From positions 1 to 64,000 of the forward strand of contig JAFZIZ010000001.1 of the NCBI GenBank assembly GCA_017554145.1: a stretch of DNA of 64,000 bases, in the 5' to 3' direction. Position 1 is the first letter of the stretch. The number at the start of each line of letters is the position of its first letter. Shown piece after piece: positions 1-64,000 of the stretch. The notes beneath the pieces were generated by a model. The model ran no database searches, was not told the DNA's origin, and saw nothing but the letters and a program-made list of their open reading frames with translations. This DNA is from Prevotella sp. GTDB taxonomy: Bacteria; Bacteroidota; Bacteroidia; Bacteroidales; Bacteroidaceae. The position numbers and the translations under genes are program-made.

Positions 1-42
1 CGACTGTTCCTTATGTATCAAGTTAAAAGCACCTCTTGTCAT
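1..42 (-). CDS. possible 5' end of a gene running off the left edge
   Basis: An ATG at 42-40 on the minus strand opens 14 codons (starting M-T-R-G-A-F) that stay open to the edge. It lies downstream of a good minus-strand promoter and a leader of about 200 nt. Fourteen codons are too few to name a family. The alternative is that the transcript is an RNA gene or operon leader and this ATG is chance. Confidence 0.25.
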   Translation of the reverse strand, partial: MTRGAFNLIHKEQS

Positions 43-53
43 ATTATCCTGTA

Positions 54-100
54 AAGGTTGCTTGCGCGACATTATATTTCTACAAGGTTGCTTGCGCGAC
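54..100. repeat. two 17-bp direct repeats in the leader
   Basis: The 17-mer aaggttgcttgcgcgac occurs at 54-70 and again at 84-100, exactly 30 bp apart, inside the untranslated leader of the leftward promoter. Perfect identity over 17 bp suggests recent duplication or a repeated binding site. No function can be assigned from the window. Confidence 0.6.
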
Positions 101-245
101 CTTACAGGGATTGACGGTTCGTTTCTTGTTACCCAAGTACTTAAAAAGTACTCGCTTCTTGTACTACTTCTGTCTTTTTATGTAATCCTTTCAAAGAACT
201 CTTTCTCTTAGCCTCAACACGCAAAAAAATGCGCGAAAGCGGATG

Positions 246-276
246 CAAAGGTACAACAAATTTCCAATACTGCAAA
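246..276 (-). promoter_or_regulatory. Bacteroidetes-type promoter, leftward
   Basis: On the minus strand TACCTTTG (253-246) is a consensus -7 box, and TTTG at 276-273 is a -33 box with a 19-bp spacer. It fires toward the left edge. The leader it makes (about 240 to 43) has no long reading frame, holds an AGTACTT/AAGTACT hairpin (136-152) and two 17-bp direct repeats. The transcribed gene is outside the window. Confidence 0.7.
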
Positions 277-392
277 CTTTTTCAAGGAAAAATTTTATTA
301 AAAAAGAAAAAAACTACCCAACATTGACATAGGTCAAGGCAAAAAACAACATACACATTATTATAATATATAAGAAAAAATATCCTGTTTTC

Positions 393-423
393 TTTGCATT
401 TCAAAATTAATCAATTATCTTTG
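393..423 (+). promoter_or_regulatory. promoter of the two-domain secreted protein gene
   Basis: TTTG at 393-396 and TATCTTTG at 416-423 are separated by 19 bp, matching the Bacteroidetes -33/-7 consensus. The start codon follows at 468, giving a leader of roughly 40 nt. The bases between this promoter and the leftward promoter at 246 are AT-rich and show nothing else. Confidence 0.7.
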
Positions 424-467
424 CAGCAAACTTTTACTAAACTTATATCACTTAATTTCAACAAACT

Positions 468-1073
468 ATGAGAATTTTATTATTAACCCTTCTGACACTG
501 CTTCTTCCGACTTCGATGGTGGAAGCGCAAAACGCTTCGGGCGTTTACAATACTGACTTTAACGAAATGACCATCCAACAGGATGGCAACAAAATCACTG
601 GCACCTACAAATGGTCTGACGGCCGCATAGAAGGTACGATATCGGGACACACTGTAACTGGTTGGTGGTACCAGTCGAACGGCAAAGGCAAATTCGTTTT
701 CGAGTTTAATTCCGACTTCTCGGCATTCACCGGCAAATGGGGACGCAACGACGCTGTACCATCAGGGAAATGGGACGGCAGAAGAGCTGGTGGCGCATCA
801 GCACCAGCAATTGTGTTATCAGGCACTTACGATACTGACTTTAACGAAATGACCATCCAGCAGAATGGAAACAAAATCACTGGCACTTACAAATGGTCCG
901 ACGGCCGCATAGAAGGTACGATTTCGGGGCATACTGTAACTGGCTGGTGGTACCAGTCGAACGGCAAAGGTAAATTCGTTTTCGAGTTTAATTCCGACTT
1001 CTCGGCATTCACTGGCAAATGGGGACGCGACAACGCCACACCGTCAGGGAAATGGGATGGCAGAAGGAAATAG
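468..1073 (+). CDS. secreted protein of two near-identical tandem domains
   Basis: A 201-residue protein. Residues 1-20 are a signal peptide (hydrophobic core, cleavage near VEA-Q). Two copies of a domain of about 80 residues follow (about 24-105 and 118-199), offset by exactly 94 codons and almost identical in DNA as well as protein. Each runs from a TDFNEMTIQQ segment through an ITGTYKWSDGRIEGTI segment to FTGKWGR..PSGKWDGRR, and reads as a small all-beta module. Similar modules occur in uncharacterised exported bacterial proteins; I know no function. The gene stands alone behind its own promoter at 393-423. Confidence 0.85.
   Translation: MRILLLTLLTLLLPTSMVEAQNASGVYNTDFNEMTIQQDGNKITGTYKWSDGRIEGTISGHTVTGWWYQSNGKGKFVFEFNSDFSAFTGKWGRNDAVPSGKWDGRRAGGASAPAIVLSGTYDTDFNEMTIQQNGNKITGTYKWSDGRIEGTISGHTVTGWWYQSNGKGKFVFEFNSDFSAFTGKWGRDNATPSGKWDGRRK
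551..1067 (+). repeat. intragenic tandem duplication, 282-bp period
   Basis: The DNA from about 551-785 recurs at about 833-1067 with an offset of 282 bp (94 codons). Differences are few and mostly synonymous or conservative, so the duplication is recent or kept uniform by recombination. Confidence 0.85.
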
Positions 1074-1122
1074 AGGTGGTGAATATTGGGAATTTTCCTC
1101 CTCTTCGGAGCAGAACTTTTTT

Positions 1123-1176
1123 CTCTTCGGAGGAAAAAGTTTTCCTCTTCGGTCTAGGAAAAACGCCTCCGAAGAG
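1123..1176. repeat. 11-bp perfect inverted repeat downstream of the secreted protein gene
   Basis: CTCTTCGGAGG at 1123-1133 is exactly complementary to CCTCCGAAGAG at 1166-1176. A partial third copy (cctcttcggag) lies at 1099-1110. It follows the stop codon by 50 bp, so a terminator or mRNA 3'-end structure is plausible, although there is no clean T-tract. Confidence 0.45.
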
Positions 1177-1301
1177 TATATAGTTTACGTGTGCTAAATA
1201 TATAGTTTATGCCTCGTAAGTATAGTACTTTTGCCTGCTTAATATATTGTTTATAAGACAATACAGATATACAGTAAATACAGATAAATCTATAAAACTT
1301 C

Positions 1302-1333
1302 TCCTGCGTACGTATATGCGCACGTACGCAGGA
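1302..1333. terminator. 12-bp perfect hairpin, possible bidirectional terminator
   Basis: TCCTGCGTACGT (1302-1313) pairs perfectly with ACGTACGCAGGA (1322-1333) around an 8-nt loop, with short A/T runs on both sides (aaaactt before, aactttt after). It is the strongest stem in the 665-bp gap between the genes at 468 and 1739 and probably ends transcription. The rest of the gap holds the hairpins listed separately and no convincing gene. Confidence 0.5.
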
Positions 1334-1472
1334 AACTTTTCTTAGAAAATTACTGTATCATCTGTATAGATTATCCTGGATAAGCGAGTGCAAAGATACA
1401 AAATAAATGAGCAAAATGCAAGAGATATTTCAAATAATTTTGCAAATATGAGAAGTGGCTTAAATGCAAAAA

Positions 1473-1510
1473 CGGGAGGGAGACGGGAGAGAGAACGATT
1501 ATCCCTCCCG
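1473..1510. repeat. GC-rich inverted repeat
   Basis: CGGGAGGGA (1473-1481) is complementary to TCCCTCCCG (1502-1510). The composition stands out from AT-rich flanks and recalls the GGGAGGG hairpins near argG and argC, but the GACCCC ends of that family are missing. It may be a decayed relative. Confidence 0.4.
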
Positions 1511-1649
1511 TGCCTTCCACCCTTTGTGCATCGATGTTTGAGAGGTGTGACGGGAGTAAGGGAGGGACATTTTGACAAGTCAACTTTTTCAGGCTTTAAA
1601 CGCAATGCACAACAGTAGCTAGGCGCCTGTTCTCCTACTTCTAATTTTG

Positions 1650-1711
1650 AGTCCGCAGTGAGCGAACTCTCAGTCCGTCCCTAGCGGACTGGCAGTCCGA
1701 CGAGACGGACT
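1650..1711. repeat. three tandem AGTCCG/CGGACT hairpins
   Basis: Two adjacent stems, AGTCCG 1672-1677 with CGGACT 1685-1690 and AGTCCG 1694-1699 with CGGACT 1706-1711, follow a weaker GAGTCCG...CGAACTC stem starting near 1650. Repeated small hairpins of this kind are usually non-coding intergenic repeats. They lie just beyond the 3' end of the minus-strand cluster and could help terminate it. Confidence 0.45.
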
Positions 1712-1738
1712 AAAAAGAACTAAAGGAGGAAAGCTTTT

Positions 1739-1855
1739 CTATTGGGCTGAACGAGTACTAATCTTCTTGCCTGTTTTATCGTAAATCTTTATCCAACTGC
1801 CATCTTTACTGGTAAAAGTATTTCCAGACACGGCAATCACTTTTCCAACAGCCAT
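1739..1855 (-). pseudogene. short ORF, possible detached 3' fragment of an exported protein
   Basis: An ATG at 1855 opens 38 codons reading MAVGKVIAVSG, then an SKDGSWIKIYD segment and GKKISTRSAQ, stop at 1739. It looks like a compact beta module ending in a conserved-looking tail rather than random sequence. It lies 57 bp beyond the stop of the gene at 1912-2382. That gene's frame stays open for 24 codons past its TAA before meeting this ORF in another frame, so a decayed longer gene is possible. No family is recognised. Confidence 0.35.
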
Positions 1856-1911
1856 TTTGCTGAGGGTTCGTATTTTCTTACCAGTTCATCGTCTATCTCA
1901 TCTTTTTTTCT

Positions 1912-2382
1912 TTAATCGCTTGTATTATTCTCTGATGAATCCGCCAAGTGTCTTTTGCTCCCTCTTACATCTGCAAACGTCTTGACACCTTGTTCTGTTT
2001 TGAGACAGACGGCATCGCTTTCATTTTTGAAGCCTGAATCTTTCCATAATACATTATCAACACCATCGATAAATTCTAAGGCATCTGGCACTTCGCATCC
2101 AGTTGGTCCTGCTGAATAGTATAATTTCAGGTCTTCATCTTGGATATTATACCAATTGTATTTGTCCAACAGATCATTGCAATCACGGACAAAACTACGA
2201 AATACAGAATCTGATTCTAAAAACCACAGGATACGACAAAACAATCCAGAATAGTATGCATAAAAGAGTTTTTTCTCTGCATCTTCTTGGTTACACCATT
2301 CATCGTACAGACTTAAATCACCCTTATTAGCCTGACAAAACAATAGTACAGACAGAATTCGTTCACGCAATTCGTTATTCAT
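1912..2382 (-). CDS. hypothetical acidic protein
   Basis: A 156-residue protein of unknown family. It has no signal peptide or membrane segment, is rich in acidic and aromatic residues, and has an N-terminal helical stretch (MNNELRERILSVLLFCQ). The C-terminus (about 130-156) is polar and looks disordered. It is the last clear gene of the minus-strand run, 24 bp downstream of the gene at 2407-3276, so the two are probably cotranscribed. I do not recognise a function. Confidence 0.6.
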   Translation of the reverse strand: MNNELRERILSVLLFCQANKGDLSLYDEWCNQEDAEKKLFYAYYSGLFCRILWFLESDSVFRSFVRDCNDLLDKYNWYNIQDEDLKLYYSAGPTGCEVPDALEFIDGVDNVLWKDSGFKNESDAVCLKTEQGVKTFADVRGSKRHLADSSENNTSD

Positions 2383-2406
2383 AGCAGTATTCTTTTATAT
2401 AAAATA

Positions 2407-3276
2407 TCAAGGAATATTATTGAAAACATTGTAACAGAAAGTGCCATATTCCTCCATTAAATAATATGCATTGGGCAATGCCTGGTTCGGAAATGTATTT
2501 GCTATAATTGCATTGAGAGACTTATTATTATAATGAATACAAATTTTAGTACATGAACCTTTAATCTTACTACCATCTATATTCTGTGAAAAGAAACCTT
2601 TGAAATCAATAGATCCAGGATGTTTTTTATTGTACTCCTTGAATACTCGTTCAAACTTCCGAGAACAGAAAATAACATATGTTCTATCTTGAGAGAATAT
2701 TTCATCAAACAATGTCTCTACAAAAGGAAAAACTAATGAAATCTTACCTTTTGTAAAACTGCTAAATGAACTTGACGCATACGGAATCAGTTCCAATTGT
2801 AGTTTTTCTGTAAGAACGATTTCCTTGGCATCAAGTAATGTTTGTGAGTCACTTTTGGGTTTAGCACAAAGACTCTTAGGCAAAGCTATGTCTGTATTCT
2901 TCCAATAGTGCAAGAAAAAGGCTTGCTTCAAGTCGAAATTGTCTTGTCTCGATTTATCTATATGACCGTAATTAGCACACCATTTGTGATAACCCTTTAC
3001 GTCTCCTGCGTTTACCATTGAAGCTTTCAATATGTCGCATATAAGATTATTATTGGCCACATTGACATCTATACCAGGATTAAGCATCACCATAACAGTT
3101 TTCGCTTTACGATTACCAGTGTAATATCCAGGAAGAGCCTTCGTAGCAAAAGAAGTCTGACCAGTCTTAGTTTGTATTAGACCATTTAAACCTAATGCAT
3201 CTTTAATAACTCCAGGAGTTGCACCTCCATTATAAAGATCCTTTAAATCTTTCTGTATTCTTTTGTCTAATTTCAT
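2407..3276 (-). CDS. hypothetical protein, possibly uracil-DNA-glycosylase-like fold
   Basis: A 289-residue cytoplasmic protein. The strand-turn VMVMLNPGID (about 61-70) resembles the motif following the first strand of the UDG-like superfamily. A later hydrophobic strand before CSRKFERVF and a C-terminal segment with FPNQALPNAYY sit where that fold has its other conserved strands. The resemblance is by eye only and the catalytic residues are not obvious, so the fold assignment is tentative. It lies between the small gene at 1912 and the lipoproteins upstream and has no signal peptide, unlike those neighbours. Confidence 0.6.
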   Translation of the reverse strand: MKLDKRIQKDLKDLYNGGATPGVIKDALGLNGLIQTKTGQTSFATKALPGYYTGNRKAKTVMVMLNPGIDVNVANNNLICDILKASMVNAGDVKGYHKWCANYGHIDKSRQDNFDLKQAFFLHYWKNTDIALPKSLCAKPKSDSQTLLDAKEIVLTEKLQLELIPYASSSFSSFTKGKISLVFPFVETLFDEIFSQDRTYVIFCSRKFERVFKEYNKKHPGSIDFKGFFSQNIDGSKIKGSCTKICIHYNNKSLNAIIANTFPNQALPNAYYLMEEYGTFCYNVFNNIP

Positions 3277-3364
3277 AATTATTTAATATATTTCTTCGTT
3301 TAACAAATTACTCCCATTTATAATCTTTCCCAATACTTATAACTTGCCATTTTATAAACTAATT

Positions 3365-4435
3365 TTATTGTGAATTTTCAACTTGTTGTATGAGCTTTAA
3401 ATTGTCTATGTCTGTTTCTGTAAAATTACTATAGGCAACATTCATATCACTAGTTACTTCTTTATACCATTCTTCTTTTGTAAAAAAATCAATGAGATCT
3501 TGTTTTTTAAAGATATATCCATGTTTAGCATATAAACTATTACGCAAAATGGATAATTCTTCCTTGGATAATCCCACTAACTCATCTTCCGAAATTCTCT
3601 CATTGAAAAGTTTTGTGATGAGTGAGGTGATTTTTGAATCCTTTTGGATATCTGGATTATATGAATTCTTGTAATTATCATATTCGTCACCATTTGCAGA
3701 GAATTTCTCAAATAAGTCTTTCTCTGTTGGTTTCTCAATTATCAACTCTGCAGTTGGGTGCCCTTCCAATGGATAGGCAGAATATATAAAACTAACAGTC
3801 TCTCCAGCCTTAATGTCTTTTCCGTGAAATTTTTGTTCTTGAATACGATAAAAATGACATCTAACAACATATTGCTCTCCAGCTATATCCGATGAACTTC
3901 TATTTGTTACTTCAACCATATAATCCCTCATTGGATACGAGGAGCTTTCTACGCTAGAAGCAACCCTTACAACTAATTTTGATTTAATTTGAGCATGGAA
4001 TTTATTAATAAGATAATCAAGAAATCCTTTCTCTTTAAACCTATCTGACATTTCATTATCACTCATTCCATTCACAACCCATCCTGTAGCATAACCTATC
4101 TTAAGTTTTAAAGGATCATGTATGTAGACTCCATGTGAGTCTTTAATAAAAAATTCATCCTTACCAATAATTATCAGATCTTTACCACTACCTATTTTCA
4201 CAAGATAACCATTTTCCTGTTCTTCAATTATTAGACTGTCGAGATTATAATTGGTCTGTATACTACAAGAACATCCTTTCAAATTTGGATACATTTTAAA
4301 AAGAGTTGAAGTGTCATTCTTTTCAGCAGCAGTAATAAAATTAGTAACAAAATCTTTAACACGTCCAGTTTTGGAACACGACATTAATCCTATAATGATA
4401 AGTATTATAAGATTTTTAAATATACTTTTTCTCAT
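3365..4435 (-). CDS. lipoprotein with C-terminal YARHG domain
   Basis: A 356-residue protein. A hydrophobic N-terminus ends in a lipobox (IGLMSC, Cys20), so it should be a lipid-anchored envelope protein. Residues about 21-260 match the whole of the neighbouring protein encoded at 4443-5273. The C-terminal 80 residues form a YARHG domain (LRNSLYAKHGYIF...FFTKEEWY), a small extracellular module common in Bacteroidetes whose ligand is unknown. The gap to the upstream gene is 7 bp. The function is unknown; a peptidoglycan or envelope role is only inferred from location. Confidence 0.8.
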   Translation of the reverse strand: MRKSIFKNLIILIIIGLMSCSKTGRVKDFVTNFITAAEKNDTSTLFKMYPNLKGCSCSIQTNYNLDSLIIEEQENGYLVKIGSGKDLIIIGKDEFFIKDSHGVYIHDPLKLKIGYATGWVVNGMSDNEMSDRFKEKGFLDYLINKFHAQIKSKLVVRVASSVESSSYPMRDYMVEVTNRSSSDIAGEQYVVRCHFYRIQEQKFHGKDIKAGETVSFIYSAYPLEGHPTAELIIEKPTEKDLFEKFSANGDEYDNYKNSYNPDIQKDSKITSLITKLFNERISEDELVGLSKEELSILRNSLYAKHGYIFKKQDLIDFFTKEEWYKEVTSDMNVAYSNFTETDIDNLKLIQQVENSQ

Positions 4436-4442
4436 GATATAA

Positions 4443-5273
4443 TCAATTTTTGAATTCTTTATATTCGTTCCCCCGAGGTTGATAATATTTAGAAACGATC
4501 TTTAGATTATCGACTTTAAAATGTAATTCAAAAGCAGGATCTTCTAAATCACCATTTTCTATAGAAAAATACCAAAAACTTTCTAAATGAGTTTGTAGTT
4601 GAACACTAGCACCACTGAAGATATCTTCTCCCTTCAGTTTCTTAACTAGATTATTACGAACATGAGATATAATTTCTATTTCATAGATTTCTCCTATAAC
4701 GTCTTTATTTAAGTTATTGACAACAGTAATGAACCAATCACTTGGTGCTGTCCCATCAGAGCAAAATTCTTCTCTATTGTTACTGATCTTATCAATGTAT
4801 ACATTACTTCTTAACTGTTCAACGGTCTTAAATTTTAAATAATCCAAAAACAATGTGTCAGAAAAACGATCTAATAATAGATTATCTGTAAATCCGTCTT
4901 CAATCCAACCAACTTTCTTCGCAAAATTAATCAACATGGGGTCATAATAAATAATGCCTTTAGAACTAATGATTGATAGTTTTTTATCATCAGACTCTTT
5001 CATAACAACTTCTCTATTATTTCCAAACTTCACTTTCATAGTATTATCTTTCTTTTCAATACTAATACTATCTGGAACATAGGTAAAACATACAGAATCA
5101 GCTTTAATCGCATCAGGATACATTTTTATTATTGCCGCTGTATCCTTATTGGCTAATGCACTTGAAAACTGTTCTGCAAATTCTATTACTTTACTCTTAT
5201 CCCTATCACATGATGAAACAAATAAAGCAAATACAAATAGTCCTAAAAAGATTCTTAAATAAATTGATTTCAT
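4443..5273 (-). CDS. lipoprotein, paralogue of its neighbour without YARHG
   Basis: A 276-residue protein with an N-terminal signal and lipobox (ALFVSSC, Cys22). The mature part begins like the protein at 3365-4435: a short helix, then a [DT]T..[IL]..MYP segment and a similar series of beta segments (IKFGNNREVVMK in one, IGSGKDLIIIG in the other). It stops before the YARHG domain. The pair is an old tandem duplication in which one copy gained or lost the C-terminal module. It lies 27 bp downstream of the Sel1 gene. No biochemical function is known. Confidence 0.78.
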   Translation of the reverse strand: MKSIYLRIFLGLFVFALFVSSCDRDKSKVIEFAEQFSSALANKDTAAIIKMYPDAIKADSVCFTYVPDSISIEKKDNTMKVKFGNNREVVMKESDDKKLSIISSKGIIYYDPMLINFAKKVGWIEDGFTDNLLLDRFSDTLFLDYLKFKTVEQLRSNVYIDKISNNREEFCSDGTAPSDWFITVVNNLNKDVIGEIYEIEIISHVRNNLVKKLKGEDIFSGASVQLQTHLESFWYFSIENGDLEDPAFELHFKVDNLKIVSKYYQPRGNEYKEFKN

Positions 5274-5300
5274 ATTATTTATTTTTACACGAAATATATA

Positions 5301-6389
5301 CTACTTATTTTTCCCAAAATACTTTTTAAGTGCTCTATTAGCTTCTTCGAAACCTTGATCGGCTGCTTTTTGGAGCCATTTTTCTGCTTCGACCTTGTTT
5401 TTAGCCACGCCTACTCCGTCATAATATTTCATACCAAGATAATATTGTGCCACATCGAATCCATTTTCTGCTGCTTTTTTATACATCTCAAATGCTTTTT
5501 GATCATTCTTTTCCACACCTACTCCCATTTCATAGTACGCGCCAAGACATACCATGGCACGAAAATGATCTTTGTTAGCAGCCTTTAGACACCATTCTAC
5601 AGCTTTTTTTGTATCTTTCTCTACACCTTTACCGTCGAAATAGAAAATGCTCACCATTAATTGACAATCAGCATTACCCAACTCTGCCCCTTTCAAACAA
5701 TATTCAAAAGCCTTCTTTAAGTCTTTTTTTACTCCTTTCCCATTGTAATAGATATAAGCAAGTTCGTAATATGCATCCGTGTCATTCTTATCTGCAGCCA
5801 TCTGGAAATACTTGATTGCTTCTTCCATGTTAACAAGAACACCATCACCTTCTTCGTACATACATCCAAGACAAGACATAGCATTAGTATTTCCTTTGTC
5901 GAAAGCTTTTTTGAAATATTCTATAGCCTTTTGAGGATCCTTCTCGACGCCAGTTCCATCTCTATAACAAATACCAATATTACGTAGAGCTGGTGCGTAT
6001 GCTAATTCTGCAGCTTTCATAGCCCAATCGAAAGCCTTTTTGTCGTCTTTCTTGTAGCCACCCATTGCATAATGGTGTGCATTGCTTAATTGCCCCATCG
6101 CTTGGGGATTTCCGTTATTAGCAGATTTCTCCCATAATTGTAAAGCCTTTGCGGAATCCTGCTCAAAGCCCTTTCCATCAGCATAAAGATTTGCTAACTT
6201 GTTCAGAAGCGTGGTATCCTGCACATCATCTATCTCCTGATAGAGAGCCAAGCCTTCAGCATACTTCTCCTGATTCAGCAACTCGATGGCCTCGGCTATC
6301 TTTTCTTCCTTACTCTTACAGCTTGCAAACGTCAGGATGATACCCAACAGAGCGGCAATGCTGCAAACGCTCATTATTATTCTTTTCAT
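5301..6389 (-). CDS. Sel1-repeat (SLR) lipoprotein
   Basis: A 362-residue protein with a signal sequence and lipobox (LTFASC, Cys24). Residues about 60-350 are eight consecutive Sel1-like repeats of about 36 residues, each with the pattern A...LG..Y..G.GV.KD..KA..W..KAA. Sel1 repeats form helical solenoids that act as protein-binding scaffolds. A lipid-anchored one would work at the envelope, perhaps assembling the other lipoproteins encoded alongside. It is 17 bp downstream of the gene at 6406. The partner is unknown. Confidence 0.88.
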   Translation of the reverse strand: MKRIIMSVCSIAALLGIILTFASCKSKEEKIAEAIELLNQEKYAEGLALYQEIDDVQDTTLLNKLANLYADGKGFEQDSAKALQLWEKSANNGNPQAMGQLSNAHHYAMGGYKKDDKKAFDWAMKAAELAYAPALRNIGICYRDGTGVEKDPQKAIEYFKKAFDKGNTNAMSCLGCMYEEGDGVLVNMEEAIKYFQMAADKNDTDAYYELAYIYYNGKGVKKDLKKAFEYCLKGAELGNADCQLMVSIFYFDGKGVEKDTKKAVEWCLKAANKDHFRAMVCLGAYYEMGVGVEKNDQKAFEMYKKAAENGFDVAQYYLGMKYYDGVGVAKNKVEAEKWLQKAADQGFEEANRALKKYFGKNK

Positions 6390-6405
6390 TCTATATAGTT
6401 TTTAA

Positions 6406-7626
6406 TTATGGCCATGTAACAGAAATTATAACACCATTTCTAGTCCAAAAAAAGCCTTTGTATACGTCAATATATAATCTATAGCCTTTTAAAGAACCAT
6501 TATCTTTTTGCAAAAAATAATAAATTGGGAAAAAAACATTATTTGGATTATGCCAATGAAGCCATGCGTCCACAGCCTCTAATGTTCTTCCTGGTTGTAA
6601 AACGTATCCAAATCCTACGTTTGGAGAAAAACCATATTTTCTTTTAAATTCAGCAAAAGCTTTTTTTTCTGCAACTTCCTTTTCTCTACGAGCCTTTTCT
6701 GCAAGCCTTTTTTCTTCTGCTAAACGAGCTTCCTCAGCAAGCCTTCTTTCTTCTGCTATGCGTTCCTCTTCTTGCCGTTTTCGCTCAGCTGCTGCAAACA
6801 ATTCCTTCTGTCTATTGGTATAATCTATGAATGTGCCTTGCTGATCAATGATAATCTCTTCTCCGTTCAGCACAACCTCTGCAAGACCTTTGGAAAAGTC
6901 GCTCAATACTTTTTCGTATTTCCCTTTTATCTTTATGCGACCATCGCTACTGACGAACCCATATAGATTTCCTAGCTGAATGGATGCTAATCCATCACTC
7001 ATCTTTCCTATCTGTGTTTTTACTATTGAAATTGCAGAAGAGTTATATGGGCAATATACTCCTTTAGAGTCGAAAAATTTGGTCATTATAGTTCCACAAG
7101 GAAAACCATTACAGAATTCACCTTTTAGATAATAGTAGGAGTTACCACTCTTGAAGAGTGCAATGCCATATCCATGTAACGAGTTATTGACAATTTCCCC
7201 ATCCCACATAACATCATTGAAGGGGATTAAAAACGCATCTGTATACGTATTAGTACTCGTGATAAGATATGCCGAACCTTTCTTAGTAAATTGTGTTAGT
7301 TGTTTATTGTCATTTTCGATGATACTAGAGAAGATGTATTGATCATATTCACTAACGGGTAGGAAATCCAAGGTAGCTATTGATTCGTCAACGTCTCCAA
7401 AGCGATGGATAGTTTTCAGAGTGTGTTCACCCACAATATAATTTCTTTTTTGTGCGATTTTCACTAGTTCGTCCAACCTAATCATCTTTGACTTGTCATT
7501 TTGCAAGACATAGAACTTCGTTGACTGGCGTCCCTTCTTGATAGCTTCGTCAAATAACTTTTCCTGTGCATGGCAGGTTACCATACACAGAAAAAGTTGG
7601 ATAAATATGATAGATAATTTTTTCAT
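6406..7626 (-). CDS. secreted WG/MORN-like protein with charged coiled coil
   Basis: A 406-residue protein with a clear signal peptide (cleavage near CHA-Q, residue 20). Residues about 130-265 contain short beta repeats of the WG type (GLASIQLGNLYGFVSSDGRIKI...GLAEVVLNGEEIIIDQQG). Residues about 270-325 are a highly charged helix rich in E, R, A and K (repeats of RLAEEARLAEE), predicted to be a long coiled coil. A C-terminal globular part of about 80 residues with many aromatics follows. It belongs to the same minus-strand run as the Sel1 lipoprotein. The function is unknown; the build suggests an envelope adaptor. Confidence 0.75.
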   Translation of the reverse strand: MKKLSIIFIQLFLCMVTCHAQEKLFDEAIKKGRQSTKFYVLQNDKSKMIRLDELVKIAQKRNYIVGEHTLKTIHRFGDVDESIATLDFLPVSEYDQYIFSSIIENDNKQLTQFTKKGSAYLITSTNTYTDAFLIPFNDVMWDGEIVNNSLHGYGIALFKSGNSYYYLKGEFCNGFPCGTIMTKFFDSKGVYCPYNSSAISIVKTQIGKMSDGLASIQLGNLYGFVSSDGRIKIKGKYEKVLSDFSKGLAEVVLNGEEIIIDQQGTFIDYTNRQKELFAAAERKRQEEERIAEERRLAEEARLAEEKRLAEKARREKEVAEKKAFAEFKRKYGFSPNVGFGYVLQPGRTLEAVDAWLHWHNPNNVFFPIYYFLQKDNGSLKGYRLYIDVYKGFFWTRNGVIISVTWP

Positions 7627-7642
7627 TAACTGACGTTCTGTA

Positions 7643-8251
7643 TTAGAGACTTATAATAATACCAGCGTCAGGGGTAAAGAGTATGTCATGAATATCGTAT
7701 TTTGCCCCATGGTCATTTTTCCTTGAGCCCAACATATAGTGTCCAGTGACACCTGCATAGATACCAATATTGTTGGTGATGTAGAACTTGATGCGTGCTT
7801 TGGCTGCGCCTCCACCCATGAAATTATGAATAGCACCACCTTTTAGATATCCGCCGCTTAAACCTAAATAAATTGGGAACTGGATGCGCTTATTTGGATT
7901 AATTGTCAATCCGGCATAGATGGTAAATGTGGCATCAATCAAGTCCTCTTGTTGTGCTGGGTCAAATAATGTTGTTGTACCATTCAGGTCATATTCTTTG
8001 AATTTGCCCTGCGTATACGACAATTCTGCTAACGTTGTAATGCCTTTAAATTGTTTTTCCAAACAGATGTTAGCATTCATCACAGACTTGAAGTCATACA
8101 CATATTTTTCGCTGTTATTACCTTTGATAAACGAGTGTGAATAGCCCCATGGCGAAATACCAATAGAAATACTAGTAGACTTTTCTTGTGCATTAGCATA
8201 TGTGCTAATGAAAGGAATAATTAGCACACAAATAATTGTTTTAATTTTCAT
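7643..8251 (-). CDS. outer-membrane beta-barrel protein
   Basis: A 202-residue protein. I place the start at 8251 because the protein then begins with a proper signal peptide (MKIKTIICVLIIPF...ANAQ); a longer in-frame reading to 8347 adds a basic, non-signal segment. The mature part has alternating hydrophobic strands (TSISIGISPWGYS, FTIYAGLTI, RIKFYITNNIGIYAGVTGHY) and ends in an aromatic-poor IIISL strand. That fits a small eight-stranded barrel of the OmpW/OprF-like kind. It is the first gene of the minus-strand envelope run and so is nearest its promoter. Confidence 0.72.
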   Translation of the reverse strand: MKIKTIICVLIIPFISTYANAQEKSTSISIGISPWGYSHSFIKGNNSEKYVYDFKSVMNANICLEKQFKGITTLAELSYTQGKFKEYDLNGTTTLFDPAQQEDLIDATFTIYAGLTINPNKRIQFPIYLGLSGGYLKGGAIHNFMGGGAAKARIKFYITNNIGIYAGVTGHYMLGSRKNDHGAKYDIHDILFTPDAGIIISL

Positions 8252-8574
8252 AGTTTTGAGATAATTAGTTCTGCCTACTCTTTTAAGGATTTTCAGCTTC
8301 TTCCTTATATTTAAAAGGCATACAAAGAGTGTGAGCCTTCTCGACATCCTTAGTCTGAAGGTTCTGGAATACCTGTGAATATAAGAATGAAAATCAGCTC
8401 ACACCTGCAGGTATATATGTGAACTGATCCCATTGGGAAAAGTAGTATATATGCTACTGCAGGAGGAACAGCTTTCAGACTTTTTCCCTATTCACTTGAA
8501 TTTTCCAGATTCTCAGACGGGTCAAAGCTTAATCGCTCTCCTCAATGTTTGTCATCCATCACTGAACGACGCTA

Positions 8575-8582
8575 CAAATATA
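8575..8582 (-). promoter_or_regulatory. candidate -7 box for the minus-strand envelope run
   Basis: TATATTTG on the minus strand (8582-8575) fits the -7 consensus, but no good TTTG lies 19-20 bp upstream. It would give a leader of about 320 nt containing a TGTGAGC (8330-8336) / GCTCACA (8397-8403) stem. The rest of the 576-bp gap up to 8827 shows only the palindrome and promoter of the rightward ATPase gene. Confidence 0.3.
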
Positions 8583-8742
8583 GAAAATAATTTTGAAAGT
8601 TGTACCATTGTGAACTGATTTTTTCATTATGGAAGCAAAAATAGCAATTTATATCCGTATTCTATTAGTCCATTTTAGTCCTTTTCGAGATTTTCTCTAT
8701 AGATGAAAGAGAAAATTATCTATAAATGTTAAAAAACAATGT

Positions 8743-8777
8743 GGTACACAACTTTGTGGTCCACAAGTTTGTGTACC
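8743..8777. promoter_or_regulatory. 35-bp operator-like palindrome overlapping the ATPase promoter
   Basis: GGTACACAACTTTGTGG (8743-8759), a central T, then CCACAAGTTTGTGTACC (8761-8777). The arms match at 15 of 17 positions. The right arm contains the -33 box TTTG (8768-8771) of the promoter whose -7 box TATATTTG is at 8792-8799 (20-bp spacer). A dimeric repressor bound here would block the promoter. The best local candidate for binding is the small protein encoded at 11188-11751, but that is only inferred. Confidence 0.7.
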
Positions 8778-8799
8778 TTCCTTTTTTTCTGTATATTTG
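8768..8799 (+). promoter_or_regulatory. promoter of the ATPase-kinase operon
   Basis: TTTG 8768-8771 and TATATTTG 8792-8799 with a 20-bp spacer; the start codon is at 8828. The -33 box lies in the right arm of the palindrome at 8743-8777. Confidence 0.7.
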
Positions 8800-8827
8800 C
8801 AGCCGATAAACATTTCTCCAGATAATT

Positions 8828-9949
8828 ATGAATAAGGCATTTGTATATGGAATGTCTGTTGAGGGTGAGAACTTTACAGACAGGGTAAAAGAAACAAAAC
8901 GACTGAAGTTGGATTTCGAGAACGGCATGAACGTAGTTCTTATCTCTCCTCGTCGTATGGGCAAAAGTTCTATAGTAAGAAAGGTTAAGTCAGAAATTAA
9001 GGATCCAGCAATTAAGGTGGTATTCATGGATATCTATGATTGCCGTAACGAGTACGATTTCTACAACCGTTTCGCCTCTGTACTGATGAAGCAGACTGCT
9101 ACAAGAACGGATCAGATAATTGAGAATATTAAGCGATTCCTTGTCAGACTTACACCTAAGATAGCTTTCTCGCCGGAACCAATGTCTGAGATGTCGCTGT
9201 CATTAGGTATTACTCCCCAAAATTACCAGCCTGAAGAAATCTTGCAACTGCCAGAACTGATAGCGAAAGAACAAGGAGTACACCTTGTAATCTGTATTGA
9301 TGAATTCCAGCAGATAGGCGAATTTGACGACTCGATTACTGTTCAAAAACGTCTTCGTGGTATATGGCAGCATCAACGCAACGTATCTTATTGCCTGTTT
9401 GGCAGTAAGAAGCACCTAATGACAAAATTGTTTCAAAATCGCAAGATGCCCTTTTATCAGTTTGGCGAGATGATGTATCTCGATAAGATATCTACAGCAG
9501 ACTGGGTGTCTTTTATTTGTAGCCGTTTTGAAAGTAAGGATAAATACATTTCAAAAGAACTTGCCAGGAGGATCTGTGAGACTGTCGAGAATCATTCATC
9601 TTATGTTCAGCAGTTAGCTTGGAATGTATTGGTCGAGACTGACAAGGAAACAACGGAAAAGGATTTTGAGAATGGTGTACAGGCATTATTGGCACAATGC
9701 TCTGGGCTTTTTGAGCAACATATACAAGGACTTACTGCCTATCAGATGAATTTTATCCGTGCTATTTGCAATGGTGTGCATACGGATTTTGGAAGTAAGG
9801 CCATTTTGGAGGAATACAATTTGGGTACTAAATCAAATGTCTCACGTATAAAATCGGCTCTTAGAGATCGAGAACTAATAGATATTACCAAGGATGGAGT
9901 TTTTCTGGAAGACCCAGTATTCAGAATGTGGCTCAGTAAAATCTTGTAA
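8828..9949 (+). CDS. AAA+ ATPase of the archaeal-type (PF01637-like) family
   Basis: A 373-residue protein. The P-loop is SPRRMGKSS (40-48) and the Walker B strand is [11 protein letters not shown] (152-162). A sensor segment ([12 protein letters not shown]) and a C-terminal winged-helix region (about 295-373) complete the usual layout of these ATPases. They are frequent orphans in Bacteroidales and archaea and are of uncertain role, perhaps nucleic-acid remodelling or stress signalling. The downstream kinase gene starts inside its 3' end, so the two are probably translated together. An operator-like palindrome overlaps the promoter. Confidence 0.88.
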
Positions 9950-11231
9950 AGACACTTCTGCCTCTGGCTACCTGAATGATTCGTTCGAAGGCATCGAAAA
10001 GGTGTTTACCGATGTGGAGATATTAAGCACATCGGAAGTGAATGTCGTTGCTAAAGCGAAACGGTATGGACGTTGGTGGCTGCTGAAAGGATTGCAGAAA
10101 GACAAAGCCTCTGAGACTGGCTATCAACAAAGGCTCAGAAAGGAATTGGAATTGCTGATGCAATTGCAGCATCAGAACATCGTCAGCGCTTTGGGGCTGG
10201 AGACTGTTGAGGGATTGGGTGAATGTATCGTGATGGAGTATGTGGATGGCGTGACTCTAAAAGAGTGGCTGACGACTTCGCCCGACCTTACACACAGAAG
10301 AAGAATCGCCAAGGAGTTGATTGATGCTGTCGGCTATCTGCATTCTAAAGGTATCGTACACCGAGATCTTAAACCCGAGAATATTATCATCACGAGAAAT
10401 GGTGAATACGTGAAGTTGATAGACTTCGGACTGGCAGACTCCGACAGTTATGCCATCTTAAAACAGCCTGCCGGAACAGCTGAATATATGTCGGCAGAAC
10501 AGAAAGAGAAGGCTGTGGCGGATGTAAGAAATGATATCTATAGTTTGGGCGTGATATTCGACAAGATGGGTATCGGCGATAATCATATCGTAAAAAAGTG
10601 TAAGTCGCCTATCAACAAACGCTATCAGAACATAGCAGAACTGCAAAAGGACTTCAATGGGAAAAGTAACCGACAGACTCGTTATATTATTGGGGGCATC
10701 GTTTTGCTTATTATCGTATTTGCAGTCATAATAGGGCAAAGGTCTTGCAATGTTCCTGAACAGGAACAAACGAACGAAGCTATTATCAAGGACCAAGAGT
10801 ATGCGGATACGCTGAAGGGAAATACAGATGCGCCGCAGAGGATGGACGCTGCGAATGGCCATGACGTTCAGACAAGACATGACAATAATACTTCTGAACA
10901 GGAACGAATCAACAAAGCCATTATCCAAGGTAAGGAATATGTTGATAAACGAATGGAAGAAACAGGTATATCGCAATATCTGGACACCCTGTCATCTTTG
11001 AGATATTATAAACCTATGTTTTTTGAGAGACTCAATGAGGGGATGAATGCTGTCGATGACTATATCGGCCAGATAAAACACGACTACACGAAGGAGGAAC
11101 TTGAAAGTATCAAAGAAAGACTTATCTCACACCAAAGTAAAAAGCAAGATAAGTGGGTCAAGAAATACTATTCCCTAAAAGAAGCATATGATAGAGAAAT
11201 ATATGATAGAGAAGCTAAAGAAGGAGATTGA
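9894..11231 (+). CDS. Hanks-type Ser/Thr protein kinase with one membrane helix
   Basis: A 445-residue protein with lysine in WWLLKGL (K65), the catalytic loop HRDLKPEN (156-163) and DFGLAD (177-182), so the core looks active; the glycine loop is degenerate ([10 protein letters not shown]). A transmembrane helix (about 263-281) puts residues 282-445 outside the cytoplasm as a charged helical sensor region. The homologous part appears to begin near [10 protein letters not shown] (22-31). No start codon exists between the ATPase stop (9949) and that point, so the first usable ATG is at 9894, inside the ATPase gene. Its last 44 bp overlap the next gene. Confidence 0.87.
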
Positions 11232-11751
11232 AACGGCACTCCATCGCCAGATGAAGACTCCTAAGGACTTTGATTTCCTAAAGGATAGTCTTTATGCGCG
11301 CCTACATATACTCGTCAGCAGCACGACACTAAAACGGCTATGGGGGTATCTGGAAGAGGACGTAACCCCTCGTGAAAGTACGCTTGACATCCTGACTCAG
11401 TATTTAGGTTATCGTAGTTGGGATGAGTATAAGCGCAACGTCCAACAGCCGAAAGAGTCACAGAGTTCACCTGTGATGAGCAGACGACTAAGTGTAAAAG
11501 ACGAACTGGCTATTGGGGACTGTATCCGTTTGACATGGCAACCAGACCGGGTTTGCGACATTGAGTATTTGGGTGATCTTCAATTTCGCGTAATAGCATC
11601 GGAGAACACCCGTCTGAAGGAAGGTGACACTTTTGAATGTAGTTTGATAGTAGAGGGGGAACCCTTGTATCTCGACCATTTGATTCAAGGTAATCACCAA
11701 CCTATTGCTTATGTCTGTGGCAAGAAGTCTGGCGTATTGTTTGAACGCTGA
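11188..11751 (+). CDS. small protein with putative N-terminal DNA-binding region
   Basis: A 187-residue protein. Residues about 5-85 are helical with the pattern [13 protein letters not shown]...[21 protein letters not shown], resembling a compact helix-turn-helix often found at the N-terminus of Bacteroidetes regulators. The C-terminal 80 residues are beta-rich ([23 protein letters not shown]). The start overlaps the kinase gene by 44 bp; a second ATG lies five codons on (11203). Coupling to a kinase suggests it is a kinase target or transcriptional output. It could recognise the 8743-8777 palindrome, but nothing shows this directly. Confidence 0.7.
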
Positions 11752-11795
11752 ACAGATGAAGATCCATCTATTATTATAGAGCGTTACAGATATAA

Positions 11796-12275
11796 TTATT
11801 CTTTGATAATCGTCTTGGTAGTATAATTAGAGAAGACTATGATCTGTACACCTTTTTCGCTCTCATTGATGGGACGGCCTTGAAGATTGTATCTGGCGAC
11901 TTCATATATATCGCTATCATCCTCGTCTCTGACTGTCTGAATCGTATTACTACCACCTGTATCCTTCTTTGATAATAAATAGCACATTTTGGGATATGAA
12001 GTCCCATTATTTTCTGTATAAGCCGGTGCTGACATGGATTCTACTTCATATCCTTCTTTCGACAGGAGATTAAGCATCTTGCCTATCGTCATGTCATCAT
12101 AACCATTATAATAGTTTTGTTTTATACCAATAGGTAAATCGCCTGTAAGTGATAAACTATGGGAATCTGCACCTATGTAATTTGCATAAATGTGAATATA
12201 ACTCTTCTGTGCAAAAGCATGGGTACTTATTGCTAAGAAAAACAAGTAAGAAATTAGTCTTTTCATCATTATCAT
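11796..12275 (-). CDS. secreted protein with NLQG-type C-terminal tail
   Basis: A 159-residue protein. I start it at 12275 (MIMMKRLISYLFF...HAFAQ), which gives a clean signal peptide just downstream of a -7 box; a longer reading to 12413 would run through the promoter. The mature part has YIHIYANYIGADSHSLSLTGDLP, a helix containing IGKMLNLLSKEGYEVE, and a tail YNLQGRPINESEKGVQIIVF that recalls the C-terminal segments of Bacteroidetes exported proteins. It may mark secretion or surface placement. It is divergent from argR. The function is unknown. Confidence 0.7.
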   Translation of the reverse strand: MIMMKRLISYLFFLAISTHAFAQKSYIHIYANYIGADSHSLSLTGDLPIGIKQNYYNGYDDMTIGKMLNLLSKEGYEVESMSAPAYTENNGTSYPKMCYLLSKKDTGGSNTIQTVRDEDDSDIYEVARYNLQGRPINESEKGVQIIVFSNYTTKTIIKE

Positions 12276-12295
12276 TGTTTTTAAGTTGCTTGTTG

Positions 12296-12327
12296 CAAAG
12301 ATAAAGATTAATTCTGGAAGATGCAAG
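12296..12327 (-). promoter_or_regulatory. promoter of the 11796-12275 gene, divergent from argR
   Basis: TATCTTTG (12303-12296) is a consensus -7 box, with CTTG (12327-12324) 20 bp upstream as a weaker -33 box. Confidence 0.55.
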
Positions 12328-12355
12328 GATTTCGACAGAAAATATTCGTAAATTA

Positions 12356-12387
12356 TTTGGATATATGCAGGATTTTGTATAATTTTG
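12356..12387 (+). promoter_or_regulatory. promoter of argR
   Basis: TTTG 12356-12359 and TAATTTTG 12380-12387 with a 20-bp spacer; the argR ATG is at 12416. The two divergent promoters are about 30 bp apart, so ArgR binding here could affect both. No clear ARG-box palindrome was recognised by eye. Confidence 0.6.
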
Positions 12388-12415
12388 CACCGCCATTTGA
12401 ATAAATATACCAAGT

Positions 12416-12892
12416 ATGAAAGTAAAGAATGACCGATTAGAGGCGCTGAGAATGATTATCAGCAGTCAGGAATTAGGCAGTCAGGACGAGTTATTGACGG
12501 CCCTGAAAAGAGAAGGTTTTCAATTGACACAGGCCACATTGAGTCGCGACCTGAAGCAACTGAAGGTTGCAAAGGCTGCCTCGATGCGAGGAAACTATGT
12601 CTATGTATTGCCCAACGACACGATGTATAAGCGTATCAGTACGCCACATAGTGTCCGTGAGATGATGCAAGTTCCTGGATTTATCAGCATCAATTTCTCT
12701 GGTAATATGGGAGTCATCAAGACGCGTCCTGGATATGCAAGCAGTATTGCATACAATATAGACAATAATCATATTGATGAGATTATCGGTACGATAGCAG
12801 GTGACGACACGATCTTCATCGTCATCAAACAGGGTGTCAGCAAAGAAGAAGTGATTGATGCCCTCAGCGAAGTGGTGCCGAATATGAAGTAA
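12416..12892 (+). CDS. argR: arginine repressor ArgR
   Basis: A 158-residue protein of the usual ArgR length. The N-terminal winged helix (about 1-72) carries the recognition helix QATLSRDLKQLKVAK. The C-terminal oligomerisation domain (about 85-158) contains GVIKTRPGYASSIAYNID and GTIAGDDTIFIV, whose Asp residues bind arginine in the family. It acts as an arginine-dependent hexameric repressor or activator. As first gene of the arginine/proline block it probably controls itself and the genes that follow. Confidence 0.96.
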   Translation: MKVKNDRLEALRMIISSQELGSQDELLTALKREGFQLTQATLSRDLKQLKVAKAASMRGNYVYVLPNDTMYKRISTPHSVREMMQVPGFISINFSGNMGVIKTRPGYASSIAYNIDNNHIDEIIGTIAGDDTIFIVIKQGVSKEEVIDALSEVVPNMK

Positions 12893-12898
12893 GATGTC

Positions 12899-12926
12899 TG
12901 ATGTATGATGTAAGAAGTAAGAATTA
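12899..12926. repeat. 7-bp-period array between argR and the GNAT gene
   Basis: Four consecutive heptamers tgatgta, tgatgta, agaagta, agaatta fill the gap. One of many arrays of this period in the window. Confidence 0.7.
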
Positions 12927-12929
12927 AAA

Positions 12930-13526
12930 ATGGAGCAAGATAATATAAAAGTATTTGTTGCTGGTCCTGAACATGAGGTATATGTGGACACGATTCTGCA
13001 GACGATAGCCGATGCCGCCAAGGTGAGAGGAACGGGTATTGCCAAGCGTACCCACGACTACCTCGCCACGAAGATGAAGGAGGCAAAGGCTGTGATTGCG
13101 CTCAGTGGTGACAAGTTTGCAGGATTCAGTTATATTGAGACTTGGGGCAACAAGCAATATGTGACAACTTCAGGACTGATTGTCCACCCAGACTTTCGAG
13201 GACTGGGCGTTGCCAAGAAAATCAAAGATATGACATTCTCATTGGCGCGTACCCGTTGGCCACATGCGAAGATTTTCTCGTTGACCAGTGGAGCCGCCGT
13301 GATGAAGATGAATACAGAACTGGGATACCAGCCAGTGACCTTTGCCGATCTCACTGATGACGAGGCTTTCTGGCGAGGATGTGAAGGATGCGTAAATGTA
13401 GACGTGCTGCATCGAACAGGTCGTAAATACTGTATCTGCACGGCAATGCTTTATGACCCCGAAGAGCATCTTCCTGCAAAGATTCCAGAAGAAGTGATTG
13501 AACGCATCAAGAAGTTGGATAGATAA
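12930..13526 (+). CDS. GNAT acetyltransferase, probable glutamate N-acyltransferase
   Basis: A 198-residue protein with a GNAT core: strand GLIVHPDFRGLGVAKKIKD (about 85-103) contains the acyl-CoA pyrophosphate-binding motif. The window holds argB, argC, argD and argF' but no classical argA or argJ. A stand-alone GNAT between argR and argG is the natural candidate for the first step, acylating glutamate with acetyl- or succinyl-CoA. That role is inferred from position. The stop codon abuts the GACCCC-type repeat at 13527. Confidence 0.85.
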   Translation: MEQDNIKVFVAGPEHEVYVDTILQTIADAAKVRGTGIAKRTHDYLATKMKEAKAVIALSGDKFAGFSYIETWGNKQYVTTSGLIVHPDFRGLGVAKKIKDMTFSLARTRWPHAKIFSLTSGAAVMKMNTELGYQPVTFADLTDDEAFWRGCEGCVNVDVLHRTGRKYCICTAMLYDPEEHLPAKIPEEVIERIKKLDR

Positions 13527-13654
13527 CCCCACCCTAACCCTCCCAAGGGAGGGAAGAGTGAGAAAGTCAAAAGTGAAAGAGTAATAAATCAAAAATAATA
13601 TACAATGGAGAATAAAGTAAATCGCTCCCCCTTGGGGGAGAAGAAGGGGGGTCG
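13527..13654. repeat. GACCCC/GGGGTC double-hairpin element spanning the argG start
   Basis: The left half begins ACCCCACCC at 13527 and holds the stem CCCTCCC-AA-GGGAGGG (13538-13553). The right half holds CTCCCCC-TT-GGGGGAG (13625-13640) and ends GGGGGGTCG near 13654. Between them lie a heptamer array (agtgaga, aagtcaa, aagtgaa, agagtaa at 13557-13584) and the argG start codon. The right half is translated as part of ArgG. It has the same architecture as the copies at 14848-15334 and 15638-15712. Confidence 0.75.
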
Positions 13655-14846
13655 TAAAGTAGTCGTTGCCTTTAGTGGAGGTCTGGATACTTCCTACACA
13701 GTGATGAAACTGACTCAGGACGGATGGGATGTCTATGCCGCCTGTGCCAATACAGGAGGATTCTCGGCTGAGCAGTTGAAGACCAACGAAGAGAACGCCT
13801 ATAAGTTGGGCGCCAAGGCATACGCAACACTCGATGTGACGCAGGAGTATTACGAGAAATCGCTGAAGTACATGATCTTCGGCAATGTGTTGCGTAATAA
13901 CTGTTATCCTATCTCTGTCTCTTCAGAGCGTATCTTCCAAGCCATCGCCATTGCCCGTTATGCAAAGGAGATTGGCGCTGATGCTATCGCTCACGGAAGT
14001 ACAGGAGCAGGTAACGACCAGATTCGTTTTGATATGACTTTCCTTGTGATGGCTCCTGGTGTGGAAATCATCACGCTGACACGCGACAAGAAACTGACTC
14101 GTAAGGAGGAAGTGGACTATCTGAACGAACATGGATTCTTTGCTGACTTTACCAAACTGAAGTATTCATATAACGTAGGTATCTGGGGCACCAGTATCTG
14201 TGGTGGAGAACTGCTCGACCCCACACAAGGACTTCCTGAGGATGCTTATCTGAAACACGTCACCAATCCTGAAAAGGAGTCGCTGTTGAAGATACAGTTT
14301 GAGAAAGGTGAGATTGTAGGTGTCAACGGAGAGAAATTCGATGACAAGGTGAAAGCCATCCAGAAGATTGAGGAGATTGGTGCATCATACGCTATCGGTC
14401 GTGATGCCAATGTTGGTGATACGATTATCGGTATTAAGGGACGCGTAGGTTTCGAGGCTGCTGCCCCCAAACTCATTATTGAGGCACACCGTCTGTTGGA
14501 GAAGTCAACACTGAGTAAGTGGCAACAGTACTGGAAGGACCAGGTAGCCAATTGGTATGGTATGTTCTTGCACGAGAGTCAGTACCTGGAGCCCGTGATG
14601 CCAGATATCGAGGCTATGCTCACCAGCAGCCAGCGTAACGTAACAGGTACTGCTATCTTAAAACTGCGCCCATACGGTTTCGAAACGGTAGGTATCGACT
14701 CCGACAATGACCTCACGAAGTCCAAACTTGGGGAATATGGTGAGACACAGACAGGATGGACAGCAGACGAGGCCAAGGGCTTCATCAAGGTAAGTTCCAC
14801 TCCGTTGCGTGTCTATTACGGAATCCATAAAGACGAGAAGAGATAA
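13605..14846 (+). CDS. argG: argininosuccinate synthase
   Basis: A 413-residue protein that joins citrulline and aspartate with ATP in the cytoplasm. The ATP-pyrophosphatase loop is VVAFSGGLDTS (19-30), followed by YPISVSSERIF and the HGSTGAGNDQIRFD motif. Residues 7-17 (NRSPLGEKKGG) precede the expected N-terminal strand and are encoded by the right half of a GC-rich hairpin repeat, so the ArgG N-terminus is fused to repeat sequence. The 3' end is followed directly by another copy of the same element. Confidence 0.96.
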   Translation: MENKVNRSPLGEKKGGRKVVVAFSGGLDTSYTVMKLTQDGWDVYAACANTGGFSAEQLKTNEENAYKLGAKAYATLDVTQEYYEKSLKYMIFGNVLRNNCYPISVSSERIFQAIAIARYAKEIGADAIAHGSTGAGNDQIRFDMTFLVMAPGVEIITLTRDKKLTRKEEVDYLNEHGFFADFTKLKYSYNVGIWGTSICGGELLDPTQGLPEDAYLKHVTNPEKESLLKIQFEKGEIVGVNGEKFDDKVKAIQKIEEIGASYAIGRDANVGDTIIGIKGRVGFEAAAPKLIIEAHRLLEKSTLSKWQQYWKDQVANWYGMFLHESQYLEPVMPDIEAMLTSSQRNVTGTAILKLRPYGFETVGIDSDNDLTKSKLGEYGETQTGWTADEAKGFIKVSSTPLRVYYGIHKDEKR

Positions 14847-14847
14847 G

Positions 14848-15334
14848 ACGACCCCACCCCGACCCTCCCAAGGGGAGGGAGAAAGGATTGAGAGATGAGT
14901 TTCAAATACAAATATAACTATGCCTCGCCTGATAGGTATAAAATGCTAAAGGAGTTTGCAAAGAAAAACAAGCAATTCCAGACAGAAGCAGAAAACTTAA
15001 TTTGGAGATACATACGAAATAACCAGTTAGGAGTAAAATTTAACAGGCAATATATTATTGGAGACTATATTGTAGATTTTGTATGTTTAGAGAAAAAACT
15101 CATCATTGAGATAGATGGCGGCTATCATTCTGAGTATGAGCAGATACAAAAGGATGATCAACGTACAGACAAACTTGAGTCTATGGGGTTTAACGTCATT
15201 CGATATACAAATGAAGAATTATTTGCAGGTATAGAAGGTGTATTAAACAAAATAAGAGAACAACTAATAATATAATAATGATTACACAAAACAACACCCC
15301 TCTCCTCCCCCTTGGGGAGGCCGGGAGGGGGTCG
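14848..15334. repeat. GACCCC/GGGGTC element carrying a DUF559 gene
   Basis: The left half starts right after the argG stop (GACCCCACCCC, then stem CCCTCCC-AA-GGGGAGGG, to about 14880). The right half holds CCTCCCC-CTT-GGGGAGG (15304-15320) and ends GGGAGGGGGTCG at 15334. The 126-codon DUF559 nuclease gene and the argC start codon lie between the halves, so the whole resembles a composite mobile element with cargo. Confidence 0.7.
14895..15275 (+). CDS. DUF559 (VSR-like endonuclease) protein inside a repeat element
   Basis: A 126-residue protein of the DUF559 family, which shares the very-short-patch-repair/restriction endonuclease-like fold. Motifs seen: LIWRYIRNNQLGVKFNRQ, then GDYIVDFVCLEKKLIIEIDGGYH (about 57-79) with the acidic residues of the active site, and the tail FNVIRYTNEEL. 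The gene is markedly more AT-rich than argG and argC on either side, and both ends are bounded by halves of the GACCCC/GGGGTC repeat, which suggests it moves as cargo. A role in spreading or repairing at these repeats is possible but unproven. Confidence 0.88.
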   Translation: MSFKYKYNYASPDRYKMLKEFAKKNKQFQTEAENLIWRYIRNNQLGVKFNRQYIIGDYIVDFVCLEKKLIIEIDGGYHSEYEQIQKDDQRTDKLESMGFNVIRYTNEELFAGIEGVLNKIREQLII

Positions 15335-16357
15335 ATCCGAGTGGGGGTCTTAGGTGCAGCAGGTTATACAGGCGGAGAACTCATCCGCTTGTTGCTGAAT
15401 CATCCTGAGGCAGAGATTGTGTTTGCCAACTCAGAAAGTAATGCTGGCAATCTGGTGTCAGATGTGCATGAAGGACTGATTGGCGAGACAGACCTGAAGT
15501 TTACTGACGCAATGCCTTTCGACCAAGTGGATGTCATCTTCTTCTGCTTTGGCCATGGTAAGAGCGAGGCTTTCCTCAAGGAGCATGAGATTCCTGCCAA
15601 CGTGAAGATTATCGACTTGGCACAAGATTTTAGGGTGACCCCACCCCAACCCTCCCAAAGGGAGGGAGACGGAATTGTTCTTCCCCCCATTGGGGGGATT
15701 GAGAGGGGGTCCTGGGTGTATGGTCTGCCTGAGATCAACAAGGAGGAGATTGCCAAAGCGCAACACGTCGCTAATCCTGGTTGTTTTGCCACTTGTATTC
15801 AGGTGGCACTGTTACCTGTCGCCAATCTGAACCTATTAAAAGAAGATGTGGCCGTGAATGCCATTACTGGTTCTACAGGTGCAGGACAGAAGCCTGGTGC
15901 TACTACCCATTTCTCGTGGCGTAACAATAATCTCAGCATCTATAAGCCTTTCCAGCATCAGCACATTGCCGAAATCAAGCAATCGTTGAAACAAGTACAG
16001 GGTTATCTGGATGCCGACATCGACTTCATCCCCTATCGTGGTGATTTCGCACGAGGCATCTTCTGCACGGCCGTCATCAAGACTCCTGCTCCTGTAGAGG
16101 ATGTGATTGAGGCCTATAAGGAATTCTATGCTGACGCTGCCTTTACACACTATAGCGACAAGGCGATAGACCTGAAGCAAGTGGTGAATACCAACAAGGC
16201 ATTGGTACATGTAGAGAAATACGGCAATAAACTACTCGTCACCTCTGCTATCGATAACTTGTTGAAAGGTGCTGTAGGCCAGGCCGTTCAGAACATGAAT
16301 ATCATGTTTGGCATCGACGAGAAGGCAGGTCTTCGCCTGAAAGCATCCGCATTCTAA
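15278..16357 (+). CDS. argC: N-acyl-gamma-glutamyl-phosphate reductase with repeat-derived insertions
   Basis: A 359-residue NADP-dependent reductase making N-acylglutamate semialdehyde. The Rossmann motif VGVLGAAGYTGGEL is at 22-35 and the catalytic Cys169 lies in NPGCFATC. Two parts are foreign to the family: residues 7-20 (TPLLPLGEAGRGSI) at the N-terminus, and residues 121-145 (25 codons, 15638-15712) between DFR and WVYGLPE. Both are encoded by the GC-rich GACCCC/GGGGTC repeat. The frame is kept and the core motifs are intact, so the enzyme is probably active. The gene starts 2 bp after the DUF559 stop. Confidence 0.95.
   Translation: MITQNNTPLLPLGEAGRGSIRVGVLGAAGYTGGELIRLLLNHPEAEIVFANSESNAGNLVSDVHEGLIGETDLKFTDAMPFDQVDVIFFCFGHGKSEAFLKEHEIPANVKIIDLAQDFRVTPPQPSQREGDGIVLPPIGGIERGSWVYGLPEINKEEIAKAQHVANPGCFATCIQVALLPVANLNLLKEDVAVNAITGSTGAGQKPGATTHFSWRNNNLSIYKPFQHQHIAEIKQSLKQVQGYLDADIDFIPYRGDFARGIFCTAVIKTPAPVEDVIEAYKEFYADAAFTHYSDKAIDLKQVVNTNKALVHVEKYGNKLLVTSAIDNLLKGAVGQAVQNMNIMFGIDEKAGLRLKASAF
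15638..15712. repeat. minimal GACCCC/GGGGTC element inside argC
   Basis: A 75-bp copy: GACCCCACCCCAACC, stem CCCTCCC-AAA-GGGAGGG, a 13-bp linker, stem CCCCCC-ATT-GGGGGG, and GAGAGGGGGTCC. The outer ends are inverted repeats of each other. Its length is exactly 25 codons, so argC stays in frame. Confidence 0.85.
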
Positions 16358-16367
16358 GCTACTGAAT

Positions 16368-17000
16368 ATGAAGACTGAATACGATGATCGCGTAAAGCTC
16401 TACCCCGATGGAAAATATCGATGGGTGTATGAGATGAATATGCTGAAAAACTATTCCGTTCTTTTTGACGTATGGAAGGTTTTTGGCATCAGTATGATTA
16501 TTATTGTTATCATCTTTGCTATCATCAGTCTCTTCGATGGCGATTTCGATTTAGACTCCATCAGCGGTATGCTTTTCGGATTAGGCGTTACAGCACTTAT
16601 CATCTGTGTTATAAGCATTATCGGATATTTTGTCTATGCTGCTATATCTGGTTGGAAATACGTCGTTCTTTTCATTATGGACGAGAAAGAGGTGGTACAC
16701 CAACAAATGCCCAAGACCATTAAGAAAGGACAACTCATTGGTGATTTAACTATGCTTGTTGGTAGTTTAGCAGGACGCCCAGGAGTCGTAGGAACAGGAC
16801 TTTTAGCCAAGTCACGCACATCACTGTCTTCCACGCTTGCAGACGTAAAACGACTGATACCATGTAGGTGGATGAATCTGATCAAGGTGAACCAGCTACT
16901 CTCCAAGAACCGTGTTTACGTAAAGGACGAGGACTTCGATTTCGTATACAATTTCCTGTGTGAACATTGTCCAAAAGCCAAAAAAGATAGAAGAACGTGA
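16368..17000 (+). CDS. hypothetical membrane protein
   Basis: A 210-residue protein with two hydrophobic helices (about 39-56, IIIVIIFAIISLF; about 67-92, GLGVTALIICVISIIGYFVYAA). A cytoplasmic-looking C-terminal region of about 110 residues carries a small Gly-rich stretch (LVGSLAGRPGVVGTGLLAKSRTSLSST). No family is recognised. It sits between argC and argD without an obvious metabolic link, and its last 41 bp reach into the argD leader. Confidence 0.7.
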   Translation: MKTEYDDRVKLYPDGKYRWVYEMNMLKNYSVLFDVWKVFGISMIIIVIIFAIISLFDGDFDLDSISGMLFGLGVTALIICVISIIGYFVYAAISGWKYVVLFIMDEKEVVHQQMPKTIKKGQLIGDLTMLVGSLAGRPGVVGTGLLAKSRTSLSSTLADVKRLIPCRWMNLIKVNQLLSKNRVYVKDEDFDFVYNFLCEHCPKAKKDRRT

Positions 17001-17021
17001 CGATTTGTCGGATATTTGCAG

Positions 17022-17029
17022 TAATTTTG
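17022..17029 (+). promoter_or_regulatory. candidate -7 box before argD
   Basis: TAATTTTG at 17022-17029 fits the -7 consensus and lies 24 bp before the argD start codon. The nearest TTTG (17004-17007) leaves only a 14-bp spacer, so the promoter is weak or differently spaced. Confidence 0.35.
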
Positions 17030-17052
17030 CAACCACTAACAAGAATCAGTAC

Positions 17053-18213
17053 ATGAAACTATTTGATGTTTATCCCCTCTTCGATGTGAACATCGTGAAA
17101 GGAGAGGGTTGTAAGGTTTGGGACGACAAGGGTCAGGAGTATCTTGACCTCTATGGTGGTCATGCAGTTATCAGCATTGGTCATTCCCATCCTCATTATA
17201 TGGAAAAAGTTACAGAACAACTCCATAAGATCGGATTCTATTCCAATTCTGTCATTAACAAATTGCAAGTGGAACTTGCTGAGCGTTTGGGGAAGATCTG
17301 CGGCTATGACGACTACCAGTTGTTTCTCATTAACAGCGGAGCCGAAGCCAACGAGAATGCCTTGAAACTCGCTTCGTTCACCAACGGAAGAACTCGCGTG
17401 CTCAGTGCCGAGAAGGCTTTCCACGGAAGAACAAGTCTGGCTGTAGAGGTGACAAACAATCCTAAGATTATCGCACCTATCAACGCTAACGGTCACGTCA
17501 CCTATCTGCCGCTCAATGATCTGCCTGCATGGGAAGCAGAGTTGCAGAAAGGCGATGTCTGTGCCGTCATCTTAGAATGCATCCAAGGAGTAGGCGGCAT
17601 CAAACTGGCTACCAAGGAGTTTGCACAAGGACTACAGAAACTCTGTAAACAGCACAATACCATCCTGATTTGTGACGAGATACAATGCGGCTATGGACGA
17701 AGTGGAAAGTTCTTCGCTCATCAGTGGTTAGACATTCAGCCCGATATCATCACCGTTGCAAAGGGCATTGCCAATGGTTTCCCGATGGGTGCCGTACTTA
17801 TCTCTCCTGAGTTCCAGCCCGTCTATGGACAGTTAGGAACAACCTTTGGAGGCAACCATCTGGCATGTGCCGCTGCATTGGCAGTACTGGACATCTTCGA
17901 AGAGGAAGGTCTGGTAGAGAATGCCCGTGAGGTAGGTGAATACCTCATCGAAAAATTGAAGGATTTAAAAATTGAAGAATTAAAGGAAAAGGGCAGCAGT
18001 CATATTCAAGATATCCGAGGACGTGGCTTGATGATTGGTATCGACCTCGATATTCCGCATAAGGATGTCCGTGTACCACTTATTGAGCAGGAACACTGTT
18101 TCACAGGCTGTGCAGGAACGAATATCCTGCGACTCCTACCACCACTCTGTCTGACAAAACAAGAGGCAGACCAATTTATTGACAAACTGAAAAAAGTATT
18201 AGCATCGTTATGA
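17053..18213 (+). CDS. argD: acylornithine aminotransferase
   Basis: A 386-residue class-III PLP aminotransferase converting N-acylglutamate semialdehyde to N-acylornithine. I start at 17053 (MKLFDVYPLFDVNIVKGEG), which matches the family N-terminus; an upstream in-frame ATG at 16960 would overlap the previous gene. Visible motifs are NSGAEANENALKLA, DEIQCGYGRSGKFF and the PLP lysine in TVAKGIANGFPMG. A run KLKDLKIEELKEKG near the C-terminus is encoded by an 8-bp-period array at 17955-17986. The stop overlaps the proC start (ATGA). Confidence 0.95.
   Translation: MKLFDVYPLFDVNIVKGEGCKVWDDKGQEYLDLYGGHAVISIGHSHPHYMEKVTEQLHKIGFYSNSVINKLQVELAERLGKICGYDDYQLFLINSGAEANENALKLASFTNGRTRVLSAEKAFHGRTSLAVEVTNNPKIIAPINANGHVTYLPLNDLPAWEAELQKGDVCAVILECIQGVGGIKLATKEFAQGLQKLCKQHNTILICDEIQCGYGRSGKFFAHQWLDIQPDIITVAKGIANGFPMGAVLISPEFQPVYGQLGTTFGGNHLACAAALAVLDIFEEEGLVENAREVGEYLIEKLKDLKIEELKEKGSSHIQDIRGRGLMIGIDLDIPHKDVRVPLIEQEHCFTGCAGTNILRLLPPLCLTKQEADQFIDKLKKVLASL
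17955..17986. repeat. 8-bp-period array inside argD
   Basis: Four octamers attgaagg, atttaaaa, attgaaga, attaaagg lie within the coding sequence and give the peptide KLKDLKIEELKE. The frame is preserved. Confidence 0.6.
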
Positions 18214-18986
18214 AAATAGCAATGATTGGAGCAGGCGCCATGGGTGGTGCCACCGTTGAAGGACTCGTCAAGAGCGGATTCTTCAAGAATGAGGATATTA
18301 CAGTAGCAGACCCTTCACTGCAAGTGGTGGAGAAGTTTGCCAAACATGGTGTATCGGTGACTACCGACAACCAGATGGCAGCACAGGATGCAGACATTGT
18401 CTGTGTTTGTGTGAAGCCCTGGCTGGTAGAGAATGTGCTGAAAGACCTCAAGGATGTCTTGGATGCCAAGAAGCAGATTCTCATCGTGATAGCCGCAGGT
18501 GTCTCCTCTGAGAAGATCAAGGGATGGGTACCTGAGTGTCCTCCCCTCTTCCTGATGATTCCCAACATCGCCATTGCACAGATGGCATCCATGACCTTTG
18601 CTGTTCCTGTTGGTGCCTCAGAAGAGAATATCCAGACCATCAAGACTATCTTCAGTAAGATGGGAACGATCCTCTTTACTGACGAGCAGCATCTTGCCGC
18701 AGGTACTACCCTCGCCTCTTGTGGTATTGCCTATGCGATGCGTTATATCCGTGCTGCATCAGAAGGTGGTGTGGAACTCGGTTTCAAGGCGGATGATGCC
18801 AAACAGATTGTGATGCAGACGGTCAAGGGTGCCGTAAAACTGTTAGAGGCAAGTGGTCTGCATCCTGAGGCAGCCATCGACTTGGTAACGACTCCTGGTG
18901 GTGTCACCATCAAGGGACTCAACGAGATGGAGCATGCAGGTTTCACATCAGCAGTGATTCGTGGACTGAAAGCAGGAGCGAAATAG
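18210..18986 (+). CDS. proC: pyrroline-5-carboxylate reductase
   Basis: A 258-residue NADPH-dependent enzyme catalysing the last step of proline synthesis. The N-terminal Rossmann motif is MKIAMIGAGAMGGA. The C-terminal dimer domain carries the family signature region with TTPGGVTIKGLNEME. It overlaps argD by 4 bp and is surely cotranslated with it. Ornithine-derived and glutamate-derived pathways meet here, which explains the mixing of arginine and proline genes. Confidence 0.95.
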   Translation: MKIAMIGAGAMGGATVEGLVKSGFFKNEDITVADPSLQVVEKFAKHGVSVTTDNQMAAQDADIVCVCVKPWLVENVLKDLKDVLDAKKQILIVIAAGVSSEKIKGWVPECPPLFLMIPNIAIAQMASMTFAVPVGASEENIQTIKTIFSKMGTILFTDEQHLAAGTTLASCGIAYAMRYIRAASEGGVELGFKADDAKQIVMQTVKGAVKLLEASGLHPEAAIDLVTTPGGVTIKGLNEMEHAGFTSAVIRGLKAGAK

Positions 18987-19020
18987 TTTACAGTTTAAAG
19001 TTTACAGTTTAGAGTTTAAA
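18987..19020. repeat. 7-bp-period array after proC
   Basis: Heptamers gtttaca, gtttaaa, gtttaca, gtttaga, gtttaaa begin immediately after the proC stop and fill the gap to the next gene. Confidence 0.75.
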
Positions 19021-19023
19021 GAT

Positions 19024-19581
19024 ATGGACGAACAACTAAAGCAAATAGGTGAAAGGTTGCGTGGATTGCGCGACGTGCTTGACATCCCTGTAAGTGAGAT
19101 GGCTGAGACCATTGGTATCTCCGCAGAGAAGTATGAGAAGATTGAAGCAGGCGAGTTGGATATTACCATCTCCAACCTGATGAAGATAGCACGCAAGTAT
19201 GGTGTATCAACAGAGGAACTGATCTTTGCTGAGTCACCACACATGAAGTCATACTATGTGACGCGCAAGGGACAGGGCATGTCTATCGAGCGTACAAAGG
19301 CGTATAAGTATCAGTCGCTGGTTGGTGGTTTCGTCAACCACAAAGCAGATGTCTTCATCGTTACTGTAGAGCCTAAACCTGGTGTTCGTACTATCTATAA
19401 GAATTCCCATCCAGGACAGGAGTTCAATATGGTGCTTGAAGGCAAGATGGAACTCTATATCGGTGGTAAGACCATCATCCTCGAAGAAGGCGACAGTATC
19501 TATTTCGACTCCACCAAACCCCATGGTATGTTAGCCATTGGTGACAAGCCAGTGAAGTTCTTAGCATTTACAGTCGAGTAA
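19024..19581 (+). CDS. XRE-family regulator with C-terminal cupin
   Basis: A 185-residue protein. Residues 1-65 are a helix-turn-helix of the XRE type (VSEMAETIGISAEKYEKIEAGELDITISNL). Residues about 105-185 are a cupin (HPGQEFNMVLEGKMELYIGGKTIILEEGDSIYFDSTKPHGM) with His and Glu metal-site residues. Proteins of this build sense small metabolites. It lies immediately upstream of an acyl-CoA ligase gene, its probable target, and the two are separated only by an 8-bp-period array. Confidence 0.9.
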   Translation: MDEQLKQIGERLRGLRDVLDIPVSEMAETIGISAEKYEKIEAGELDITISNLMKIARKYGVSTEELIFAESPHMKSYYVTRKGQGMSIERTKAYKYQSLVGGFVNHKADVFIVTVEPKPGVRTIYKNSHPGQEFNMVLEGKMELYIGGKTIILEEGDSIYFDSTKPHGMLAIGDKPVKFLAFTVE

Positions 19582-19585
19582 AATG

Positions 19586-19613
19586 GAAGAATTGAAAGAT
19601 TGAAGAATTGAAG
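19586..19613. repeat. 8-bp-period array before the acyl-CoA ligase
   Basis: Octamers gaagaatt, gaaagatt, gaagaatt and a partial fourth unit fill the space between the two genes. Confidence 0.6.
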
Positions 19614-19615
19614 TT

Positions 19616-21274
19616 ATGATAGAGAGATTTTTGAAGCAGACCACATTTACGTCGGTCGAAGACTATAATAAGAACTTGAAGTTCATCATCCCTGAGAACT
19701 TCAATTTCGCCTATGACGTGATGGACGTATGGGCAACAGAGAAACCCGATGGACTTGCCTTGCTTTGGACGAACGACCAAGGCGATGAGATACGTACCAC
19801 ATTTGCCGAGTTGAAGGAGCAGACCGATCAGGCGGCTTCCTATCTGCAGACTTTAGGTATTGGCAAAAACGACCCTGTGATGCTCATCCTAAAGCGTCGC
19901 TATGAGTGGTGGGTACTGATGCTTGCCCTGCATAAGATTGGTGCCGTAGTGATTCCTGCTACCCACATGTTGACCAAGCACGATATCGTTTATCGTAATA
20001 CAAGAGCCAGCGTCAAGGCAATTATCTGCGTTGACGATCCCTATGTGACAGAACAGATACAGTTGGCAAAGGCAGAGAGTCCTACAGTGACTCAGTATCT
20101 TGCCGTCGGTCAGCATATTCCTGAGGGCTTCCGTGACTATCTCAATGAAGTCGGCAAGGCTCCGAAGTTCCAGCGTCCTGCGTTCGTCAACGACAACGAC
20201 GACACGATGATGATGTACTTCACCTCAGGCACCAGTGGTGAGCCGAAGATGGTAGCACACGACTATCTCTATGCCATGGGACATCTGACAACGGGTGTCT
20301 TCTGGCACAATCTGCATGAGGGTTCATTGCATCTCACCGTTGCCGACACTGGATGGGGCAAGGCTGTATGGGGTAAGTTCTACGGACAGTGGTTTGCTGG
20401 AGCAACCGTCTTCGTCTTCGACCATGAGAAGTTCAATGCCGATACGCTGTTGCGCCAGATAGAGAAATACAAGGTTACTTCGTTCTGTGCACCTCCCACC
20501 ATCTATCGTTTCATGATTCGTGAGGACCTCAGCAAATACGACCTCTCGAGTCTCGAATATTGCTGTACGGCTGGTGAGGCACTGAATCCCGCCGTCTTCG
20601 ACAAACTCAAGGAGAAGATCGGACTCAACATCATGGAAGGCTTCGGACAGACAGAGACTACCATGACGCTGGGCACGATGCCTTGGATGACTCCGAAACC
20701 AGGCTCTATGGGTATCCCCAATGCGCAGTATGATATCGACCTGCTTCGTGCTGACGGTACCTCTTGTGAGGATGGTGAGAAGGGCGAGATTGTGATTCGC
20801 ATCGGCGATAAGAAACCGATTGGTCTGTTCAAATACTACTATCGTGACGAGGAACTGACAAAAGAGGCTTGGCACGATGGCATCTATCACACAGGTGATA
20901 TGGCATGGCGCGATGAAGATGGCTATTACTGGTTTGAAGGTCGTATCGACGACGTCATCAAGAGTTCTGGCTATCGCATCGGTCCGTTCGAAGTAGAGAG
21001 TGCCCTGATGACCCATCCTGCCGTCGTAGAGTGCGCTATTACAGGTGTACCCGATGATATCCGTGGTATGGTGGTGAAGGCTACCGTTGTCCTTGGCAAG
21101 GAATGGAAAGACAAAGCAGGTGATGACCTCATCAAGGAGTTACAACAGCATGTCAAGAAAGAGACGGCTCCCTATAAGTATCCACGTATCGTGGAGTTCG
21201 TGGATGAATTGCCCAAAACCATCAGTGGTAAGATTCGTCGCGTAGAGATCAGAGAGAAAGACAAGCAGAAATGA
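19616..21274 (+). CDS. AMP-forming acyl-CoA synthetase (acetyl/medium-chain type)
   Basis: A 552-residue member of the ANL adenylate-forming family. Motifs in order: YFTSGTSGEPKMVAHD (ATP loop, about 199-214), GFGQTETT, YHTGDMAWRDEDGYYWFEGRIDDVIKSSGYRIGPFEVE, and the catalytic lysine in PKTISGKIRR near the C-terminus. It makes an acyl-CoA from a carboxylate, ATP and CoA; acetate or a short or medium chain acid is likely. Paired with the XRE-cupin gene, it is a metabolic insertion between proC and proB. It overlaps proB by 4 bp. Confidence 0.92.
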   Translation: MIERFLKQTTFTSVEDYNKNLKFIIPENFNFAYDVMDVWATEKPDGLALLWTNDQGDEIRTTFAELKEQTDQAASYLQTLGIGKNDPVMLILKRRYEWWVLMLALHKIGAVVIPATHMLTKHDIVYRNTRASVKAIICVDDPYVTEQIQLAKAESPTVTQYLAVGQHIPEGFRDYLNEVGKAPKFQRPAFVNDNDDTMMMYFTSGTSGEPKMVAHDYLYAMGHLTTGVFWHNLHEGSLHLTVADTGWGKAVWGKFYGQWFAGATVFVFDHEKFNADTLLRQIEKYKVTSFCAPPTIYRFMIREDLSKYDLSSLEYCCTAGEALNPAVFDKLKEKIGLNIMEGFGQTETTMTLGTMPWMTPKPGSMGIPNAQYDIDLLRADGTSCEDGEKGEIVIRIGDKKPIGLFKYYYRDEELTKEAWHDGIYHTGDMAWRDEDGYYWFEGRIDDVIKSSGYRIGPFEVESALMTHPAVVECAITGVPDDIRGMVVKATVVLGKEWKDKAGDDLIKELQQHVKKETAPYKYPRIVEFVDELPKTISGKIRRVEIREKDKQK

Positions 21275-22047
21275 AACAACGTATAGTAGTAAAGGTAGGT
21301 TCCAACGTACTGACACGTCCGGATGGAAAACTGGATGTCACGCGGATGTCAGCACTGGTCGACCAGATAGCATGGTTGCGCCAGCACGACTACGAGGTGA
21401 TTCTCGTCTCCTCTGGTGCGATGGCGAGTGGTCGTGGAGAACTGAAGGTAGACCATGACATGGACTCTGTAGAGCAGCGTCAGTTGTTCTCTGCCCTTGG
21501 TCAGGCAAAACTCATCGGACTCTATTACGACCTGTTCCGTGAATACCACATGCACGTCGGACAAGTACTGACGATGAAGGAGAACTTCGAGCCTGGCGAG
21601 CAATATCGTAACCAGCGTGCCTGTATGACGGTGATGCTGGAAAACGACGTACTGCCTATCGTCAACGAGAACGATACTGTCAGTGTCACGGAGTTGATGT
21701 TTACCGATAACGATGAGTTGTCGGGACTCATTGCCCGTATGATGCATGCCGATACCCTCATCCTGCTCTCTAATATCGATGGTATCTACAGCGGAAATCC
21801 TGATGATCCTGCTTCCCAACTCATCCGTAATGTCGAGCCAGGGGAAGACCTCAGCCAGTATATCCAGACGGAGAAGAGTGCCTTTGGTCGTGGTGGTATG
21901 CATTCAAAATATACCACTGCCAGCAAGATATCGCAGGAAGGTATCCGTGTCATCATTGCCAACGGAGAACGTGACAACATCCTCGTTGACTTAGTACAAG
22001 AGCCCCAAACAATACCTCATACTGAATTTTTACCCAAACAACTATGA
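21271..22047 (+). CDS. proB: glutamate 5-kinase, short form without PUA domain
   Basis: A 258-residue amino-acid kinase that phosphorylates glutamate for proline synthesis. Motifs: [10 protein letters not shown] (7-16), [35 protein letters not shown] and [14 protein letters not shown]. It stops after the kinase domain, so the PUA domain found in the E. coli enzyme (367 residues) is absent, as in many bacteria. The start overlaps the ligase stop and the end overlaps proA by 4 bp. Confidence 0.95.
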
Positions 22048-23291
22048 GTTTGACCAACACATTCAAAAGCGTCAAGATAGCTAGCAAGAGCCTTGCCCTA
22101 CTCTCTGACGCACAGCGAAACGAGATTCTGCAAGCTGTAGCAGACGCCATCATCGACTACAAGGAGCGTATCCTCGTTGCCAACGAGAAAGACCTTGCTA
22201 AGATGGACGTCAAGAACCCGCTTTACGACCGCTTGCAACTGACGGAGAAGCGACTGGACGATATTGCCGCAGATATGCGGAATGTCGCCTCACTTCCTAC
22301 CCCCTTAGGACATATCACCAAAGAAAAGACGCTGCCCAACGGCTTACGTCTCTGTCGGGTATCTGTTCCCTTCGGTGTCATCGGCATGATCTACGAGGCA
22401 CGTCCTAACGTGACGTACGACGTCTTCTCACTCTGTTTCAAGAGTGGTAACGCCTGTGTCCTGAAAGGTGGTAGCGATGCCGACCTGTCGAATCAGGCTT
22501 CCGTCGAACTCATCCACGAGGTATTGGAACGCTTTGGGGTGAATCCCGATGTCGTCACCTTACTGCCTGCCACCCATGAGGCAACAGGTGAGATGCTGAA
22601 TGCCGTCGGTTATATTGATCTCTGCATCCCACGTGGTGGTCGTCGCCTCATCGATTTCGTACGCGACACTGCCCGTATTCCAGTCATCGAGACAGGTGCC
22701 GGAGTGGTGAACACTTATTTCGATAAGGATGCCGACCTGAAGATGGGTAAGGCGATTGTCTGCAATGCCAAGACGCGTCGTGTCAGTGTCTGCAACGCCC
22801 TCGACTGTCTCATCATCCATGAGGAGCGACTGGGTGACTTGGTAGAACTGGTAAAGCCCCTACGCGACCATAAGGTGACACTCTATGCCGATGCACCTTC
22901 CTATCAGATACTGACAGGAAAGTATCCTGACATCCTCTTGCGTCCTGCCACTGCTGATTCCTTCGGTACGGAGTTCATGGACTATAAGATGGCGATTAAG
23001 ACTGTTACCTCTGTGGAGGAAGCATTGGAGCATATCGACAATTACGGTTCTGGACATAGCGAGGCGATTATCACACAAAACGAAGAGACGGCCCGTCTGT
23101 TCCAACAGCATGTCGATGCCGCCTGCGTCTATTGGAATGCGCCCACCTCGTTTACCGATGGTGCCCAGTTCGGACTCGGTGCCGAGATTGGTATCTCAAC
23201 CCAGAAACTCGGTCCTCGTGGTCCTATGGCATTAGAAGAGATTACCACCTATAAGTGGCTGATTGAAGGCGAAGGCCAGATAAGGAGTTAA
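22044..23291 (+). CDS. proA: gamma-glutamyl phosphate reductase
   Basis: A 415-residue NADPH-dependent reductase of the aldehyde-dehydrogenase superfamily, producing glutamate semialdehyde from the ProB product. Motifs: [42 protein letters not shown], and the catalytic Cys region [19 protein letters not shown]. Its last codons (IRS, stop) lie in a 7-bp-period array. ProA is commonly complexed with ProB, and here the genes overlap. Confidence 0.95.
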
Positions 23292-23354
23292 GAGTTTATA
23301 ATTAAGTAATCGACCTTGGTCGCTTTGACCTTGGTCAAAGAATTAAGAGTTATA
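23286..23354. repeat. 7-bp-period array with tandem GACCTTGGTC hairpins
   Basis: Heptamers agttaag, agtttat, aattaag (23286-23306) and aattaag, agttata (23341-23354) flank two adjacent stems, CGACC-TT-GGTCG (23311-23322) and CTTTGACC-TT-GGTCAAAG (23323-23340). They lie between proA and argF'. The hairpins may attenuate transcription between the two. Confidence 0.6.
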
Positions 23355-23356
23355 TT

Positions 23357-24331
23357 ATGCGCTCATTTATTAACGTTGAAGATATAGGTCCGCTGGAGAA
23401 AGCACTGGCGGAAGCACAAGAGATTAAGAACGACCGTTTCAAGTATCAGCATCTGGGTAAGAACAAGACCCTGATGATGATATTCTTCAATAACTCCCTG
23501 CGTACCCGTCTGTCTACCCAGAAGGCTGCGATGAACCTCGGCATGAACGTCATCGTGCTCGATGTGAATGCTGGTGCGTGGAAGTTAGAGACGGAGCGTG
23601 GTGTCATCATGGATGGTGATAAGAGTGAGCATCTGTTGGAGGCTATTCCTGTCATGGGTTGCTATTGCGACCTCATTGGTGTACGCTCCTTTGCAGGACT
23701 CACCGATCGTGAGTACGACTATGCTGAGACCGTCCTTAATCAGTTCATCAAATACAGTGGTAAGCCCGTCTTCGCCATGGAGACAGCCACCGTGCATCCA
23801 CTTCAGGCATTTGCCGACCTCATCACCATAAAAGAATATTTCAAACCTCAAACCTCAAACCTCAAACCCAAAGTCGTCCTCACTTGGGCTCCCCATTGCC
23901 GTGCTTTGCCACAGGCAGTACCTAACTCGTTCGCCCAATGGATGAACGCTGCGGATGTCGATTTTGTGATTACCCACCCAGAGGGCTATGAACTCGACCC
24001 GAAGTTCGTAGGCAATGCCCGTGTGGAATACGACCAGAAGAAAGCCTTCGAGGGTGCCGACTTCATCTATGCCAAGAACTGGAGTAACCCGGGTGTGACG
24101 AATCCTGCCGACTATGGTAAGATTACCTCCAAGGATATGTCATGGACAGTAGATACTGAGCACATGTCATGGACTAACAATGGTAAGTTCATGCACTGCC
24201 TGCCTGTCCGTCGTGGACTGATTGTCACCGATGATGTCATCGAGAGTCCTAACTCCATCGTCATCCCCGAGGCTGCCAATCGTGAGATATCCTGCTCGGT
24301 AGTCATCAAACGCATGTTAGAGGCATTATAA
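23357..24331 (+). CDS. argF': N-succinylornithine (acylornithine) carbamoyltransferase
   Basis: A 324-residue transcarbamylase of the Bacteroidetes/Xanthomonas acylornithine type. Motifs: FFNNSLRTRLST (43-54) for carbamoyl phosphate, the loop MDGDKSEHLLEAIPVMG, and HCLPVRRG near the C-terminus. In the family, residue 90 (Bacteroides numbering) decides the substrate: Pro in the succinylornithine enzyme, Glu in the acetylornithine enzyme. Here it is Ser90, a small residue, so succinylornithine is the likelier substrate. Four exact TCAAACC units at 23841-23868 encode part of the peptide FKPQTSNLKP. Confidence 0.93.
   Translation: MRSFINVEDIGPLEKALAEAQEIKNDRFKYQHLGKNKTLMMIFFNNSLRTRLSTQKAAMNLGMNVIVLDVNAGAWKLETERGVIMDGDKSEHLLEAIPVMGCYCDLIGVRSFAGLTDREYDYAETVLNQFIKYSGKPVFAMETATVHPLQAFADLITIKEYFKPQTSNLKPKVVLTWAPHCRALPQAVPNSFAQWMNAADVDFVITHPEGYELDPKFVGNARVEYDQKKAFEGADFIYAKNWSNPGVTNPADYGKITSKDMSWTVDTEHMSWTNNGKFMHCLPVRRGLIVTDDVIESPNSIVIPEAANREISCSVVIKRMLEAL
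23841..23868. repeat. four perfect TCAAACC heptamers inside argF'
   Basis: The unit tcaaacc is repeated exactly four times within the coding sequence, giving residues around FKPQTSNLKPK between two core segments. It is the cleanest array in the window and probably the youngest. Confidence 0.85.
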
Positions 24332-24343
24332 GAGCCAATCGCC

Positions 24344-25372
24344 ATGCTATCTTTTGAATGCGACTATAATAACGGGGCACACCCGAAAGTGTTGGAGAAC
24401 CTCATTCGGTATAATGAGGAGAGACCGACACCCTATGGTTTCGATGCCTTCAGTGAACGCGCAAAAGACCGTATCCGCGAAGCCTGTGGCATGCCCGACG
24501 CCCAGATATTCTTCCTGACAGGAGGCACGCAAGCCAATGCCACCACCATCGACTCGATGCTCTATCAGTATGAGGGCGTCATCTGCGTAGAGACAGGACA
24601 TATCAACGTCCACGAGGCAGGTGCCGTAGAGTTTACGGAGCATAAGATTATCACACTGCCTGGCAATCAAGGGAAGATGGATGCGAAGGTGCTCGACAAG
24701 TACTTGGACGACTTCATGCACGATGGCAACAACGCCCATGCTGTCTATCCGGGACTGGTATATATCACCTTCCCCACAGAGTTAGGAACACTCTATACAG
24801 CCCACGAACTGGATGAGATCTACAAGGTGTGTCAACATTATGAGATACCCCTTTATATCGACGGAGCCCGTCTGGGCTATGGACTGATGGCAGACGGTAA
24901 TGACATCACCCTGCCCTATCTCGCCCGCCATTGTGATGTGTTCTATATCGGAGGTACGAAGATTGGAGCCCTCTGCGGAGAGGCTGTCGTCTTCACCAAC
25001 CGCCAAGCCCACAAGCATTTCTTCTCCATTCAGAAACAACATGGTGCCGTCATTGCCAAGGGAGCCTTGATAGGCTTGCAGTTCGAGGCGCTGTTTACCG
25101 ACAATCTCTATTTCGACCTTGCCCGCCATGCCATTGATATGGCAATGCGGATGAAACAACTCTTCAAGGAGAAAGGCTTTGAGTTCTGGCTCGACTCCCC
25201 CACCAACCAGCAGTTTGTCATCCTCCCCGATGCCTTGGTAGAGAGACTCTCCAAGCAGATGGAGTTCACCCACTGGGGACAAGCCTCTGGTCATCGCACC
25301 ATCTGCCGCTTCGTCACCTCATGGGCAACGACAGACGAAGAACTGAAAGAACTCGAAAAGATTATCGGATAA
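24344..25372 (+). CDS. low-specificity L-threonine aldolase
   Basis: A 342-residue PLP enzyme of the beta-eliminating lyase/threonine aldolase family, splitting threonine to glycine and acetaldehyde. Motifs: FLTGGTQANATTIDSML, YIDGARLGYGL and the PLP lysine in FYIGGTKIGALCGEAVVF. It lies 12 bp after argF' in the same direction and ends the rightward amino-acid block. It converges on the NigD-like gene with only 12 bp between stops, and no terminator hairpin is visible there. Confidence 0.92.
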   Translation: MLSFECDYNNGAHPKVLENLIRYNEERPTPYGFDAFSERAKDRIREACGMPDAQIFFLTGGTQANATTIDSMLYQYEGVICVETGHINVHEAGAVEFTEHKIITLPGNQGKMDAKVLDKYLDDFMHDGNNAHAVYPGLVYITFPTELGTLYTAHELDEIYKVCQHYEIPLYIDGARLGYGLMADGNDITLPYLARHCDVFYIGGTKIGALCGEAVVFTNRQAHKHFFSIQKQHGAVIAKGALIGLQFEALFTDNLYFDLARHAIDMAMRMKQLFKEKGFEFWLDSPTNQQFVILPDALVERLSKQMEFTHWGQASGHRTICRFVTSWATTDEELKELEKIIG

Positions 25373-25384
25373 AATCCCTCTATT

Positions 25385-26059
25385 TTATTTCATCAGGAAC
25401 GTGCGTTCTTTCATTCCGTCGTAGGTAGGAAGTGTCAGACGGATGGTGTCTAACTGAACCGTGTCAGGTATTAGGATGCTGATATACCTGCGGTTGGTAT
25501 AATACTCTGGGACGTCGCCTTGGTCGTGAAGGAAACGATAATATGCCGTTCGGGTGTTATCGGCATTGACACGGATGGTGTCTTGGGCTATACCAATAGT
25601 ATGTACGCCGTCTTCACCATCGACCTGTCCCGTTTTCAACAGCAGTCCTACATTCAGATACTTACCTTTCTTACTCAGCCAAGCACTCTCGAAACCGACT
25701 GGGTCCTGAGGCTGTTTCTTTAACTTCCAGTGCTCTACAGGGCGGAGAGTAGGTACTACTCCCATCTGAACACACTCTGCGGTGGTCGCTGTCAACTGAT
25801 TGAAATAGAGGATGGCGCGATAGACGGTGTCTGCCGTCTGTATCCATGAGGCTGTGGCTGGAGGGGTAAGTGTGAAACGACTGTCGTCATCCAGCACAAA
25901 GGCGGTTGCCTGTTTCTTTCCGTCAACAGAGAGTTCTACCATCTCCGCCTGTGTCAGCGAGTATGTACCCTCACCTTTGTCGTAACTGTCGGTGGTACAT
26001 GCTGCCAATGCGAGCATTGACAGAACGGTTAGCGTATAGCGTTTAGCGTTTATCGTCAT
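25385..26059 (-). CDS. NigD-like lipoprotein
   Basis: A 224-residue protein when started at 26059, which gives a lipoprotein signal (MTINAKRYTLTVLSMLALAAC, in two parts: basic head then lipobox with Cys21). The mature protein is beta-rich and ends FLMK, fitting the NigD/NigD2 family common in Bacteroidetes, of unknown function. The first 17 bp overlap the acyltransferase gene. The signal's basic head is encoded by a 7-bp-period array, so the array shapes the export signal. Confidence 0.78.
   Translation of the reverse strand: MTINAKRYTLTVLSMLALAACTTDSYDKGEGTYSLTQAEMVELSVDGKKQATAFVLDDDSRFTLTPPATASWIQTADTVYRAILYFNQLTATTAECVQMGVVPTLRPVEHWKLKKQPQDPVGFESAWLSKKGKYLNVGLLLKTGQVDGEDGVHTIGIAQDTIRVNADNTRTAYYRFLHDQGDVPEYYTNRRYISILIPDTVQLDTIRLTLPTYDGMKERTFLMK
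26027..26054. repeat. 7-bp-period array at the acyltransferase/NigD junction
   Basis: On the plus strand the heptamers ggttagc, gtatagc, gtttagc, gtttatc cover both the stop of the upstream gene and the first codons of the lipoprotein. Confidence 0.75.
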
Positions 26060-27251
26060 GGGCTGCGAGATAATTACGGAGGGGGTTGGCATACATAGTC
26101 AGCATCTGGGTACGGAGGAATGCCTCGTCCTTATTCGGAATGGTGATCTTGGCGAGTTGGGCAGAAAGGTATTCCTCGAAGTGCTTGACATCGGCAGGAG
26201 TGTAATTTGAATGGTGAGTTCTACACGCTCCGTTCTCAAGAAGGTCAAGGGCGATATAGTTGCAGGGATAGAGGTTGTAATGACGATGTATCTCACCATC
26301 CATCCGATGGGCAAGTGCCGTATAGAAGTCCTTCTTGGGCAGGTCTTTGTATTCGTCTATCCATTCGTCGATAGGGGTGCCGCAATGATAATGGATGCGC
26401 CCTTTATAACCATAGATACCTGTCTTCATATTGTCGAGGTCGTCCTGACGACTCTTCTTAAACGCAGGATTGTCGCGTTTCTGTTGCATCTCTTGTGCCT
26501 TCAGGTAGTCACAAGGGTCATACTCATAACTGATAGTCAGCGGTACGATATTCAGGTCACGAAGTTTATCTGCGATATTCTCACTTTCCACAGGACTACC
26601 CATCGCCAGCATCTTAAGCACAGAATCCTGCGTACGGTCGTCAGAATCCTTTGCCCTACCCTCACGCTGCGCTATCCAGATATTCTCCTTCTTCTGCGTG
26701 ACGGCATAATGGATATAACTACTCATCAACTGACTGCTGCGCATCATCTCGTGGGCTGTCAGTCCTCGGCGTACTGTGAATGCCTTGTTCATGCGTACCA
26801 ATCGCTTAATCCAAGGATAAATGAGCAGGTTGTCACCAATACCTATCTCTACCGTTGTGGGATAACCGTTCTTGTTGAGCAGTACATCCAAGAAGGCAGA
26901 ATCGAGGACGATGTCACGATGGTTACTTACAAACGTATAACGTTTGTCATGGTGAGTGGTGAGTAGTGAGTGGTGAGTAGAAAGTGCTGCGTCATCGAAA
27001 GTGAGACCATCGGTGTATTTACGGACGAAATACCACACGATGGGTTTCATGAAACGCAACTGGAAATCTAACGGAGTCTTGATGCCGATAAAGGCAAGGC
27101 GTAACAGTCCATTACGTATCGACTTCGGCAACCAAGGCACAAAGCCTTTCAGCAGCAATGAGAACTGACGATCGTTGATCAGTTCTTCAAACGCCTGCTT
27201 CATCTCCCCAGCCTCGTAGGGCCGTATCTCGTCAAACTCCTTAATATCCAT
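26043..27251 (-). CDS. PlsC-like acyltransferase
   Basis: A 402-residue protein of the glycerolphosphate acyltransferase-like superfamily. The start at 27251 (MDIKEFDEIRPYEAGEM) follows the ddl stop directly; a reading from 27272 would overlap ddl. The acyltransferase motif is VSNHRDIVLD, a variant of NHxxxxD, followed by the REGRAKD segment that binds phosphate in the family. A probable job is acylating a lipid precursor at the membrane. Residues around STHHSLLTTHHDK, just before the motif, come from a heptamer array at 26951-26978. Confidence 0.82.
   Translation of the reverse strand: MDIKEFDEIRPYEAGEMKQAFEELINDRQFSLLLKGFVPWLPKSIRNGLLRLAFIGIKTPLDFQLRFMKPIVWYFVRKYTDGLTFDDAALSTHHSLLTTHHDKRYTFVSNHRDIVLDSAFLDVLLNKNGYPTTVEIGIGDNLLIYPWIKRLVRMNKAFTVRRGLTAHEMMRSSQLMSSYIHYAVTQKKENIWIAQREGRAKDSDDRTQDSVLKMLAMGSPVESENIADKLRDLNIVPLTISYEYDPCDYLKAQEMQQKRDNPAFKKSRQDDLDNMKTGIYGYKGRIHYHCGTPIDEWIDEYKDLPKKDFYTALAHRMDGEIHRHYNLYPCNYIALDLLENGACRTHHSNYTPADVKHFEEYLSAQLAKITIPNKDEAFLRTQMLTMYANPLRNYLAAHDDKR
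26951..26978. repeat. 7-bp-period array inside the acyltransferase gene
   Basis: Units ggtgagt, ggtgagt, agtgagt, ggtgagt lie in the coding sequence just upstream of the NHRDIVLD motif and give the peptide STHHSLLTTHH. Confidence 0.8.
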
Positions 27252-27252
27252 A

Positions 27253-28242
27253 TTAGAACTGATTCTCCACAATATCCGTCAATACCTCAGCCATCGTAAG
27301 ACCTGCTGCCTTCACCTGCTGGGGAATGAAACTGGTAACGGTCATACCCGGAGTGGTGTTCACCTCCAACATAAAGATCTTTCCTTGTGGAGAGATGATA
27401 TAGTCGATACGGATGATACCATTACAATGCAGGATGTCATAGATATGACTGGTGATCTCACGGACACGACGAGTGATATCCTCCGACAGTCGGGCAGGAG
27501 TGATTTCCTGTACCTGTCCGTTGTATTTCGCATTATAGTCGAAGAACTCATTCTGTGTCACCACCTCCGTAGCAGGCAGTACCACTGATTTCTGCTTCGT
27601 CTTATAGACACCGATAGAAATCTCCGTGCCTTCCAAGAACTGCTCGACCATCACCTCTGAACTCTCCATCATCGCCTTGCGGATGGCAGGAGCCAACTGG
27701 TCTTTATCCTTGACTTTCGACACTCCGAAAGAAGAGCCGTCGGCAGCAGGCTTCACGAAACATGGCATTCCGATGCGCTGTTCTATCTCGTCATCGCTCA
27801 CCAGTTCCTCATAGCCCTTACGGATCAACAGAGAATCAGCAACGGCAATGCCATAGCCACGCAGATACTGGTTGAGAATAAACTTATCGAAGGTCATCGC
27901 CTCTACCAATACACCACTGGTGCTATAAGGTACACCTACCAAGTCGAAATAACCTTGCAGGATACCATTTTCACCAGGGGTACCATGGATGGTGATATAG
28001 GCATAGTCGAAACGCTTCGCCTTTCCGTCTTCCACAAACGAGAAGTCATTACGGTCGATACGCGCTGTGGTTCCGTCACGCAGTTCCACATTCCAGTCTT
28101 GCCCCTTTACATCAACAATATACACATCATATCGCTCTTTGTCGAAGAACGAATAGAGACCTTGTGCAGAGCGCAACGAGACGTCGTGCTCTGAAGAGTC
28201 GCCACCACAGACGATGGCAATGACACGTTTCAAATTCTTCAT
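27253..28242 (-). CDS. ddl: D-alanine--D-alanine ligase
   Basis: A 329-residue ATP-grasp enzyme that makes the D-Ala-D-Ala dipeptide for peptidoglycan in the cytoplasm. Motifs: VCGGDSSEHDVSLRSA (N-terminal), ITIHGTPGENGILQGYFD, GMPCFVKPAADGSSFGVSKV for ATP, and FMLEVNTTPGMT (about 285-296) for metal and substrate. It lies between rluD and the acyltransferase in a minus-strand operon concerned with the envelope and ribosome. Confidence 0.96.
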   Translation of the reverse strand: MKNLKRVIAIVCGGDSSEHDVSLRSAQGLYSFFDKERYDVYIVDVKGQDWNVELRDGTTARIDRNDFSFVEDGKAKRFDYAYITIHGTPGENGILQGYFDLVGVPYSTSGVLVEAMTFDKFILNQYLRGYGIAVADSLLIRKGYEELVSDDEIEQRIGMPCFVKPAADGSSFGVSKVKDKDQLAPAIRKAMMESSEVMVEQFLEGTEISIGVYKTKQKSVVLPATEVVTQNEFFDYNAKYNGQVQEITPARLSEDITRRVREITSHIYDILHCNGIIRIDYIISPQGKIFMLEVNTTPGMTVTSFIPQQVKAAGLTMAEVLTDIVENQF

Positions 28243-28257
28243 ATATTTATTTTTTCG

Positions 28258-28281
28258 TTATTACGATATTACGTTATTACG
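28258..28281. repeat. 8-bp-period array at the rluD 3' end
   Basis: Octamers ttattacg, atattacg, ttattacg span the rluD stop codon. They encode the C-terminal residues RNNVIS and fill the gap before ddl. Confidence 0.65.
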
Positions 28282-29325
28282 ACCATAATTGCGCCACTTC
28301 TCTATCAGTGCCTGCATATCGGCTGCCAACTCTGACGTGAAGTCCATCTGTTGCCCTGTGACTGGATGGATGAAACCCAATGTACGGGCATGTAGCGCCT
28401 GACGACCACAGAGTTTGAAGCAGTTCTGGATATACGCCTTATACGAAGCGGTGCGCTCTCCACGCAGAATCTCCGTACCCCCATAGCGTTCATCACCAAA
28501 CAACGGATGCCCGATGTGTTTCATGTGAGCTCGTATCTGATGCGTACGTCCAGTCTCCAAGCGACACTCCACGAGGGTGACATAACCGAAACGCTCCAAT
28601 ACCTGATAATGAGTGATGGCACTCTTTCCTGTCACAGAACCAGGAGGGAACACTGCCATGCGCAGACGGTCTTTCGGGTCGCGTCCGATATTACCCTCTA
28701 TGCGCCCTGTATCCTCCGTGAAGTTACCCCATACCAAAGCGTTATAACTGCGATGCGTGTCGTGATTGAAAAACTGCGCTCCCAGTTCCGTCTTCGCCTC
28801 TGGGGTCTTTGCCACCACCAACAGACCACTGGTATCCTTATCAATGCGATGCACCAATCCGACGGAAGGGTCGTTGGGGTCGTAGGTCGGCAGGTCACGC
28901 AGATGCCAGGCAACGGCATTCACCAGCGTACCATGGAAATTACCACACCCTGGATGTACCACCATCCCAGCAGGTTTGTTGATCACCATCAACTGGTCGT
29001 CCTCATAGACGATATCCAAGGGTATCTCCTCGGGCTCAATCGTCGTATCATAGTGCGGACGGTCGAGCATCAGGGTGATTACATCCCCTGGACGTATCTT
29101 GTAGTTGCTCTTGACAGGCTTTCCATTCACATGGACGAAGCCTGCATCTGCTGCTTTCTGTATCCTGTTGCGAGAGGAGTGCTGCACATGTTCCGACATA
29201 TACTTGTCGATACGTACAGGTTCCTGTCCACGATCCACTTCCATTCGTAAGTGCTCGTAGAGTTCACCTTGCCCTTCCGCATCGTCTTCTTCCAAGAGTA
29301 TGTCGTCCAGTTCCTCTTCCATCAT
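28261..29325 (-). CDS. rluD: RluD-type 23S rRNA pseudouridine synthase
   Basis: A 354-residue protein. After an acidic head (1-30) comes an S4 RNA-binding domain (about 38-95, RIDKYMSEHVQHSSRNRIQKAADAGFVHVNG). The catalytic domain has the Asp motif GLVHRIDKDTSGLLVVAK (about 155-172) and ECRLETGRTHQIRAHM. It isomerises uridines in 23S rRNA, probably in helix 69. The last residues are encoded by an 8-bp-period array. The position between ddl and a PASTA protein gene is common in Bacteroidetes. Confidence 0.93.
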   Translation of the reverse strand: MMEEELDDILLEEDDAEGQGELYEHLRMEVDRGQEPVRIDKYMSEHVQHSSRNRIQKAADAGFVHVNGKPVKSNYKIRPGDVITLMLDRPHYDTTIEPEEIPLDIVYEDDQLMVINKPAGMVVHPGCGNFHGTLVNAVAWHLRDLPTYDPNDPSVGLVHRIDKDTSGLLVVAKTPEAKTELGAQFFNHDTHRSYNALVWGNFTEDTGRIEGNIGRDPKDRLRMAVFPPGSVTGKSAITHYQVLERFGYVTLVECRLETGRTHQIRAHMKHIGHPLFGDERYGGTEILRGERTASYKAYIQNCFKLCGRQALHARTLGFIHPVTGQQMDFTSELAADMQALIEKWRNYGRNNVIS

Positions 29326-29340
29326 CTCTTTATGAAGTCC

Positions 29341-30012
29341 TTATTCGCCTGCTGGCGGTCCTTTGACTTCCTCGAACTCGTCTACCTCACTCACGCCTTC
29401 ATCGACCTCATCGGGCGAATAGACAGGATCTATATAATCAATATTCTCCGAATCATCGAAGGTACCCTTACCTATCATCAAGGTCAAGGGATAGTCGATT
29501 GGAATACGGTCGCCATTCGACACTCGGCGCCCACGGCAGATAATACCATATACCCAGTCTTTCTCACCAACGACACGTTGCGGCTCCGTCAGTTTGAAAC
29601 CCATCGCCATCAGTTTGGCTTCTGCCTCACGATAACTGGAGTTATCAACGATATCGGGAATGGCAAACGTAGGCGACGATGGAGAGTTGACAGTTACATA
29701 GATAGCATGACCCTCCTTCACCTTCGTACCGGCTCCAGGACTTTGTGCAAGGATACAGTCGGCAGGGATCGTCTTCACGTAACCAGAGTCGCTGACAACA
29801 ATAATCAGTCCTGCTTCCTCCAGTGCAAACCTCGCCCTATTATACTCCATCCCCTTCAGATCGGGCACTTCAATACCCTCTCCATGATGGGTATAGATAT
29901 CCAGTCCGAACTTCACACCGATGCACAACAGAATGATGACACCTGCCATTGCCAATAGGTTCAGGAGGAGATAACGGCTCGCCAACTTACCAAAGAATTC
30001 CTTCGCGTTCAT
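29341..30012 (-). CDS. membrane-anchored PASTA-domain protein
   Basis: A 223-residue protein with one N-terminal transmembrane helix (about 15-37, LLNLLAMAGVIILLCIGVKFGL) and two to three PASTA repeats (about 47-190: VPDLKGMEYNRARFALEEAGL, IPDIVDNSSYREAEAKLMAMGF). A disordered acidic tail follows. PASTA domains bind peptidoglycan or beta-lactam-like ligands. There is no kinase domain, so it is a stand-alone PASTA protein. Its neighbour ddl supports a cell-wall role. It heads the minus-strand operon. Confidence 0.9.
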   Translation of the reverse strand: MNAKEFFGKLASRYLLLNLLAMAGVIILLCIGVKFGLDIYTHHGEGIEVPDLKGMEYNRARFALEEAGLIIVVSDSGYVKTIPADCILAQSPGAGTKVKEGHAIYVTVNSPSSPTFAIPDIVDNSSYREAEAKLMAMGFKLTEPQRVVGEKDWVYGIICRGRRVSNGDRIPIDYPLTLMIGKGTFDDSENIDYIDPVYSPDEVDEGVSEVDEFEEVKGPPAGE

Positions 30013-30046
30013 GATGCTTTATATATAGGTATATGTATCTAAATGG

Positions 30047-30078
30047 CAAAAGTACAAAGAAATATCGATATTGCCAAA
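30047..30078 (-). promoter_or_regulatory. promoter of the PASTA-rluD-ddl operon
   Basis: TACTTTTG (30054-30047) as -7 box and TTTG (30078-30075) as -33 box, 20-bp spacer, 35 bp before the start codon at 30012. Confidence 0.65.
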
Positions 30079-30155
30079 AGATAGACAAAAAAAATCGAGA
30101 GCCGACCTTCGTCTACTCCCGACAATTCTTTCCGTTGACTCCAACATGATGGAGA

Positions 30156-30311
30156 TTACTTTCCGTGATGCTCGTCAGAAACGGTCAACTTCTTGCGACC
30201 CTTTGCACGGCGTGAAGCCAGTACACGACGACCATTCTTCGATGCCATACGCTCACGGAAACCGTGCTTGTTCACGCGACGGCGATTGTGCGGTTGAAAT
30301 GTTCTTTTCAT
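30156..30311 (-). CDS. rpmH: 50S ribosomal protein L34
   Basis: A 51-residue basic protein, [20 protein letters not shown] through [20 protein letters not shown], matching L34 across its whole length. It is short enough to be missed by length filters. The start is the ATG at 30311 and the stop is at 30156. L34 is a 50S subunit protein that joins early in assembly. It lies divergent from efp, so two translation genes share this control region. Confidence 0.96.
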
Positions 30312-30355
30312 TGTTTTATTATCTTATTTTTGTTATTATTCGTCAATTCGGGCTG

Positions 30356-30387
30356 CAAAATTACGTAATTATTTCGAATTACGCAAG
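30356..30387 (-). promoter_or_regulatory. promoter of rpmH
   Basis: On the minus strand TAATTTTG (30363-30356) is the -7 box and CTTG (30387-30384) a weak -33 box with a 20-bp spacer. The leader is about 40 nt. Confidence 0.55.
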
Positions 30388-30432
30388 TTTTCCTGCATTT
30401 ATTTTGGATTTTTCCTCTTTTCTTCGTAATTT

Positions 30433-30522
30433 TGAGACGTGCTCGAAGGTACTTTTGTTCGAAAAAGAAAAGAAAAATTCGTTTTCCTTTTGCTTTTTGC
30501 TCACTTATTCGTACCTTTGCAG
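30433..30522 (+). repeat. promoter-bearing repeat module upstream of efp
   Basis: About 90 bp from gagacgtgctcgaaggtac to the -7 box closely matches 56611-56702. It contains TTTG 30489-30492 and TACCTTTG 30512-30519 (19-bp spacer), the promoter of efp. The shared part also has the A-rich stretch gaaaagaaaaa. Confidence 0.65.
30489..30519 (+). promoter_or_regulatory. promoter of efp
   Basis: TTTG 30489-30492, 19-bp spacer, TACCTTTG 30512-30519: a full consensus promoter 31 bp before the efp start codon at 30551. Confidence 0.75.
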
Positions 30523-30550
30523 CCAAATTCACGAAATAGTATATACAATT

Positions 30551-31117
30551 ATGATTAATTCACAAGACATCAAGAAAGGAACAGCCATCCGCATGGACGG
30601 TTCCATTTGGGTATGCATCGACTTCCAGCACCGTAAGCCTGGTAAGGGAAACACTATCATGAACATCAAGATGAAGAACGTCACTGACGGTCGCGTATTG
30701 GAGCGTCGTTACAACATCGGTGAGAAACTGGAAGACGTTGTCATCGAGCACCGTGACTATCAGTATCTCTATGAGGATCAGGAAGGTCGTATCTTCATGA
30801 ACCAGGAGACTTTTGAGCAGATTCCCATTGCCAACGACCTCGTTATCGGTCATGAATACATGAAGGAAGGTGATGTTGTGTCTGTTGTCAGCGACACTAC
30901 CGACGGTACCATCCTCTATGCCGAGATGCCTGTGAAGACCAATCTCCGCGTAACACATTCAGAGCCAGGTTTGAAGGGCGATACTGCTACCAATGCCACC
31001 AAGCCCGCTACTCTGGAAACTGGTGTAGAGGTTCGCGTACCTCTGTTCATCAATGAGGGCGACCTGATTCAGATTGACACTCGCGACGGCAGTTACCTGA
31101 ACCGCGTGAAAGAGTAA
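30551..31117 (+). CDS. efp: translation elongation factor P
   Basis: A 188-residue protein of standard EF-P length with its three beta-barrel domains. The tip loop reads HRKPGKGN with Lys32 where EF-P is modified or reaches the peptidyl-transferase centre. EF-P relieves ribosome stalling at proline runs. I start at 30551, just after a consensus promoter; a longer in-frame reading upstream would pass through that promoter and the rpmH control region. The stop overlaps the glycosyltransferase start (TAATG). Confidence 0.96.
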   Translation: MINSQDIKKGTAIRMDGSIWVCIDFQHRKPGKGNTIMNIKMKNVTDGRVLERRYNIGEKLEDVVIEHRDYQYLYEDQEGRIFMNQETFEQIPIANDLVIGHEYMKEGDVVSVVSDTTDGTILYAEMPVKTNLRVTHSEPGLKGDTATNATKPATLETGVEVRVPLFINEGDLIQIDTRDGSYLNRVKE

Positions 31118-32148
31118 TGTTTTCTATAATCGTCCCTGTATATAACCGCCCCGATGAAGTGGACGAGTTGCTTGAGAGCCTTTGCTCCCAAACAATGAAA
31201 GACTTTGAGGTGGTCATTGTAGAGGACGGATCGGAAAAGACTTGCAAGGATGTCTGCGACAAATACGCAGACATCCTTGTTTTGCATTATTACTATAAAG
31301 AGAATAGCGGACCTGGTCAGAGTCGCAACTACGGAGCCGAGCGTGCTCAAGGTGACTGGCTTATCATCCTCGATAGCGATGTCGTCTTACCCCCTGACTA
31401 TATGCAGGCTGTGGAGAAAAACATCAATTGTCAATTAGCCGCCTTTGGCGGTCCCGATGCTGCTCATCCCTCCTTTACCCCAGTCCAGAAAGCCATCTCC
31501 TACTCGATGACCTCTTTCTTCACCACTGGTGGTATTCGTGGGGGCAAGAAGAAACTCGACAAGTTCTATCCTCGTTCGTTCAATATGGGTATTCGTAAGG
31601 ATGTCTATCTGCAACTGGGCGGTTTCTCGAAGATGCGTTTTGGTGAGGACATCGATTTCAGTTATCGCATCGTGGAAGCAGGCCATCAGCCTCAACTCTT
31701 CCCTGATGCATGGGTGTGGCATAAACGGCGTACCGACTTCCGTAAGTTCTTCCGTCAGGTCTATAACAGTGGTATCGCACGCATCAACTTAGAGAAGCGT
31801 CACCCAGGTACCATGAAACTCGTTCACCTGTTGCCGATGGTCTTTACCGTTGGTGTCATCGCCATGATTCTTATCTCGGCTGTCGGACGTGTCCTGATGC
31901 ACTATGACGACGTGCATCGCTGGTACTGGCTCTGTGCTGCCCCTTGGTTGCCTATCCTGTTATACAGCCTCGTTATCCTCATTGACTCAACTATTCAGAA
32001 CAAAAGCCTAAAGGTAGGACTGCTAAGTGTTCCTGCCGCCTTTGTCCAACTCATGGGCTATGGCTTCGGCTTTATCGAAGCGTGGTGGAAGCGTTGCGTT
32101 CGCAAACAGGATGAATTTACCGCCTTTGAGAAAAACTTCTATAAGTAG
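31117..32148 (+). CDS. family 2 glycosyltransferase with membrane helices
   Basis: A 343-residue protein. The GT-A core is in the first 230 residues: FSIIVPVYNRPDEVDELLESL, VEDGSEKT, the metal-binding ILDSDVVLP, and GEDIDFSYRI near the acceptor site. Hydrophobic segments at about 244-265 and 273-292 put it at the membrane. It transfers a sugar to a lipid or surface glycan; donor and acceptor cannot be told. It overlaps the efp stop by 1 bp and is 1 bp before radC. Confidence 0.9.
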   Translation: MFSIIVPVYNRPDEVDELLESLCSQTMKDFEVVIVEDGSEKTCKDVCDKYADILVLHYYYKENSGPGQSRNYGAERAQGDWLIILDSDVVLPPDYMQAVEKNINCQLAAFGGPDAAHPSFTPVQKAISYSMTSFFTTGGIRGGKKKLDKFYPRSFNMGIRKDVYLQLGGFSKMRFGEDIDFSYRIVEAGHQPQLFPDAWVWHKRRTDFRKFFRQVYNSGIARINLEKRHPGTMKLVHLLPMVFTVGVIAMILISAVGRVLMHYDDVHRWYWLCAAPWLPILLYSLVILIDSTIQNKSLKVGLLSVPAAFVQLMGYGFGFIEAWWKRCVRKQDEFTAFEKNFYK

Positions 32149-32149
32149 A

Positions 32150-32842
32150 ATGGCAGACAAGTTAACCATTGCCAAGTGGTCACCCGAAGACCAACCCCGT
32201 GAACGATTAAGAGACTTAGGTCCACAAGTACTTAGTGATGCAGAACTGCTTGCCATCCTGATAGGCTCGGGAACACCCAAAGAGAGTGCCGTCGACCTCA
32301 TGAAACGATTATTGGCCGACTGCAACAACAACCTCAACACACTCGGAAAGAAAAGTATTCGCGAACTCTGCGAATACAATGGTATCGGTGAGGCAAAAGC
32401 CATCACCATCCTTGCTGCTTGTGAGTTAGGGAAGCGTCGCCAGCAGGAGACACCAGAGGAACGTCCCGACCTCGGTACGGCAACACGTATCTACAACCAC
32501 ATGCACCCAATCCTTCAAGACCTTGACGTAGAAGAGTTCTGGGTGTTACTGATGAATCAGAACTACCGACTCATCAAGAAACTACGCATCGCCCATGGCG
32601 GCATCACTGAAGTCTCTGTCGATGTCCGTATCATTATGCGTGAAGCCATCCTTGCCAACGCCACTATCCTTGCCGTCTGTCATAACCATCCCTCAGGCAG
32701 TCTTCGTCCCAGTCAACAAGACAACCTCTTGACGGAAAGCATCCATCGCGCTTGCAACACCATGCGCATCCATTTCCTCGACCATATCATCATCACCGAC
32801 GGCCACTATTACAGTTATCGGGAATCGGGAAGAATTGATTGA
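32150..32842 (+). CDS. radC: RadC/JAB-domain protein
   Basis: A 230-residue protein started at 32150 (MADKLTIAKWSPEDQPRERL), 1 bp after the preceding stop; longer in-frame readings would overlap the glycosyltransferase. The N-terminal helix-hairpin-helix region (SIRELCEYNGIGEAKAITILAA) precedes the JAB metalloprotease-like motif HNHPSGSLRPSQQD. RadC is widespread but its biochemical role is unsettled; a DNA repair function is doubtful. The 3' end overlaps the convergent NUDIX gene by 28 bp. Confidence 0.95.
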   Translation: MADKLTIAKWSPEDQPRERLRDLGPQVLSDAELLAILIGSGTPKESAVDLMKRLLADCNNNLNTLGKKSIRELCEYNGIGEAKAITILAACELGKRRQQETPEERPDLGTATRIYNHMHPILQDLDVEEFWVLLMNQNYRLIKKLRIAHGGITEVSVDVRIIMREAILANATILAVCHNHPSGSLRPSQQDNLLTESIHRACNTMRIHFLDHIIITDGHYYSYRESGRID

Positions 32843-33357
32843 GAGGCAATGAATCGTTCGACAGCATGACGGATGCTGAGTAGTCCGAACTCCTCTGGAT
32901 GGATGTCTTCAATAGGAATCCAAAGACATTCGGCGGCATCGTCGGCAGCACGTACGGGGCAATCATCGGAAACACGTACGAGATAGTCCATATCGATGGT
33001 ATGCACCCCTAAACCACTATACAGATAGACATTGGGACTGGAAAAGAGGTATTCAATCTTGTCGACCTCCAGTCCTGTCTCTTCCTTAATCTCCCTGCTC
33101 ATTCCCTCTTCAGCAGTCTCATACATATCCACGAAACCACCTGGCAGATCGAGGGTACCCTTGGCGGGTTCTTTTGCGCGACGCACCACTAACAGTTCAT
33201 TACGACTGTTGACGATGAAGGCAGCAGTGGCAGCACAGGGGTTGGCATAATAGGTGAAGCCACAGTCCTCGCAGTGTTTACTCTTGAAGTTATTGATGAC
33301 AAAATGCTTACTGCCACAAATCGGGCAGTAAGCGAATTTCTCTAAAGGATGTTCCAT
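32815..33357 (-). CDS. NUDIX hydrolase with N-terminal zinc ribbon
   Basis: A 180-residue protein. A zinc ribbon (CPICGSKH...HCEDCGF, residues about 11-36) precedes a Nudix domain with the box GGFVDMYETAEEGMSREIKEETGLEV. This layout is seen in NADH pyrophosphatase-like and ADP-ribose pyrophosphatase-like enzymes; the substrate cannot be fixed. I start at ATG 33357, which overlaps the sialate esterase stop (TAATG); a TTG two codons upstream is possible. Confidence 0.9.
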   Translation of the reverse strand: MEHPLEKFAYCPICGSKHFVINNFKSKHCEDCGFTYYANPCAATAAFIVNSRNELLVVRRAKEPAKGTLDLPGGFVDMYETAEEGMSREIKEETGLEVDKIEYLFSSPNVYLYSGLGVHTIDMDYLVRVSDDCPVRAADDAAECLWIPIEDIHPEEFGLLSIRHAVERFIASQSILPDSR

Positions 33358-34817
33358 TACCAATTGTCTGTTCTAAAGGGGAATAATGGAAGATTACCAC
33401 CGTTCTTGACATTGCCCAGTTGGAAGTTCTTAAAGCAGTAGCGTACAGCCACAGGGTTCTTGACCTTCGGAGAGGTAACGATAATCGCCTCATCCCAATA
33501 GCCACCGCCTGGTTGCCAGAAATGCTTCGCCTCAGCAGGATAGAACACACGGTCCTCACCGGCAATCTCAAAGCCTTGCATCTGCTCAAAAGGAGCGTCA
33601 CACCAGTAGTTATCCTGGGTGTGAATAAAGATAGTGTCGTTCTTGATAGTCATATCCTTATAGGATGAACTCTTATACTGGACGGTCTCATAGCCGTAAT
33701 CACGATTCAGTGCGGTGAATGCCAGACGCTCTCCCACCTCCTGTTTCTGAGTGGGATGAATCTGGGAATACTCATAGGGATAGACAAGGTCGTTGGTGCA
33801 TACCAGAGAACTGTTGGGAATGATCTGGGAAGCCTTGTATTGCTGTTCGCGCAACAGGGCACCGCTGATGGCATTGACATCGCCGTCGTCATACGCCCAA
33901 GGGGCTATCTGTACGAAATAGAATGGTATCTCGCCAAGTTTAAACTGACTACGCCATTGCTCTACCAATAGTTTCAAGCGCTGAGAATACTGATCACCTG
34001 GGTCTCCCACATTCGAACAACCCTGATAATAGACGATACCCTTTACGGTATAATTCAGGATGGGATTGAAGGTGCCATTACCCCAAAGTAATGTGCGAAG
34101 ATAGTCATTTTCCGCCCATCGCTTACAGATGGCTACTGAGTCGGTAGGGTCGCTGGTGTATTTCTCTAAGTTCTCCTTGGTCAACCAACTCTCTACACGT
34201 GTGCCTCCCTTGTTGGCTTCGATGATTCCTACAGGGATATCGAGGGTGCGACTTAGCAAACGGGCAAAGAAATAACCCGTAGCAGAGAACTCACCTACCG
34301 TCTTGGGTGAACAAGGAACCCATGAGCACTGTGCATCGTTGAGCGGTTTGCTGCTCATTACACTGGGAATCTTGATGCTGCGGACACCTTTGGAGTTAAC
34401 GGCATCCAACACATGATGGTTATAGTCTTTTACTGGACACATGCCAAAGCCCTTGACGGGCATCTCCATATTCGACTGTCCGGCACATACCCATACCTCG
34501 CCAGCAACGACATTATTGATGACTACATCACCATCGCCATCATTAAAAGTGATGCTCAGGGGAGTATAGGAAGCCTTGGGCGACTTCACCGTCAGGAGGA
34601 ACTGTCCGTCCTTACCAGCCTTCGCCTCACTTTTCTCTTGACTCCAAGAGACGGTAGCTGTTACGGTGCTATTGGGTTTTGCCCATCCCCAGAGGCGCAC
34701 ATTGGTTTGCTGTTGAATCACCATATTGTCACCCACGAGGTGCGACAATTTTACTTTGCCCTGCATACTGATAGCAGTAGTGGCAAGAATGACGAATGAA
34801 AAGATTTTCTTGTACAT
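33357..34817 (-). CDS. secreted sialate O-acetylesterase-like SGNH esterase
   Basis: A 486-residue protein started at 34817 (MYKKIFSFVILATTAISMQG), which gives a signal peptide; upstream in-frame codons do not look coding. The first SGNH block is VCAGQSNMEMP with the nucleophile Ser. EANKGGTRVESW and the final block YSQIHPTQKQEVGERL with the catalytic His follow. It removes acetyl groups from sialic acids or related glycan sugars in the periplasm or outside, a typical host-glycan trait of Bacteroidales. It is 29 bp downstream of the CapA-like gene. Confidence 0.92.
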   Translation of the reverse strand: MYKKIFSFVILATTAISMQGKVKLSHLVGDNMVIQQQTNVRLWGWAKPNSTVTATVSWSQEKSEAKAGKDGQFLLTVKSPKASYTPLSITFNDGDGDVVINNVVAGEVWVCAGQSNMEMPVKGFGMCPVKDYNHHVLDAVNSKGVRSIKIPSVMSSKPLNDAQCSWVPCSPKTVGEFSATGYFFARLLSRTLDIPVGIIEANKGGTRVESWLTKENLEKYTSDPTDSVAICKRWAENDYLRTLLWGNGTFNPILNYTVKGIVYYQGCSNVGDPGDQYSQRLKLLVEQWRSQFKLGEIPFYFVQIAPWAYDDGDVNAISGALLREQQYKASQIIPNSSLVCTNDLVYPYEYSQIHPTQKQEVGERLAFTALNRDYGYETVQYKSSSYKDMTIKNDTIFIHTQDNYWCDAPFEQMQGFEIAGEDRVFYPAEAKHFWQPGGGYWDEAIIVTSPKVKNPVAVRYCFKNFQLGNVKNGGNLPLFPFRTDNW

Positions 34818-34846
34818 TGTTATTGTTGTGTTAGTTACTATTTTAG

Positions 34847-35740
34847 TTATTTCTCTCTGTCTGGAACACATTTCGTAATCGTAATAGGAATGGTCTCGAA
34901 ACGAGACGATGTCGAAGTGATATATACCTTCACCATACATGCACGATTGTTGAGGGGTTTCTTCTGGTCGAAGATGAAATTGCCGATACTATAGTAAATA
35001 GGTTTCCCCTTATATTGCTCGACTGTCTGCAAGGTATGCGTATGATGACAAATCAGCGCATCCGCACCAGCGTCTATCAGGTCGTGGGCTTGTTGCCGTT
35101 GTGATGGAATAGGCTTCAGCGTATGTTCTCCTCCCCAATGTAGCGTGACTATCACGAGACTCTGAGGGTCGGCAGCCTTCAAGCGTTGAACCTTAGCGAG
35201 GAGGGAGTCATTACTCTCCTGACTGACACTGGGCTTGTCGGGAAGATACGAATAGTTTTCCAAAGGCAATCGCAGGGACGTCAACAGCCATACTTTTCGT
35301 GGTGAGGAGGCAAGGAGGACGGGTTGGGAAGCCTCTTGCATGTCCTGTCCTGCTCCTATTGGTATCATTCCTACCTGTTCGATGTTCCGTTTCGTGTCTG
35401 TCAATCCAGCCCTTCCTTGGTCGATACTGTGATTGTTGGCAAGATTCAAGTGGGTGATGCCATGCGCCTTTAGCGCTTGCAACCATTCCGGCTCTGCCCG
35501 GAAGATATATCGCTTGAAATTAGGTTGTACGATTTTCGTAGCAGGACACTCTAAATTTGCCACCACCAAGTCACTCGATTGGAAGACGGAGTCGACAAAG
35601 GGAGAGAAGATATAGTCGATGCCACGATGTTCCACATATTCCCTGACACCCCTATCGAGTAGCAGGTCACCAGTGAAAGTGATGGTAAGCGTGTCGCTCA
35701 CGCTTACCATCATCATCGTACACAGCAGACTTGTCAGCAT
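34847..35740 (-). CDS. CapA-family (PGA_cap) metallophosphoesterase-like protein
   Basis: A 297-residue protein. The fold is read from ITFTGDLLLDRGVREYVE (metal-binding Asp), DLVVANLECPAT, HLNLANNHSIDQG, LHWGGEHTLKP and CHHTHTLQTVE...YYSIGNFIFDQ, all standard for the poly-gamma-glutamate CapA/calcineurin-like family. The short hydrophobic N-terminus could be a signal peptide. The family includes capsule and peptide-ligand enzymes; the substrate here is unknown. Its start overlaps the DUF3160 stop by 7 bp. Confidence 0.88.
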   Translation of the reverse strand: MLTSLLCTMMMVSVSDTLTITFTGDLLLDRGVREYVEHRGIDYIFSPFVDSVFQSSDLVVANLECPATKIVQPNFKRYIFRAEPEWLQALKAHGITHLNLANNHSIDQGRAGLTDTKRNIEQVGMIPIGAGQDMQEASQPVLLASSPRKVWLLTSLRLPLENYSYLPDKPSVSQESNDSLLAKVQRLKAADPQSLVIVTLHWGGEHTLKPIPSQRQQAHDLIDAGADALICHHTHTLQTVEQYKGKPIYYSIGNFIFDQKKPLNNRACMVKVYITSTSSRFETIPITITKCVPDREK

Positions 35741-38130
35741 CCTGAACTATAGAAGATATGCTCGTTGTCGAGACTCTTTCCATTCAGCGGAACGATAATC
35801 TCCTTCATCCAATTGGGAATTCCCTTGTCGGGCTGCGTCTGCAATTGTTGCTGCCATTCTTCATCCGTCGTACGTGGAGTTTCCAAACCTTCTTGGAACT
35901 CACGATAAGAGAGGACGGCACCACGTGTGATATAGAGATAACCCTCGATTTCGACGACTACATAAATCTCATGGGCAGGACCTACAGCCTCATATAATAC
36001 TGAAGGGTTAGGGTTGTTCATACCATTGGAAGTTAGTACATCAGCAACGACGGCAATCGATTTGTCGGCACCCTGTACGTCGCTCCATCCCATCAGATAC
36101 TGATCTGGTTCTTTGATGAGGTTCAGGGTGATATACTCAAAGGCAGAGCCGATGGCCTCAATCTGCTGATACTCCTCGTCAGAGAGTTTCTTACCTTCCA
36201 ATTCTTTCTTACTGCAGTTCAACAGGAATTCTGCCTTGTCGCGCAGGTCTTCCGTTGCCGTGCTGGCCTTTTCCGTTACGAGGTCAAAACGTTTCAGCAC
36301 AGCCATTGTCTCGTCTATCAGTTCGATGGCCTTTGTCCAATAGGCAGTATTCGGCTCTACATAACCCTTGACGATAGGATCGGGAATACCCTCACCACCA
36401 CACTCGGCAACCATAGGCTGTTTAGCATAAAGGATAGCGTCGTGTTTCAGTTCTGCCCATGAGGCAAGCGATGAATTCAGGTTCTTCTTCTCCCACTGAG
36501 GCGACTGCATGAACTTCGGATATTTGGCATTCTTGCTGTTCACATCCTTCATAGCATAAATCCAGCGATTGGCGACGGTCTCTTTCCAGTTAATCTCACC
36601 CATACGCTTCTTCATGGCGGTCAGGTTCTCTGTGTACTTATCCCATCTACCCTGTTCGTTGAGTTCACCCAACAGGAGACGCTCAGCGGAGGTAATGCCG
36701 ATAGCTGCAAAGACATCAAGTCCCTTGGGTACATCACGTAAAGTGGGGTGGTTATCACAGTCAACCATCTCCTGCAATACCTCATTGTCAGGGAAATACC
36801 GCTGGGGCATCAGACAGATTTTGAAGGCACTGGATGCTTGGAACTTCGGCTTGATGCGTGTCTGTTTCTTTGCCACTTCTTCCAGTGCCTTACGGATAGC
36901 CTCAAACTTCTTCTTGTCGTTATAGAGTTGTTCCAGAGTATTACCACTCTTCTGCATCTCACTATATATCTGTAGGATACTGACATCGTCAGGCATACCC
37001 ATCAGATAGGTGATAGGCTCCGTCAGGCTCTTATAGGTCTTCGTCAATGCTGCATTACTACCAATGGTTTGAGCCAATAACAGGGCTTCCTGCAACTTAT
37101 CGTCCTTATCAGTACCGAAAGGCACATTCTGCAACCACATCATCGCACGGAAATAGCGTTTCAGCGTCTCATTACGGGTATAATGACCACGTGGACGATA
37201 GATGTTATAGGTGAATTTAGGCATTTCCTTCTCTGGCACATAACCCAAGAACTCAGAATACTCCGTCTCTGCCTTGTTGACATTCTCTATCTCTTGTTTC
37301 ACCATGTCTGTATAGGAAGTAGCAACAGGCAATACCTTACCTGTATTCAAAGCATAGGCAATAGCATAATAGGCTGCATTATACTCGGCTGCTGCTTTTA
37401 CTAATGGGTCAGTAGCCGTCGAAGCCTTCTGCATCAGAAGGTCGTAATTCTTCTTCACGAAGTCTGTTACCATCGGCGAGAACTTCTGCTCCTCCGTCTC
37501 TTTCAGCAGACAGTCGAAATACATGTGGAAAGCCTGCAGATAGAGGTCGGTAGTCACGAAACTGGGGAACTGATGATAGTCGTTGCGCTCATAGACGTGG
37601 AAGAGTTGGTCTTCTGTACCTGGCACGATGGCAAAGCCGTTCTTGGCAATGGCATTATACAGTTTCTGGTCGAAATTCTCCAACTGGAACGGATTGACGA
37701 TATTGTCCATATTCGTCATCATACCAGCAGGAGCGATATTGTTCTTTGCCCTCAACTGATCCTCATGAGCTTTGAGTTTCTGGACGAAAGCCTGCTCGGC
37801 AGGAGTATATTTGATAGGTTTTGCCTTACCTCCTTCTTCCTCCCAAAAGCGTTTTCTCATGATCTCGTCATACCAAGAGGTAGAACTGAAGACTGCACGA
37901 AGGTCAGCACTCATGAAGCAGTAGCCCTGACGAGCAGACACTGCATTACGAAGAATACGTGCTTCTGCAACAGAGAGGTTATTCACATTGATGTCAAGGG
38001 GCAGTTTCTTGTTGAGTTGCTCCACATTAATTTTTGCCTTACCCGGAATAATCATGGGCTTGGTCTCATTCTGTGCACTTGCGTTCCATGCAAAGGCAAG
38101 TACCACCATTGTCAGCAAGGATTTCTTCAT
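35734..38130 (-). CDS. DUF3160 secreted protein with N-terminal YARHG-like segment
   Basis: A 798-residue protein with a signal peptide (cleavage near ASA-Q, residue 19). Residues about 55-95 (ARILRNAVSARQGYCFMSADLRAVFSSTSWYDE) are a YARHG module. The remaining 650 residues are a helical DUF3160 domain beginning with the region around DQLFHVYERNDYHQFPSFVTTDLYL. The function is unknown, but the family is secreted and conserved in Bacteroidetes. YARHG also occurs in the lipoprotein at 3365-4435, so this genome uses it repeatedly. It is 32 bp downstream of the 38163 gene. Confidence 0.88.
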   Translation of the reverse strand: MKKSLLTMVVLAFAWNASAQNETKPMIIPGKAKINVEQLNKKLPLDINVNNLSVAEARILRNAVSARQGYCFMSADLRAVFSSTSWYDEIMRKRFWEEEGGKAKPIKYTPAEQAFVQKLKAHEDQLRAKNNIAPAGMMTNMDNIVNPFQLENFDQKLYNAIAKNGFAIVPGTEDQLFHVYERNDYHQFPSFVTTDLYLQAFHMYFDCLLKETEEQKFSPMVTDFVKKNYDLLMQKASTATDPLVKAAAEYNAAYYAIAYALNTGKVLPVATSYTDMVKQEIENVNKAETEYSEFLGYVPEKEMPKFTYNIYRPRGHYTRNETLKRYFRAMMWLQNVPFGTDKDDKLQEALLLAQTIGSNAALTKTYKSLTEPITYLMGMPDDVSILQIYSEMQKSGNTLEQLYNDKKKFEAIRKALEEVAKKQTRIKPKFQASSAFKICLMPQRYFPDNEVLQEMVDCDNHPTLRDVPKGLDVFAAIGITSAERLLLGELNEQGRWDKYTENLTAMKKRMGEINWKETVANRWIYAMKDVNSKNAKYPKFMQSPQWEKKNLNSSLASWAELKHDAILYAKQPMVAECGGEGIPDPIVKGYVEPNTAYWTKAIELIDETMAVLKRFDLVTEKASTATEDLRDKAEFLLNCSKKELEGKKLSDEEYQQIEAIGSAFEYITLNLIKEPDQYLMGWSDVQGADKSIAVVADVLTSNGMNNPNPSVLYEAVGPAHEIYVVVEIEGYLYITRGAVLSYREFQEGLETPRTTDEEWQQQLQTQPDKGIPNWMKEIIVPLNGKSLDNEHIFYSSGC

Positions 38131-38162
38131 AGTTTATTGGTTATAGTTTTGTTTATTTTGAA

Positions 38163-38675
38163 TTATTCATTGAACAGTACCAGAGCTTCTTCTTTCGTGA
38201 CGTTCTTCGCGATGAATCGCTCAAAGGCCAATCCGAAGTGTGCCCAACGATACTCCGCTACGACATATTTCCCATCGGTAGTGCTTTCGAGGCTCCGTAT
38301 CTTTCCATCTAAGAAACGGAAATCCTCTAAGATACCTCCCAGTTTCGAACCTAACCAAAGTGGGCGCACCAGCCCATGGTAGTTCTTGAAGATAAAGAGG
38401 CGACGCTCTTTCGTTCGATAGTAGCGGGTTTTCTTTATCACACCCACCATTGCATCGATACTGCCATCGCCATCCACATCACCTGTACAGAAGCGGTAGA
38501 CAGGATAAGGTAGCGTCCAATGGTCGTAGGTAGAATCCGTCCGCAGGGTTAGTTCTGACAGCGTGTCGTTCTTCTGCTCCAAGGAAAACCCGCTGTTTTC
38601 CTTGTCTTGGCTGAAGGCTTGTGTACTTGTCAGCCAATAGCCAATAGCTAATAGCCAAAGGCTCTTAACCCTCAT
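38163..38675 (-). CDS. secreted protein with FG-GAP-like calcium motif
   Basis: A 170-residue protein. The signal peptide is MRVKSLWLLAIGYWLTSTQA, and its hydrophobic core (LLAIGYWLT) is encoded by a 7-bp-period array. The mature region has FCTGDVDGDGSIDAMVG, a DxDGDGxxD calcium-binding loop as in FG-GAP or dockerin-like repeats, then a beta-rich C-terminal half. The start overlaps nothing; the upstream gene's stop is directly adjacent. The function is unknown. Confidence 0.75.
   Translation of the reverse strand: MRVKSLWLLAIGYWLTSTQAFSQDKENSGFSLEQKNDTLSELTLRTDSTYDHWTLPYPVYRFCTGDVDGDGSIDAMVGVIKKTRYYRTKERRLFIFKNYHGLVRPLWLGSKLGGILEDFRFLDGKIRSLESTTDGKYVVAEYRWAHFGLAFERFIAKNVTKEEALVLFNE
38632..38659. 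repeat. 7-bp-period array forming a signal peptide
   Basis: Units agccaat, agccaat, agctaat, agccaaa (plus strand). Read on the minus strand they encode the LLAIGYWL core of the export signal of the 38163-38675 protein. Confidence 0.8.
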
Positions 38676-39818
38676 TTATAACAGACTTCTAATCTCTGCC
38701 TCGATATCCTTCACCTGTGCTGACCTCTTGTAGATAGCGTTGTCACGACCAATCAGGAAATACTCGGGCAGTCCTTGTATATTGTAGACAACCAGTGTCT
38801 GTGAATCCACGCCTTGAGGGTCACGCACGCTAATCCAAGGCAGAGCGGCAGTTTGCTGCTTCCAAAAATGTTCGTCGGCATCTAATGATACCTGATAGAT
38901 CTCCAAGCCTTGTGCATGATATTTGTTATAGAGTTCGCGCAACAGCAGGATGCGCTCAGGTGATTTCTCCAATCCAAAGAGATGGAAGTCAAGCATCACC
39001 ACCTTTCCTTTCAGGTCAGTCAGTCGACGTACCTTTCCCTGATTATCCGTGAGGGCAATCTCAATCACTCCTGCGGTAGAAACTTTGCTGGCATCGATAG
39101 TCTGTGCATTATTGGCTTCCACGATACGGATATTCTTCATACCCTCGATGGCGATATTATGAAGGTTTGCACCACGCTCAGAACCAGGATGATAAGTATC
39201 CCAACTGGTAGCAACGGCAGCAAACACCTTGATATCGTCCTTATTGGAACGGGGATTGAAAATCAGTGTATTACCGATAGCCTGGAAGAGTGCGAAATAA
39301 GCATACGAACGGTTAGGCTCCTTGAGGATATAGTTCAGTTTCACGTCTTCCTTATAGGCTTTAATCATGTTCAGGATACTATCGTTTGCCTCATCAATAG
39401 TAAGGTTGCTATTCTGCTGTACAGCAATAGCTCGATTCTGCAAGTCAATCTGCTTGAGCGTCAGTTCCTTGATTTTCGCACAGTTGTCAGAACCGCTAAT
39501 CTCATACTGGGTAGCCATCTGTGGATACTGTGCTTTAACGGTAACGGTCTCTGTGGAGTCGATGCTCACATTGATAATCTGGTCACTGATGCGAAGACGA
39601 TAGAACTCAGGAGCCTCAGGTTCCTTTTCTGCAAAAGCAAAAGCGCCATCCTCGCTTAATTTGACAGAATCCAGAACATCAACCTTTTCCAATCCTACAT
39701 GCTCGAAATAGAGTATGGAGTCCTTGGCTTTGGTGATATTTCCGTCTACATGGAATTTCTTTTCGCTACATGATGCCATTGTCAGTGCAGCAACAGCTAT
39801 AATGAGATACTTTTTCAT
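38676..39818 (-). CDS. thioredoxin-fold (TlpA-like, DUF4369) lipoprotein lacking CXXC
   Basis: A 380-residue lipoprotein (lipobox LTMASC, Cys17). Residues about 25-120 resemble the DUF4369 beta domain and 240-380 a thioredoxin/AhpC-TSA fold (GKVVMLDFHLFGLEKSPERILLLRELYNKY, LPWISVRDPQGVDS, YNIQGLPEYFLIGRDNAI with the cis-Pro loop). At the place where such proteins have WCxxC this one reads HLFGLEKS, with no cysteine, so it should not act as a thiol oxidoreductase. It may be a structural or chaperone-like derivative. Confidence 0.88.
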   Translation of the reverse strand: MKKYLIIAVAALTMASCSEKKFHVDGNITKAKDSILYFEHVGLEKVDVLDSVKLSEDGAFAFAEKEPEAPEFYRLRISDQIINVSIDSTETVTVKAQYPQMATQYEISGSDNCAKIKELTLKQIDLQNRAIAVQQNSNLTIDEANDSILNMIKAYKEDVKLNYILKEPNRSYAYFALFQAIGNTLIFNPRSNKDDIKVFAAVATSWDTYHPGSERGANLHNIAIEGMKNIRIVEANNAQTIDASKVSTAGVIEIALTDNQGKVRRLTDLKGKVVMLDFHLFGLEKSPERILLLRELYNKYHAQGLEIYQVSLDADEHFWKQQTAALPWISVRDPQGVDSQTLVVYNIQGLPEYFLIGRDNAIYKRSAQVKDIEAEIRSLL

Positions 39819-39845
39819 CTTGATGCTATGTATTTCTGTTTTTAA

Positions 39846-40385
39846 TTATTTGTTTTTCTCGGCCTCTTTCTTTCTCTTGGCCTCTTCTTTCTCGCGTCGT
39901 TTTTGCTCTTTACGAGCCTCTTTCTCACGTTTCTTTTGTTCTTTTTTGAGCTTCTTTTCCAGTTTACGAGCTTCCTTGGCAGCTTCTTTGGCAGCCTTGC
40001 GCTCACTCTTCTGCTCAGCCTTTTCCTTGGCAGAAGCCTCTAAGGCATCGCGTAACATCTCCTTGTCGAATGTGAACACATGCCCCAACACACCCAGCGA
40101 CAATGTCTTTGACTCGCCGTCCATTTCCACAGATGTGGTATTGAAGAGCAAATAGTTGTTTACTTCCAGTTTCGAATTCAAGGCTACTTCAATGGTCTTA
40201 TTCAAAATACCCTTACCCAAGTTGGTCAGGACATTATCACCCAATCCTCGCTCTTTAGCCTCTTCGTCCACATACTCCTTCACGGCCTCCATCATGGCCT
40301 TCTTATGAGCCTTCTTATCGGGAACCGTCTTTACCATCGCAATGACTAAAATCAACAGGATGGCACCTATCAAATATTTCTTCAT
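39846..40385 (-). CDS. DUF4359-like membrane protein with basic tail
   Basis: A 179-residue protein when started at 40385 (MKKYLIGAILLILVIAMVKTV), which puts an uncleaved signal or transmembrane helix at the N-terminus. Residues about 30-115 form a small domain (NVLTNLGKGILN...NNYLLFNTTSVEMDGESKTLSLGVLGHVF). The last 60 residues are almost all K, E, R and A, a charged helix. The reverse strand of that tail gives long spurious reading frames. It is 27 bp before the thioredoxin-fold gene. Confidence 0.72.
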   Translation of the reverse strand: MKKYLIGAILLILVIAMVKTVPDKKAHKKAMMEAVKEYVDEEAKERGLGDNVLTNLGKGILNKTIEVALNSKLEVNNYLLFNTTSVEMDGESKTLSLGVLGHVFTFDKEMLRDALEASAKEKAEQKSERKAAKEAAKEARKLEKKLKKEQKKREKEARKEQKRREKEEAKRKKEAEKNK

Positions 40386-40456
40386 TTCTTGTTTCTGTTT
40401 ATATTTCGCTTGCAAAGATACAAATTATATTTGATATTTGTTATTTGAAATATAAT

Positions 40457-42355
40457 TTATTTCAAAGATTGGATATATTGCCAGAGTTGACGATAGAAAG
40501 AATGACGCGTCAATGTAGGCACATCACCAAGGATGATGACTTTCATACGGGCTCTGGTAATAGCCACGTTCATACGACGGAGATCACGAAGGAAGCCTAT
40601 TTGTCCCTCATCGTTGGAGCGAACCATCGAAAGAATGATGATATCACGTTCTTGTCCTTGGAAACCATCAACGGTGTTGATACTAATCTGGCGACGGAAA
40701 GGTTTAAAAAACTCCCATTTCATCAGCAAACGACGGAGATATTGCACTTGGGCACGATAGGGAGAGATGATGCCAACATCAATGCGTTCATCCAACAAGC
40801 GTTGCTTACCAATACGCTCGAAATACTGCTGGAGTGTATTGAGTGTTAGTTCTGCCTCGTCCTTGTTAATACGTCCAAACGACTCACCGATGAACTCTTC
40901 TTTAAACTCATACGATGAAGTATCTATCCATTCCATCGGGATATCCAGATCAAGAATACCACGATATTTCACATTGGGAGCACTCTCTATCTGTCCGTCA
41001 TAGAAGTAATTCGATGAGAAACGCATAATCTCATCATTCATACGATATTGCATCTTCAGCAGTGTCACTGTTTCTGGATGTGTTTCCACAAGACGCTCCA
41101 TGAGTGTCTTACCCAATCCTGCTTTCAAAGCAGCTATACTCTTGACAGTGGGAGGTAACTGACAATGGTCTCCAGCAAGGACTACACGACTAACGCGACG
41201 TAATGGTATCCAACAGGTAGCCTCTAAGGCCTGAGCAGCTTCATCGATAAACAAGGTGCCAAGCTTCTGTCCATCCAGCAAACGGTTAGCTGCTCCTACC
41301 AATGTACAGGCAATTACTCGTGCCTCACTAAACAACTCGTTATTGATGCGTATCTCCAGTTCTGTGGCTCTGCTCTTCAGACTCTCTAACTTCTGGTGGA
41401 AGCCCTCACCTCTCACCCCTCTCCTCTTACCTCTAAGTTCTCGGATAGCTTTACGAATCGCCCATAGGTGTGGATAGTCAGGATGTGCCTCGAAACGTCG
41501 CTCATAGGTAAACGACAACATCTTGTCATTAACTCGTGTAGGATTACCAATACGCAACACGTTGATACCTCTATCAACCAGTTTCTCGGATATCCAGTCA
41601 ACAGCCATATTGCTCTGAGCACAAACTAACACTTGGCTCTCTCGCATCAGCGTCTCACGAATCGCTTCTACCAAGGTTGTCGTCTTACCCGTTCCTGGAG
41701 GACCATGAACAATAGCGACATCCTTCGCTCGCAATACCATATTGACAGCATCCTCCTGTGTAGGATTTAGATAGGGGAAATGCATAGGTGGGAAGACAAA
41801 CGTCTCTGCCTTCTGACGACTATAGAAGAGGTCACGCAGATAGCCCAAACGTCCTTTACCTTTGATGGCACGATCCAACGCTTCTAACATCAGCCGATAA
41901 CTCGTCTCGTCGAATGAGAGTTGTACACCTAAGTTTTCCGTGTTTTGAAGTGTAACGAGATAGCCGTTATTGGGAATCACGCACACCATACGGTCACCAT
42001 CTACATAACTAACTGTAGCAGTAAAGGGGAGGTATTTGATAATCTGATGGTTCTGAATATTCAGAGTATTCTGATTATTCTGACAACTGAAGAACACCAC
42101 CGTCTTTCCAAACTCAAAGGTATGTTCAATATCCTGATCAGCAGTGCGGAACACCTCTATCACCAATTGGTTCAACGAGTTATAATAACTCTTCCCCACT
42201 TTCAGAGGCCACCAGGCATCACCCCTTTTAACCTTCCGCTGCACACCCATCTCCTCAGTCTGCTTGCGGAAAGCCTCCTTCTCCGTCTGATACTCCAGTT
42301 GGAGCAACAGCCGTTGTTCTTCTAACGCCTGTATGGGCGAAGCCTTTTTACTCAT
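40457..42355 (-). CDS. SF1B helicase of the IGHMBP2/UPF1 type
   Basis: A 632-residue protein. Helicase motifs in order: GPPGTGKTTTLVEA (I), CAQSNMAVDW (Ia), LFIDEAAQALE (II, DEAA), LAGDHCQLPPT (III), QYRM (IV), VGIISPYRAQV (V) and NTVDGFQGQERDIIILSMVRSN...LRRMNVAITRAR (VI). It probably unwinds DNA or RNA 5' to 3'. I start at ATG 42355; a TTG four codons upstream (42367) lies within the promoter. Residues KRRGVRGEG derive from a 7-bp-period array at 41404-41431. It is divergent from the RluA-like gene behind a 27-bp mirror-image promoter pair. Confidence 0.92.
   Translation of the reverse strand: MSKKASPIQALEEQRLLLQLEYQTEKEAFRKQTEEMGVQRKVKRGDAWWPLKVGKSYYNSLNQLVIEVFRTADQDIEHTFEFGKTVVFFSCQNNQNTLNIQNHQIIKYLPFTATVSYVDGDRMVCVIPNNGYLVTLQNTENLGVQLSFDETSYRLMLEALDRAIKGKGRLGYLRDLFYSRQKAETFVFPPMHFPYLNPTQEDAVNMVLRAKDVAIVHGPPGTGKTTTLVEAIRETLMRESQVLVCAQSNMAVDWISEKLVDRGINVLRIGNPTRVNDKMLSFTYERRFEAHPDYPHLWAIRKAIRELRGKRRGVRGEGFHQKLESLKSRATELEIRINNELFSEARVIACTLVGAANRLLDGQKLGTLFIDEAAQALEATCWIPLRRVSRVVLAGDHCQLPPTVKSIAALKAGLGKTLMERLVETHPETVTLLKMQYRMNDEIMRFSSNYFYDGQIESAPNVKYRGILDLDIPMEWIDTSSYEFKEEFIGESFGRINKDEAELTLNTLQQYFERIGKQRLLDERIDVGIISPYRAQVQYLRRLLMKWEFFKPFRRQISINTVDGFQGQERDIIILSMVRSNDEGQIGFLRDLRRMNVAITRARMKVIILGDVPTLTRHSFYRQLWQYIQSLK
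41404..41431. repeat. 7-bp-period array inside the helicase gene
   Basis: Units cctcacc, tctcacc, cctctcc, tcttacc encode the peptide around RGKRRGVRGEG between helicase motifs Ia and II. The frame is kept. Confidence 0.75.
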
Positions 42356-42437
42356 ATCAAGGGACAAAGGTACGAATTTATTAGGAATTATTAGTGATTA
42401 GTTGGCGATTAATTCGTATCTTTGTCCCTTGATATGA
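42352..42437. promoter_or_regulatory. mirror-image divergent promoters, nearly leaderless
   Basis: Two 27-bp arms (42352-42378 and 42411-42437) are inverted repeats differing at one base. Each arm contains a -7 box (CAAAGGTA 42365-42372 for the minus strand; TATCTTTG 42417-42424 for the plus strand), the sequence gggac/gtccc and the start codon of its gene. Only about 9 bp separate each -7 box from its ATG, so the mRNAs should be almost leaderless. No TTTG -33 box is obvious in the 32-bp spacer. Confidence 0.75.
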
Positions 42438-43810
42438 AACATCTGCATCCGTTGTATTCTGAGATTGCTCGACCAGAGAGGTTTACTTATCCTTTCTGCT
42501 ATGACCCTCATCCGTTGTGCCAGTTGGCAGCGAAGGAGGTGCAGGCATATATCGCCAGTCATGAGGAAATCAAAGAGGATGCTGATCGAGGAAAGATGTT
42601 TGGGGTTTTGGTAGTTGAGGCTAACACCCATCACCTAACACCCAACACCCAATACTCCTTCCTCGCCGCCTATAGCGGGTTATTGGCAGGACGCAATGAC
42701 TGGGAATACTTTGTGCCCCCCGTTTATGATGCCCAACAGCCTAACGGACACTTTAAGACAACAGAACGCGAGATATCGGAAAAAGGTGGAGATAAACAGA
42801 TGTCTCAAGAACTGCAATTATGGTTGTTTCATCAGTATCAATTGCAGAATGCGAAGGGTGAAACGAAAGACTTGGTAGATATCTGGCAAAACTATTACGA
42901 CCGCCCTAAATTGAGGGCAAAGTATCCACTGCCTCCTGGTGGCACAGGTGATTGTTGTGCCCCTAAATTGCTGCAATATGCGTATCAACAAGGACTGAAG
43001 CCTATCTGTATGGCGGAATTTTGGTGGGGAGAATCTACGAAAGAGGAGTTACGCCAGCATGGAAACTTCTATCCTGCATGTAGAGGAAAATGCAAGCCTA
43101 TCCTCACTTGGATGATGGAAGGCTTGGATGTTGACGTGAATCCAGAGACATTAGGTTTTCCTCATTTAGAGATTGAAACCATCTATGAGGACGATGCCCT
43201 ATTAGTGGTGAATAAGCCTTCGGGAATGCTTAGTACACCAGGAAGAACAGAAGAATATAGTGTAGAGACGGTGATGCGTCAACGCTATCCTGAAGCCGTC
43301 ATTGCCCATCGCTTGGATATGGGGACTTCTGGTTTGTTGATTGTGGCGAAGTCAATGGAAACCTATCATCCCTTGCAAGAGCAGTTCGTGAAGCATCAGG
43401 TAAAGAAGCGCTATATTGCACTTCTAGAGGTGAGAGGTGAGAGATTAGAGGTTAGAGAAATGTCTGGCACCATCTCTTTACCGTTAAGACCCGACCCTAT
43501 GAATCGACCAAGACAAATTGTGGATTTCGAGCATGGCAAACGCGCAGTCACGAACTACGAGTTCTTAACTCTAAACTCTAAACTCTTAACTCTGAACTGT
43601 ATTGCTGTTGCCCTCTATCCCCAGACGGGGCGTACGCATCAACTGCGCATCCATTGTGCCCATCCTGAGGGATTAGGTTGTCCCATCAAGGGTGATGAAC
43701 TCTATGGTACAAAGGCCGATCGATTGTATCTGCATGCAGAACAGATATGGTTTTGTCATCCAGTAACGGGCGAGGAAATGCATTTCACCTCGCCAGCGCC
43801 CTTTCTTTAA
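42434..43810 (+). CDS. RluA-family pseudouridine synthase with N-terminal extension
   Basis: A 458-residue protein. Residues 1-220 are an extension with Cys-containing segments (GGTGDCCAPKLLQYAY, YPACRGKCKPIL) seen in a Bacteroidetes/gamma-proteobacterial RluA subgroup. Residues about 230-458 are the catalytic domain with AHRLDMGTSGLLIVAK and YPQTGRTHQLRIHC. It modifies uridine in rRNA or tRNA. Three 7-bp-period arrays lie in the coding sequence and give VEANTHHLTPNTQ, LEVRGERLEVRE and FLTLNSKLLTLN, none of which belongs to the fold. The ATG at 42434 follows the -7 box by 9 bp. Confidence 0.9.
   Translation: MKHLHPLYSEIARPERFTYPFCYDPHPLCQLAAKEVQAYIASHEEIKEDADRGKMFGVLVVEANTHHLTPNTQYSFLAAYSGLLAGRNDWEYFVPPVYDAQQPNGHFKTTEREISEKGGDKQMSQELQLWLFHQYQLQNAKGETKDLVDIWQNYYDRPKLRAKYPLPPGGTGDCCAPKLLQYAYQQGLKPICMAEFWWGESTKEELRQHGNFYPACRGKCKPILTWMMEGLDVDVNPETLGFPHLEIETIYEDDALLVVNKPSGMLSTPGRTEEYSVETVMRQRYPEAVIAHRLDMGTSGLLIVAKSMETYHPLQEQFVKHQVKKRYIALLEVRGERLEVREMSGTISLPLRPDPMNRPRQIVDFEHGKRAVTNYEFLTLNSKLLTLNCIAVALYPQTGRTHQLRIHCAHPEGLGCPIKGDELYGTKADRLYLHAEQIWFCHPVTGEEMHFTSPAPFL
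42624..42651. repeat. 7-bp-period array 1 inside the RluA-like gene
   Basis: Units acaccca, tcaccta, acaccca, acaccca encode NTHHLTPNTQ in the N-terminal extension. Confidence 0.75.
43428..43455. repeat. 7-bp-period array 2 inside the RluA-like gene
   Basis: Units aggtgag, aggtgag, agattag, aggttag encode VRGERLEVRE in the catalytic domain. Confidence 0.75.
43567..43594. repeat. 7-bp-period array 3 inside the RluA-like gene
   Basis: Units aactcta, aactcta, aactctt, aactctg encode LTLNSKLLTLN just before the TGRTHQ strand. Confidence 0.75.
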
Positions 43811-43859
43811 ACTCTAAATTTCAATTCTTAAATTTTTAAACTTTTCAATTTTTCAAAAT

Positions 43860-44165
43860 ATGGTTAAGCACATTATTCTCTGGACATTGAATCCAGAACT
43901 CTCAGAAGAAGAGAAGAAAGCCGTTAAGGCAGGTATTAAAGCAGGTTTGGAAGGCTTGGTAGGTAAGGTGCCAGGACTTATCGATGTGAAAGTGCATATC
44001 GACGGACGTCTGGCTTCCTCGAATGCCGATGTGATGCTCGACAGTACACTCGAAAACGAAGAGGCACTGAAGGGTTATGCCAAACATCCTGAACATCTCG
44101 CCGTTGCTAATGGAAAGGTAAGACCTTATACCGTTCAGCGCAGTTGTTTGGATTTCAAAATCTAA
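43860..44165 (+). CDS. Dabb-domain (stress-responsive A/B barrel) protein
   Basis: A 101-residue protein beginning MVKHIILWTLNPELSEEEKK, the typical opening of the dimeric alpha/beta barrel family (PF07876). LEGLVGKVPGLIDVKVHID and YAKHPEHLAVANGKVRPY follow. The family includes plant stress proteins and bacterial enzymes of varied function; no substrate is evident. It is 49 bp downstream of the RluA-like gene and is followed directly by a strong terminator. Confidence 0.9.
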   Translation: MVKHIILWTLNPELSEEEKKAVKAGIKAGLEGLVGKVPGLIDVKVHIDGRLASSNADVMLDSTLENEEALKGYAKHPEHLAVANGKVRPYTVQRSCLDFKI

Positions 44166-44170
44166 CAAAA

Positions 44171-44200
44171 AAGCCCCGCCAATCGGCGAGGCCTTTTTTA
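44171..44200. terminator. rho-independent terminator, usable from both sides
   Basis: GCCCCGCC (44173-44180), loop AATC, GGCGAGGC (44185-44192), one mismatch, with an A-run before and a T-run after. It separates the convergent Dabb and GGGtGRT genes. Confidence 0.85.
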
Positions 44201-44203
44201 TTG

Positions 44204-44238
44204 AGCCAATGGCTAAAAGCTAACTGCCAATAGCCAAA
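44204..44238. repeat. 7-bp-period array after the terminator
   Basis: Units agccaat, ggctaaa, agctaac, tgccaat, agccaaa end exactly one base before the stop codon of the GGGtGRT gene. Confidence 0.75.
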
Positions 44239-45255
44239 TTACTTCTTATTCAAAGCGAGGTCGATAGCAACGGCTACAGATACTGTTGCACCTACCATGG
44301 GGTTGTTACCCATACCGAGGAAGCCCATCATCTCTACGTGAGCAGGAACAGAAGAAGAACCTGCAAATTGAGCGTCTGAGTGCATACGACCCAGCGTGTC
44401 AGTCATACCGTAAGAAGCAGGACCTGCAGCCATGTTATCTGGGTGCAAAGTACGACCAGTGCCACCACCAGAGGCTACTGAGAAGTAAGGCTTACCAGCG
44501 AGCACGCGCTCCTTCTTATAAGTACCAGCCACTGGATGCTGGAAACGTGTGGGGTTAGTAGAGTTACCAGTGATGGATACGTCTACATTCTCCTTCCACA
44601 GGATAGCAACACCCTCGCGAACATCGTCAGCACCATAGCACTTTACCTTCAGGCGGTTGGGGTTATTGCCATAAGGAACTTCCTTGACAACCTTCAACTC
44701 ACCGGTGAAGTAGTCGAACTGAGTCTGTACGTATGTGAAACCATTGATACGGCTGATAATCTGAGCAGCATCCTTGCCAAGACCGTTCAGGATGACGCGC
44801 AGAGGCTTCTGGCGTACCTTGTTGGCCATCTCGGCAATCTTGATAGCACCCTCGGCAGCAGCGAAACTCTCGTGACCTGCCAAGAAAGCGAAGCACTCAG
44901 TCTCCTCACGAAGCAGACGAGCAGCGAGGTTACCGTGTCCGATACCTACCTTACGGTCATCAGCAACTGATCCGGGGATACAGAAACTCTGCAAACCGAT
45001 ACCGATAGCCTCGGCAGCCTCAGCAGCAGTCTTCACGCCCTTCTTGATAGCGATAGCAGCACCACAAACGTATGCCCACTTAGCGTTCTCGAAGCAGATA
45101 AGTTGAGTCTCCTCACACATCTGGTAAGGGTCAACACCTGCCTTTTCACAAATCTCGTTGGCCTCTTCAATACTGTTGATGCCATTCTCCTTCAGAGCAG
45201 CAAGAACCTGGTCGATACGGCGCTCCTGACTCTCAAATTGTACTTTTCTAATCAT
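44239..45255 (-). CDS. GGGtGRT protein
   Basis: A 338-residue protein. The signature SGGGTGRTLHPDN (about 270-282), a PASYGMTDTLGRMHSDAQFAGSSSVPAHVE stretch and the C-terminal GNNPMVGATVSVAVAIDLAL mark the GGGtGRT family, found mostly in anaerobes and of unknown function. I start at 45255, because aaggagg 8-9 bp upstream is a true Shine-Dalgarno sequence, rare in this window; a longer reading to 45288 overlaps the upstream gene. It always appears beside a NifU-like scaffold gene, as here. Confidence 0.9.
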   Translation of the reverse strand: MIRKVQFESQERRIDQVLAALKENGINSIEEANEICEKAGVDPYQMCEETQLICFENAKWAYVCGAAIAIKKGVKTAAEAAEAIGIGLQSFCIPGSVADDRKVGIGHGNLAARLLREETECFAFLAGHESFAAAEGAIKIAEMANKVRQKPLRVILNGLGKDAAQIISRINGFTYVQTQFDYFTGELKVVKEVPYGNNPNRLKVKCYGADDVREGVAILWKENVDVSITGNSTNPTRFQHPVAGTYKKERVLAGKPYFSVASGGGTGRTLHPDNMAAGPASYGMTDTLGRMHSDAQFAGSSSVPAHVEMMGFLGMGNNPMVGATVSVAVAIDLALNKK

Positions 45256-45268
45256 TGTCGTATCCTCC

Positions 45269-45970
45269 TTATTCTTTACGTGGGTCAATAGCCTTTACTG
45301 CACCCTGCTCCTCGGTCGTACGACCATAGGAACCAGTGAACTTCTTCATAGCCTCATTGGCGTCCATACCGTTCTTGATAGCCTCCATCATCTTGCCGAG
45401 GTGTACATATTCATAACCGCAAACCTCATTGTTGGCATCGAGGAACTGCTTGGTGATGTAACCTTCGGTGAGTTCCAGATAACGGGTACCCTTAGCCACA
45501 GTACCATAGAGCGTACCAGTCTGTGAACGAAGACCCTTACCGAGATCCTCCAAACCAGCACCGATAGGCAGACCACCCTCAGAGAAAGCACTCTGTGTAC
45601 GTCCGTAGACAATCTGCAGGAACAACTCACGCATTGCGGTGTTGATAGCATCACATACCAGGTCGGTATTCAGAGCCTCCAAGAGTGTCTTACCAGGCAG
45701 AATCTCACTTGCCATAGCTGCTGAGTGAGTCATACCTGTACAACCGATAGTCTCCACGAGTGCTTCCTGAATGATACCGTCCTTGACATTAAGGCTCAAC
45801 TTACAGGCACCCTGTTGAGGTGCACACCAGCCAATACCATGCGTGTAACCTGAAATGTCCTTAATCTCTTTTGCCTGAATCCATTTTCCCTCCTCGGGAA
45901 TAGGAGCAGGTCCATGATAAGCGCCTTTGCAGACACTACACATGTTTTTCACTTCTGTCGAATAAATCAT
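45269..45970 (-). CDS. NifU-like Fe-S scaffold protein partnered with GGGtGRT
   Basis: A 233-residue protein. An N-terminal CSVCKGAYHGP pair of cysteines, GIGWCAPQQGACKLSL, and VETIGCTGMTHSAAMASEILPGKTLLEAL resemble the NifU/IscU N-domain (Cys-Gly pattern and the helix after it), but the protein is longer than IscU and has an extra C-terminal helical part. It may build or hold an Fe-S cluster for the GGGtGRT protein. The gap to that gene's start is 13 bp. It has its own promoter at 46013-46044. Confidence 0.87.
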   Translation of the reverse strand: MIYSTEVKNMCSVCKGAYHGPAPIPEEGKWIQAKEIKDISGYTHGIGWCAPQQGACKLSLNVKDGIIQEALVETIGCTGMTHSAAMASEILPGKTLLEALNTDLVCDAINTAMRELFLQIVYGRTQSAFSEGGLPIGAGLEDLGKGLRSQTGTLYGTVAKGTRYLELTEGYITKQFLDANNEVCGYEYVHLGKMMEAIKNGMDANEAMKKFTGSYGRTTEEQGAVKAIDPRKE

Positions 45971-46012
45971 TGTTATCTCTAATTAAAAAAAAAATATTTT
46001 TCTATAGTTTTG

Positions 46013-46044
46013 CAAAAATACGGCGATAATTTCAACTATCCAAA
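46013..46044 (-). promoter_or_regulatory. promoter of the scaffold/GGGtGRT operon
   Basis: TATTTTTG (46020-46013) as -7 box and TTTG (46044-46041) as -33 box with a 20-bp spacer, 43 bp before the start codon at 45970. Confidence 0.65.
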
Positions 46045-46092
46045 TCAAAAATCCCTTATTTAAGAACAATTAACAGAGAAAAATACCCCATA

Positions 46093-46124
46093 TTTGCCCT
46101 ACTGCTAAAATCTTCGTAACTTTG
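46093..46124 (+). promoter_or_regulatory. promoter of the kinase/S26/PqqD set
   Basis: TTTG 46093-46096 and TAACTTTG 46117-46124, 20-bp spacer; the GTG start is at 46154. Confidence 0.65.
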
Positions 46125-46153
46125 TAAACTCAAAATAGCAAACAGACGAAAAA

Positions 46154-47059
46154 GTGACAAACAGATATCAAGTAGCAGGTCATGTGTTTGAGGTGACATT
46201 TCCGGAGGGTGACTCGTTGACTCAGGAGATGAGTCAGTATGATCCTTTTCAGATAGCGGATACCGACCAGCAGCCTGTCTTCTCTCTGCAAGTGGTGACG
46301 GACAATCCTTCGACTGGCGAGTTCGTCCGTGAACTTCATCAGGATGATGACGGCTCGGAGATTCTCGCTGGCAGAATCGACGATCGCCCCTGTTTCGATT
46401 TTCTGTTGTGTGGAAAGTGGCAGGCACGTCTCTTGACGGATGATGACTACCAAAAGGCTGTCCTCTATGCAGCAGGCGACCGACTGTTTGGACTGAACGA
46501 TGCCCTGATGGTGATGTTCGCCCTGAGCACTGCCAACTTACAGACGCTCTTGATGCATGCCTCGGTAGTGAGTTACCAAGGAGCTGCCTACCTGATGCTG
46601 GGAAAGAGCGGCACAGGCAAGAGCACGCATACCCGTTTGTGGCTACAACATATCAAAGGGACAGAATTGGTCAACGACGACAATCCCGTCGTTCGCATCG
46701 TCGATGGAGAGGCTCGCGTCTATGGTTCCCCTTGGAGTGGCAAGACGCCCTGTTATCGCAATGTCGATTACCCCGTAGGGGCGTTTGTACAACTCAGTCA
46801 GGCTCCTCTTAATGAGATTCGGAGCATCAAGGGCTTGGAGGCTTATGCCGCCTTGGTTCCTGCCGTCTCGGGTAAGCGTTGGGACAAGCACATTGCCGAT
46901 GGACTGCATGACACGGAAAACTGGGTGGCAGGCCATGTGCCGATGTTCCGTCTGCGTTGTCTACCTAATGCCGATGCTGCCCTGACATGTATGAAAGCGG
47001 TGAAAGATCCAGAAGAGATTTACAGAAATGCGTTTTACAACTCAATGCTTAATGATTAG
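46154..47059 (+). CDS. HprK-like P-loop kinase of a peptide-modification set
   Basis: A 301-residue protein started at GTG 46154, 30 bp after a consensus promoter. The P-loop LMLGKSGTGKSTHTRLW (148-164) and VNDDNPVVRI (about 174-183) match the HPr kinase/phosphorylase-like proteins that occur in RiPP clusters beside S26 peptidases and PqqD proteins. It may phosphorylate a precursor peptide or carrier. It is followed by an 8-bp-period array and then the peptidase gene. Confidence 0.85.
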   Translation: MTNRYQVAGHVFEVTFPEGDSLTQEMSQYDPFQIADTDQQPVFSLQVVTDNPSTGEFVRELHQDDDGSEILAGRIDDRPCFDFLLCGKWQARLLTDDDYQKAVLYAAGDRLFGLNDALMVMFALSTANLQTLLMHASVVSYQGAAYLMLGKSGTGKSTHTRLWLQHIKGTELVNDDNPVVRIVDGEARVYGSPWSGKTPCYRNVDYPVGAFVQLSQAPLNEIRSIKGLEAYAALVPAVSGKRWDKHIADGLHDTENWVAGHVPMFRLRCLPNADAALTCMKAVKDPEEIYRNAFYNSMLND

Positions 47060-47063
47060 CCAA

Positions 47064-47099
47064 ACTTCAATTCTTCAGTTTTTCAATTCTTCAATTCTA
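47064..47099. repeat. 8-bp-period array between kinase and peptidase genes
   Basis: Octamers cttcaatt, cttcagtt, tttcaatt, cttcaatt fill the gap. Confidence 0.6.
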
Positions 47100-47101
47100 T
47101 A

Positions 47102-47575
47102 ATGTTGCAAAAGATAGTTGATAATAACGAAGCGATTAGCGAGGTGGCATCCTTGTTGAAGGAAGGTCATAAGGTCATCTTGCCCGTCAAGGGACAGAGC
47201 ATGCTACCTTTCATCGTGGGTGGGCGCGACAGCGTTGAACTCACCAGACCTAAGAGAGCGCTTTTCGTGGGTGATGCTGTCCTCGCTTGGGTAGACAACA
47301 GCCGTTATGTGCTTCATCGCCTCTTTGAGGTAAAGGATGATGGTCTTATAGTCTTGATGGGTGATGGCAATATTGCAGGCAAGGAATACTGTAAGGTAGA
47401 GGATATCGTGGCTCTTGCAGAGTATGTCGTCAAGCCCGATGGCTCTCGTACCTATTTATATAGTAAGGGTCAGCGTTGTGGTTGGCAAATATGGAAAAGC
47501 CTGCGTCCTGTCCGTCGTTGGATACTGGCGATATTAAGAAGAACAATATATAGAAAATACAGAAAAAATATATGA
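47102..47575 (+). CDS. S24/S26-family signal-peptidase-like protein
   Basis: A 157-residue protein. The nucleophile motif is KGQSMLPF with Ser33. The second catalytic residue appears to be His72 in YVLHRL, as in SipW or ER-type signal peptidases, rather than Lys. The fold continues with GDGNIAGKEY. No N-terminal membrane anchor is seen, but a basic amphipathic C-terminus (WKSLRPVRRWILAILRRTIYRKYRK) could bind the membrane. It would cleave a leader from a small precursor. It overlaps the PqqD-like gene by 4 bp. Confidence 0.85.
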   Translation: MLQKIVDNNEAISEVASLLKEGHKVILPVKGQSMLPFIVGGRDSVELTRPKRALFVGDAVLAWVDNSRYVLHRLFEVKDDGLIVLMGDGNIAGKEYCKVEDIVALAEYVVKPDGSRTYLYSKGQRCGWQIWKSLRPVRRWILAILRRTIYRKYRKNI

Positions 47576-47841
47576 GACAAAAGAAAGGATTTATATTACG
47601 TGAGGTCTGTGGTGAGAAAGTCATCATCGCAGAAGGTGTTGAGGTGGTCAACTTCAACAAGTTACTGAGTCTGAACGAGAGTGCCGCTTATCTGTGGCAG
47701 CAAGCCACCCTTTTAGGCGATTTCACCGCCGAACAGTTGGCGGATAAACTCTGTGAGGAATATGAAGTCAGCAAGGAGCAGGCGCTTCACGATGTCAATC
47801 AAATGCTTGCCGAATGGCAGAAAATAGGAATTATTGAATAA
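47572..47841 (+). CDS. PqqD-family peptide chaperone
   Basis: An 89-residue protein of PqqD length and pattern: FILREVCGEKVIIAEG, FNKLLSLNESAAYLWQQ, TAEQLADKLCEEYEVSKEQALHDVNQMLAEW. PqqD proteins bind the leader of a RiPP precursor and hand it to a modifying enzyme. With the kinase and S26 genes it makes a set usually tied to a small peptide substrate; the ORF at 48047-48112 is the local candidate. Confidence 0.9.
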   Translation: MRQKKGFILREVCGEKVIIAEGVEVVNFNKLLSLNESAAYLWQQATLLGDFTAEQLADKLCEEYEVSKEQALHDVNQMLAEWQKIGIIE

Positions 47842-47963
47842 TTACCCACCGCTCTACCGTTGCCCAATTGTGCAACGATATCGTGCGACTTTCCGATACT
47901 GCCAACTAGTATTTTGACCTATATCAAGAAGATAGGCTTTTGTGAATAAAAGAAGCATATTTT

Positions 47964-47995
47964 CTTGTTGTGTTCGCGCACAATGATTACCTTTG
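47964..47995 (+). promoter_or_regulatory. promoter of the 21-residue peptide gene
   Basis: CTTG 47964-47967 and TACCTTTG 47988-47995, 20-bp spacer, 51 bp before the ATG at 48047. No other reading frame uses it. Confidence 0.7.
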
Positions 47996-48046
47996 CATCG
48001 TCAAAAGATAAAAAGATTCAGGTATAACGTTAAAAGGAAGAAGATT

Positions 48047-48112
48047 ATGATTATTTTGAATTACGTAGTGATTTCACTTGCTTCAAAAGCAATGTCGTTG
48101 ATTAAGAAATAA
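48047..48112 (+). CDS. 21-residue peptide gene, candidate RiPP precursor or small membrane peptide
   Basis: ATG at 48047, stop at 48110-48112. The peptide begins MIILNYVVISLASKA and ends MSLIKK: a hydrophobic front and a basic, amphipathic end. A strong Shine-Dalgarno-like aaaggaagaag lies 5-15 bp before the ATG, unusual here. It has its own consensus promoter and is followed by a terminator, so it is a complete transcription unit. It follows an HprK-like kinase, S26 peptidase and PqqD gene set, which fits a modified peptide, but its short length and lack of a clear leader also fit a small membrane peptide. Confidence 0.5.
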   Translation: MIILNYVVISLASKAMSLIKK

Positions 48113-48177
48113 AGTAGATTGTTTGTTTTGATTGGTTTATGGTTTTAATATAGTGATTAATTTGGGAGAATGATGAA

Positions 48178-48213
48178 ACCCTGTGAGTCGAACGACCCGC
48201 AGGGCTTTTTTTT
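48178..48213 (+). terminator. rho-independent terminator after the small peptide gene
   Basis: CCCTG (48179-48183) with inner pairs and CAGGG (48200-48204), then a run of eight T. It ends the peptide transcript. Confidence 0.8.
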
Positions 48214-48221
48214 CCGTTCTC

Positions 48222-48270
48222 TTTAACCTTTAATTGCTAACTGCTAATGGCTAACCTTTAACCGCTCACG
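48222..48270. repeat. 7-bp-period array running into the dus 3' end
   Basis: Units tttaacc, tttaatt, gctaact, gctaatg, gctaacc, tttaacc, gctcacg run from the terminator into the C-terminal codons of the dus gene. Confidence 0.75.
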
Positions 48271-49200
48271 GCATTCCTCTAAGATGCCGATGAGCCCGTT
48301 TACGGTCTCACTTCTCAGCATCGCAATTCTTGTCTGACGGAAGTCAGGAATACCCTTGAACACAGGACTCGCCGCCAAGTGTCGCCGTGTATGCAGGATG
48401 CCACGATACTCGTCGATACGTTCCACGTTGATACGCAACTGCTCTTCCAACACATCTATCTTCTCGTCCAACGTCAGTTCCTTCCTGCTGAATATCCACG
48501 GACAACCGAATGTCGCCCGACCAATCATCACCGCATCCACCCCGTAGGTGTCGAAGGCACGGTCAGCATCCGCTAACGACTTGATATCCCCGTTGCCGAT
48601 AATCGGGATATGGATACGCGGATTCCTCTTCACCTCGCCGATGAGTGTCCAGTCAGCCTCGCCCGTGTACATCTGAGCCCGCGTGCGCCCGTGTATCGTC
48701 AGAGCCTGTATGCCACAGTCCTGTAGTTGCTCTGCCAGTTCCGTGATGATCAGTTGTTCCGCATTCCATCCCAAGCGCGTCTTCGCCGTCACAGGCAGTC
48801 TCACCGCGTCCACCACCTTCCGTGTTATCTCCAGCATCTTCGGGATATTCTGCAGCATGCCAGCCCCAGCCCCTTTGCTTGCCACCTTCTTCACCGGACA
48901 TCCGAAGTTCAGGTCAATGACGTCAGGCTTCGCCTGTTCTACGATTTTCGCAGCCTCCACCATCGCCTCCACGTCCCTTCCGTAAATCTGTATACCCACA
49001 GGACGCTCCTCGTCAGCGATCGTCAGTTTCTGTACGGTCGACTTCACGTCTCTCACCAACGCCTCAGCCGAAACGAACTCCGTGTACACCATCGAAGCCC
49101 CGAACCGCTTACACAGCAGTCGGAACCCAATGTCCGTCACATCCTCCATCGGTGCCAGGAACACAGGACGCTCCCCTAAATCTATATCGCCAATTTTCAT
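48244..49200 (-). CDS. dus: tRNA-dihydrouridine synthase
   Basis: A 318-residue flavoenzyme that reduces uridine in tRNA D-loops, most like DusB. Motifs: FLAPMEDVTDIGFRLLCKRFG, DLNFGCPVKKVASKGAGAGML with the catalytic Cys, VTAKTRLGW, LTIHGRTRAQMYTG, IGNGDI and MIGRATFGCPWIF. The last residues come from a heptamer array. The gene lies 20 bp after dprA, in the same direction. Confidence 0.95.
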   Translation of the reverse strand: MKIGDIDLGERPVFLAPMEDVTDIGFRLLCKRFGASMVYTEFVSAEALVRDVKSTVQKLTIADEERPVGIQIYGRDVEAMVEAAKIVEQAKPDVIDLNFGCPVKKVASKGAGAGMLQNIPKMLEITRKVVDAVRLPVTAKTRLGWNAEQLIITELAEQLQDCGIQALTIHGRTRAQMYTGEADWTLIGEVKRNPRIHIPIIGNGDIKSLADADRAFDTYGVDAVMIGRATFGCPWIFSRKELTLDEKIDVLEEQLRINVERIDEYRGILHTRRHLAASPVFKGIPDFRQTRIAMLRSETVNGLIGILEECRERLKVSH

Positions 49201-49204
49201 AATC

Positions 49205-49225
49205 TCTTACTTCTTACATCTTACA
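49205..49225. repeat. 7-bp-period array between dprA and dus
   Basis: Units tcttact, tcttaca, tcttaca. The dprA stop codon lies inside the array. Confidence 0.7.
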
Positions 49226-50333
49226 TCAAATGATACATTCCTCCCGCTAACGGTCTTACCACCCCTTTCATCTCCAAAGAGAAGAGTTGTGCTGTGACCT
49301 GATGGATAGGGAGATTCGTCTGCACAGAGATGATATTCAGTTGCAGGTCGTTCGTCTTTTGCAAGACATCCACGATACTTTGTTCTTCAGGAGTGAGGTC
49401 GGGGAAGAGCTGTCGCTCTACCGCCTCAGGTCTCTCCTCTGTTGTCTGCCACCCCATCGCTTTCACAAAGTCATCAGCGGAAGTGATCAGGGCAGCCCCA
49501 TTATCACGGATCAGTTGGTTGCACCCCTCACTATAGGGAGCACCAACAGCACCAGGGAAGGCAAACACATCTCGATCGTAACTACGGGCGATACCTGTTG
49601 TTATCAGTCCCCCACCCTTGGCTGCCGACTCGACGAGGATGCAGGCGTCTGACATACCTGCCACGATACGATTGCGACGTACGAAATTCCCTTTATCGGC
49701 ATTTGTCTGGGTCATAAACTCCGTCAACAGACCTCCCTGTTTCACCATCTCTGCAGCCGTATCCCGATGATGATGCGGATAGAGTTGGTCGAGTCCGTGA
49801 GCGAGGACACCTACCGTCTCATAACCATTCTCCAATGCCTGTCGATGGGCATTGATATCCACGCCATACGCCAGTCCGCTGACAATCAGTACCTGTGGAC
49901 ATAGTTGGCGTAGCCGACTGACAAATCGCTTTATCAAATCTGCTCCATAGAGAGTACAATGACGCGTACCAACAATATTCACGACATATTTCTGATTGAG
50001 ATCCGCTGTCCCTTTATAATAGAGGATGACAGGGGCATCTGCACACTCTTTCAACCGTTGCGGATAGGCTGGATCATTATAAGGCAGTGCATGTATCTGA
50101 TGCTTGGTGATAAACTCCATCTCAACAGCTGCCCGTTTGAGAGGGTCGTCCCAATTACGTAGAGCCTCTACCAAACGGGGTGAACAGTCTGGTACGATGT
50201 CCTGGATATTGTTACGGTGTTCATACACCGACTGCCCTCCACCAGCCTCCTGATAGAGCATCAGCGCTTGGGCGATATTAAAGAAGCCGATACGCGTTAA
50301 TGCGATGGTATAGAATATCTCCTGTTCGTTCAT
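49221..50333 (-). CDS. dprA: DNA-processing protein DprA
   Basis: A 370-residue protein with the Rossmann-like DprA core: VVNIVGTRHCTLYGADLI, IVSGLAYGVDINAHRQAL, GVLAHGLDQLYPHHH, LLTEFMTQTNADKGNFVRRNRIVAGMSDACILVES and the C-terminal winged helix. DprA loads RecA on incoming single-stranded DNA in natural transformation. Bacteroidales carry it without full competence sets, so its role here may be recombination. It overlaps the thioesterase gene by 4 bp. Confidence 0.95.
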   Translation of the reverse strand: MNEQEIFYTIALTRIGFFNIAQALMLYQEAGGGQSVYEHRNNIQDIVPDCSPRLVEALRNWDDPLKRAAVEMEFITKHQIHALPYNDPAYPQRLKECADAPVILYYKGTADLNQKYVVNIVGTRHCTLYGADLIKRFVSRLRQLCPQVLIVSGLAYGVDINAHRQALENGYETVGVLAHGLDQLYPHHHRDTAAEMVKQGGLLTEFMTQTNADKGNFVRRNRIVAGMSDACILVESAAKGGGLITTGIARSYDRDVFAFPGAVGAPYSEGCNQLIRDNGAALITSADDFVKAMGWQTTEERPEAVERQLFPDLTPEEQSIVDVLQKTNDLQLNIISVQTNLPIHQVTAQLFSLEMKGVVRPLAGGMYHLM

Positions 50334-50734
50334 AGGTATTTCTCAAACGCTTTATCATAGTCTTCACTACCTGAAAGACGACCATTCACCAGACAAACCA
50401 GTGTAATCTCTCCACGGAAACATAGTGTCTCGTCAGAGGCACGGTATAAGTCTTGGTGGAAGATATATTTAATGCCTACCTTCTCCAACCATAGACGAGA
50501 TATAATCACATCGTCAGGACGAAGAGGTACTTTATATTGTAGGTTCATACGCGCTACTACGGCATCCACCCCCTTTTCATGCATTTCTGCAAAACTCAGT
50601 CCACATTGTTGAAGGAACAGATGACGGGTATGTTCGCAATAGTGAATATAGTTCGCATTATTCACAATACCCTCGATGTCGCATTCATAGTCGCGTACTT
50701 CCCAACTTGTTTCAAAAATATATTTATCCATCAT
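50330..50734 (-). CDS. YbgC-like 4-hydroxybenzoyl-CoA thioesterase
   Basis: A 134-residue hot-dog-fold protein. The motif RDYECDIEGIVNNANYIHYCEHTRHLFL has the Asp of the active site; RPDDVIISRLWLEKVGIKYIFHQ follows. It hydrolyses acyl-CoAs or acyl-ACPs; the substrate is unknown. It lies between DUF2851 and dprA in the minus-strand group. Confidence 0.92.
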   Translation of the reverse strand: MMDKYIFETSWEVRDYECDIEGIVNNANYIHYCEHTRHLFLQQCGLSFAEMHEKGVDAVVARMNLQYKVPLRPDDVIISRLWLEKVGIKYIFHQDLYRASDETLCFRGEITLVCLVNGRLSGSEDYDKAFEKYL

Positions 50735-50736
50735 TT

Positions 50737-50771
50737 ATTAACTCTTAACTATTAATTATTATCTCTTAACT
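50737..50771. repeat. 7-bp-period array at the DUF2851 3' end
   Basis: Units attaact, cttaact, attaatt, attatct, cttaact. The array covers the DUF2851 stop and its last codons (KRVKR). Confidence 0.7.
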
Positions 50772-52060
50772 CTCTTCAGATATTCATATCCTATGCGACA
50801 GCGAAGACAGTCCTTCTTGTCACAGTATTCTTTTTTCAGTTGTATCAAGGCTTGGGAATCACCAGCAGACCTCACTTGCAAACCACAGTCCTTCCACATC
50901 CGGATAATATAGTTGTTCTCCGCCTTGAGTTGCTCCAACAGGTCGAAGGCACGGTCACACAATTCTTCCTGAGCCGAATGACGCCCATAGGCAAAGAGCA
51001 TTGGAATACAGGTGTTAATCAGCAACAAGTTGATTGAGAAGGGCGAGAGGTTTTTCTCGTTAGAGTCACTGGCCGATCCAAAGGTATAGTGTGTCTCCCA
51101 ATAGGGTGTCACCTTCGTACTCATCAGGTCTTGTAGTTCAAAGACATTCTTACAGGCAATCAACTGAGAAAGCCCCGTTTTACGTTCATAATAAAGGTTG
51201 GCGAGTTGTGCCAAGCGGATATGTGGGAAGTTCTGAGGACGCAGACGCAGAAATTTCCATCGCTTATAATCCATCGGTTTCAACGAGAACTTATGGGCTA
51301 AGTATAGGTATTCGTTGCGCAGTTTGGAGAAATAGCCCTCGTTCAGGGCATCTTGCTGATAACGTTCAGGGACAGCCTCGATATCCAAGAGTCCTGCCTG
51401 ACCTAAGAACATTGCCTCTATCTGAAAAAGGTCATCGCGATGATGGGCAACTGACGAGAGTGACACCTGTGTTGCCCACTCCTCGAAAGCCTCTCCATTG
51501 ATGCCGAAACCATAGTTTCTGGCAAGAGTCATGAAATAGGCATCTTCCCAAGAACCGTTCATCCGTTCAGCACGATGACGGATGGCTTCTGTCTTCTGCT
51601 CCAACCGTTCTGTCTGCAAAGCTGCCATCCACGAATGGATGGTAAGTGGGGTAAGCTCTGGGATGATCTGATAACAAGGCGGATACTGGTCGTTTTTCAA
51701 CAGCTCGTCATAGTTTTCCTGTACCAACGACGGAACCTCCAGTCGCATCTGTGGGATGAAGTTCCCCTCCGTCGTCGTTACTTCTGTATCAGGATTCCCT
51801 GTCACGTGCAGTATCACATTATCGTAAGCCTTGTCTTTATCGTGCCCATGCAGATACCAGTCGCTCGACTTATCGTGAATCTCCACATTCCCTACCCACA
51901 GTGTTTGGTTGATCTTTATCTTGGCATTGAAGAAATCGGGACCGCTGTTATGATTGTGCAGTCCTGGATCGATCACTTCAATGAGTCGGTCGTCTGTTGT
52001 CTTGAGCTCTCCCAGAGGGAATAGCTTATGTTTCCAACAATAGTGCAATAGTTGTTCCAT
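50759..52060 (-). CDS. DUF2851 protein
   Basis: A 433-residue protein started at 52060 (MEQLLHYCWKHKLFPLGELK), which matches the usual N-terminus; upstream codons are Ser/Thr-rich and belong to the reverse strand of the ABC gene. Conserved blocks: GPDFFNAKIKINQTLWVGNVEIH, a Cys-rich C-terminal end (KKEYCDKKDCLRCRIGYEYL). The cysteines may bind metal. Widespread in Bacteroidetes, function unknown. The gap to the ABC gene is 4 bp, so it is probably part of that operon. Confidence 0.9.
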   Translation of the reverse strand: MEQLLHYCWKHKLFPLGELKTTDDRLIEVIDPGLHNHNSGPDFFNAKIKINQTLWVGNVEIHDKSSDWYLHGHDKDKAYDNVILHVTGNPDTEVTTTEGNFIPQMRLEVPSLVQENYDELLKNDQYPPCYQIIPELTPLTIHSWMAALQTERLEQKTEAIRHRAERMNGSWEDAYFMTLARNYGFGINGEAFEEWATQVSLSSVAHHRDDLFQIEAMFLGQAGLLDIEAVPERYQQDALNEGYFSKLRNEYLYLAHKFSLKPMDYKRWKFLRLRPQNFPHIRLAQLANLYYERKTGLSQLIACKNVFELQDLMSTKVTPYWETHYTFGSASDSNEKNLSPFSINLLLINTCIPMLFAYGRHSAQEELCDRAFDLLEQLKAENNYIIRMWKDCGLQVRSAGDSQALIQLKKEYCDKKDCLRCRIGYEYLKRVKR

Positions 52061-52064
52061 TTGT

Positions 52065-53846
52065 CTATATGTTATTTCCTGTATAGAGTTGATAGTATTT
52101 GCCTTTGAGGGCGAGGAGGTGCTCGTGGGTGCCCTGCTCGATGATGCGACCGTGGTCGAGGACGATGATCTGGTCGGCATTGCGGACGGTGGAGAGGCGA
52201 TGGGCAATGACGAAGGTGGTGCGTCCTTGCATGATGGTGTCCATGCCGCGTTGTACGAGTTGCTCGGTACGGGTGTCGATACTGGAGGTGGCTTCGTCGA
52301 GTATCAGGACGGGGGGATTGGCAACGGCGGCGCGCGCAATGGCTAACAGTTGGCGCTCTCCCTGACTGAGGTTACCACCATCGCCCGTGAGGACGGTCTG
52401 ATAGCCGTTGGGCAGACGACGGATGAAGTCGGAGGCTCCTACCTGCTGGGCTGCCTTGACGCACTCCTCGTCGGTGGCATCGAGTTTGCCGTAACGGATA
52501 TTGTCGAGGACGGTGCCCGTGAAGAGGTGGGTCTCTTGTAAGACGATGCTCATGCTCTTGCGCAGGGAGTCCTTACGGATATCGGTGATGGGGATGCCGT
52601 CGTAGAGGATATGTCCGCCTTGTATCTCGTAGAAGCGGTTGATGAGGTTGATGATGGTGGTCTTGCCTGCCCCTGTGCCTCCCACGAAGGCGATCTTCTG
52701 TCCGGGATTGGTGTTGATATCGATGTCGAAGAGTACTTGCTTCTCGGGGGTGTAGCCGAAATTGACGTTCTTGAAGTCGACGTCACCCTTTCCATTCACC
52801 ATGACCACTGAACCGTTGTCAATTTCGGGTTCGGCATCGCCGAGGGCGAAGACGCGCTCGGCTCCTACGGAGGCGTTGAGCACACTGTTGATCTGTTGAC
52901 TGACCTGTGCGATGGGACGGGTGAAGTTCTTGTTGAGTTGGAGGAAAGCGACGACCGTGCCTAACGTCACGGTGAGGTGAGAGGTGAGAGGTGAGTGGTG
53001 AGCGGAGAGGGCGAGGAGGGCACCGACGACGGCGAGGGCGGTGAAGCCGAAGTTGCTGATGCCTCCGTTGACGGGCATGACGATGCTGGCAATGCGGTTG
53101 GCATGATAGGCGGAGGTGCGCAGTTGTTCGTTGATGGTCTCGAAGTCCTTAATCGCCTGTTCTTCATGACAGAAGATCTTGACGACCTTCTGACCGGTCA
53201 TCATCTCCTCGATATAGCCGTTGACACGGGCGAGATTCTGTTGCTGACTGCGGAAGTAACGGCGCGAGCGCTTGCCGAGTTGCGTGGTGGCTATCATCAT
53301 CACCACTGCCATGAGGATGCTGACCAGCGTGAGGGGGATGCTCAGCACGACCATCGAGGTGAAGGTGGCGACGATGGTGATGACGGACGAGAAGACCTGT
53401 GCCATCGCCGTGGATATCATCTGGCGCAGCGAGTCGACATCATTGGTATAGACGGACATGATATCTCCATGGGAACGCTGGTCGAAATAACTGACGGGCA
53501 GACGCTGCATCTTCTCGAAGATGGTCTTGCGCAGACGGAGCATCGTGCCCTGACTGATGGTAATCATCAGACGGTTGTACGCATACGAGCAGACGGTGCC
53601 GAACAACAGGACGAGTCCTAAGATAAATAAGGTCTGTGCCAACGAATGGTATTCGGGTGGCGCCATCTGTGTCAACGGCACGATATAGTCGTCGATGAGC
53701 GTCTTGGTGAACAGCGACGAGACGAGAGATGTCAACGAGGCGACGAGGACGCACACCAATACTATCATCATCTGCCACTTATAATGGTGCCAGACGAAGG
53801 AAAGCATGCGCAAAAGAGTGGCACGCTTCACTTTTCCTTTAGGCAT
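52065..53846 (-). CDS. ABC exporter half, canonical ATPase site
   Basis: A 593-residue exporter half with six membrane helices (about 1-320) and an ATP-binding domain: Walker A GGTGAGKTT, signature LSQGERQ, Walker B VLILDEATSSID with the catalytic Glu. I start at 53846 (MPKGKVKRATLLRMLSFVWH), overlapping the partner gene's stop by 8 bp. Residues AHHSPLTSHLT in the membrane domain come from a 7-bp-period array. With the partner it forms a heterodimer; the cargo is unknown (drug, lipid or peptide). Confidence 0.93.
   Translation of the reverse strand: MPKGKVKRATLLRMLSFVWHHYKWQMMIVLVCVLVASLTSLVSSLFTKTLIDDYIVPLTQMAPPEYHSLAQTLFILGLVLLFGTVCSYAYNRLMITISQGTMLRLRKTIFEKMQRLPVSYFDQRSHGDIMSVYTNDVDSLRQMISTAMAQVFSSVITIVATFTSMVVLSIPLTLVSILMAVVMMIATTQLGKRSRRYFRSQQQNLARVNGYIEEMMTGQKVVKIFCHEEQAIKDFETINEQLRTSAYHANRIASIVMPVNGGISNFGFTALAVVGALLALSAHHSPLTSHLTVTLGTVVAFLQLNKNFTRPIAQVSQQINSVLNASVGAERVFALGDAEPEIDNGSVVMVNGKGDVDFKNVNFGYTPEKQVLFDIDINTNPGQKIAFVGGTGAGKTTIINLINRFYEIQGGHILYDGIPITDIRKDSLRKSMSIVLQETHLFTGTVLDNIRYGKLDATDEECVKAAQQVGASDFIRRLPNGYQTVLTGDGGNLSQGERQLLAIARAAVANPPVLILDEATSSIDTRTEQLVQRGMDTIMQGRTTFVIAHRLSTVRNADQIIVLDHGRIIEQGTHEHLLALKGKYYQLYTGNNI
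52975..53002. repeat. 7-bp-period array inside the ABC half-transporter
   Basis: Units aggtgag, aggtgag, aggtgag, tggtgag encode HHSPLTSHLT in a loop between membrane helices. Confidence 0.75.
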
Positions 53847-55644
53847 CGAAATCGCCGACGTTCTCGTTCTGAATTGCATATATCTCCTGATAGAGTTGAT
53901 TCGTGTTGAGTAGGTTCTCGTGGGTATCGAAGCCAGTGACGACACCATTGTCCAAGACGAGGATGCGGTCACAGTCTTTCACGCTGAGGATGCGCTGGGC
54001 GATGATGAGTTTCGTCATCTCGGGCAGTTGGGTGCTTAATGCCTCCCGTATCTTCGCATCTGTCGCCGTATCACAGGCAGAGGTGGAATCGTCGAGCACC
54101 AGTATCTTCGGGTGTTTCAACAGGGCGCGCGCAATACACAGACGTTGTTTCTGTCCTCCGCTGACATTCGTGCCGCCTTGTTCGATATGGGTATCATAGC
54201 CTTCGGGCATCTGGTCGATAAACTCATCGGCGCAGGCGAGGTGACAGGCTCTCTGACAGTCGGCAAGAGAGGCTTTCGGATTGCCCCAACGCAGATTCTC
54301 GAGGATACTGCCGCTAAATAAGATATTCTGTTGAAGCACCACAGAGACGGCAGTACGTAAGGCTGTGAGGTCATAGTCTTTCACGTTGCGTCCGCCCACC
54401 CGTATCTCACCCTCTCGAGGGTCGTAGAGGCGACTGATGAGGTTGATGAGGGAAGACTTACCAGAGCCCGTTCCACCAATCACACCGATGGTCTCACCAC
54501 TCTTGATGTCGAAAGTAACGTTGAAGAGCGCGGAGCGCTTGTGGGTGTTGGCGGTTAGCGGTTGGCGGTTAGCGGTTAGCGATTGACCTTTGACCTTTGA
54601 CTTTTGACCTTCGACCGTCTTATAATCGAAACGAACACCCTTGAACTCGATACTGCCGTCGGGAATCTCGTAGACGGGATGTTCAGGATTCACGATATCG
54701 GGCTCGTCCTCGATAATCTCCGCTACACGCTTGGCAGAGGCGGCACTCTGGGTGAGCATCACGAAAGTCATCGAGAGCATCATCAGCGACATCAGAATCG
54801 ACATGACATAGGTGAAGAGCGAGGTCAGTTCACCCGTTGTCAGCGTGCCGTCGACGATATAATGGGCGCCAAACCATGAGAGGGCGATGATACAACCATA
54901 CACCACCATATTCATGACCGGGTGGTTGAGTGCCATCAGACTCTCCGCCTTCACATAGAGCCGATAGAGGTTCTCGGCAGCCTTGGCAAACTTCTCGTTC
55001 TCGTATTTCTCACGGACAAAAGCCTTCACCAGTCGAATACCCGTCACGTTCTCTTGCACACTCTGGTTCAACGCGTCATATTTCTCAAACACCTGTTGGA
55101 ACAGTCGTGCCACACGGGATATAATATGGTAGAGCGAGAAACTTAGGACAATCAGGGCGATGACGAAAATCAGCGACAGACGGGCATCGATGACGAGACA
55201 CATCAGGATAGACAACAGCAACTTAAAAGGCGCACGCACACTGATACCCATGATCTGTTGGAAGGCACTCTGCAACGTGTTCACATCCGTCGTCATACGG
55301 GTGATGAGTCCCGAGGTGGCGTATTTGTCGATATCCGAGAACGCCATGCGCTGGATATTCCGATACATCGCCGAGCGCAGATTGGCGGCAAAGCCCGTAG
55401 AGGCATAGGCAGAACAGCGTCCACCCAGAATACCGAACGCAAGACTCAGGAACGCCATACCCATCATCACGGCACCGTAGAAATAGACATTCTCCATATC
55501 CCCGGCATTGATACCCTTGTCGATGAGCGAGGCAGTGACATAAGGTATCAGCACATCCATCAGCACTTCCAGTGCCGTGAAAGCAGGGGTCAGCAAGGCT
55601 GCCGTCCTGTATTGCCTGATTTGTTGATATAGCGTCTTGAGCAT
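53839..55644 (-). CDS. ABC exporter half, degenerate ATPase site
   Basis: A 601-residue partner half started at 55644 (MLKTLYQQIRQYRTAALL). Walker A is GGTGSGKSS and the signature VSGGQKQR is intact. Walker B ends ILVLDDSTSACD with Asp in place of the catalytic Glu, typical of the non-catalytic side in heterodimeric exporters. Residues EGQKSKVKGQSLTANRQPLT, just before the NBD core strand, are coded by a 70-bp heptamer array. It is next to the patatin gene, which suggests lipid handling. Confidence 0.93.
   Translation of the reverse strand: MLKTLYQQIRQYRTAALLTPAFTALEVLMDVLIPYVTASLIDKGINAGDMENVYFYGAVMMGMAFLSLAFGILGGRCSAYASTGFAANLRSAMYRNIQRMAFSDIDKYATSGLITRMTTDVNTLQSAFQQIMGISVRAPFKLLLSILMCLVIDARLSLIFVIALIVLSFSLYHIISRVARLFQQVFEKYDALNQSVQENVTGIRLVKAFVREKYENEKFAKAAENLYRLYVKAESLMALNHPVMNMVVYGCIIALSWFGAHYIVDGTLTTGELTSLFTYVMSILMSLMMLSMTFVMLTQSAASAKRVAEIIEDEPDIVNPEHPVYEIPDGSIEFKGVRFDYKTVEGQKSKVKGQSLTANRQPLTANTHKRSALFNVTFDIKSGETIGVIGGTGSGKSSLINLISRLYDPREGEIRVGGRNVKDYDLTALRTAVSVVLQQNILFSGSILENLRWGNPKASLADCQRACHLACADEFIDQMPEGYDTHIEQGGTNVSGGQKQRLCIARALLKHPKILVLDDSTSACDTATDAKIREALSTQLPEMTKLIIAQRILSVKDCDRILVLDNGVVTGFDTHENLLNTNQLYQEIYAIQNENVGDFDA
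54546..54615. repeat. ten-unit 7-bp-period array inside the ABC gene
   Basis: Units tgttggc, ggttagc, ggttggc, ggttagc, ggttagc, gattgac, ctttgac, ctttgac, ttttgac, cttcgac. The motif shifts half-way from ggttagc to ctttgac while the 7-bp period holds, and the reading frame survives. Longest array in the window. Confidence 0.8.
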
Positions 55645-55645
55645 A

Positions 55646-56524
55646 TTATTGACTCTCTTCGTATTTACTAATCGCCAAGGCAGTTCTGGATTTGCCGATG
55701 GCAATGATGCGTTCGGATTTGTCGTAATCGAAACCACCATATTGGCTCATCTGAATGTCGACCAACATATCGGGTTTCATCAGTTTGGTCATCAGGATAG
55801 AGTTCTGACGAATCATCAGAGAACTGGTGCGAGAGAGGACGGTGTAGTAGTTGAAGTCGATATTATCAGGTATCAACATATCGAGGATATGGGCTTTCAA
55901 CGACTTGTCTTTCTTCTGTATCTCCTTGAGACGTTGTTGCGACTCCCACTGGGCTTTATAGTCATGACCACTGACGTCTACGCCTACCAAGATATCACCT
56001 GGTTGGCGCTTGACACGATTCAAAGGGATGGGGTTGATGACACCACCGTCAATCAGTATCATGTCTTTCATCTGGACGGGCTCATAGAAAGAAGGCAGAG
56101 AGATGCTGGCACGGATCGCTTGAAACAAACTACCCTTTCGGAAGAACACTTCCCTTCCTCCTTTCAAATCGGTAGCCACAGCACAATAAGGAATCGGCAA
56201 GTCTTCGATGGCGACATCAGGAACAAACTCCATAATCGTCTCGATAATCTTCTTGCCTTTCACGAGATGGTTGAGCGACAAAGAGAAGTCCGTCAGTTCC
56301 AGCATTTTCTTCTTGTCGACAGTCTTCATCCACTCACGAAACTCTTCCAGTTTGCCAGCCGCATAGACACCACCAATCAGTGCGCCCATAGAGCACCCTG
56401 CTATCGAACTGATGTGATAGCCACGCGCCTCCAGTTCTTCAATGGCTCCGATATGAGCCAACCCTCTGGCACCTCCGCTTGACAGCACTAAGGCTACGTC
56501 TTTTCTCTTTGTTTCGTCTGTCAT
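55646..56524 (-). CDS. patatin-like phospholipase
   Basis: A 292-residue protein. The oxyanion stretch is SSGGARGLAHIG, the nucleophile elbow GCSMGAL (Ser near 45) and the catalytic Asp is in IDGGVINPIPL. No signal peptide is visible, so it is probably cytoplasmic or peripheral. It hydrolyses phospholipid or lysophospholipid acyl chains. The stop is 1 bp from the ABC gene start, so they are cotranscribed. Confidence 0.92.
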   Translation of the reverse strand: MTDETKRKDVALVLSSGGARGLAHIGAIEELEARGYHISSIAGCSMGALIGGVYAAGKLEEFREWMKTVDKKKMLELTDFSLSLNHLVKGKKIIETIMEFVPDVAIEDLPIPYCAVATDLKGGREVFFRKGSLFQAIRASISLPSFYEPVQMKDMILIDGGVINPIPLNRVKRQPGDILVGVDVSGHDYKAQWESQQRLKEIQKKDKSLKAHILDMLIPDNIDFNYYTVLSRTSSLMIRQNSILMTKLMKPDMLVDIQMSQYGGFDYDKSERIIAIGKSRTALAISKYEESQ

Positions 56525-56610
56525 ATCTATTTGTTTGACGATACAAAGTTAGACAAAATTCAGAATATGTCCAAATAAATTTGGTTATTCATTCACTTAT
56601 TCGTACCTTT

Positions 56611-56702
56611 GAGACTCGTCTCGAAGGTACTTCCGTTCGAAAATGAAAAGAAAAACAAACTTTCCTTTTGCATTTTACTTACTTATTCATACCTTTGTGC
56701 AG
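56611..56702 (+). repeat. promoter-bearing repeat module, second copy
   Basis: About 90 bp closely matching 30433-30522, with cTCGAAGGTACTTccGTTCGAAAA, a gaaaagaaaaa tract and TTATTCATACCTTTG as the promoter of the gene at 56726. A partial extra copy (attcacttattcgtacctttg) sits at 56591-56611. Confidence 0.65.
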
Positions 56703-56725
56703 GAAAAAACTAAAAACAAAGAACA

Positions 56726-57544
56726 ATGAAGAAAGTATTATTATTGATGTTCCTCCTTGTCAGTTTAGGAGTGAATGCACAGTCCGAACTCCACAATGCC
56801 ATCAAGAACTATGTGAAGACAAGTCCATCGGTTACCGAGAGTATGGAAAAAAATATGAAGCAATCGCTGATGTTAGTGAACGAAAAAATCATAGAAGATT
56901 ATAACGTTCAACGTTCAGAAGCCCTTGTCAAAAAATACTGCGAAGGTCCTTTCCTTGACGATTTTATAGAAAGTATGATGGTCCCTTGTTCAGAAGGAAT
57001 TGCCACCGCCAGCGATTTTCAGGCAATAACGAAGATGATGCTTACGCCTGAGGGTAAGACATATCAGGCACATCAGACTAAGATGAATTCAGTATGCACC
57101 AAGTTGATGGAGCAAAAGGCTGTTGATGCCATGAAGATGCTGATGGAAGGTAAGACCCCACCAGCAGAGAAAGTTCGACAGGAAATACCACAATCGTATC
57201 GTCAACTGTATTATCAATTCTTCAAAGTCTCTAAAATTGATAAAGCCGTCTCTCCGATGATGAGCATGGTTCTTAAAAATGCTGATGACAATCAGAAAGA
57301 GTTGGTACAGAAGTTTACGAATTATTTTAATGAAAACCTAAGAACGTTTTATATCAATATGAGTTATGACTATTTTACCACTGCAGACCTCAACTTCGGT
57401 ATTAAATGTTTTAGTCTGCCGGCATACGAACATATCTCATTAATTAATGAGAAACTTCCAGAGAAGGCACAATCAGGAACAATGACTCTGATTATGTCAT
57501 ACATTGAATGGCTGCGGTCTCAGGGTGTGAAAATAAAGAATTAA
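56726..57544 (+). CDS. secreted helical protein, unknown
   Basis: A 272-residue protein with a signal peptide (MKKVLLLMFLLVSLGVNA, cleavage before QSE). The mature part is helical, with a Met-rich stretch (KLMEQKAVDAMKMLMEG, SPMMSMVLKN) and conserved-looking Tyr/Phe segments (YRQLYYQFFKVSKID). No domain is recognised. It has its own promoter in a repeat module shared with efp and is followed by a clear terminator, so it is a single-gene unit. Confidence 0.7.
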   Translation: MKKVLLLMFLLVSLGVNAQSELHNAIKNYVKTSPSVTESMEKNMKQSLMLVNEKIIEDYNVQRSEALVKKYCEGPFLDDFIESMMVPCSEGIATASDFQAITKMMLTPEGKTYQAHQTKMNSVCTKLMEQKAVDAMKMLMEGKTPPAEKVRQEIPQSYRQLYYQFFKVSKIDKAVSPMMSMVLKNADDNQKELVQKFTNYFNENLRTFYINMSYDYFTTADLNFGIKCFSLPAYEHISLINEKLPEKAQSGTMTLIMSYIEWLRSQGVKIKN

Positions 57545-57588
57545 TAACCAAGATAAATATATTTGACACAAGATATATGACAATGAAT

Positions 57589-57617
57589 AGCCTCTCATAG
57601 AGAGGCTCTTTGTTTTT
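57589..57617 (+). terminator. rho-independent terminator of the 56726 gene
   Basis: AGCCTCTC (57589-57596), loop ATA, GAGAGGCT (57600-57607), followed by ctttgttttt. Perfect 8-bp stem. Confidence 0.85.
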
Positions 57618-57685
57618 CCTGATTTTCAATAGTTAAGAAAAGCAAAAAACTACTATATATATAAGGTGTAACCAAAACTTTTATC

Positions 57686-57693
57686 TACTTTTG
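57686..57693 (+). promoter_or_regulatory. -7 box of topA
   Basis: TACTTTTG at 57686-57693, 50 bp before the topA start; no clear TTTG 19-20 bp upstream. Confidence 0.45.
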
Positions 57694-57743
57694 CAGCCCG
57701 AAACGAGAAAAGTTTAAGGGATTATATAATAACAACGTAAGAT

Positions 57744-60056
57744 ATGCAAAAGAATTTAGTGATTGTTGAGTCGCCTGCCAAGGCCAAGACAATAGAGAAG
57801 TTTCTGGGTAACGACTTCAAGGTAATGTCCAGCTATGGACATATCAGGGACTTGAAGAAAAGGGAGATGAGTATAGACACGAAGTCACTCGAACCCGAAT
57901 ATGAAATTCCTGAGGAGAAAGAAAAACTGGTCAAAGAGCTGAAAGCCAATGCGAAGAAGGCAGAGAAGATCTGGCTCGCATCCGATGAAGACCGCGAAGG
58001 AGAAGCCATCTCATGGCACCTTTGCGAGGTATTAGGACTGGATGAGGAAAAGACCAACCGTATTGTGTTCCACGAGATTACAAAGCCTGCCATTCTGGAG
58101 GCTATAGAACACCCCCGTCATATCGATATGAATCTGGTGAACGCCCAGCAAGCTCGTCGTGTGCTCGACCGTCTGGTAGGATTTAAGCTTTCACCCGTTC
58201 TTTGGCGTAAGGTAAAGCCCGCCCTGTCAGCAGGTCGCGTACAGAGTGTTGCCGTACGCCTGATTGTAGAGCGTGAGCGTGAGATACAGAACTTCCAGAG
58301 TGAGACTTTCTATAGTGTCAATGGTATCTTTGCCATCACCAATGCAGACGGTTCACAGACAGAGGTAAGAGCTTTGTTGGGTACTCGTTTCAAGACTCAC
58401 GAGGAAGTGGAGGCATTCTTGGAGAAATGCAAAGAGGCTACCTATACTGTTGAGAGCGTCAGCAAGAAACCACTGAAGCGCACACCGGCTCCTCCCTTCA
58501 CCACTTCTACCCTCCAACAGGAGGCTGCCCGTAAACTGGGCTTCACCGTCAGTCAGACGATGATGGTGGCACAACACCTCTATGAAAACGGACGCATCAC
58601 GTACATGCGTACGGACTCTGTCAACCTCTCTGCCCTGTGTATCAATGCCAGCAAGGAGGAAATCAAGAACCTCTATGGTGAAGAATATAGCAAGCCCCGT
58701 CAGTATCGCACCAGTTCGAAGGGTGCACAGGAGGCTCACGAGGCCATCCGTCCTACCTATATGAACCAGACGGAGATAGAGGGTACGGCACAGGAGAAGA
58801 AACTCTACGACCTGATTTGGAAACGCACAGCCGCCAGTCAGATGGCTGATGCCCAGATAGAGAAGACCATCGCTAACATCGCTGTCAGCGGCACTGACGA
58901 GCAGTTTATCGCCCAAGGTGAGGTAGTGAAATTCGACGGTTTTATCAAAGTCTATCGTGAGTCGTTCGACGAAGACGAGCTGCAAGAGGAAGAGATGAGC
59001 CATATCCTGCCTCCTTTGAAGAAAGGAATGGAACTCACTCGCAGAGAGATACAGGCCACCGAGCGTTTCAGTCAAGGACCTGTTCGCTATACGGAGGCTT
59101 CGCTGGTACATAAGTTGGAAGAACTGGGTATCGGACGTCCTTCTACCTACGCTCCTACCATCTCTACCATCCAGCAGCGCGAATATGTGCATAAAGGAGA
59201 TAAGAAAGGTGAAGAGCGCACCTATACCATCGATACGCTGAAAGGCAAGCAGATCAAACAGTCTGTCCGCAAGGAGATGGCTGGTTCTGACAAGGGCAAA
59301 CTTCTTCCTACCGATATCGGTATGGTGGTTAACGACTTCCTGATGGAGAACTTCCAAGAGATTATGGACTATAATTTCACGGCTAAGGTAGAGCGTGACT
59401 TCGATAAGATTGCTGAGGGTGACGAGAAATGGACAACGATGATGAAACACTTCTACAAGAGTTTCGAGCCCGTCGTAGAGAAGACCATCAATGCCCGTCA
59501 GGAGCATAAGGCTGGCGAGCGTCAGATAGGTGTAGACCCCAAGAGCGGTCGCCCCGTCTTCGTGAAGATTGGTCGTTTCGGACCTGTCGTACAGATTGGT
59601 TCTGCCGATGACAGTGAGAAGCCACAGTTTGCCCAGTTGCCCAGTGATAAGAGTATGGAGACGCTGACATTGGAAGAAGCACTGGAACTGTTTAAGTTGC
59701 CTCGTACCATCGGAGAATACGACGGTGATGTCGTTACCATCGGTACTGGTCGCTTCGGCCCCTATATCCTGCATCAGAAGAAATACACCTCACTGCCTAA
59801 GGACATGGATCCGATGGTTGTCACGCTCGACGAGGCTATCGCCCTCATCAACGAGAAGCGTCAGCAGGAGGAGAAGCGTCACCTGAAGACATTCGGTGAG
59901 GATACCAAACTGGAGGTCATCAATGGTCGTTACGGCCCCTATATCTCCTATGACGGCAAGAACTACCGTCTGCCTAAGAACATGCATCAGCGTGCCGCCG
60001 AACTGACCTACGACGAGTGCATGAAGATTGTCAATACGCCCATCAAGAAGAAATGA
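57744..60056 (+). CDS. topA: DNA topoisomerase I
   Basis: A 770-residue type IA topoisomerase that relaxes negative supercoils. The TOPRIM domain opens with NLVIVESPAKAKTIEKFLG and has DEDREGEAISWHL. The active-site Tyr (about 287) lies in GRITYMRTDSVNLS. Instead of zinc fingers the C-terminus has three topoisomerase C-terminal repeats (IGRFGPVVQIG, GTGRFGPYILH, VINGRYGPYISYDG), usual in Bacteroidetes. Its stop overlaps the aroK start (ATGA). Confidence 0.96.
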   Translation: MQKNLVIVESPAKAKTIEKFLGNDFKVMSSYGHIRDLKKREMSIDTKSLEPEYEIPEEKEKLVKELKANAKKAEKIWLASDEDREGEAISWHLCEVLGLDEEKTNRIVFHEITKPAILEAIEHPRHIDMNLVNAQQARRVLDRLVGFKLSPVLWRKVKPALSAGRVQSVAVRLIVEREREIQNFQSETFYSVNGIFAITNADGSQTEVRALLGTRFKTHEEVEAFLEKCKEATYTVESVSKKPLKRTPAPPFTTSTLQQEAARKLGFTVSQTMMVAQHLYENGRITYMRTDSVNLSALCINASKEEIKNLYGEEYSKPRQYRTSSKGAQEAHEAIRPTYMNQTEIEGTAQEKKLYDLIWKRTAASQMADAQIEKTIANIAVSGTDEQFIAQGEVVKFDGFIKVYRESFDEDELQEEEMSHILPPLKKGMELTRREIQATERFSQGPVRYTEASLVHKLEELGIGRPSTYAPTISTIQQREYVHKGDKKGEERTYTIDTLKGKQIKQSVRKEMAGSDKGKLLPTDIGMVVNDFLMENFQEIMDYNFTAKVERDFDKIAEGDEKWTTMMKHFYKSFEPVVEKTINARQEHKAGERQIGVDPKSGRPVFVKIGRFGPVVQIGSADDSEKPQFAQLPSDKSMETLTLEEALELFKLPRTIGEYDGDVVTIGTGRFGPYILHQKKYTSLPKDMDPMVVTLDEAIALINEKRQQEEKRHLKTFGEDTKLEVINGRYGPYISYDGKNYRLPKNMHQRAAELTYDECMKIVNTPIKKK

Positions 60057-60580
60057 GACGTATCATCCTCATAGGTTATATGGGGTCTGGCAAGACCACC
60101 GTAGGAAAGGCTCTTTCCAAAGAGACGGGCATGATGTTCTACGACCTCGACTGGTATATCGAAAGTCGGATGCGTAAGACTGTTGCCCAGATATTTGCAG
60201 AGCGTGGCGAAGAAGGCTTTAGAAAGATAGAACACAATATGCTTCATGAGGTAGCGGAGTTCGAGGATGTCATCATCAGTTGTGGTGGTGGAACACCTTG
60301 CTTCTTCGACAATATGGACTACCTGAACGAGCAGGGTGATGTCTGTTATCTGAAAGCCGAGCCCGAGGTGCTTTACCGTCATCTGCTGATGGGCAAGGTG
60401 GAGCGCCCCCTGATCAAAGGGAAAAGTCCTGAGGAACTGATTGCCTACATCACGGAACAGGTGGGAAAGCGTGAGGAGTTCTACAACAAGGCACGTTATA
60501 TCCTGGATGTCAGTCTGATGGACGACTATGAGAAAATCAAAATCAGCGTAGAGAAACTGCGCGCACTGTTAAATCTATAA
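60053..60580 (+). CDS. aroK: shikimate kinase
   Basis: A 175-residue protein started at 60053, giving an ATGA overlap with topA. The P-loop is ILIGYMGSGKTTVGKAL. FYDLDWYIESR and ISCGGGTPCF follow, the usual shikimate-binding and lid segments, with R in KVERPLI. It phosphorylates shikimate in aromatic amino-acid synthesis. Translational coupling to topA is a conserved Bacteroidetes arrangement without metabolic logic. Confidence 0.95.
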   Translation: MRRIILIGYMGSGKTTVGKALSKETGMMFYDLDWYIESRMRKTVAQIFAERGEEGFRKIEHNMLHEVAEFEDVIISCGGGTPCFFDNMDYLNEQGDVCYLKAEPEVLYRHLLMGKVERPLIKGKSPEELIAYITEQVGKREEFYNKARYILDVSLMDDYEKIKISVEKLRALLNL

Positions 60581-60599
60581 ACCTACTTACCTTACAAAG

Positions 60600-62492
60600 A
60601 TGAAGAAATGGACGATAGAAGACTCTAAGGAGCTCTACAACATCAATGGTTGGGGAACCAGTTATTTTGGTATCAACGAGAAAGGCAACGTATATGTGAC
60701 GCCTTGTAAGGACGGTACCGAGATTGATATCCGTGAGGTGATGGACGAACTGTCACTGCGTGATGTCCAGTCACCGGTATTACTACGTTTCCCTGATATT
60801 CTCGACAATCGTATCGAGAAGACCTGGAGTTGTTTTAAGAAGGCTTCCAAGGAATACGACTATAAAGGTGAGAACTATGTGGTCTATCCTATCAAGGTGA
60901 ATCAGATGCAGCCTGTTGTCGAGGAAATTATCTCCCACGGACGTAAGTTCAACCTAGGACTGGAGGCTGGTTCGAAGCCTGAGTTGCATGCTGTCATTGC
61001 GATGCAGTGCCAGAGCGACAGTATTATCATCTGTAACGGATACAAAGACCAGAGTTATATCGAACTCGCCTTGCTCGCCCAGAAGATGGGCAAGAAGATC
61101 TTCATCGTTGTAGAGAAGATGAACGAGCTCGAGATCATCGCCAAGGTTGCCAAGAAACTGAATGTTCGTCCGAATATCGGTATCCGTATCAAACTGGCAT
61201 CCAGCGGCAGTGGTAAGTGGGAAGAGAGTGGCGGCGACGCCTCGAAGTTCGGACTGACGAGTGCGGAACTCTTGGAGGCTTTAGAACTCCTGGATAAGAA
61301 GGATATGCGTGACTGTCTGCGCCTCATCCACTTCCATATCGGTTCGCAGATTACGAAGATTCGTCGTATTCAGACCGCCTTGCGTGAGGCTTCACAGTTC
61401 TATATCCAACTGCATAAGATGGGATATAACGTAGACTTCGTAGACTGTGGCGGTGGCTTGGGTGTTGACTATGATGGAACACGCTCACCATCGAGTGAGA
61501 GTTCTGTCAACTACTCTATCCAAGAGTATGTCAACGACTGTATCTATACCTTTGTAGAGGCTGCTAACAAGAATGAACTGCCACATCCCAATATCATTAC
61601 GGAGAGTGGACGTTCCTTGGCGGCTCATCACTCCGTACTGGTCATCGACGTCCTGGAGACGGCTTCCCTGCCAGAGATGCCTGAGGAGTTCGAGCCTGAT
61701 GAGAACAGTCATCAGTTGGTAAAAGACCTCTATGAGATTTGGGATAACCTCTCTCCTCGTAATGTATTGGAAGACTGGCACGATGCTGAACAGATCCGTG
61801 AGGAGGTGCTCGACCTCTTTGCGCATGGTATCGTAGACCTGAAGACACGTGCTGAGATTGAGGCGATGTACTGGAGTGTGTGTCATGAGATCAATGCACT
61901 TGCCAAGAACCTCAAGCATATCCCTGAGGAGTTGATGAACATCGACAAGTTGTTGGCAGACAAATACTTCTGCAACTTCTCTCTGTTCCAGAGTCTCAGC
62001 GACTCTTGGGCGATAGACCAGATGTTCCCCATCGTACCTTTGCAGCGATTGGACGAGCGTCCCACGCGTAATGCGACGCTACAGGATATCACCTGCGACT
62101 CGGACGGAAAGATTGCCAACTTCGTGACCAATCGTAACAACTCGCATTCACTGCCTGTGCATCCGCTGAAGAAGAACGAGCCTTATTACCTCGGCGTCTT
62201 CCTCGTAGGAGCCTATCAGGAAATATTGGGTGATATGCATAACCTCTTTGGTGATACGACAGCTGTTCATATCTCCGTAAAGGACAAGGGTTATCATATC
62301 GACCAGATTATCGATGGTGAGACAGTGGCTGAGGTATTGGAATATGTACAATATGCACCCAAGAAACTCGTTCGCCAACTGGAAATATGGGTAGCTAAGA
62401 GTGTGAAACAAGGAAAGATCTCCCTTGAAGAGGGTAAAGAGTTCCTCTCGAACTATCGCTCAGGACTCTACGGATATACGTATCTGGAGTAA
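60600..62492 (+). CDS. speA: biosynthetic arginine decarboxylase
   Basis: A 630-residue PLP enzyme (fold III) converting arginine to agmatine, the first step of polyamine synthesis. Motifs: YPIKVNQMQPVVEEI with the PLP lysine, HFHIGSQITKIRRIQ, FVDCGGGLGVDYDGTRS and ITESGRSLAAHHSVLV. Full length matches the biosynthetic SpeA (about 630-660). It lies 19 bp after aroK and is followed by an array and the lipoprotein/argB pair, so arginine synthesis and use are adjacent. Confidence 0.95.
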   Translation: MKKWTIEDSKELYNINGWGTSYFGINEKGNVYVTPCKDGTEIDIREVMDELSLRDVQSPVLLRFPDILDNRIEKTWSCFKKASKEYDYKGENYVVYPIKVNQMQPVVEEIISHGRKFNLGLEAGSKPELHAVIAMQCQSDSIIICNGYKDQSYIELALLAQKMGKKIFIVVEKMNELEIIAKVAKKLNVRPNIGIRIKLASSGSGKWEESGGDASKFGLTSAELLEALELLDKKDMRDCLRLIHFHIGSQITKIRRIQTALREASQFYIQLHKMGYNVDFVDCGGGLGVDYDGTRSPSSESSVNYSIQEYVNDCIYTFVEAANKNELPHPNIITESGRSLAAHHSVLVIDVLETASLPEMPEEFEPDENSHQLVKDLYEIWDNLSPRNVLEDWHDAEQIREEVLDLFAHGIVDLKTRAEIEAMYWSVCHEINALAKNLKHIPEELMNIDKLLADKYFCNFSLFQSLSDSWAIDQMFPIVPLQRLDERPTRNATLQDITCDSDGKIANFVTNRNNSHSLPVHPLKKNEPYYLGVFLVGAYQEILGDMHNLFGDTTAVHISVKDKGYHIDQIIDGETVAEVLEYVQYAPKKLVRQLEIWVAKSVKQGKISLEEGKEFLSNYRSGLYGYTYLE

Positions 62493-62495
62493 GAT

Positions 62496-62530
62496 AGGTT
62501 AAGGGTTAAAGATTAAACATTAAATATTAA
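62496..62530. repeat. 7-bp-period array between speA and the lipoprotein gene
   Basis: Units aggttaa, gggttaa, agattaa, acattaa, atattaa begin three bases after the speA stop. Confidence 0.8.
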
Positions 62531-62535
62531 AAACT

Positions 62536-63450
62536 ATGATCAATATTAAAAACCTTCATCGCGTATCGCGAGTCATCATCTTGATGACAGTTGTCTTGGT
62601 AGGCATGAGTTCCTGCAAGACACAACAAACCCTGACGTATGGGGATGCTGTTGACTGGACCAAAGCACGTTATGGTAAACTCATCAATAAGTATATCAAG
62701 GATGCGGGCAACAAACTCGATCCTGACGAGATGCGCCTGCTGTTCACACCCATCGGCTATGATGGAGGTTCCAATACCGTCTATTATCGTGATGCAGAGC
62801 GCCTATTGGTGGATACCGTCTATTCCGTCATGCTGCAGAAAGCTGTGGCAGAGGGCAAGACCAGTATTGTTATCTTCACAGGTCCTTCTGCCAGTGGAAA
62901 GAGTACGGCTGCCAAGACGATGGACTTTACGAATACAGGTCTGGTGTATGACGCTGCCTTCAACACTTATAAGAAACTCGCCACTGCCATCAAGAAAGCA
63001 GAGAGAGCCGGTATGAAAGACGTGAAGGTGATTGCCGTCTACAATACCGTCCGCAACTGTTTCAAGAACTCAGTAGACAGAGGTAAGACCAGCAAGCGTT
63101 TCATCCATATCCCTTATATGATAGAGTCGTTTGGTAATAATGTCAACAAGATGCAGCAGTTGAAGGATAACTTCCCTGAGGTGGAGTTTATCTGTTTTGA
63201 CAAAAGCGACAATGTGAATGCCAAGCGTGTCAGTCTGGACGAGGCTTGCAAATGGAACTTCAATGTCAGTCAGGACGACATCCAATACCTCTTTAATATT
63301 ATGCTCGATGAGATCAATAAGGGCGACCTCACACCACATCAGTTGACCTATGTAGCAGGTGACGTCTTATCTATTGAGGGACTGTCGGATTCCAATAAGG
63401 CACTCGCCAAAGAGATTGACAGAAGAATCAAAGCATTGTCAAAAGAATGA
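62536..63450 (+). CDS. lipoprotein with zeta-toxin-like P-loop kinase domain
   Basis: A 304-residue protein. The N-terminus is a basic head, a hydrophobic core and a lipobox (VGMSSC, Cys27). The domain that follows has a P-loop FTGPSASGKSTAAK (114-127), then FTNTGLVYDAAFNTYKKL and the strand VIAVYNTVRNCF, resembling zeta toxin or chloramphenicol-phosphotransferase-like kinases. ATP is not available outside the inner membrane, so an exported P-loop kinase is odd; it may be retained or non-catalytic. It overlaps argB by 4 bp. Confidence 0.8.
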   Translation: MINIKNLHRVSRVIILMTVVLVGMSSCKTQQTLTYGDAVDWTKARYGKLINKYIKDAGNKLDPDEMRLLFTPIGYDGGSNTVYYRDAERLLVDTVYSVMLQKAVAEGKTSIVIFTGPSASGKSTAAKTMDFTNTGLVYDAAFNTYKKLATAIKKAERAGMKDVKVIAVYNTVRNCFKNSVDRGKTSKRFIHIPYMIESFGNNVNKMQQLKDNFPEVEFICFDKSDNVNAKRVSLDEACKWNFNVSQDDIQYLFNIMLDEINKGDLTPHQLTYVAGDVLSIEGLSDSNKALAKEIDRRIKALSKE

Positions 63451-64000
63451 AAGAGAAACTGACCATAGTAAAGGTAGGCGGGGCTGTCGTCGAAGACGAA
63501 CAGCAACTCTCTCAGTTACTGAAGGACTTCAGTGCCATCGAAGGATGTAAAGTGCTCGTTCATGGTGGAGGTCGTAAGGCTACGAAGATGGCAGAACGTC
63601 TAGGGATAGAGACCCAGATGGTCAATGGTCGCCGTATCACGGATGCTGCTATGTTGGAGGTGGTCACGATGGTCTATGGAGGGCTGGTGAACAAGAATTT
63701 AGTGGCACAACTGCAGGCAAACGGTGTCAACGCCCTCGGACTTACTGGTGCCGATGCCAATGCGATTATCTCACACAAGCGTCCTTTGAAAGATGGTGTT
63801 GACTATGGGTTTGTAGGTGATGTCGATGCAGGTAACGGTGAGATGCTCAGTAAACTGATAGAGGCTGGCATCACCCCTGTAATGGCTCCATTGACACACG
63901 ACGGCAAGGGACAGATTCTCAATACCAATGCCGATACTATTGCCAGTGAGACAGCCAAAGCCCTCGCAGCTATCTACGACGTGACACTCATCTTCTCGTT
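63447..64000 (+). CDS. argB: acetylglutamate (acylglutamate) kinase, 5' part
   Basis: 184 codons are present and the frame is open at the right edge. The start at 63447 overlaps the lipoprotein stop (ATGA). Motifs: TIVKVGGAVVEDE, VLVHGGGRKATKMAERLG, NGRRITDAAMLEVVTMVYGGLVNK, ALGLTGADANAI and LNTNADTIASETAKAL. It phosphorylates N-acylglutamate, the step before ArgC. It is separated from the rest of the arginine genes by about 38 kb. Confidence 0.95.
   Translation, partial: MKEKLTIVKVGGAVVEDEQQLSQLLKDFSAIEGCKVLVHGGGRKATKMAERLGIETQMVNGRRITDAAMLEVVTMVYGGLVNKNLVAQLQANGVNALGLTGADANAIISHKRPLKDGVDYGFVGDVDAGNGEMLSKLIEAGITPVMAPLTHDGKGQILNTNADTIASETAKALAAIYDVTLIFS

Follow-up and report, generated by a model that had tools for sequence, protein, structure and literature searches.

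Hairpin-ended elements, one form carrying a DUF559 nuclease gene, lie in frame in the arg cluster of a Prevotella genome and in unrelated genes of its relatives

What are GC-rich hairpins doing inside the reading frames of an arg cluster? The window, by which we mean the whole 64,000-nucleotide stretch of Prevotella DNA analyzed here, carries argR, a GNAT-like gene, argG, a DUF559 gene and argC in this order (12416-16357), and a sequence-only reading had described among these genes three copies of one double-hairpin architecture. The GGGAGGG-type stems on which that description relied are real: CCTCCC-N2..6-GGGAGG occurs four times in the window against 0.03 expected from shuffles, each time at one of the three copies, and the CCCCC/GGGGG type (CCCCC-N2..6-GGGGG) is weaker, with three matches against 0.11 expected. 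Nor are the stems confined to one place, the check that the reading had itself proposed, as a further single unit is found elsewhere in the assembly, in frame within a 688-aa frame (locus L310). The assembly amounts to 2.80 Mb, and the closest named relatives found were rumen or gut Prevotella and Bacteroidaceae metagenome genomes. The features of the locus are as follows:

13525-13556, + strand: copy 1, left hairpin unit, overlapping the GNAT stop codon; stem pattern at 13539-13552
13605-14846, + strand: argG, host gene with extended start
13623-13654, + strand: copy 1, right hairpin unit, translated in the ArgG extension MENK[VNRSPLGEKKGGR]KVVV
14849-14882, + strand: copy 2, left terminal inverted repeat with GC hairpin, directly after the argG stop; 34-nt match to the right end
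14895-15275, + strand: DUF559 nuclease gene, 126 aa, candidate mobilizer (PF04480, 2.1e-34)
15278-16357, + strand: argC, host gene with two pieces of element
15301-15334, + strand: copy 2, right terminal inverted repeat with GC hairpin, translated as ArgC N-terminal residues (start codon 15278)
15637-15712, + strand: copy 3, nuclease-less double hairpin in argC, 25 codons T121-S145

Copy 2 (14849-15334) is an element of about 0.5 kb in which GC-hairpin inverted ends surround a complete DUF559 gene, the only one in the assembly; the earlier description overlooked that the "inner part" is this nuclease gene. Copy 3 (75 nt, 15638-15712) follows the same plan, is open and in frame, and takes the place of about KGDHD of a short ArgC loop; it does span 25 codons, as had been claimed, although V120 stands between DFR and the insert. 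The nuclease gene of copy 2 makes it a candidate autonomous partner for the short copies. The shared architecture extends to these two copies, whose ends match as inverted repeats with local scores of 33 and 26, whereas copy 1, spanning from the GNAT stop codon to argG codons 5-17, shares the plan only loosely because its two hairpins hardly match each other (score 16), and it was rejected as a full third copy. Both argG and argC start inside hairpin-bearing sequence. Folded alone, the argC copy was not strikingly stable compared to shuffles (z of -1.8 and -2.0 for the two strands).

We consider it likely that a mobile-element family with a homing-type nuclease invaded the arg cluster and is translated, unspliced, together with the host gene. 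Alternatively, the hairpins might serve the arg operon as terminators or regulatory RNA, with an ordinary Vsr-type repair gene enclosed between them, given that hairpins sit at gene junctions and that, in the accessible text of PMC12907096, a Caulobacter DUF559 protein is proposed to act in mismatch repair. We regard this as very unlikely, because copies are found mid-frame in many unrelated genes (see below) and because 12300-18300 gave no meaningful Rfam match, the one at E 0.93 being far below its gathering score. Identity with an RNA family was accordingly rejected for this region.

Are the residues extra compared to relatives? The 20 relatives with a readable argC site (L038-L056 and L021) divide into 14 with a short loop (for example, IKGDHDY), five with the hairpin element and one with another insert (L056), so that 15 of the 20 are free of the hairpin element. 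The five carriers (L044 and L046-L049) have two sequence types, the window's type among them. The argC of L045 is empty, though its nuclease gene is ~93-94% DNA-identical to those of L044 and L048. At argG, the extension is absent from 16 of the 17 relatives with a readable start (three further loci did not reach the start and were left out), where a short lysine-rich start precedes VVVAFSGG; only the window and L050 have hairpin-coded residues at this point. Thus, among these relatives the extra ArgC residues are not ancestral and the ArgG extension is nearly always missing, a comparison that the sequence-only reading had listed for checking. By eye, the DNA directly upstream of argG in L050 resembles the end of another DUF559 gene. 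ArgC proteins of solved structure have a natural segment of similar length at the insert position, and the loop therefore tolerates length change. This segment, together with the other simple-repeat peptides found in the same LigA and GuaA loops of other genomes, could be taken to mean that the argC residues are ordinary loop-length variation, a reading to which we give very little credence, considering that the argC DNA is an element with both hairpins and that 14 of the 20 relatives keep the short loop.

We then turn to the nuclease gene and its ends. From 168 loci with a DUF559 domain we removed a duplicate and two whose flanks were too short, and aligned the left 350 nt of each of the remaining 165 to the reverse complement of its right 350 nt and took a score of at least 30 as matching ends. 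This was reached at 128/165 loci, compared to 116/820 when ends of different loci were paired and 2/155 when windows 1.05-1.4 kb away at the same loci were used; by origin, it was reached at 92/109 genus loci and 33/49 phylum loci. No clear ends were seen at 37/165. Sixty of the genus loci were taken in the order of the genus DUF559 match list from matches then lacking a locus, and 20 phylum loci were picked mostly for long open frames, for which reason the share of fusions is no estimate. DUF559 itself occurs in 87/150 genus genomes and 138/247 phylum genomes. Among the 93 loci with strong ends, nuclease identity tracked end similarity (Spearman 0.38 over 4116 pairs without a shared flank gene; permutation maximum 0.158, 0/500). 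On these sequence comparisons, similar nucleases have similar ends even where their sites are unrelated, and the DUF559 gene and its ends co-vary as one unit. At the same 93 loci, the right-side frame could be oriented in 62, running in the direction of the nuclease in 59, and the left-side frame in 55, with the same direction in 39.

Covariation within the hairpins was also considered and set aside. In the unit alignment (A3; 58 of 68 units used, 10 divergent ones excluded), three of five covariation measures exceeded all 500 shuffles (97.9% of cells paired, 17 double-changed cells, and the covariation score) and two did not; a single pair accounts for the changes on both sides, in 17/53 rows. 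As for the protein, four active-site acids are conserved in 163/165 DUF559 proteins, including all 56 in-frame fusions, in a set of loci that had been chosen by family score. A profile built from 18 of the proteins matched 3hrl (3e-24) and the "Mobile intron protein" 3r3p (1.3e-5), which we take to be I-Bth0305I. A defence function was rejected, the PADLOC matches being only weak (homing endonuclease, 1.3e-6; DpdF, 1.5e-5).

Many nuclease copies lie within host proteins. When 28 long open frames were scanned with Pfam, 25 had another known family beside or around DUF559, and three (L086, L098 and L127) had DUF559 alone. The hosts include LeuRS, MetH, methylmalonyl-CoA mutase, RecG, UvrD-type helicases, HsdM, HsdR, Eco57I-type and other methylases, an ABC ATPase, an epimerase, a DegT aminotransferase, IspF, guanylate kinase and an amino-acid kinase, among others. 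In 9/9 genomes, seven of them at least 90% complete, the occupied leuS is the only frame over the leuS cut-off, and function of LeuRS with its insert is implied. Taken together with the short copies described below, the sequences indicate that both forms are free of stop codons in host frames, including the sole copy of essential genes; therefore, the host protein must tolerate the additional residues unless these are later removed. Removal after transcription or translation, by bypass or splicing, would explain the tolerance in essential enzymes, yet the frames are kept open and the intein/Hint self-splicing domain was absent from all 28 fused frames in the Pfam scan, which makes removal scarcely credible.

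How far the nuclease moves is a separate matter. Among pairs with at least 70% protein identity, 145/152 occupy the same site, as do all 19 pairs above 85% nucleotide identity, and therefore most nuclease copies are inherited or site-bound. A recent burst of nuclease copies was not seen, since those 19 pairs share their site. DUF559 could accordingly be a site-bound homing gene that spreads only to the same site in related genomes by cutting empty alleles, the short copies having arisen by another route; its relation to a mobile intron nuclease and the occupation of the argC and leuS sites in many species also speak for this, and the sharing of sites fits homing, but equally vertical descent. 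Confinement to one site nevertheless seems unlikely to us, because 78 nuclease pairs with more than 62% identity (one of them with 83%) do not share their site, because leuS was entered at three sites (near profile positions 235, 378 and 484), and because the short copies, which have the same ends, are scattered.

These short, nuclease-less copies were followed through one end type, exact matches to which numbered 44 and 40 in the Prevotella genomes G059 and G072, respectively, with 0 to 7 in five other genomes. The 40 regions examined, namely all 30 places of G059 and 10 from G072 that were mostly chosen for visible pairs, yielded 34 inverted pairs; single units also occur. The spacing was divisible by three in 24/34 pairs, or in 13/23 without the 11 pairs that have an identical length of 113 nt. 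In 20 of the 24 pairs with divisible spacing, compared to three of the other 10, an open frame extended 60 codons or more to either side, and 16 of the 20 open-frame pairs share one phase (AGC CTC ACC CCC). Independent calls of the host frame to the left and to the right were possible in 12/24 divisible pairs and agreed in nine. The dominant phase was found only in the short type of G059 and G072, and a single codon phase for the nuclease copies was rejected, their end phases being mixed.

Hosts of the short copies include the LigA zinc-finger loop, GuaA, CarA, CarB, RNase R, GltB, a pyruvate-formate-lyase-like enzyme and an NRPS. GuaA holds two short elements with different ends, the ligA that carries a short copy in G072 is the sole ligA of that genome, and in gltB two hairpins flank native sequence. 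The minimal unit of the element may be one hairpin. Genus relatives have element-free sites in ligA and guaA, and alignments of LigA and GuaA to solved structures show gaps at the elements. In G059, three copies of 117 bp are 90-94% identical with unrelated flanks, which we read from the sequences as evidence for spread; short copies have reached unrelated genes. The short and gene-carrying forms have a hairpin end and an adjacent box in common, and the three long copies tested fold as single strands far better than shuffles (z of -10 to -14). At argC, ligA and guaA, no target duplication was seen in comparison with diverged relatives, about 5-7 codons being replaced instead. On visual inspection there is some likeness between native sites and the ends; target choice by microhomology is not claimed, the relatives being too diverged.

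Dispersed hairpins in inverted pairs recall REP/REPIN-RAYT systems, which, as described in the accessible parts of PMC3733652, PMC8049555 and PMC8266576, likewise have hairpin units, inverted pairs, a unit-flanked gene and some intragenic copies. Consequently, the hairpins could be REPs or REPINs moved by RAYT-type Y1 transposases, with DUF559 a passenger gene between them. Such transposases are present in all three genomes checked (eight matches), and REPs can sit inside genes, according to what is accessible of PMC3733652. However, of the four Y1 loci examined among the eight, two have long inverted ends of another type (scores 115 and 91) and two have none, and DUF559-type units flank none of the four, contrary to what a RAYT would lead one to expect; the end type tracks DUF559, and the enzyme here is DUF559, not a Y1 transposase. 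We find this origin quite improbable.

Other known systems share some of the features. Rickettsia palindromic elements (Ogata et al. 2000, as described in the accessible text of PMC2229807 and PMC10969869) are palindromic, ~100-150 bp long, and lie in frame in unrelated conserved genes, including guanylate kinase. The resemblance to them that the sequence-only reading had noted is borne out at the arg locus and in relatives, as a likeness in described features and with no family membership claimed. Unlike them, the present elements occur in other bacteria and have a nuclease-carrying form with the same ends; the descriptions in those two sources mention no such form for Rickettsia and name no moving enzyme. 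DUF559 is placed in the EDxHD homing endonuclease family in the accessible text of PMC9403480, and comparison with I-Bth0305I of this family (PMC3943268, also in its accessible part) reveals a homologous nuclease domain, conserved acids and genes in conserved hosts, whereas here there is no surrounding intron or intein, the inverted ends form hairpins and the element is translated with its host. As with MITEs that have an autonomous partner, the short non-autonomous copies bear the ends of the gene-carrying form, but no classical transposase and, in comparison with diverged relatives, no target duplication was seen for the hairpin element. The lack of a Hint domain in the 28 fused frames also sets the elements apart from inteins.

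Our preferred reading, that of an invading and translated element family, can be put as follows. In its complete form, the element consists of a DUF559 gene between inverted C-rich ends, each with its own GC hairpin, and in its short form of two ends and a spacer only. The DUF559 protein, as a relative of homing nucleases, would nick or cut at the target, at the hairpin ends or at both, after which host repair would copy the element in, with a few native codons replaced. The insertions that survive selection would be those in frame, at the starts of genes or in loops that tolerate them; we propose that the in-frame bias arises because frame breaks are selected against. The translated ends would form a flexible peptide rich in Pro, Ser, Gly and Glu, and the short forms would presumably be mobilized in trans. 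We infer from sequence that movement is nuclease-driven, and this probable mechanism of nuclease and host repair agrees with the homology, with the fidelity to sites and with the lack of a visible target duplication.

If so, a candidate enzyme is tied to in-frame palindromic elements by its own ends, which suggests a role for DUF559, whose family name is still "protein of unknown function", and a route besides introns and inteins by which a nuclease gene may come to reside in an essential gene. It also suggests how enzymes such as DNA ligase, GMP synthase and LeuRS may acquire new peptide segments. Annotation is affected as well, since start sites are shifted by the inserts and some proteins look like fusions. 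A literature search, outside which most subscription papers lie, returned no description of DUF559 as partner of hairpin elements.

More tentatively, and with somewhat less than even confidence, we suggest that mobile elements with DUF559 nucleases form a class of their own across bacteria, protein-coding and unspliced, in which a homing-type nuclease between hairpin ends moves itself and short in-frame hairpin copies into essential genes and persists as part of the host protein. Such a class would give in-frame palindromic elements a mobilizer and explain why C-rich hairpin repeats surround DUF559 genes in several phyla. Outside Bacteroidota, scores under 30 were obtained for E. coli, for the phage, for one Azospirillum record of two and for two cyanobacterial records of five. 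Mismatched end pairs in this set also score high, with values as large as 81, owing to the mutual similarity of C-rich ends. For the Neisseria record, a score of 33 required 350-nt windows, and windows of 300 nt gave 20. Plasmid and phage DUF559 records, of which 14 of the 44 listed were examined, had ends scoring at least 30 in 9/14 cases, compared to 0/14 for shifted windows, and matching ends were found in 4/4 Deinococcus records.

In-frame simple-repeat peptides were found at three ligA loci (L273, L274 and L275), in the very loop that holds hairpin elements in other genomes, and at three guaA loci (L244, L247 and L250) where the loop likewise bears hairpin elements elsewhere. The same holds for the third site of locus L209, at which such a peptide again lies in frame in a loop occupied in other genomes by the hairpin element; example runs of these peptides are AACTCCTAACTCC and CAATTGTCAATTG. 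It is as if the same protein loops gathered several kinds of insert.

Among relatives, two ArgC proteins (L047 and L048) carry a second, different insertion near residue 240. At the gltB locus L221, the place of the spacer between two inverted hairpins is taken by what appears to be native GltB sequence. A single hairpin unit is present in the same assembly beyond the window, at about position 231318 of contig C7 (L310), where it sits in frame within a 688-aa frame. The Y1 transposase genes of the Prevotella genomes G072 and G059 (L320, L321) have different hairpin ends of their own. Three Deinococcus plasmids (L090, L313 and L315) each carry a DUF559 gene within the same hpa gene cluster, and its position in the cluster differs among all three.

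The window also holds a direct repeat of 248 nt at 537-1066, with copies that are 91% identical and 282 nt apart, and, interspersed over its length, AACTCTAAACTC- and CAATTCTT-type simple repeats, among others at:

18989-19029, AACTCTAAACTC/CAATTCTT-type simple repeat
43561-43620, AACTCTAAACTC/CAATTCTT-type simple repeat
47065-47110, AACTCTAAACTC/CAATTCTT-type simple repeat

These simple repeats occur in both orientations.
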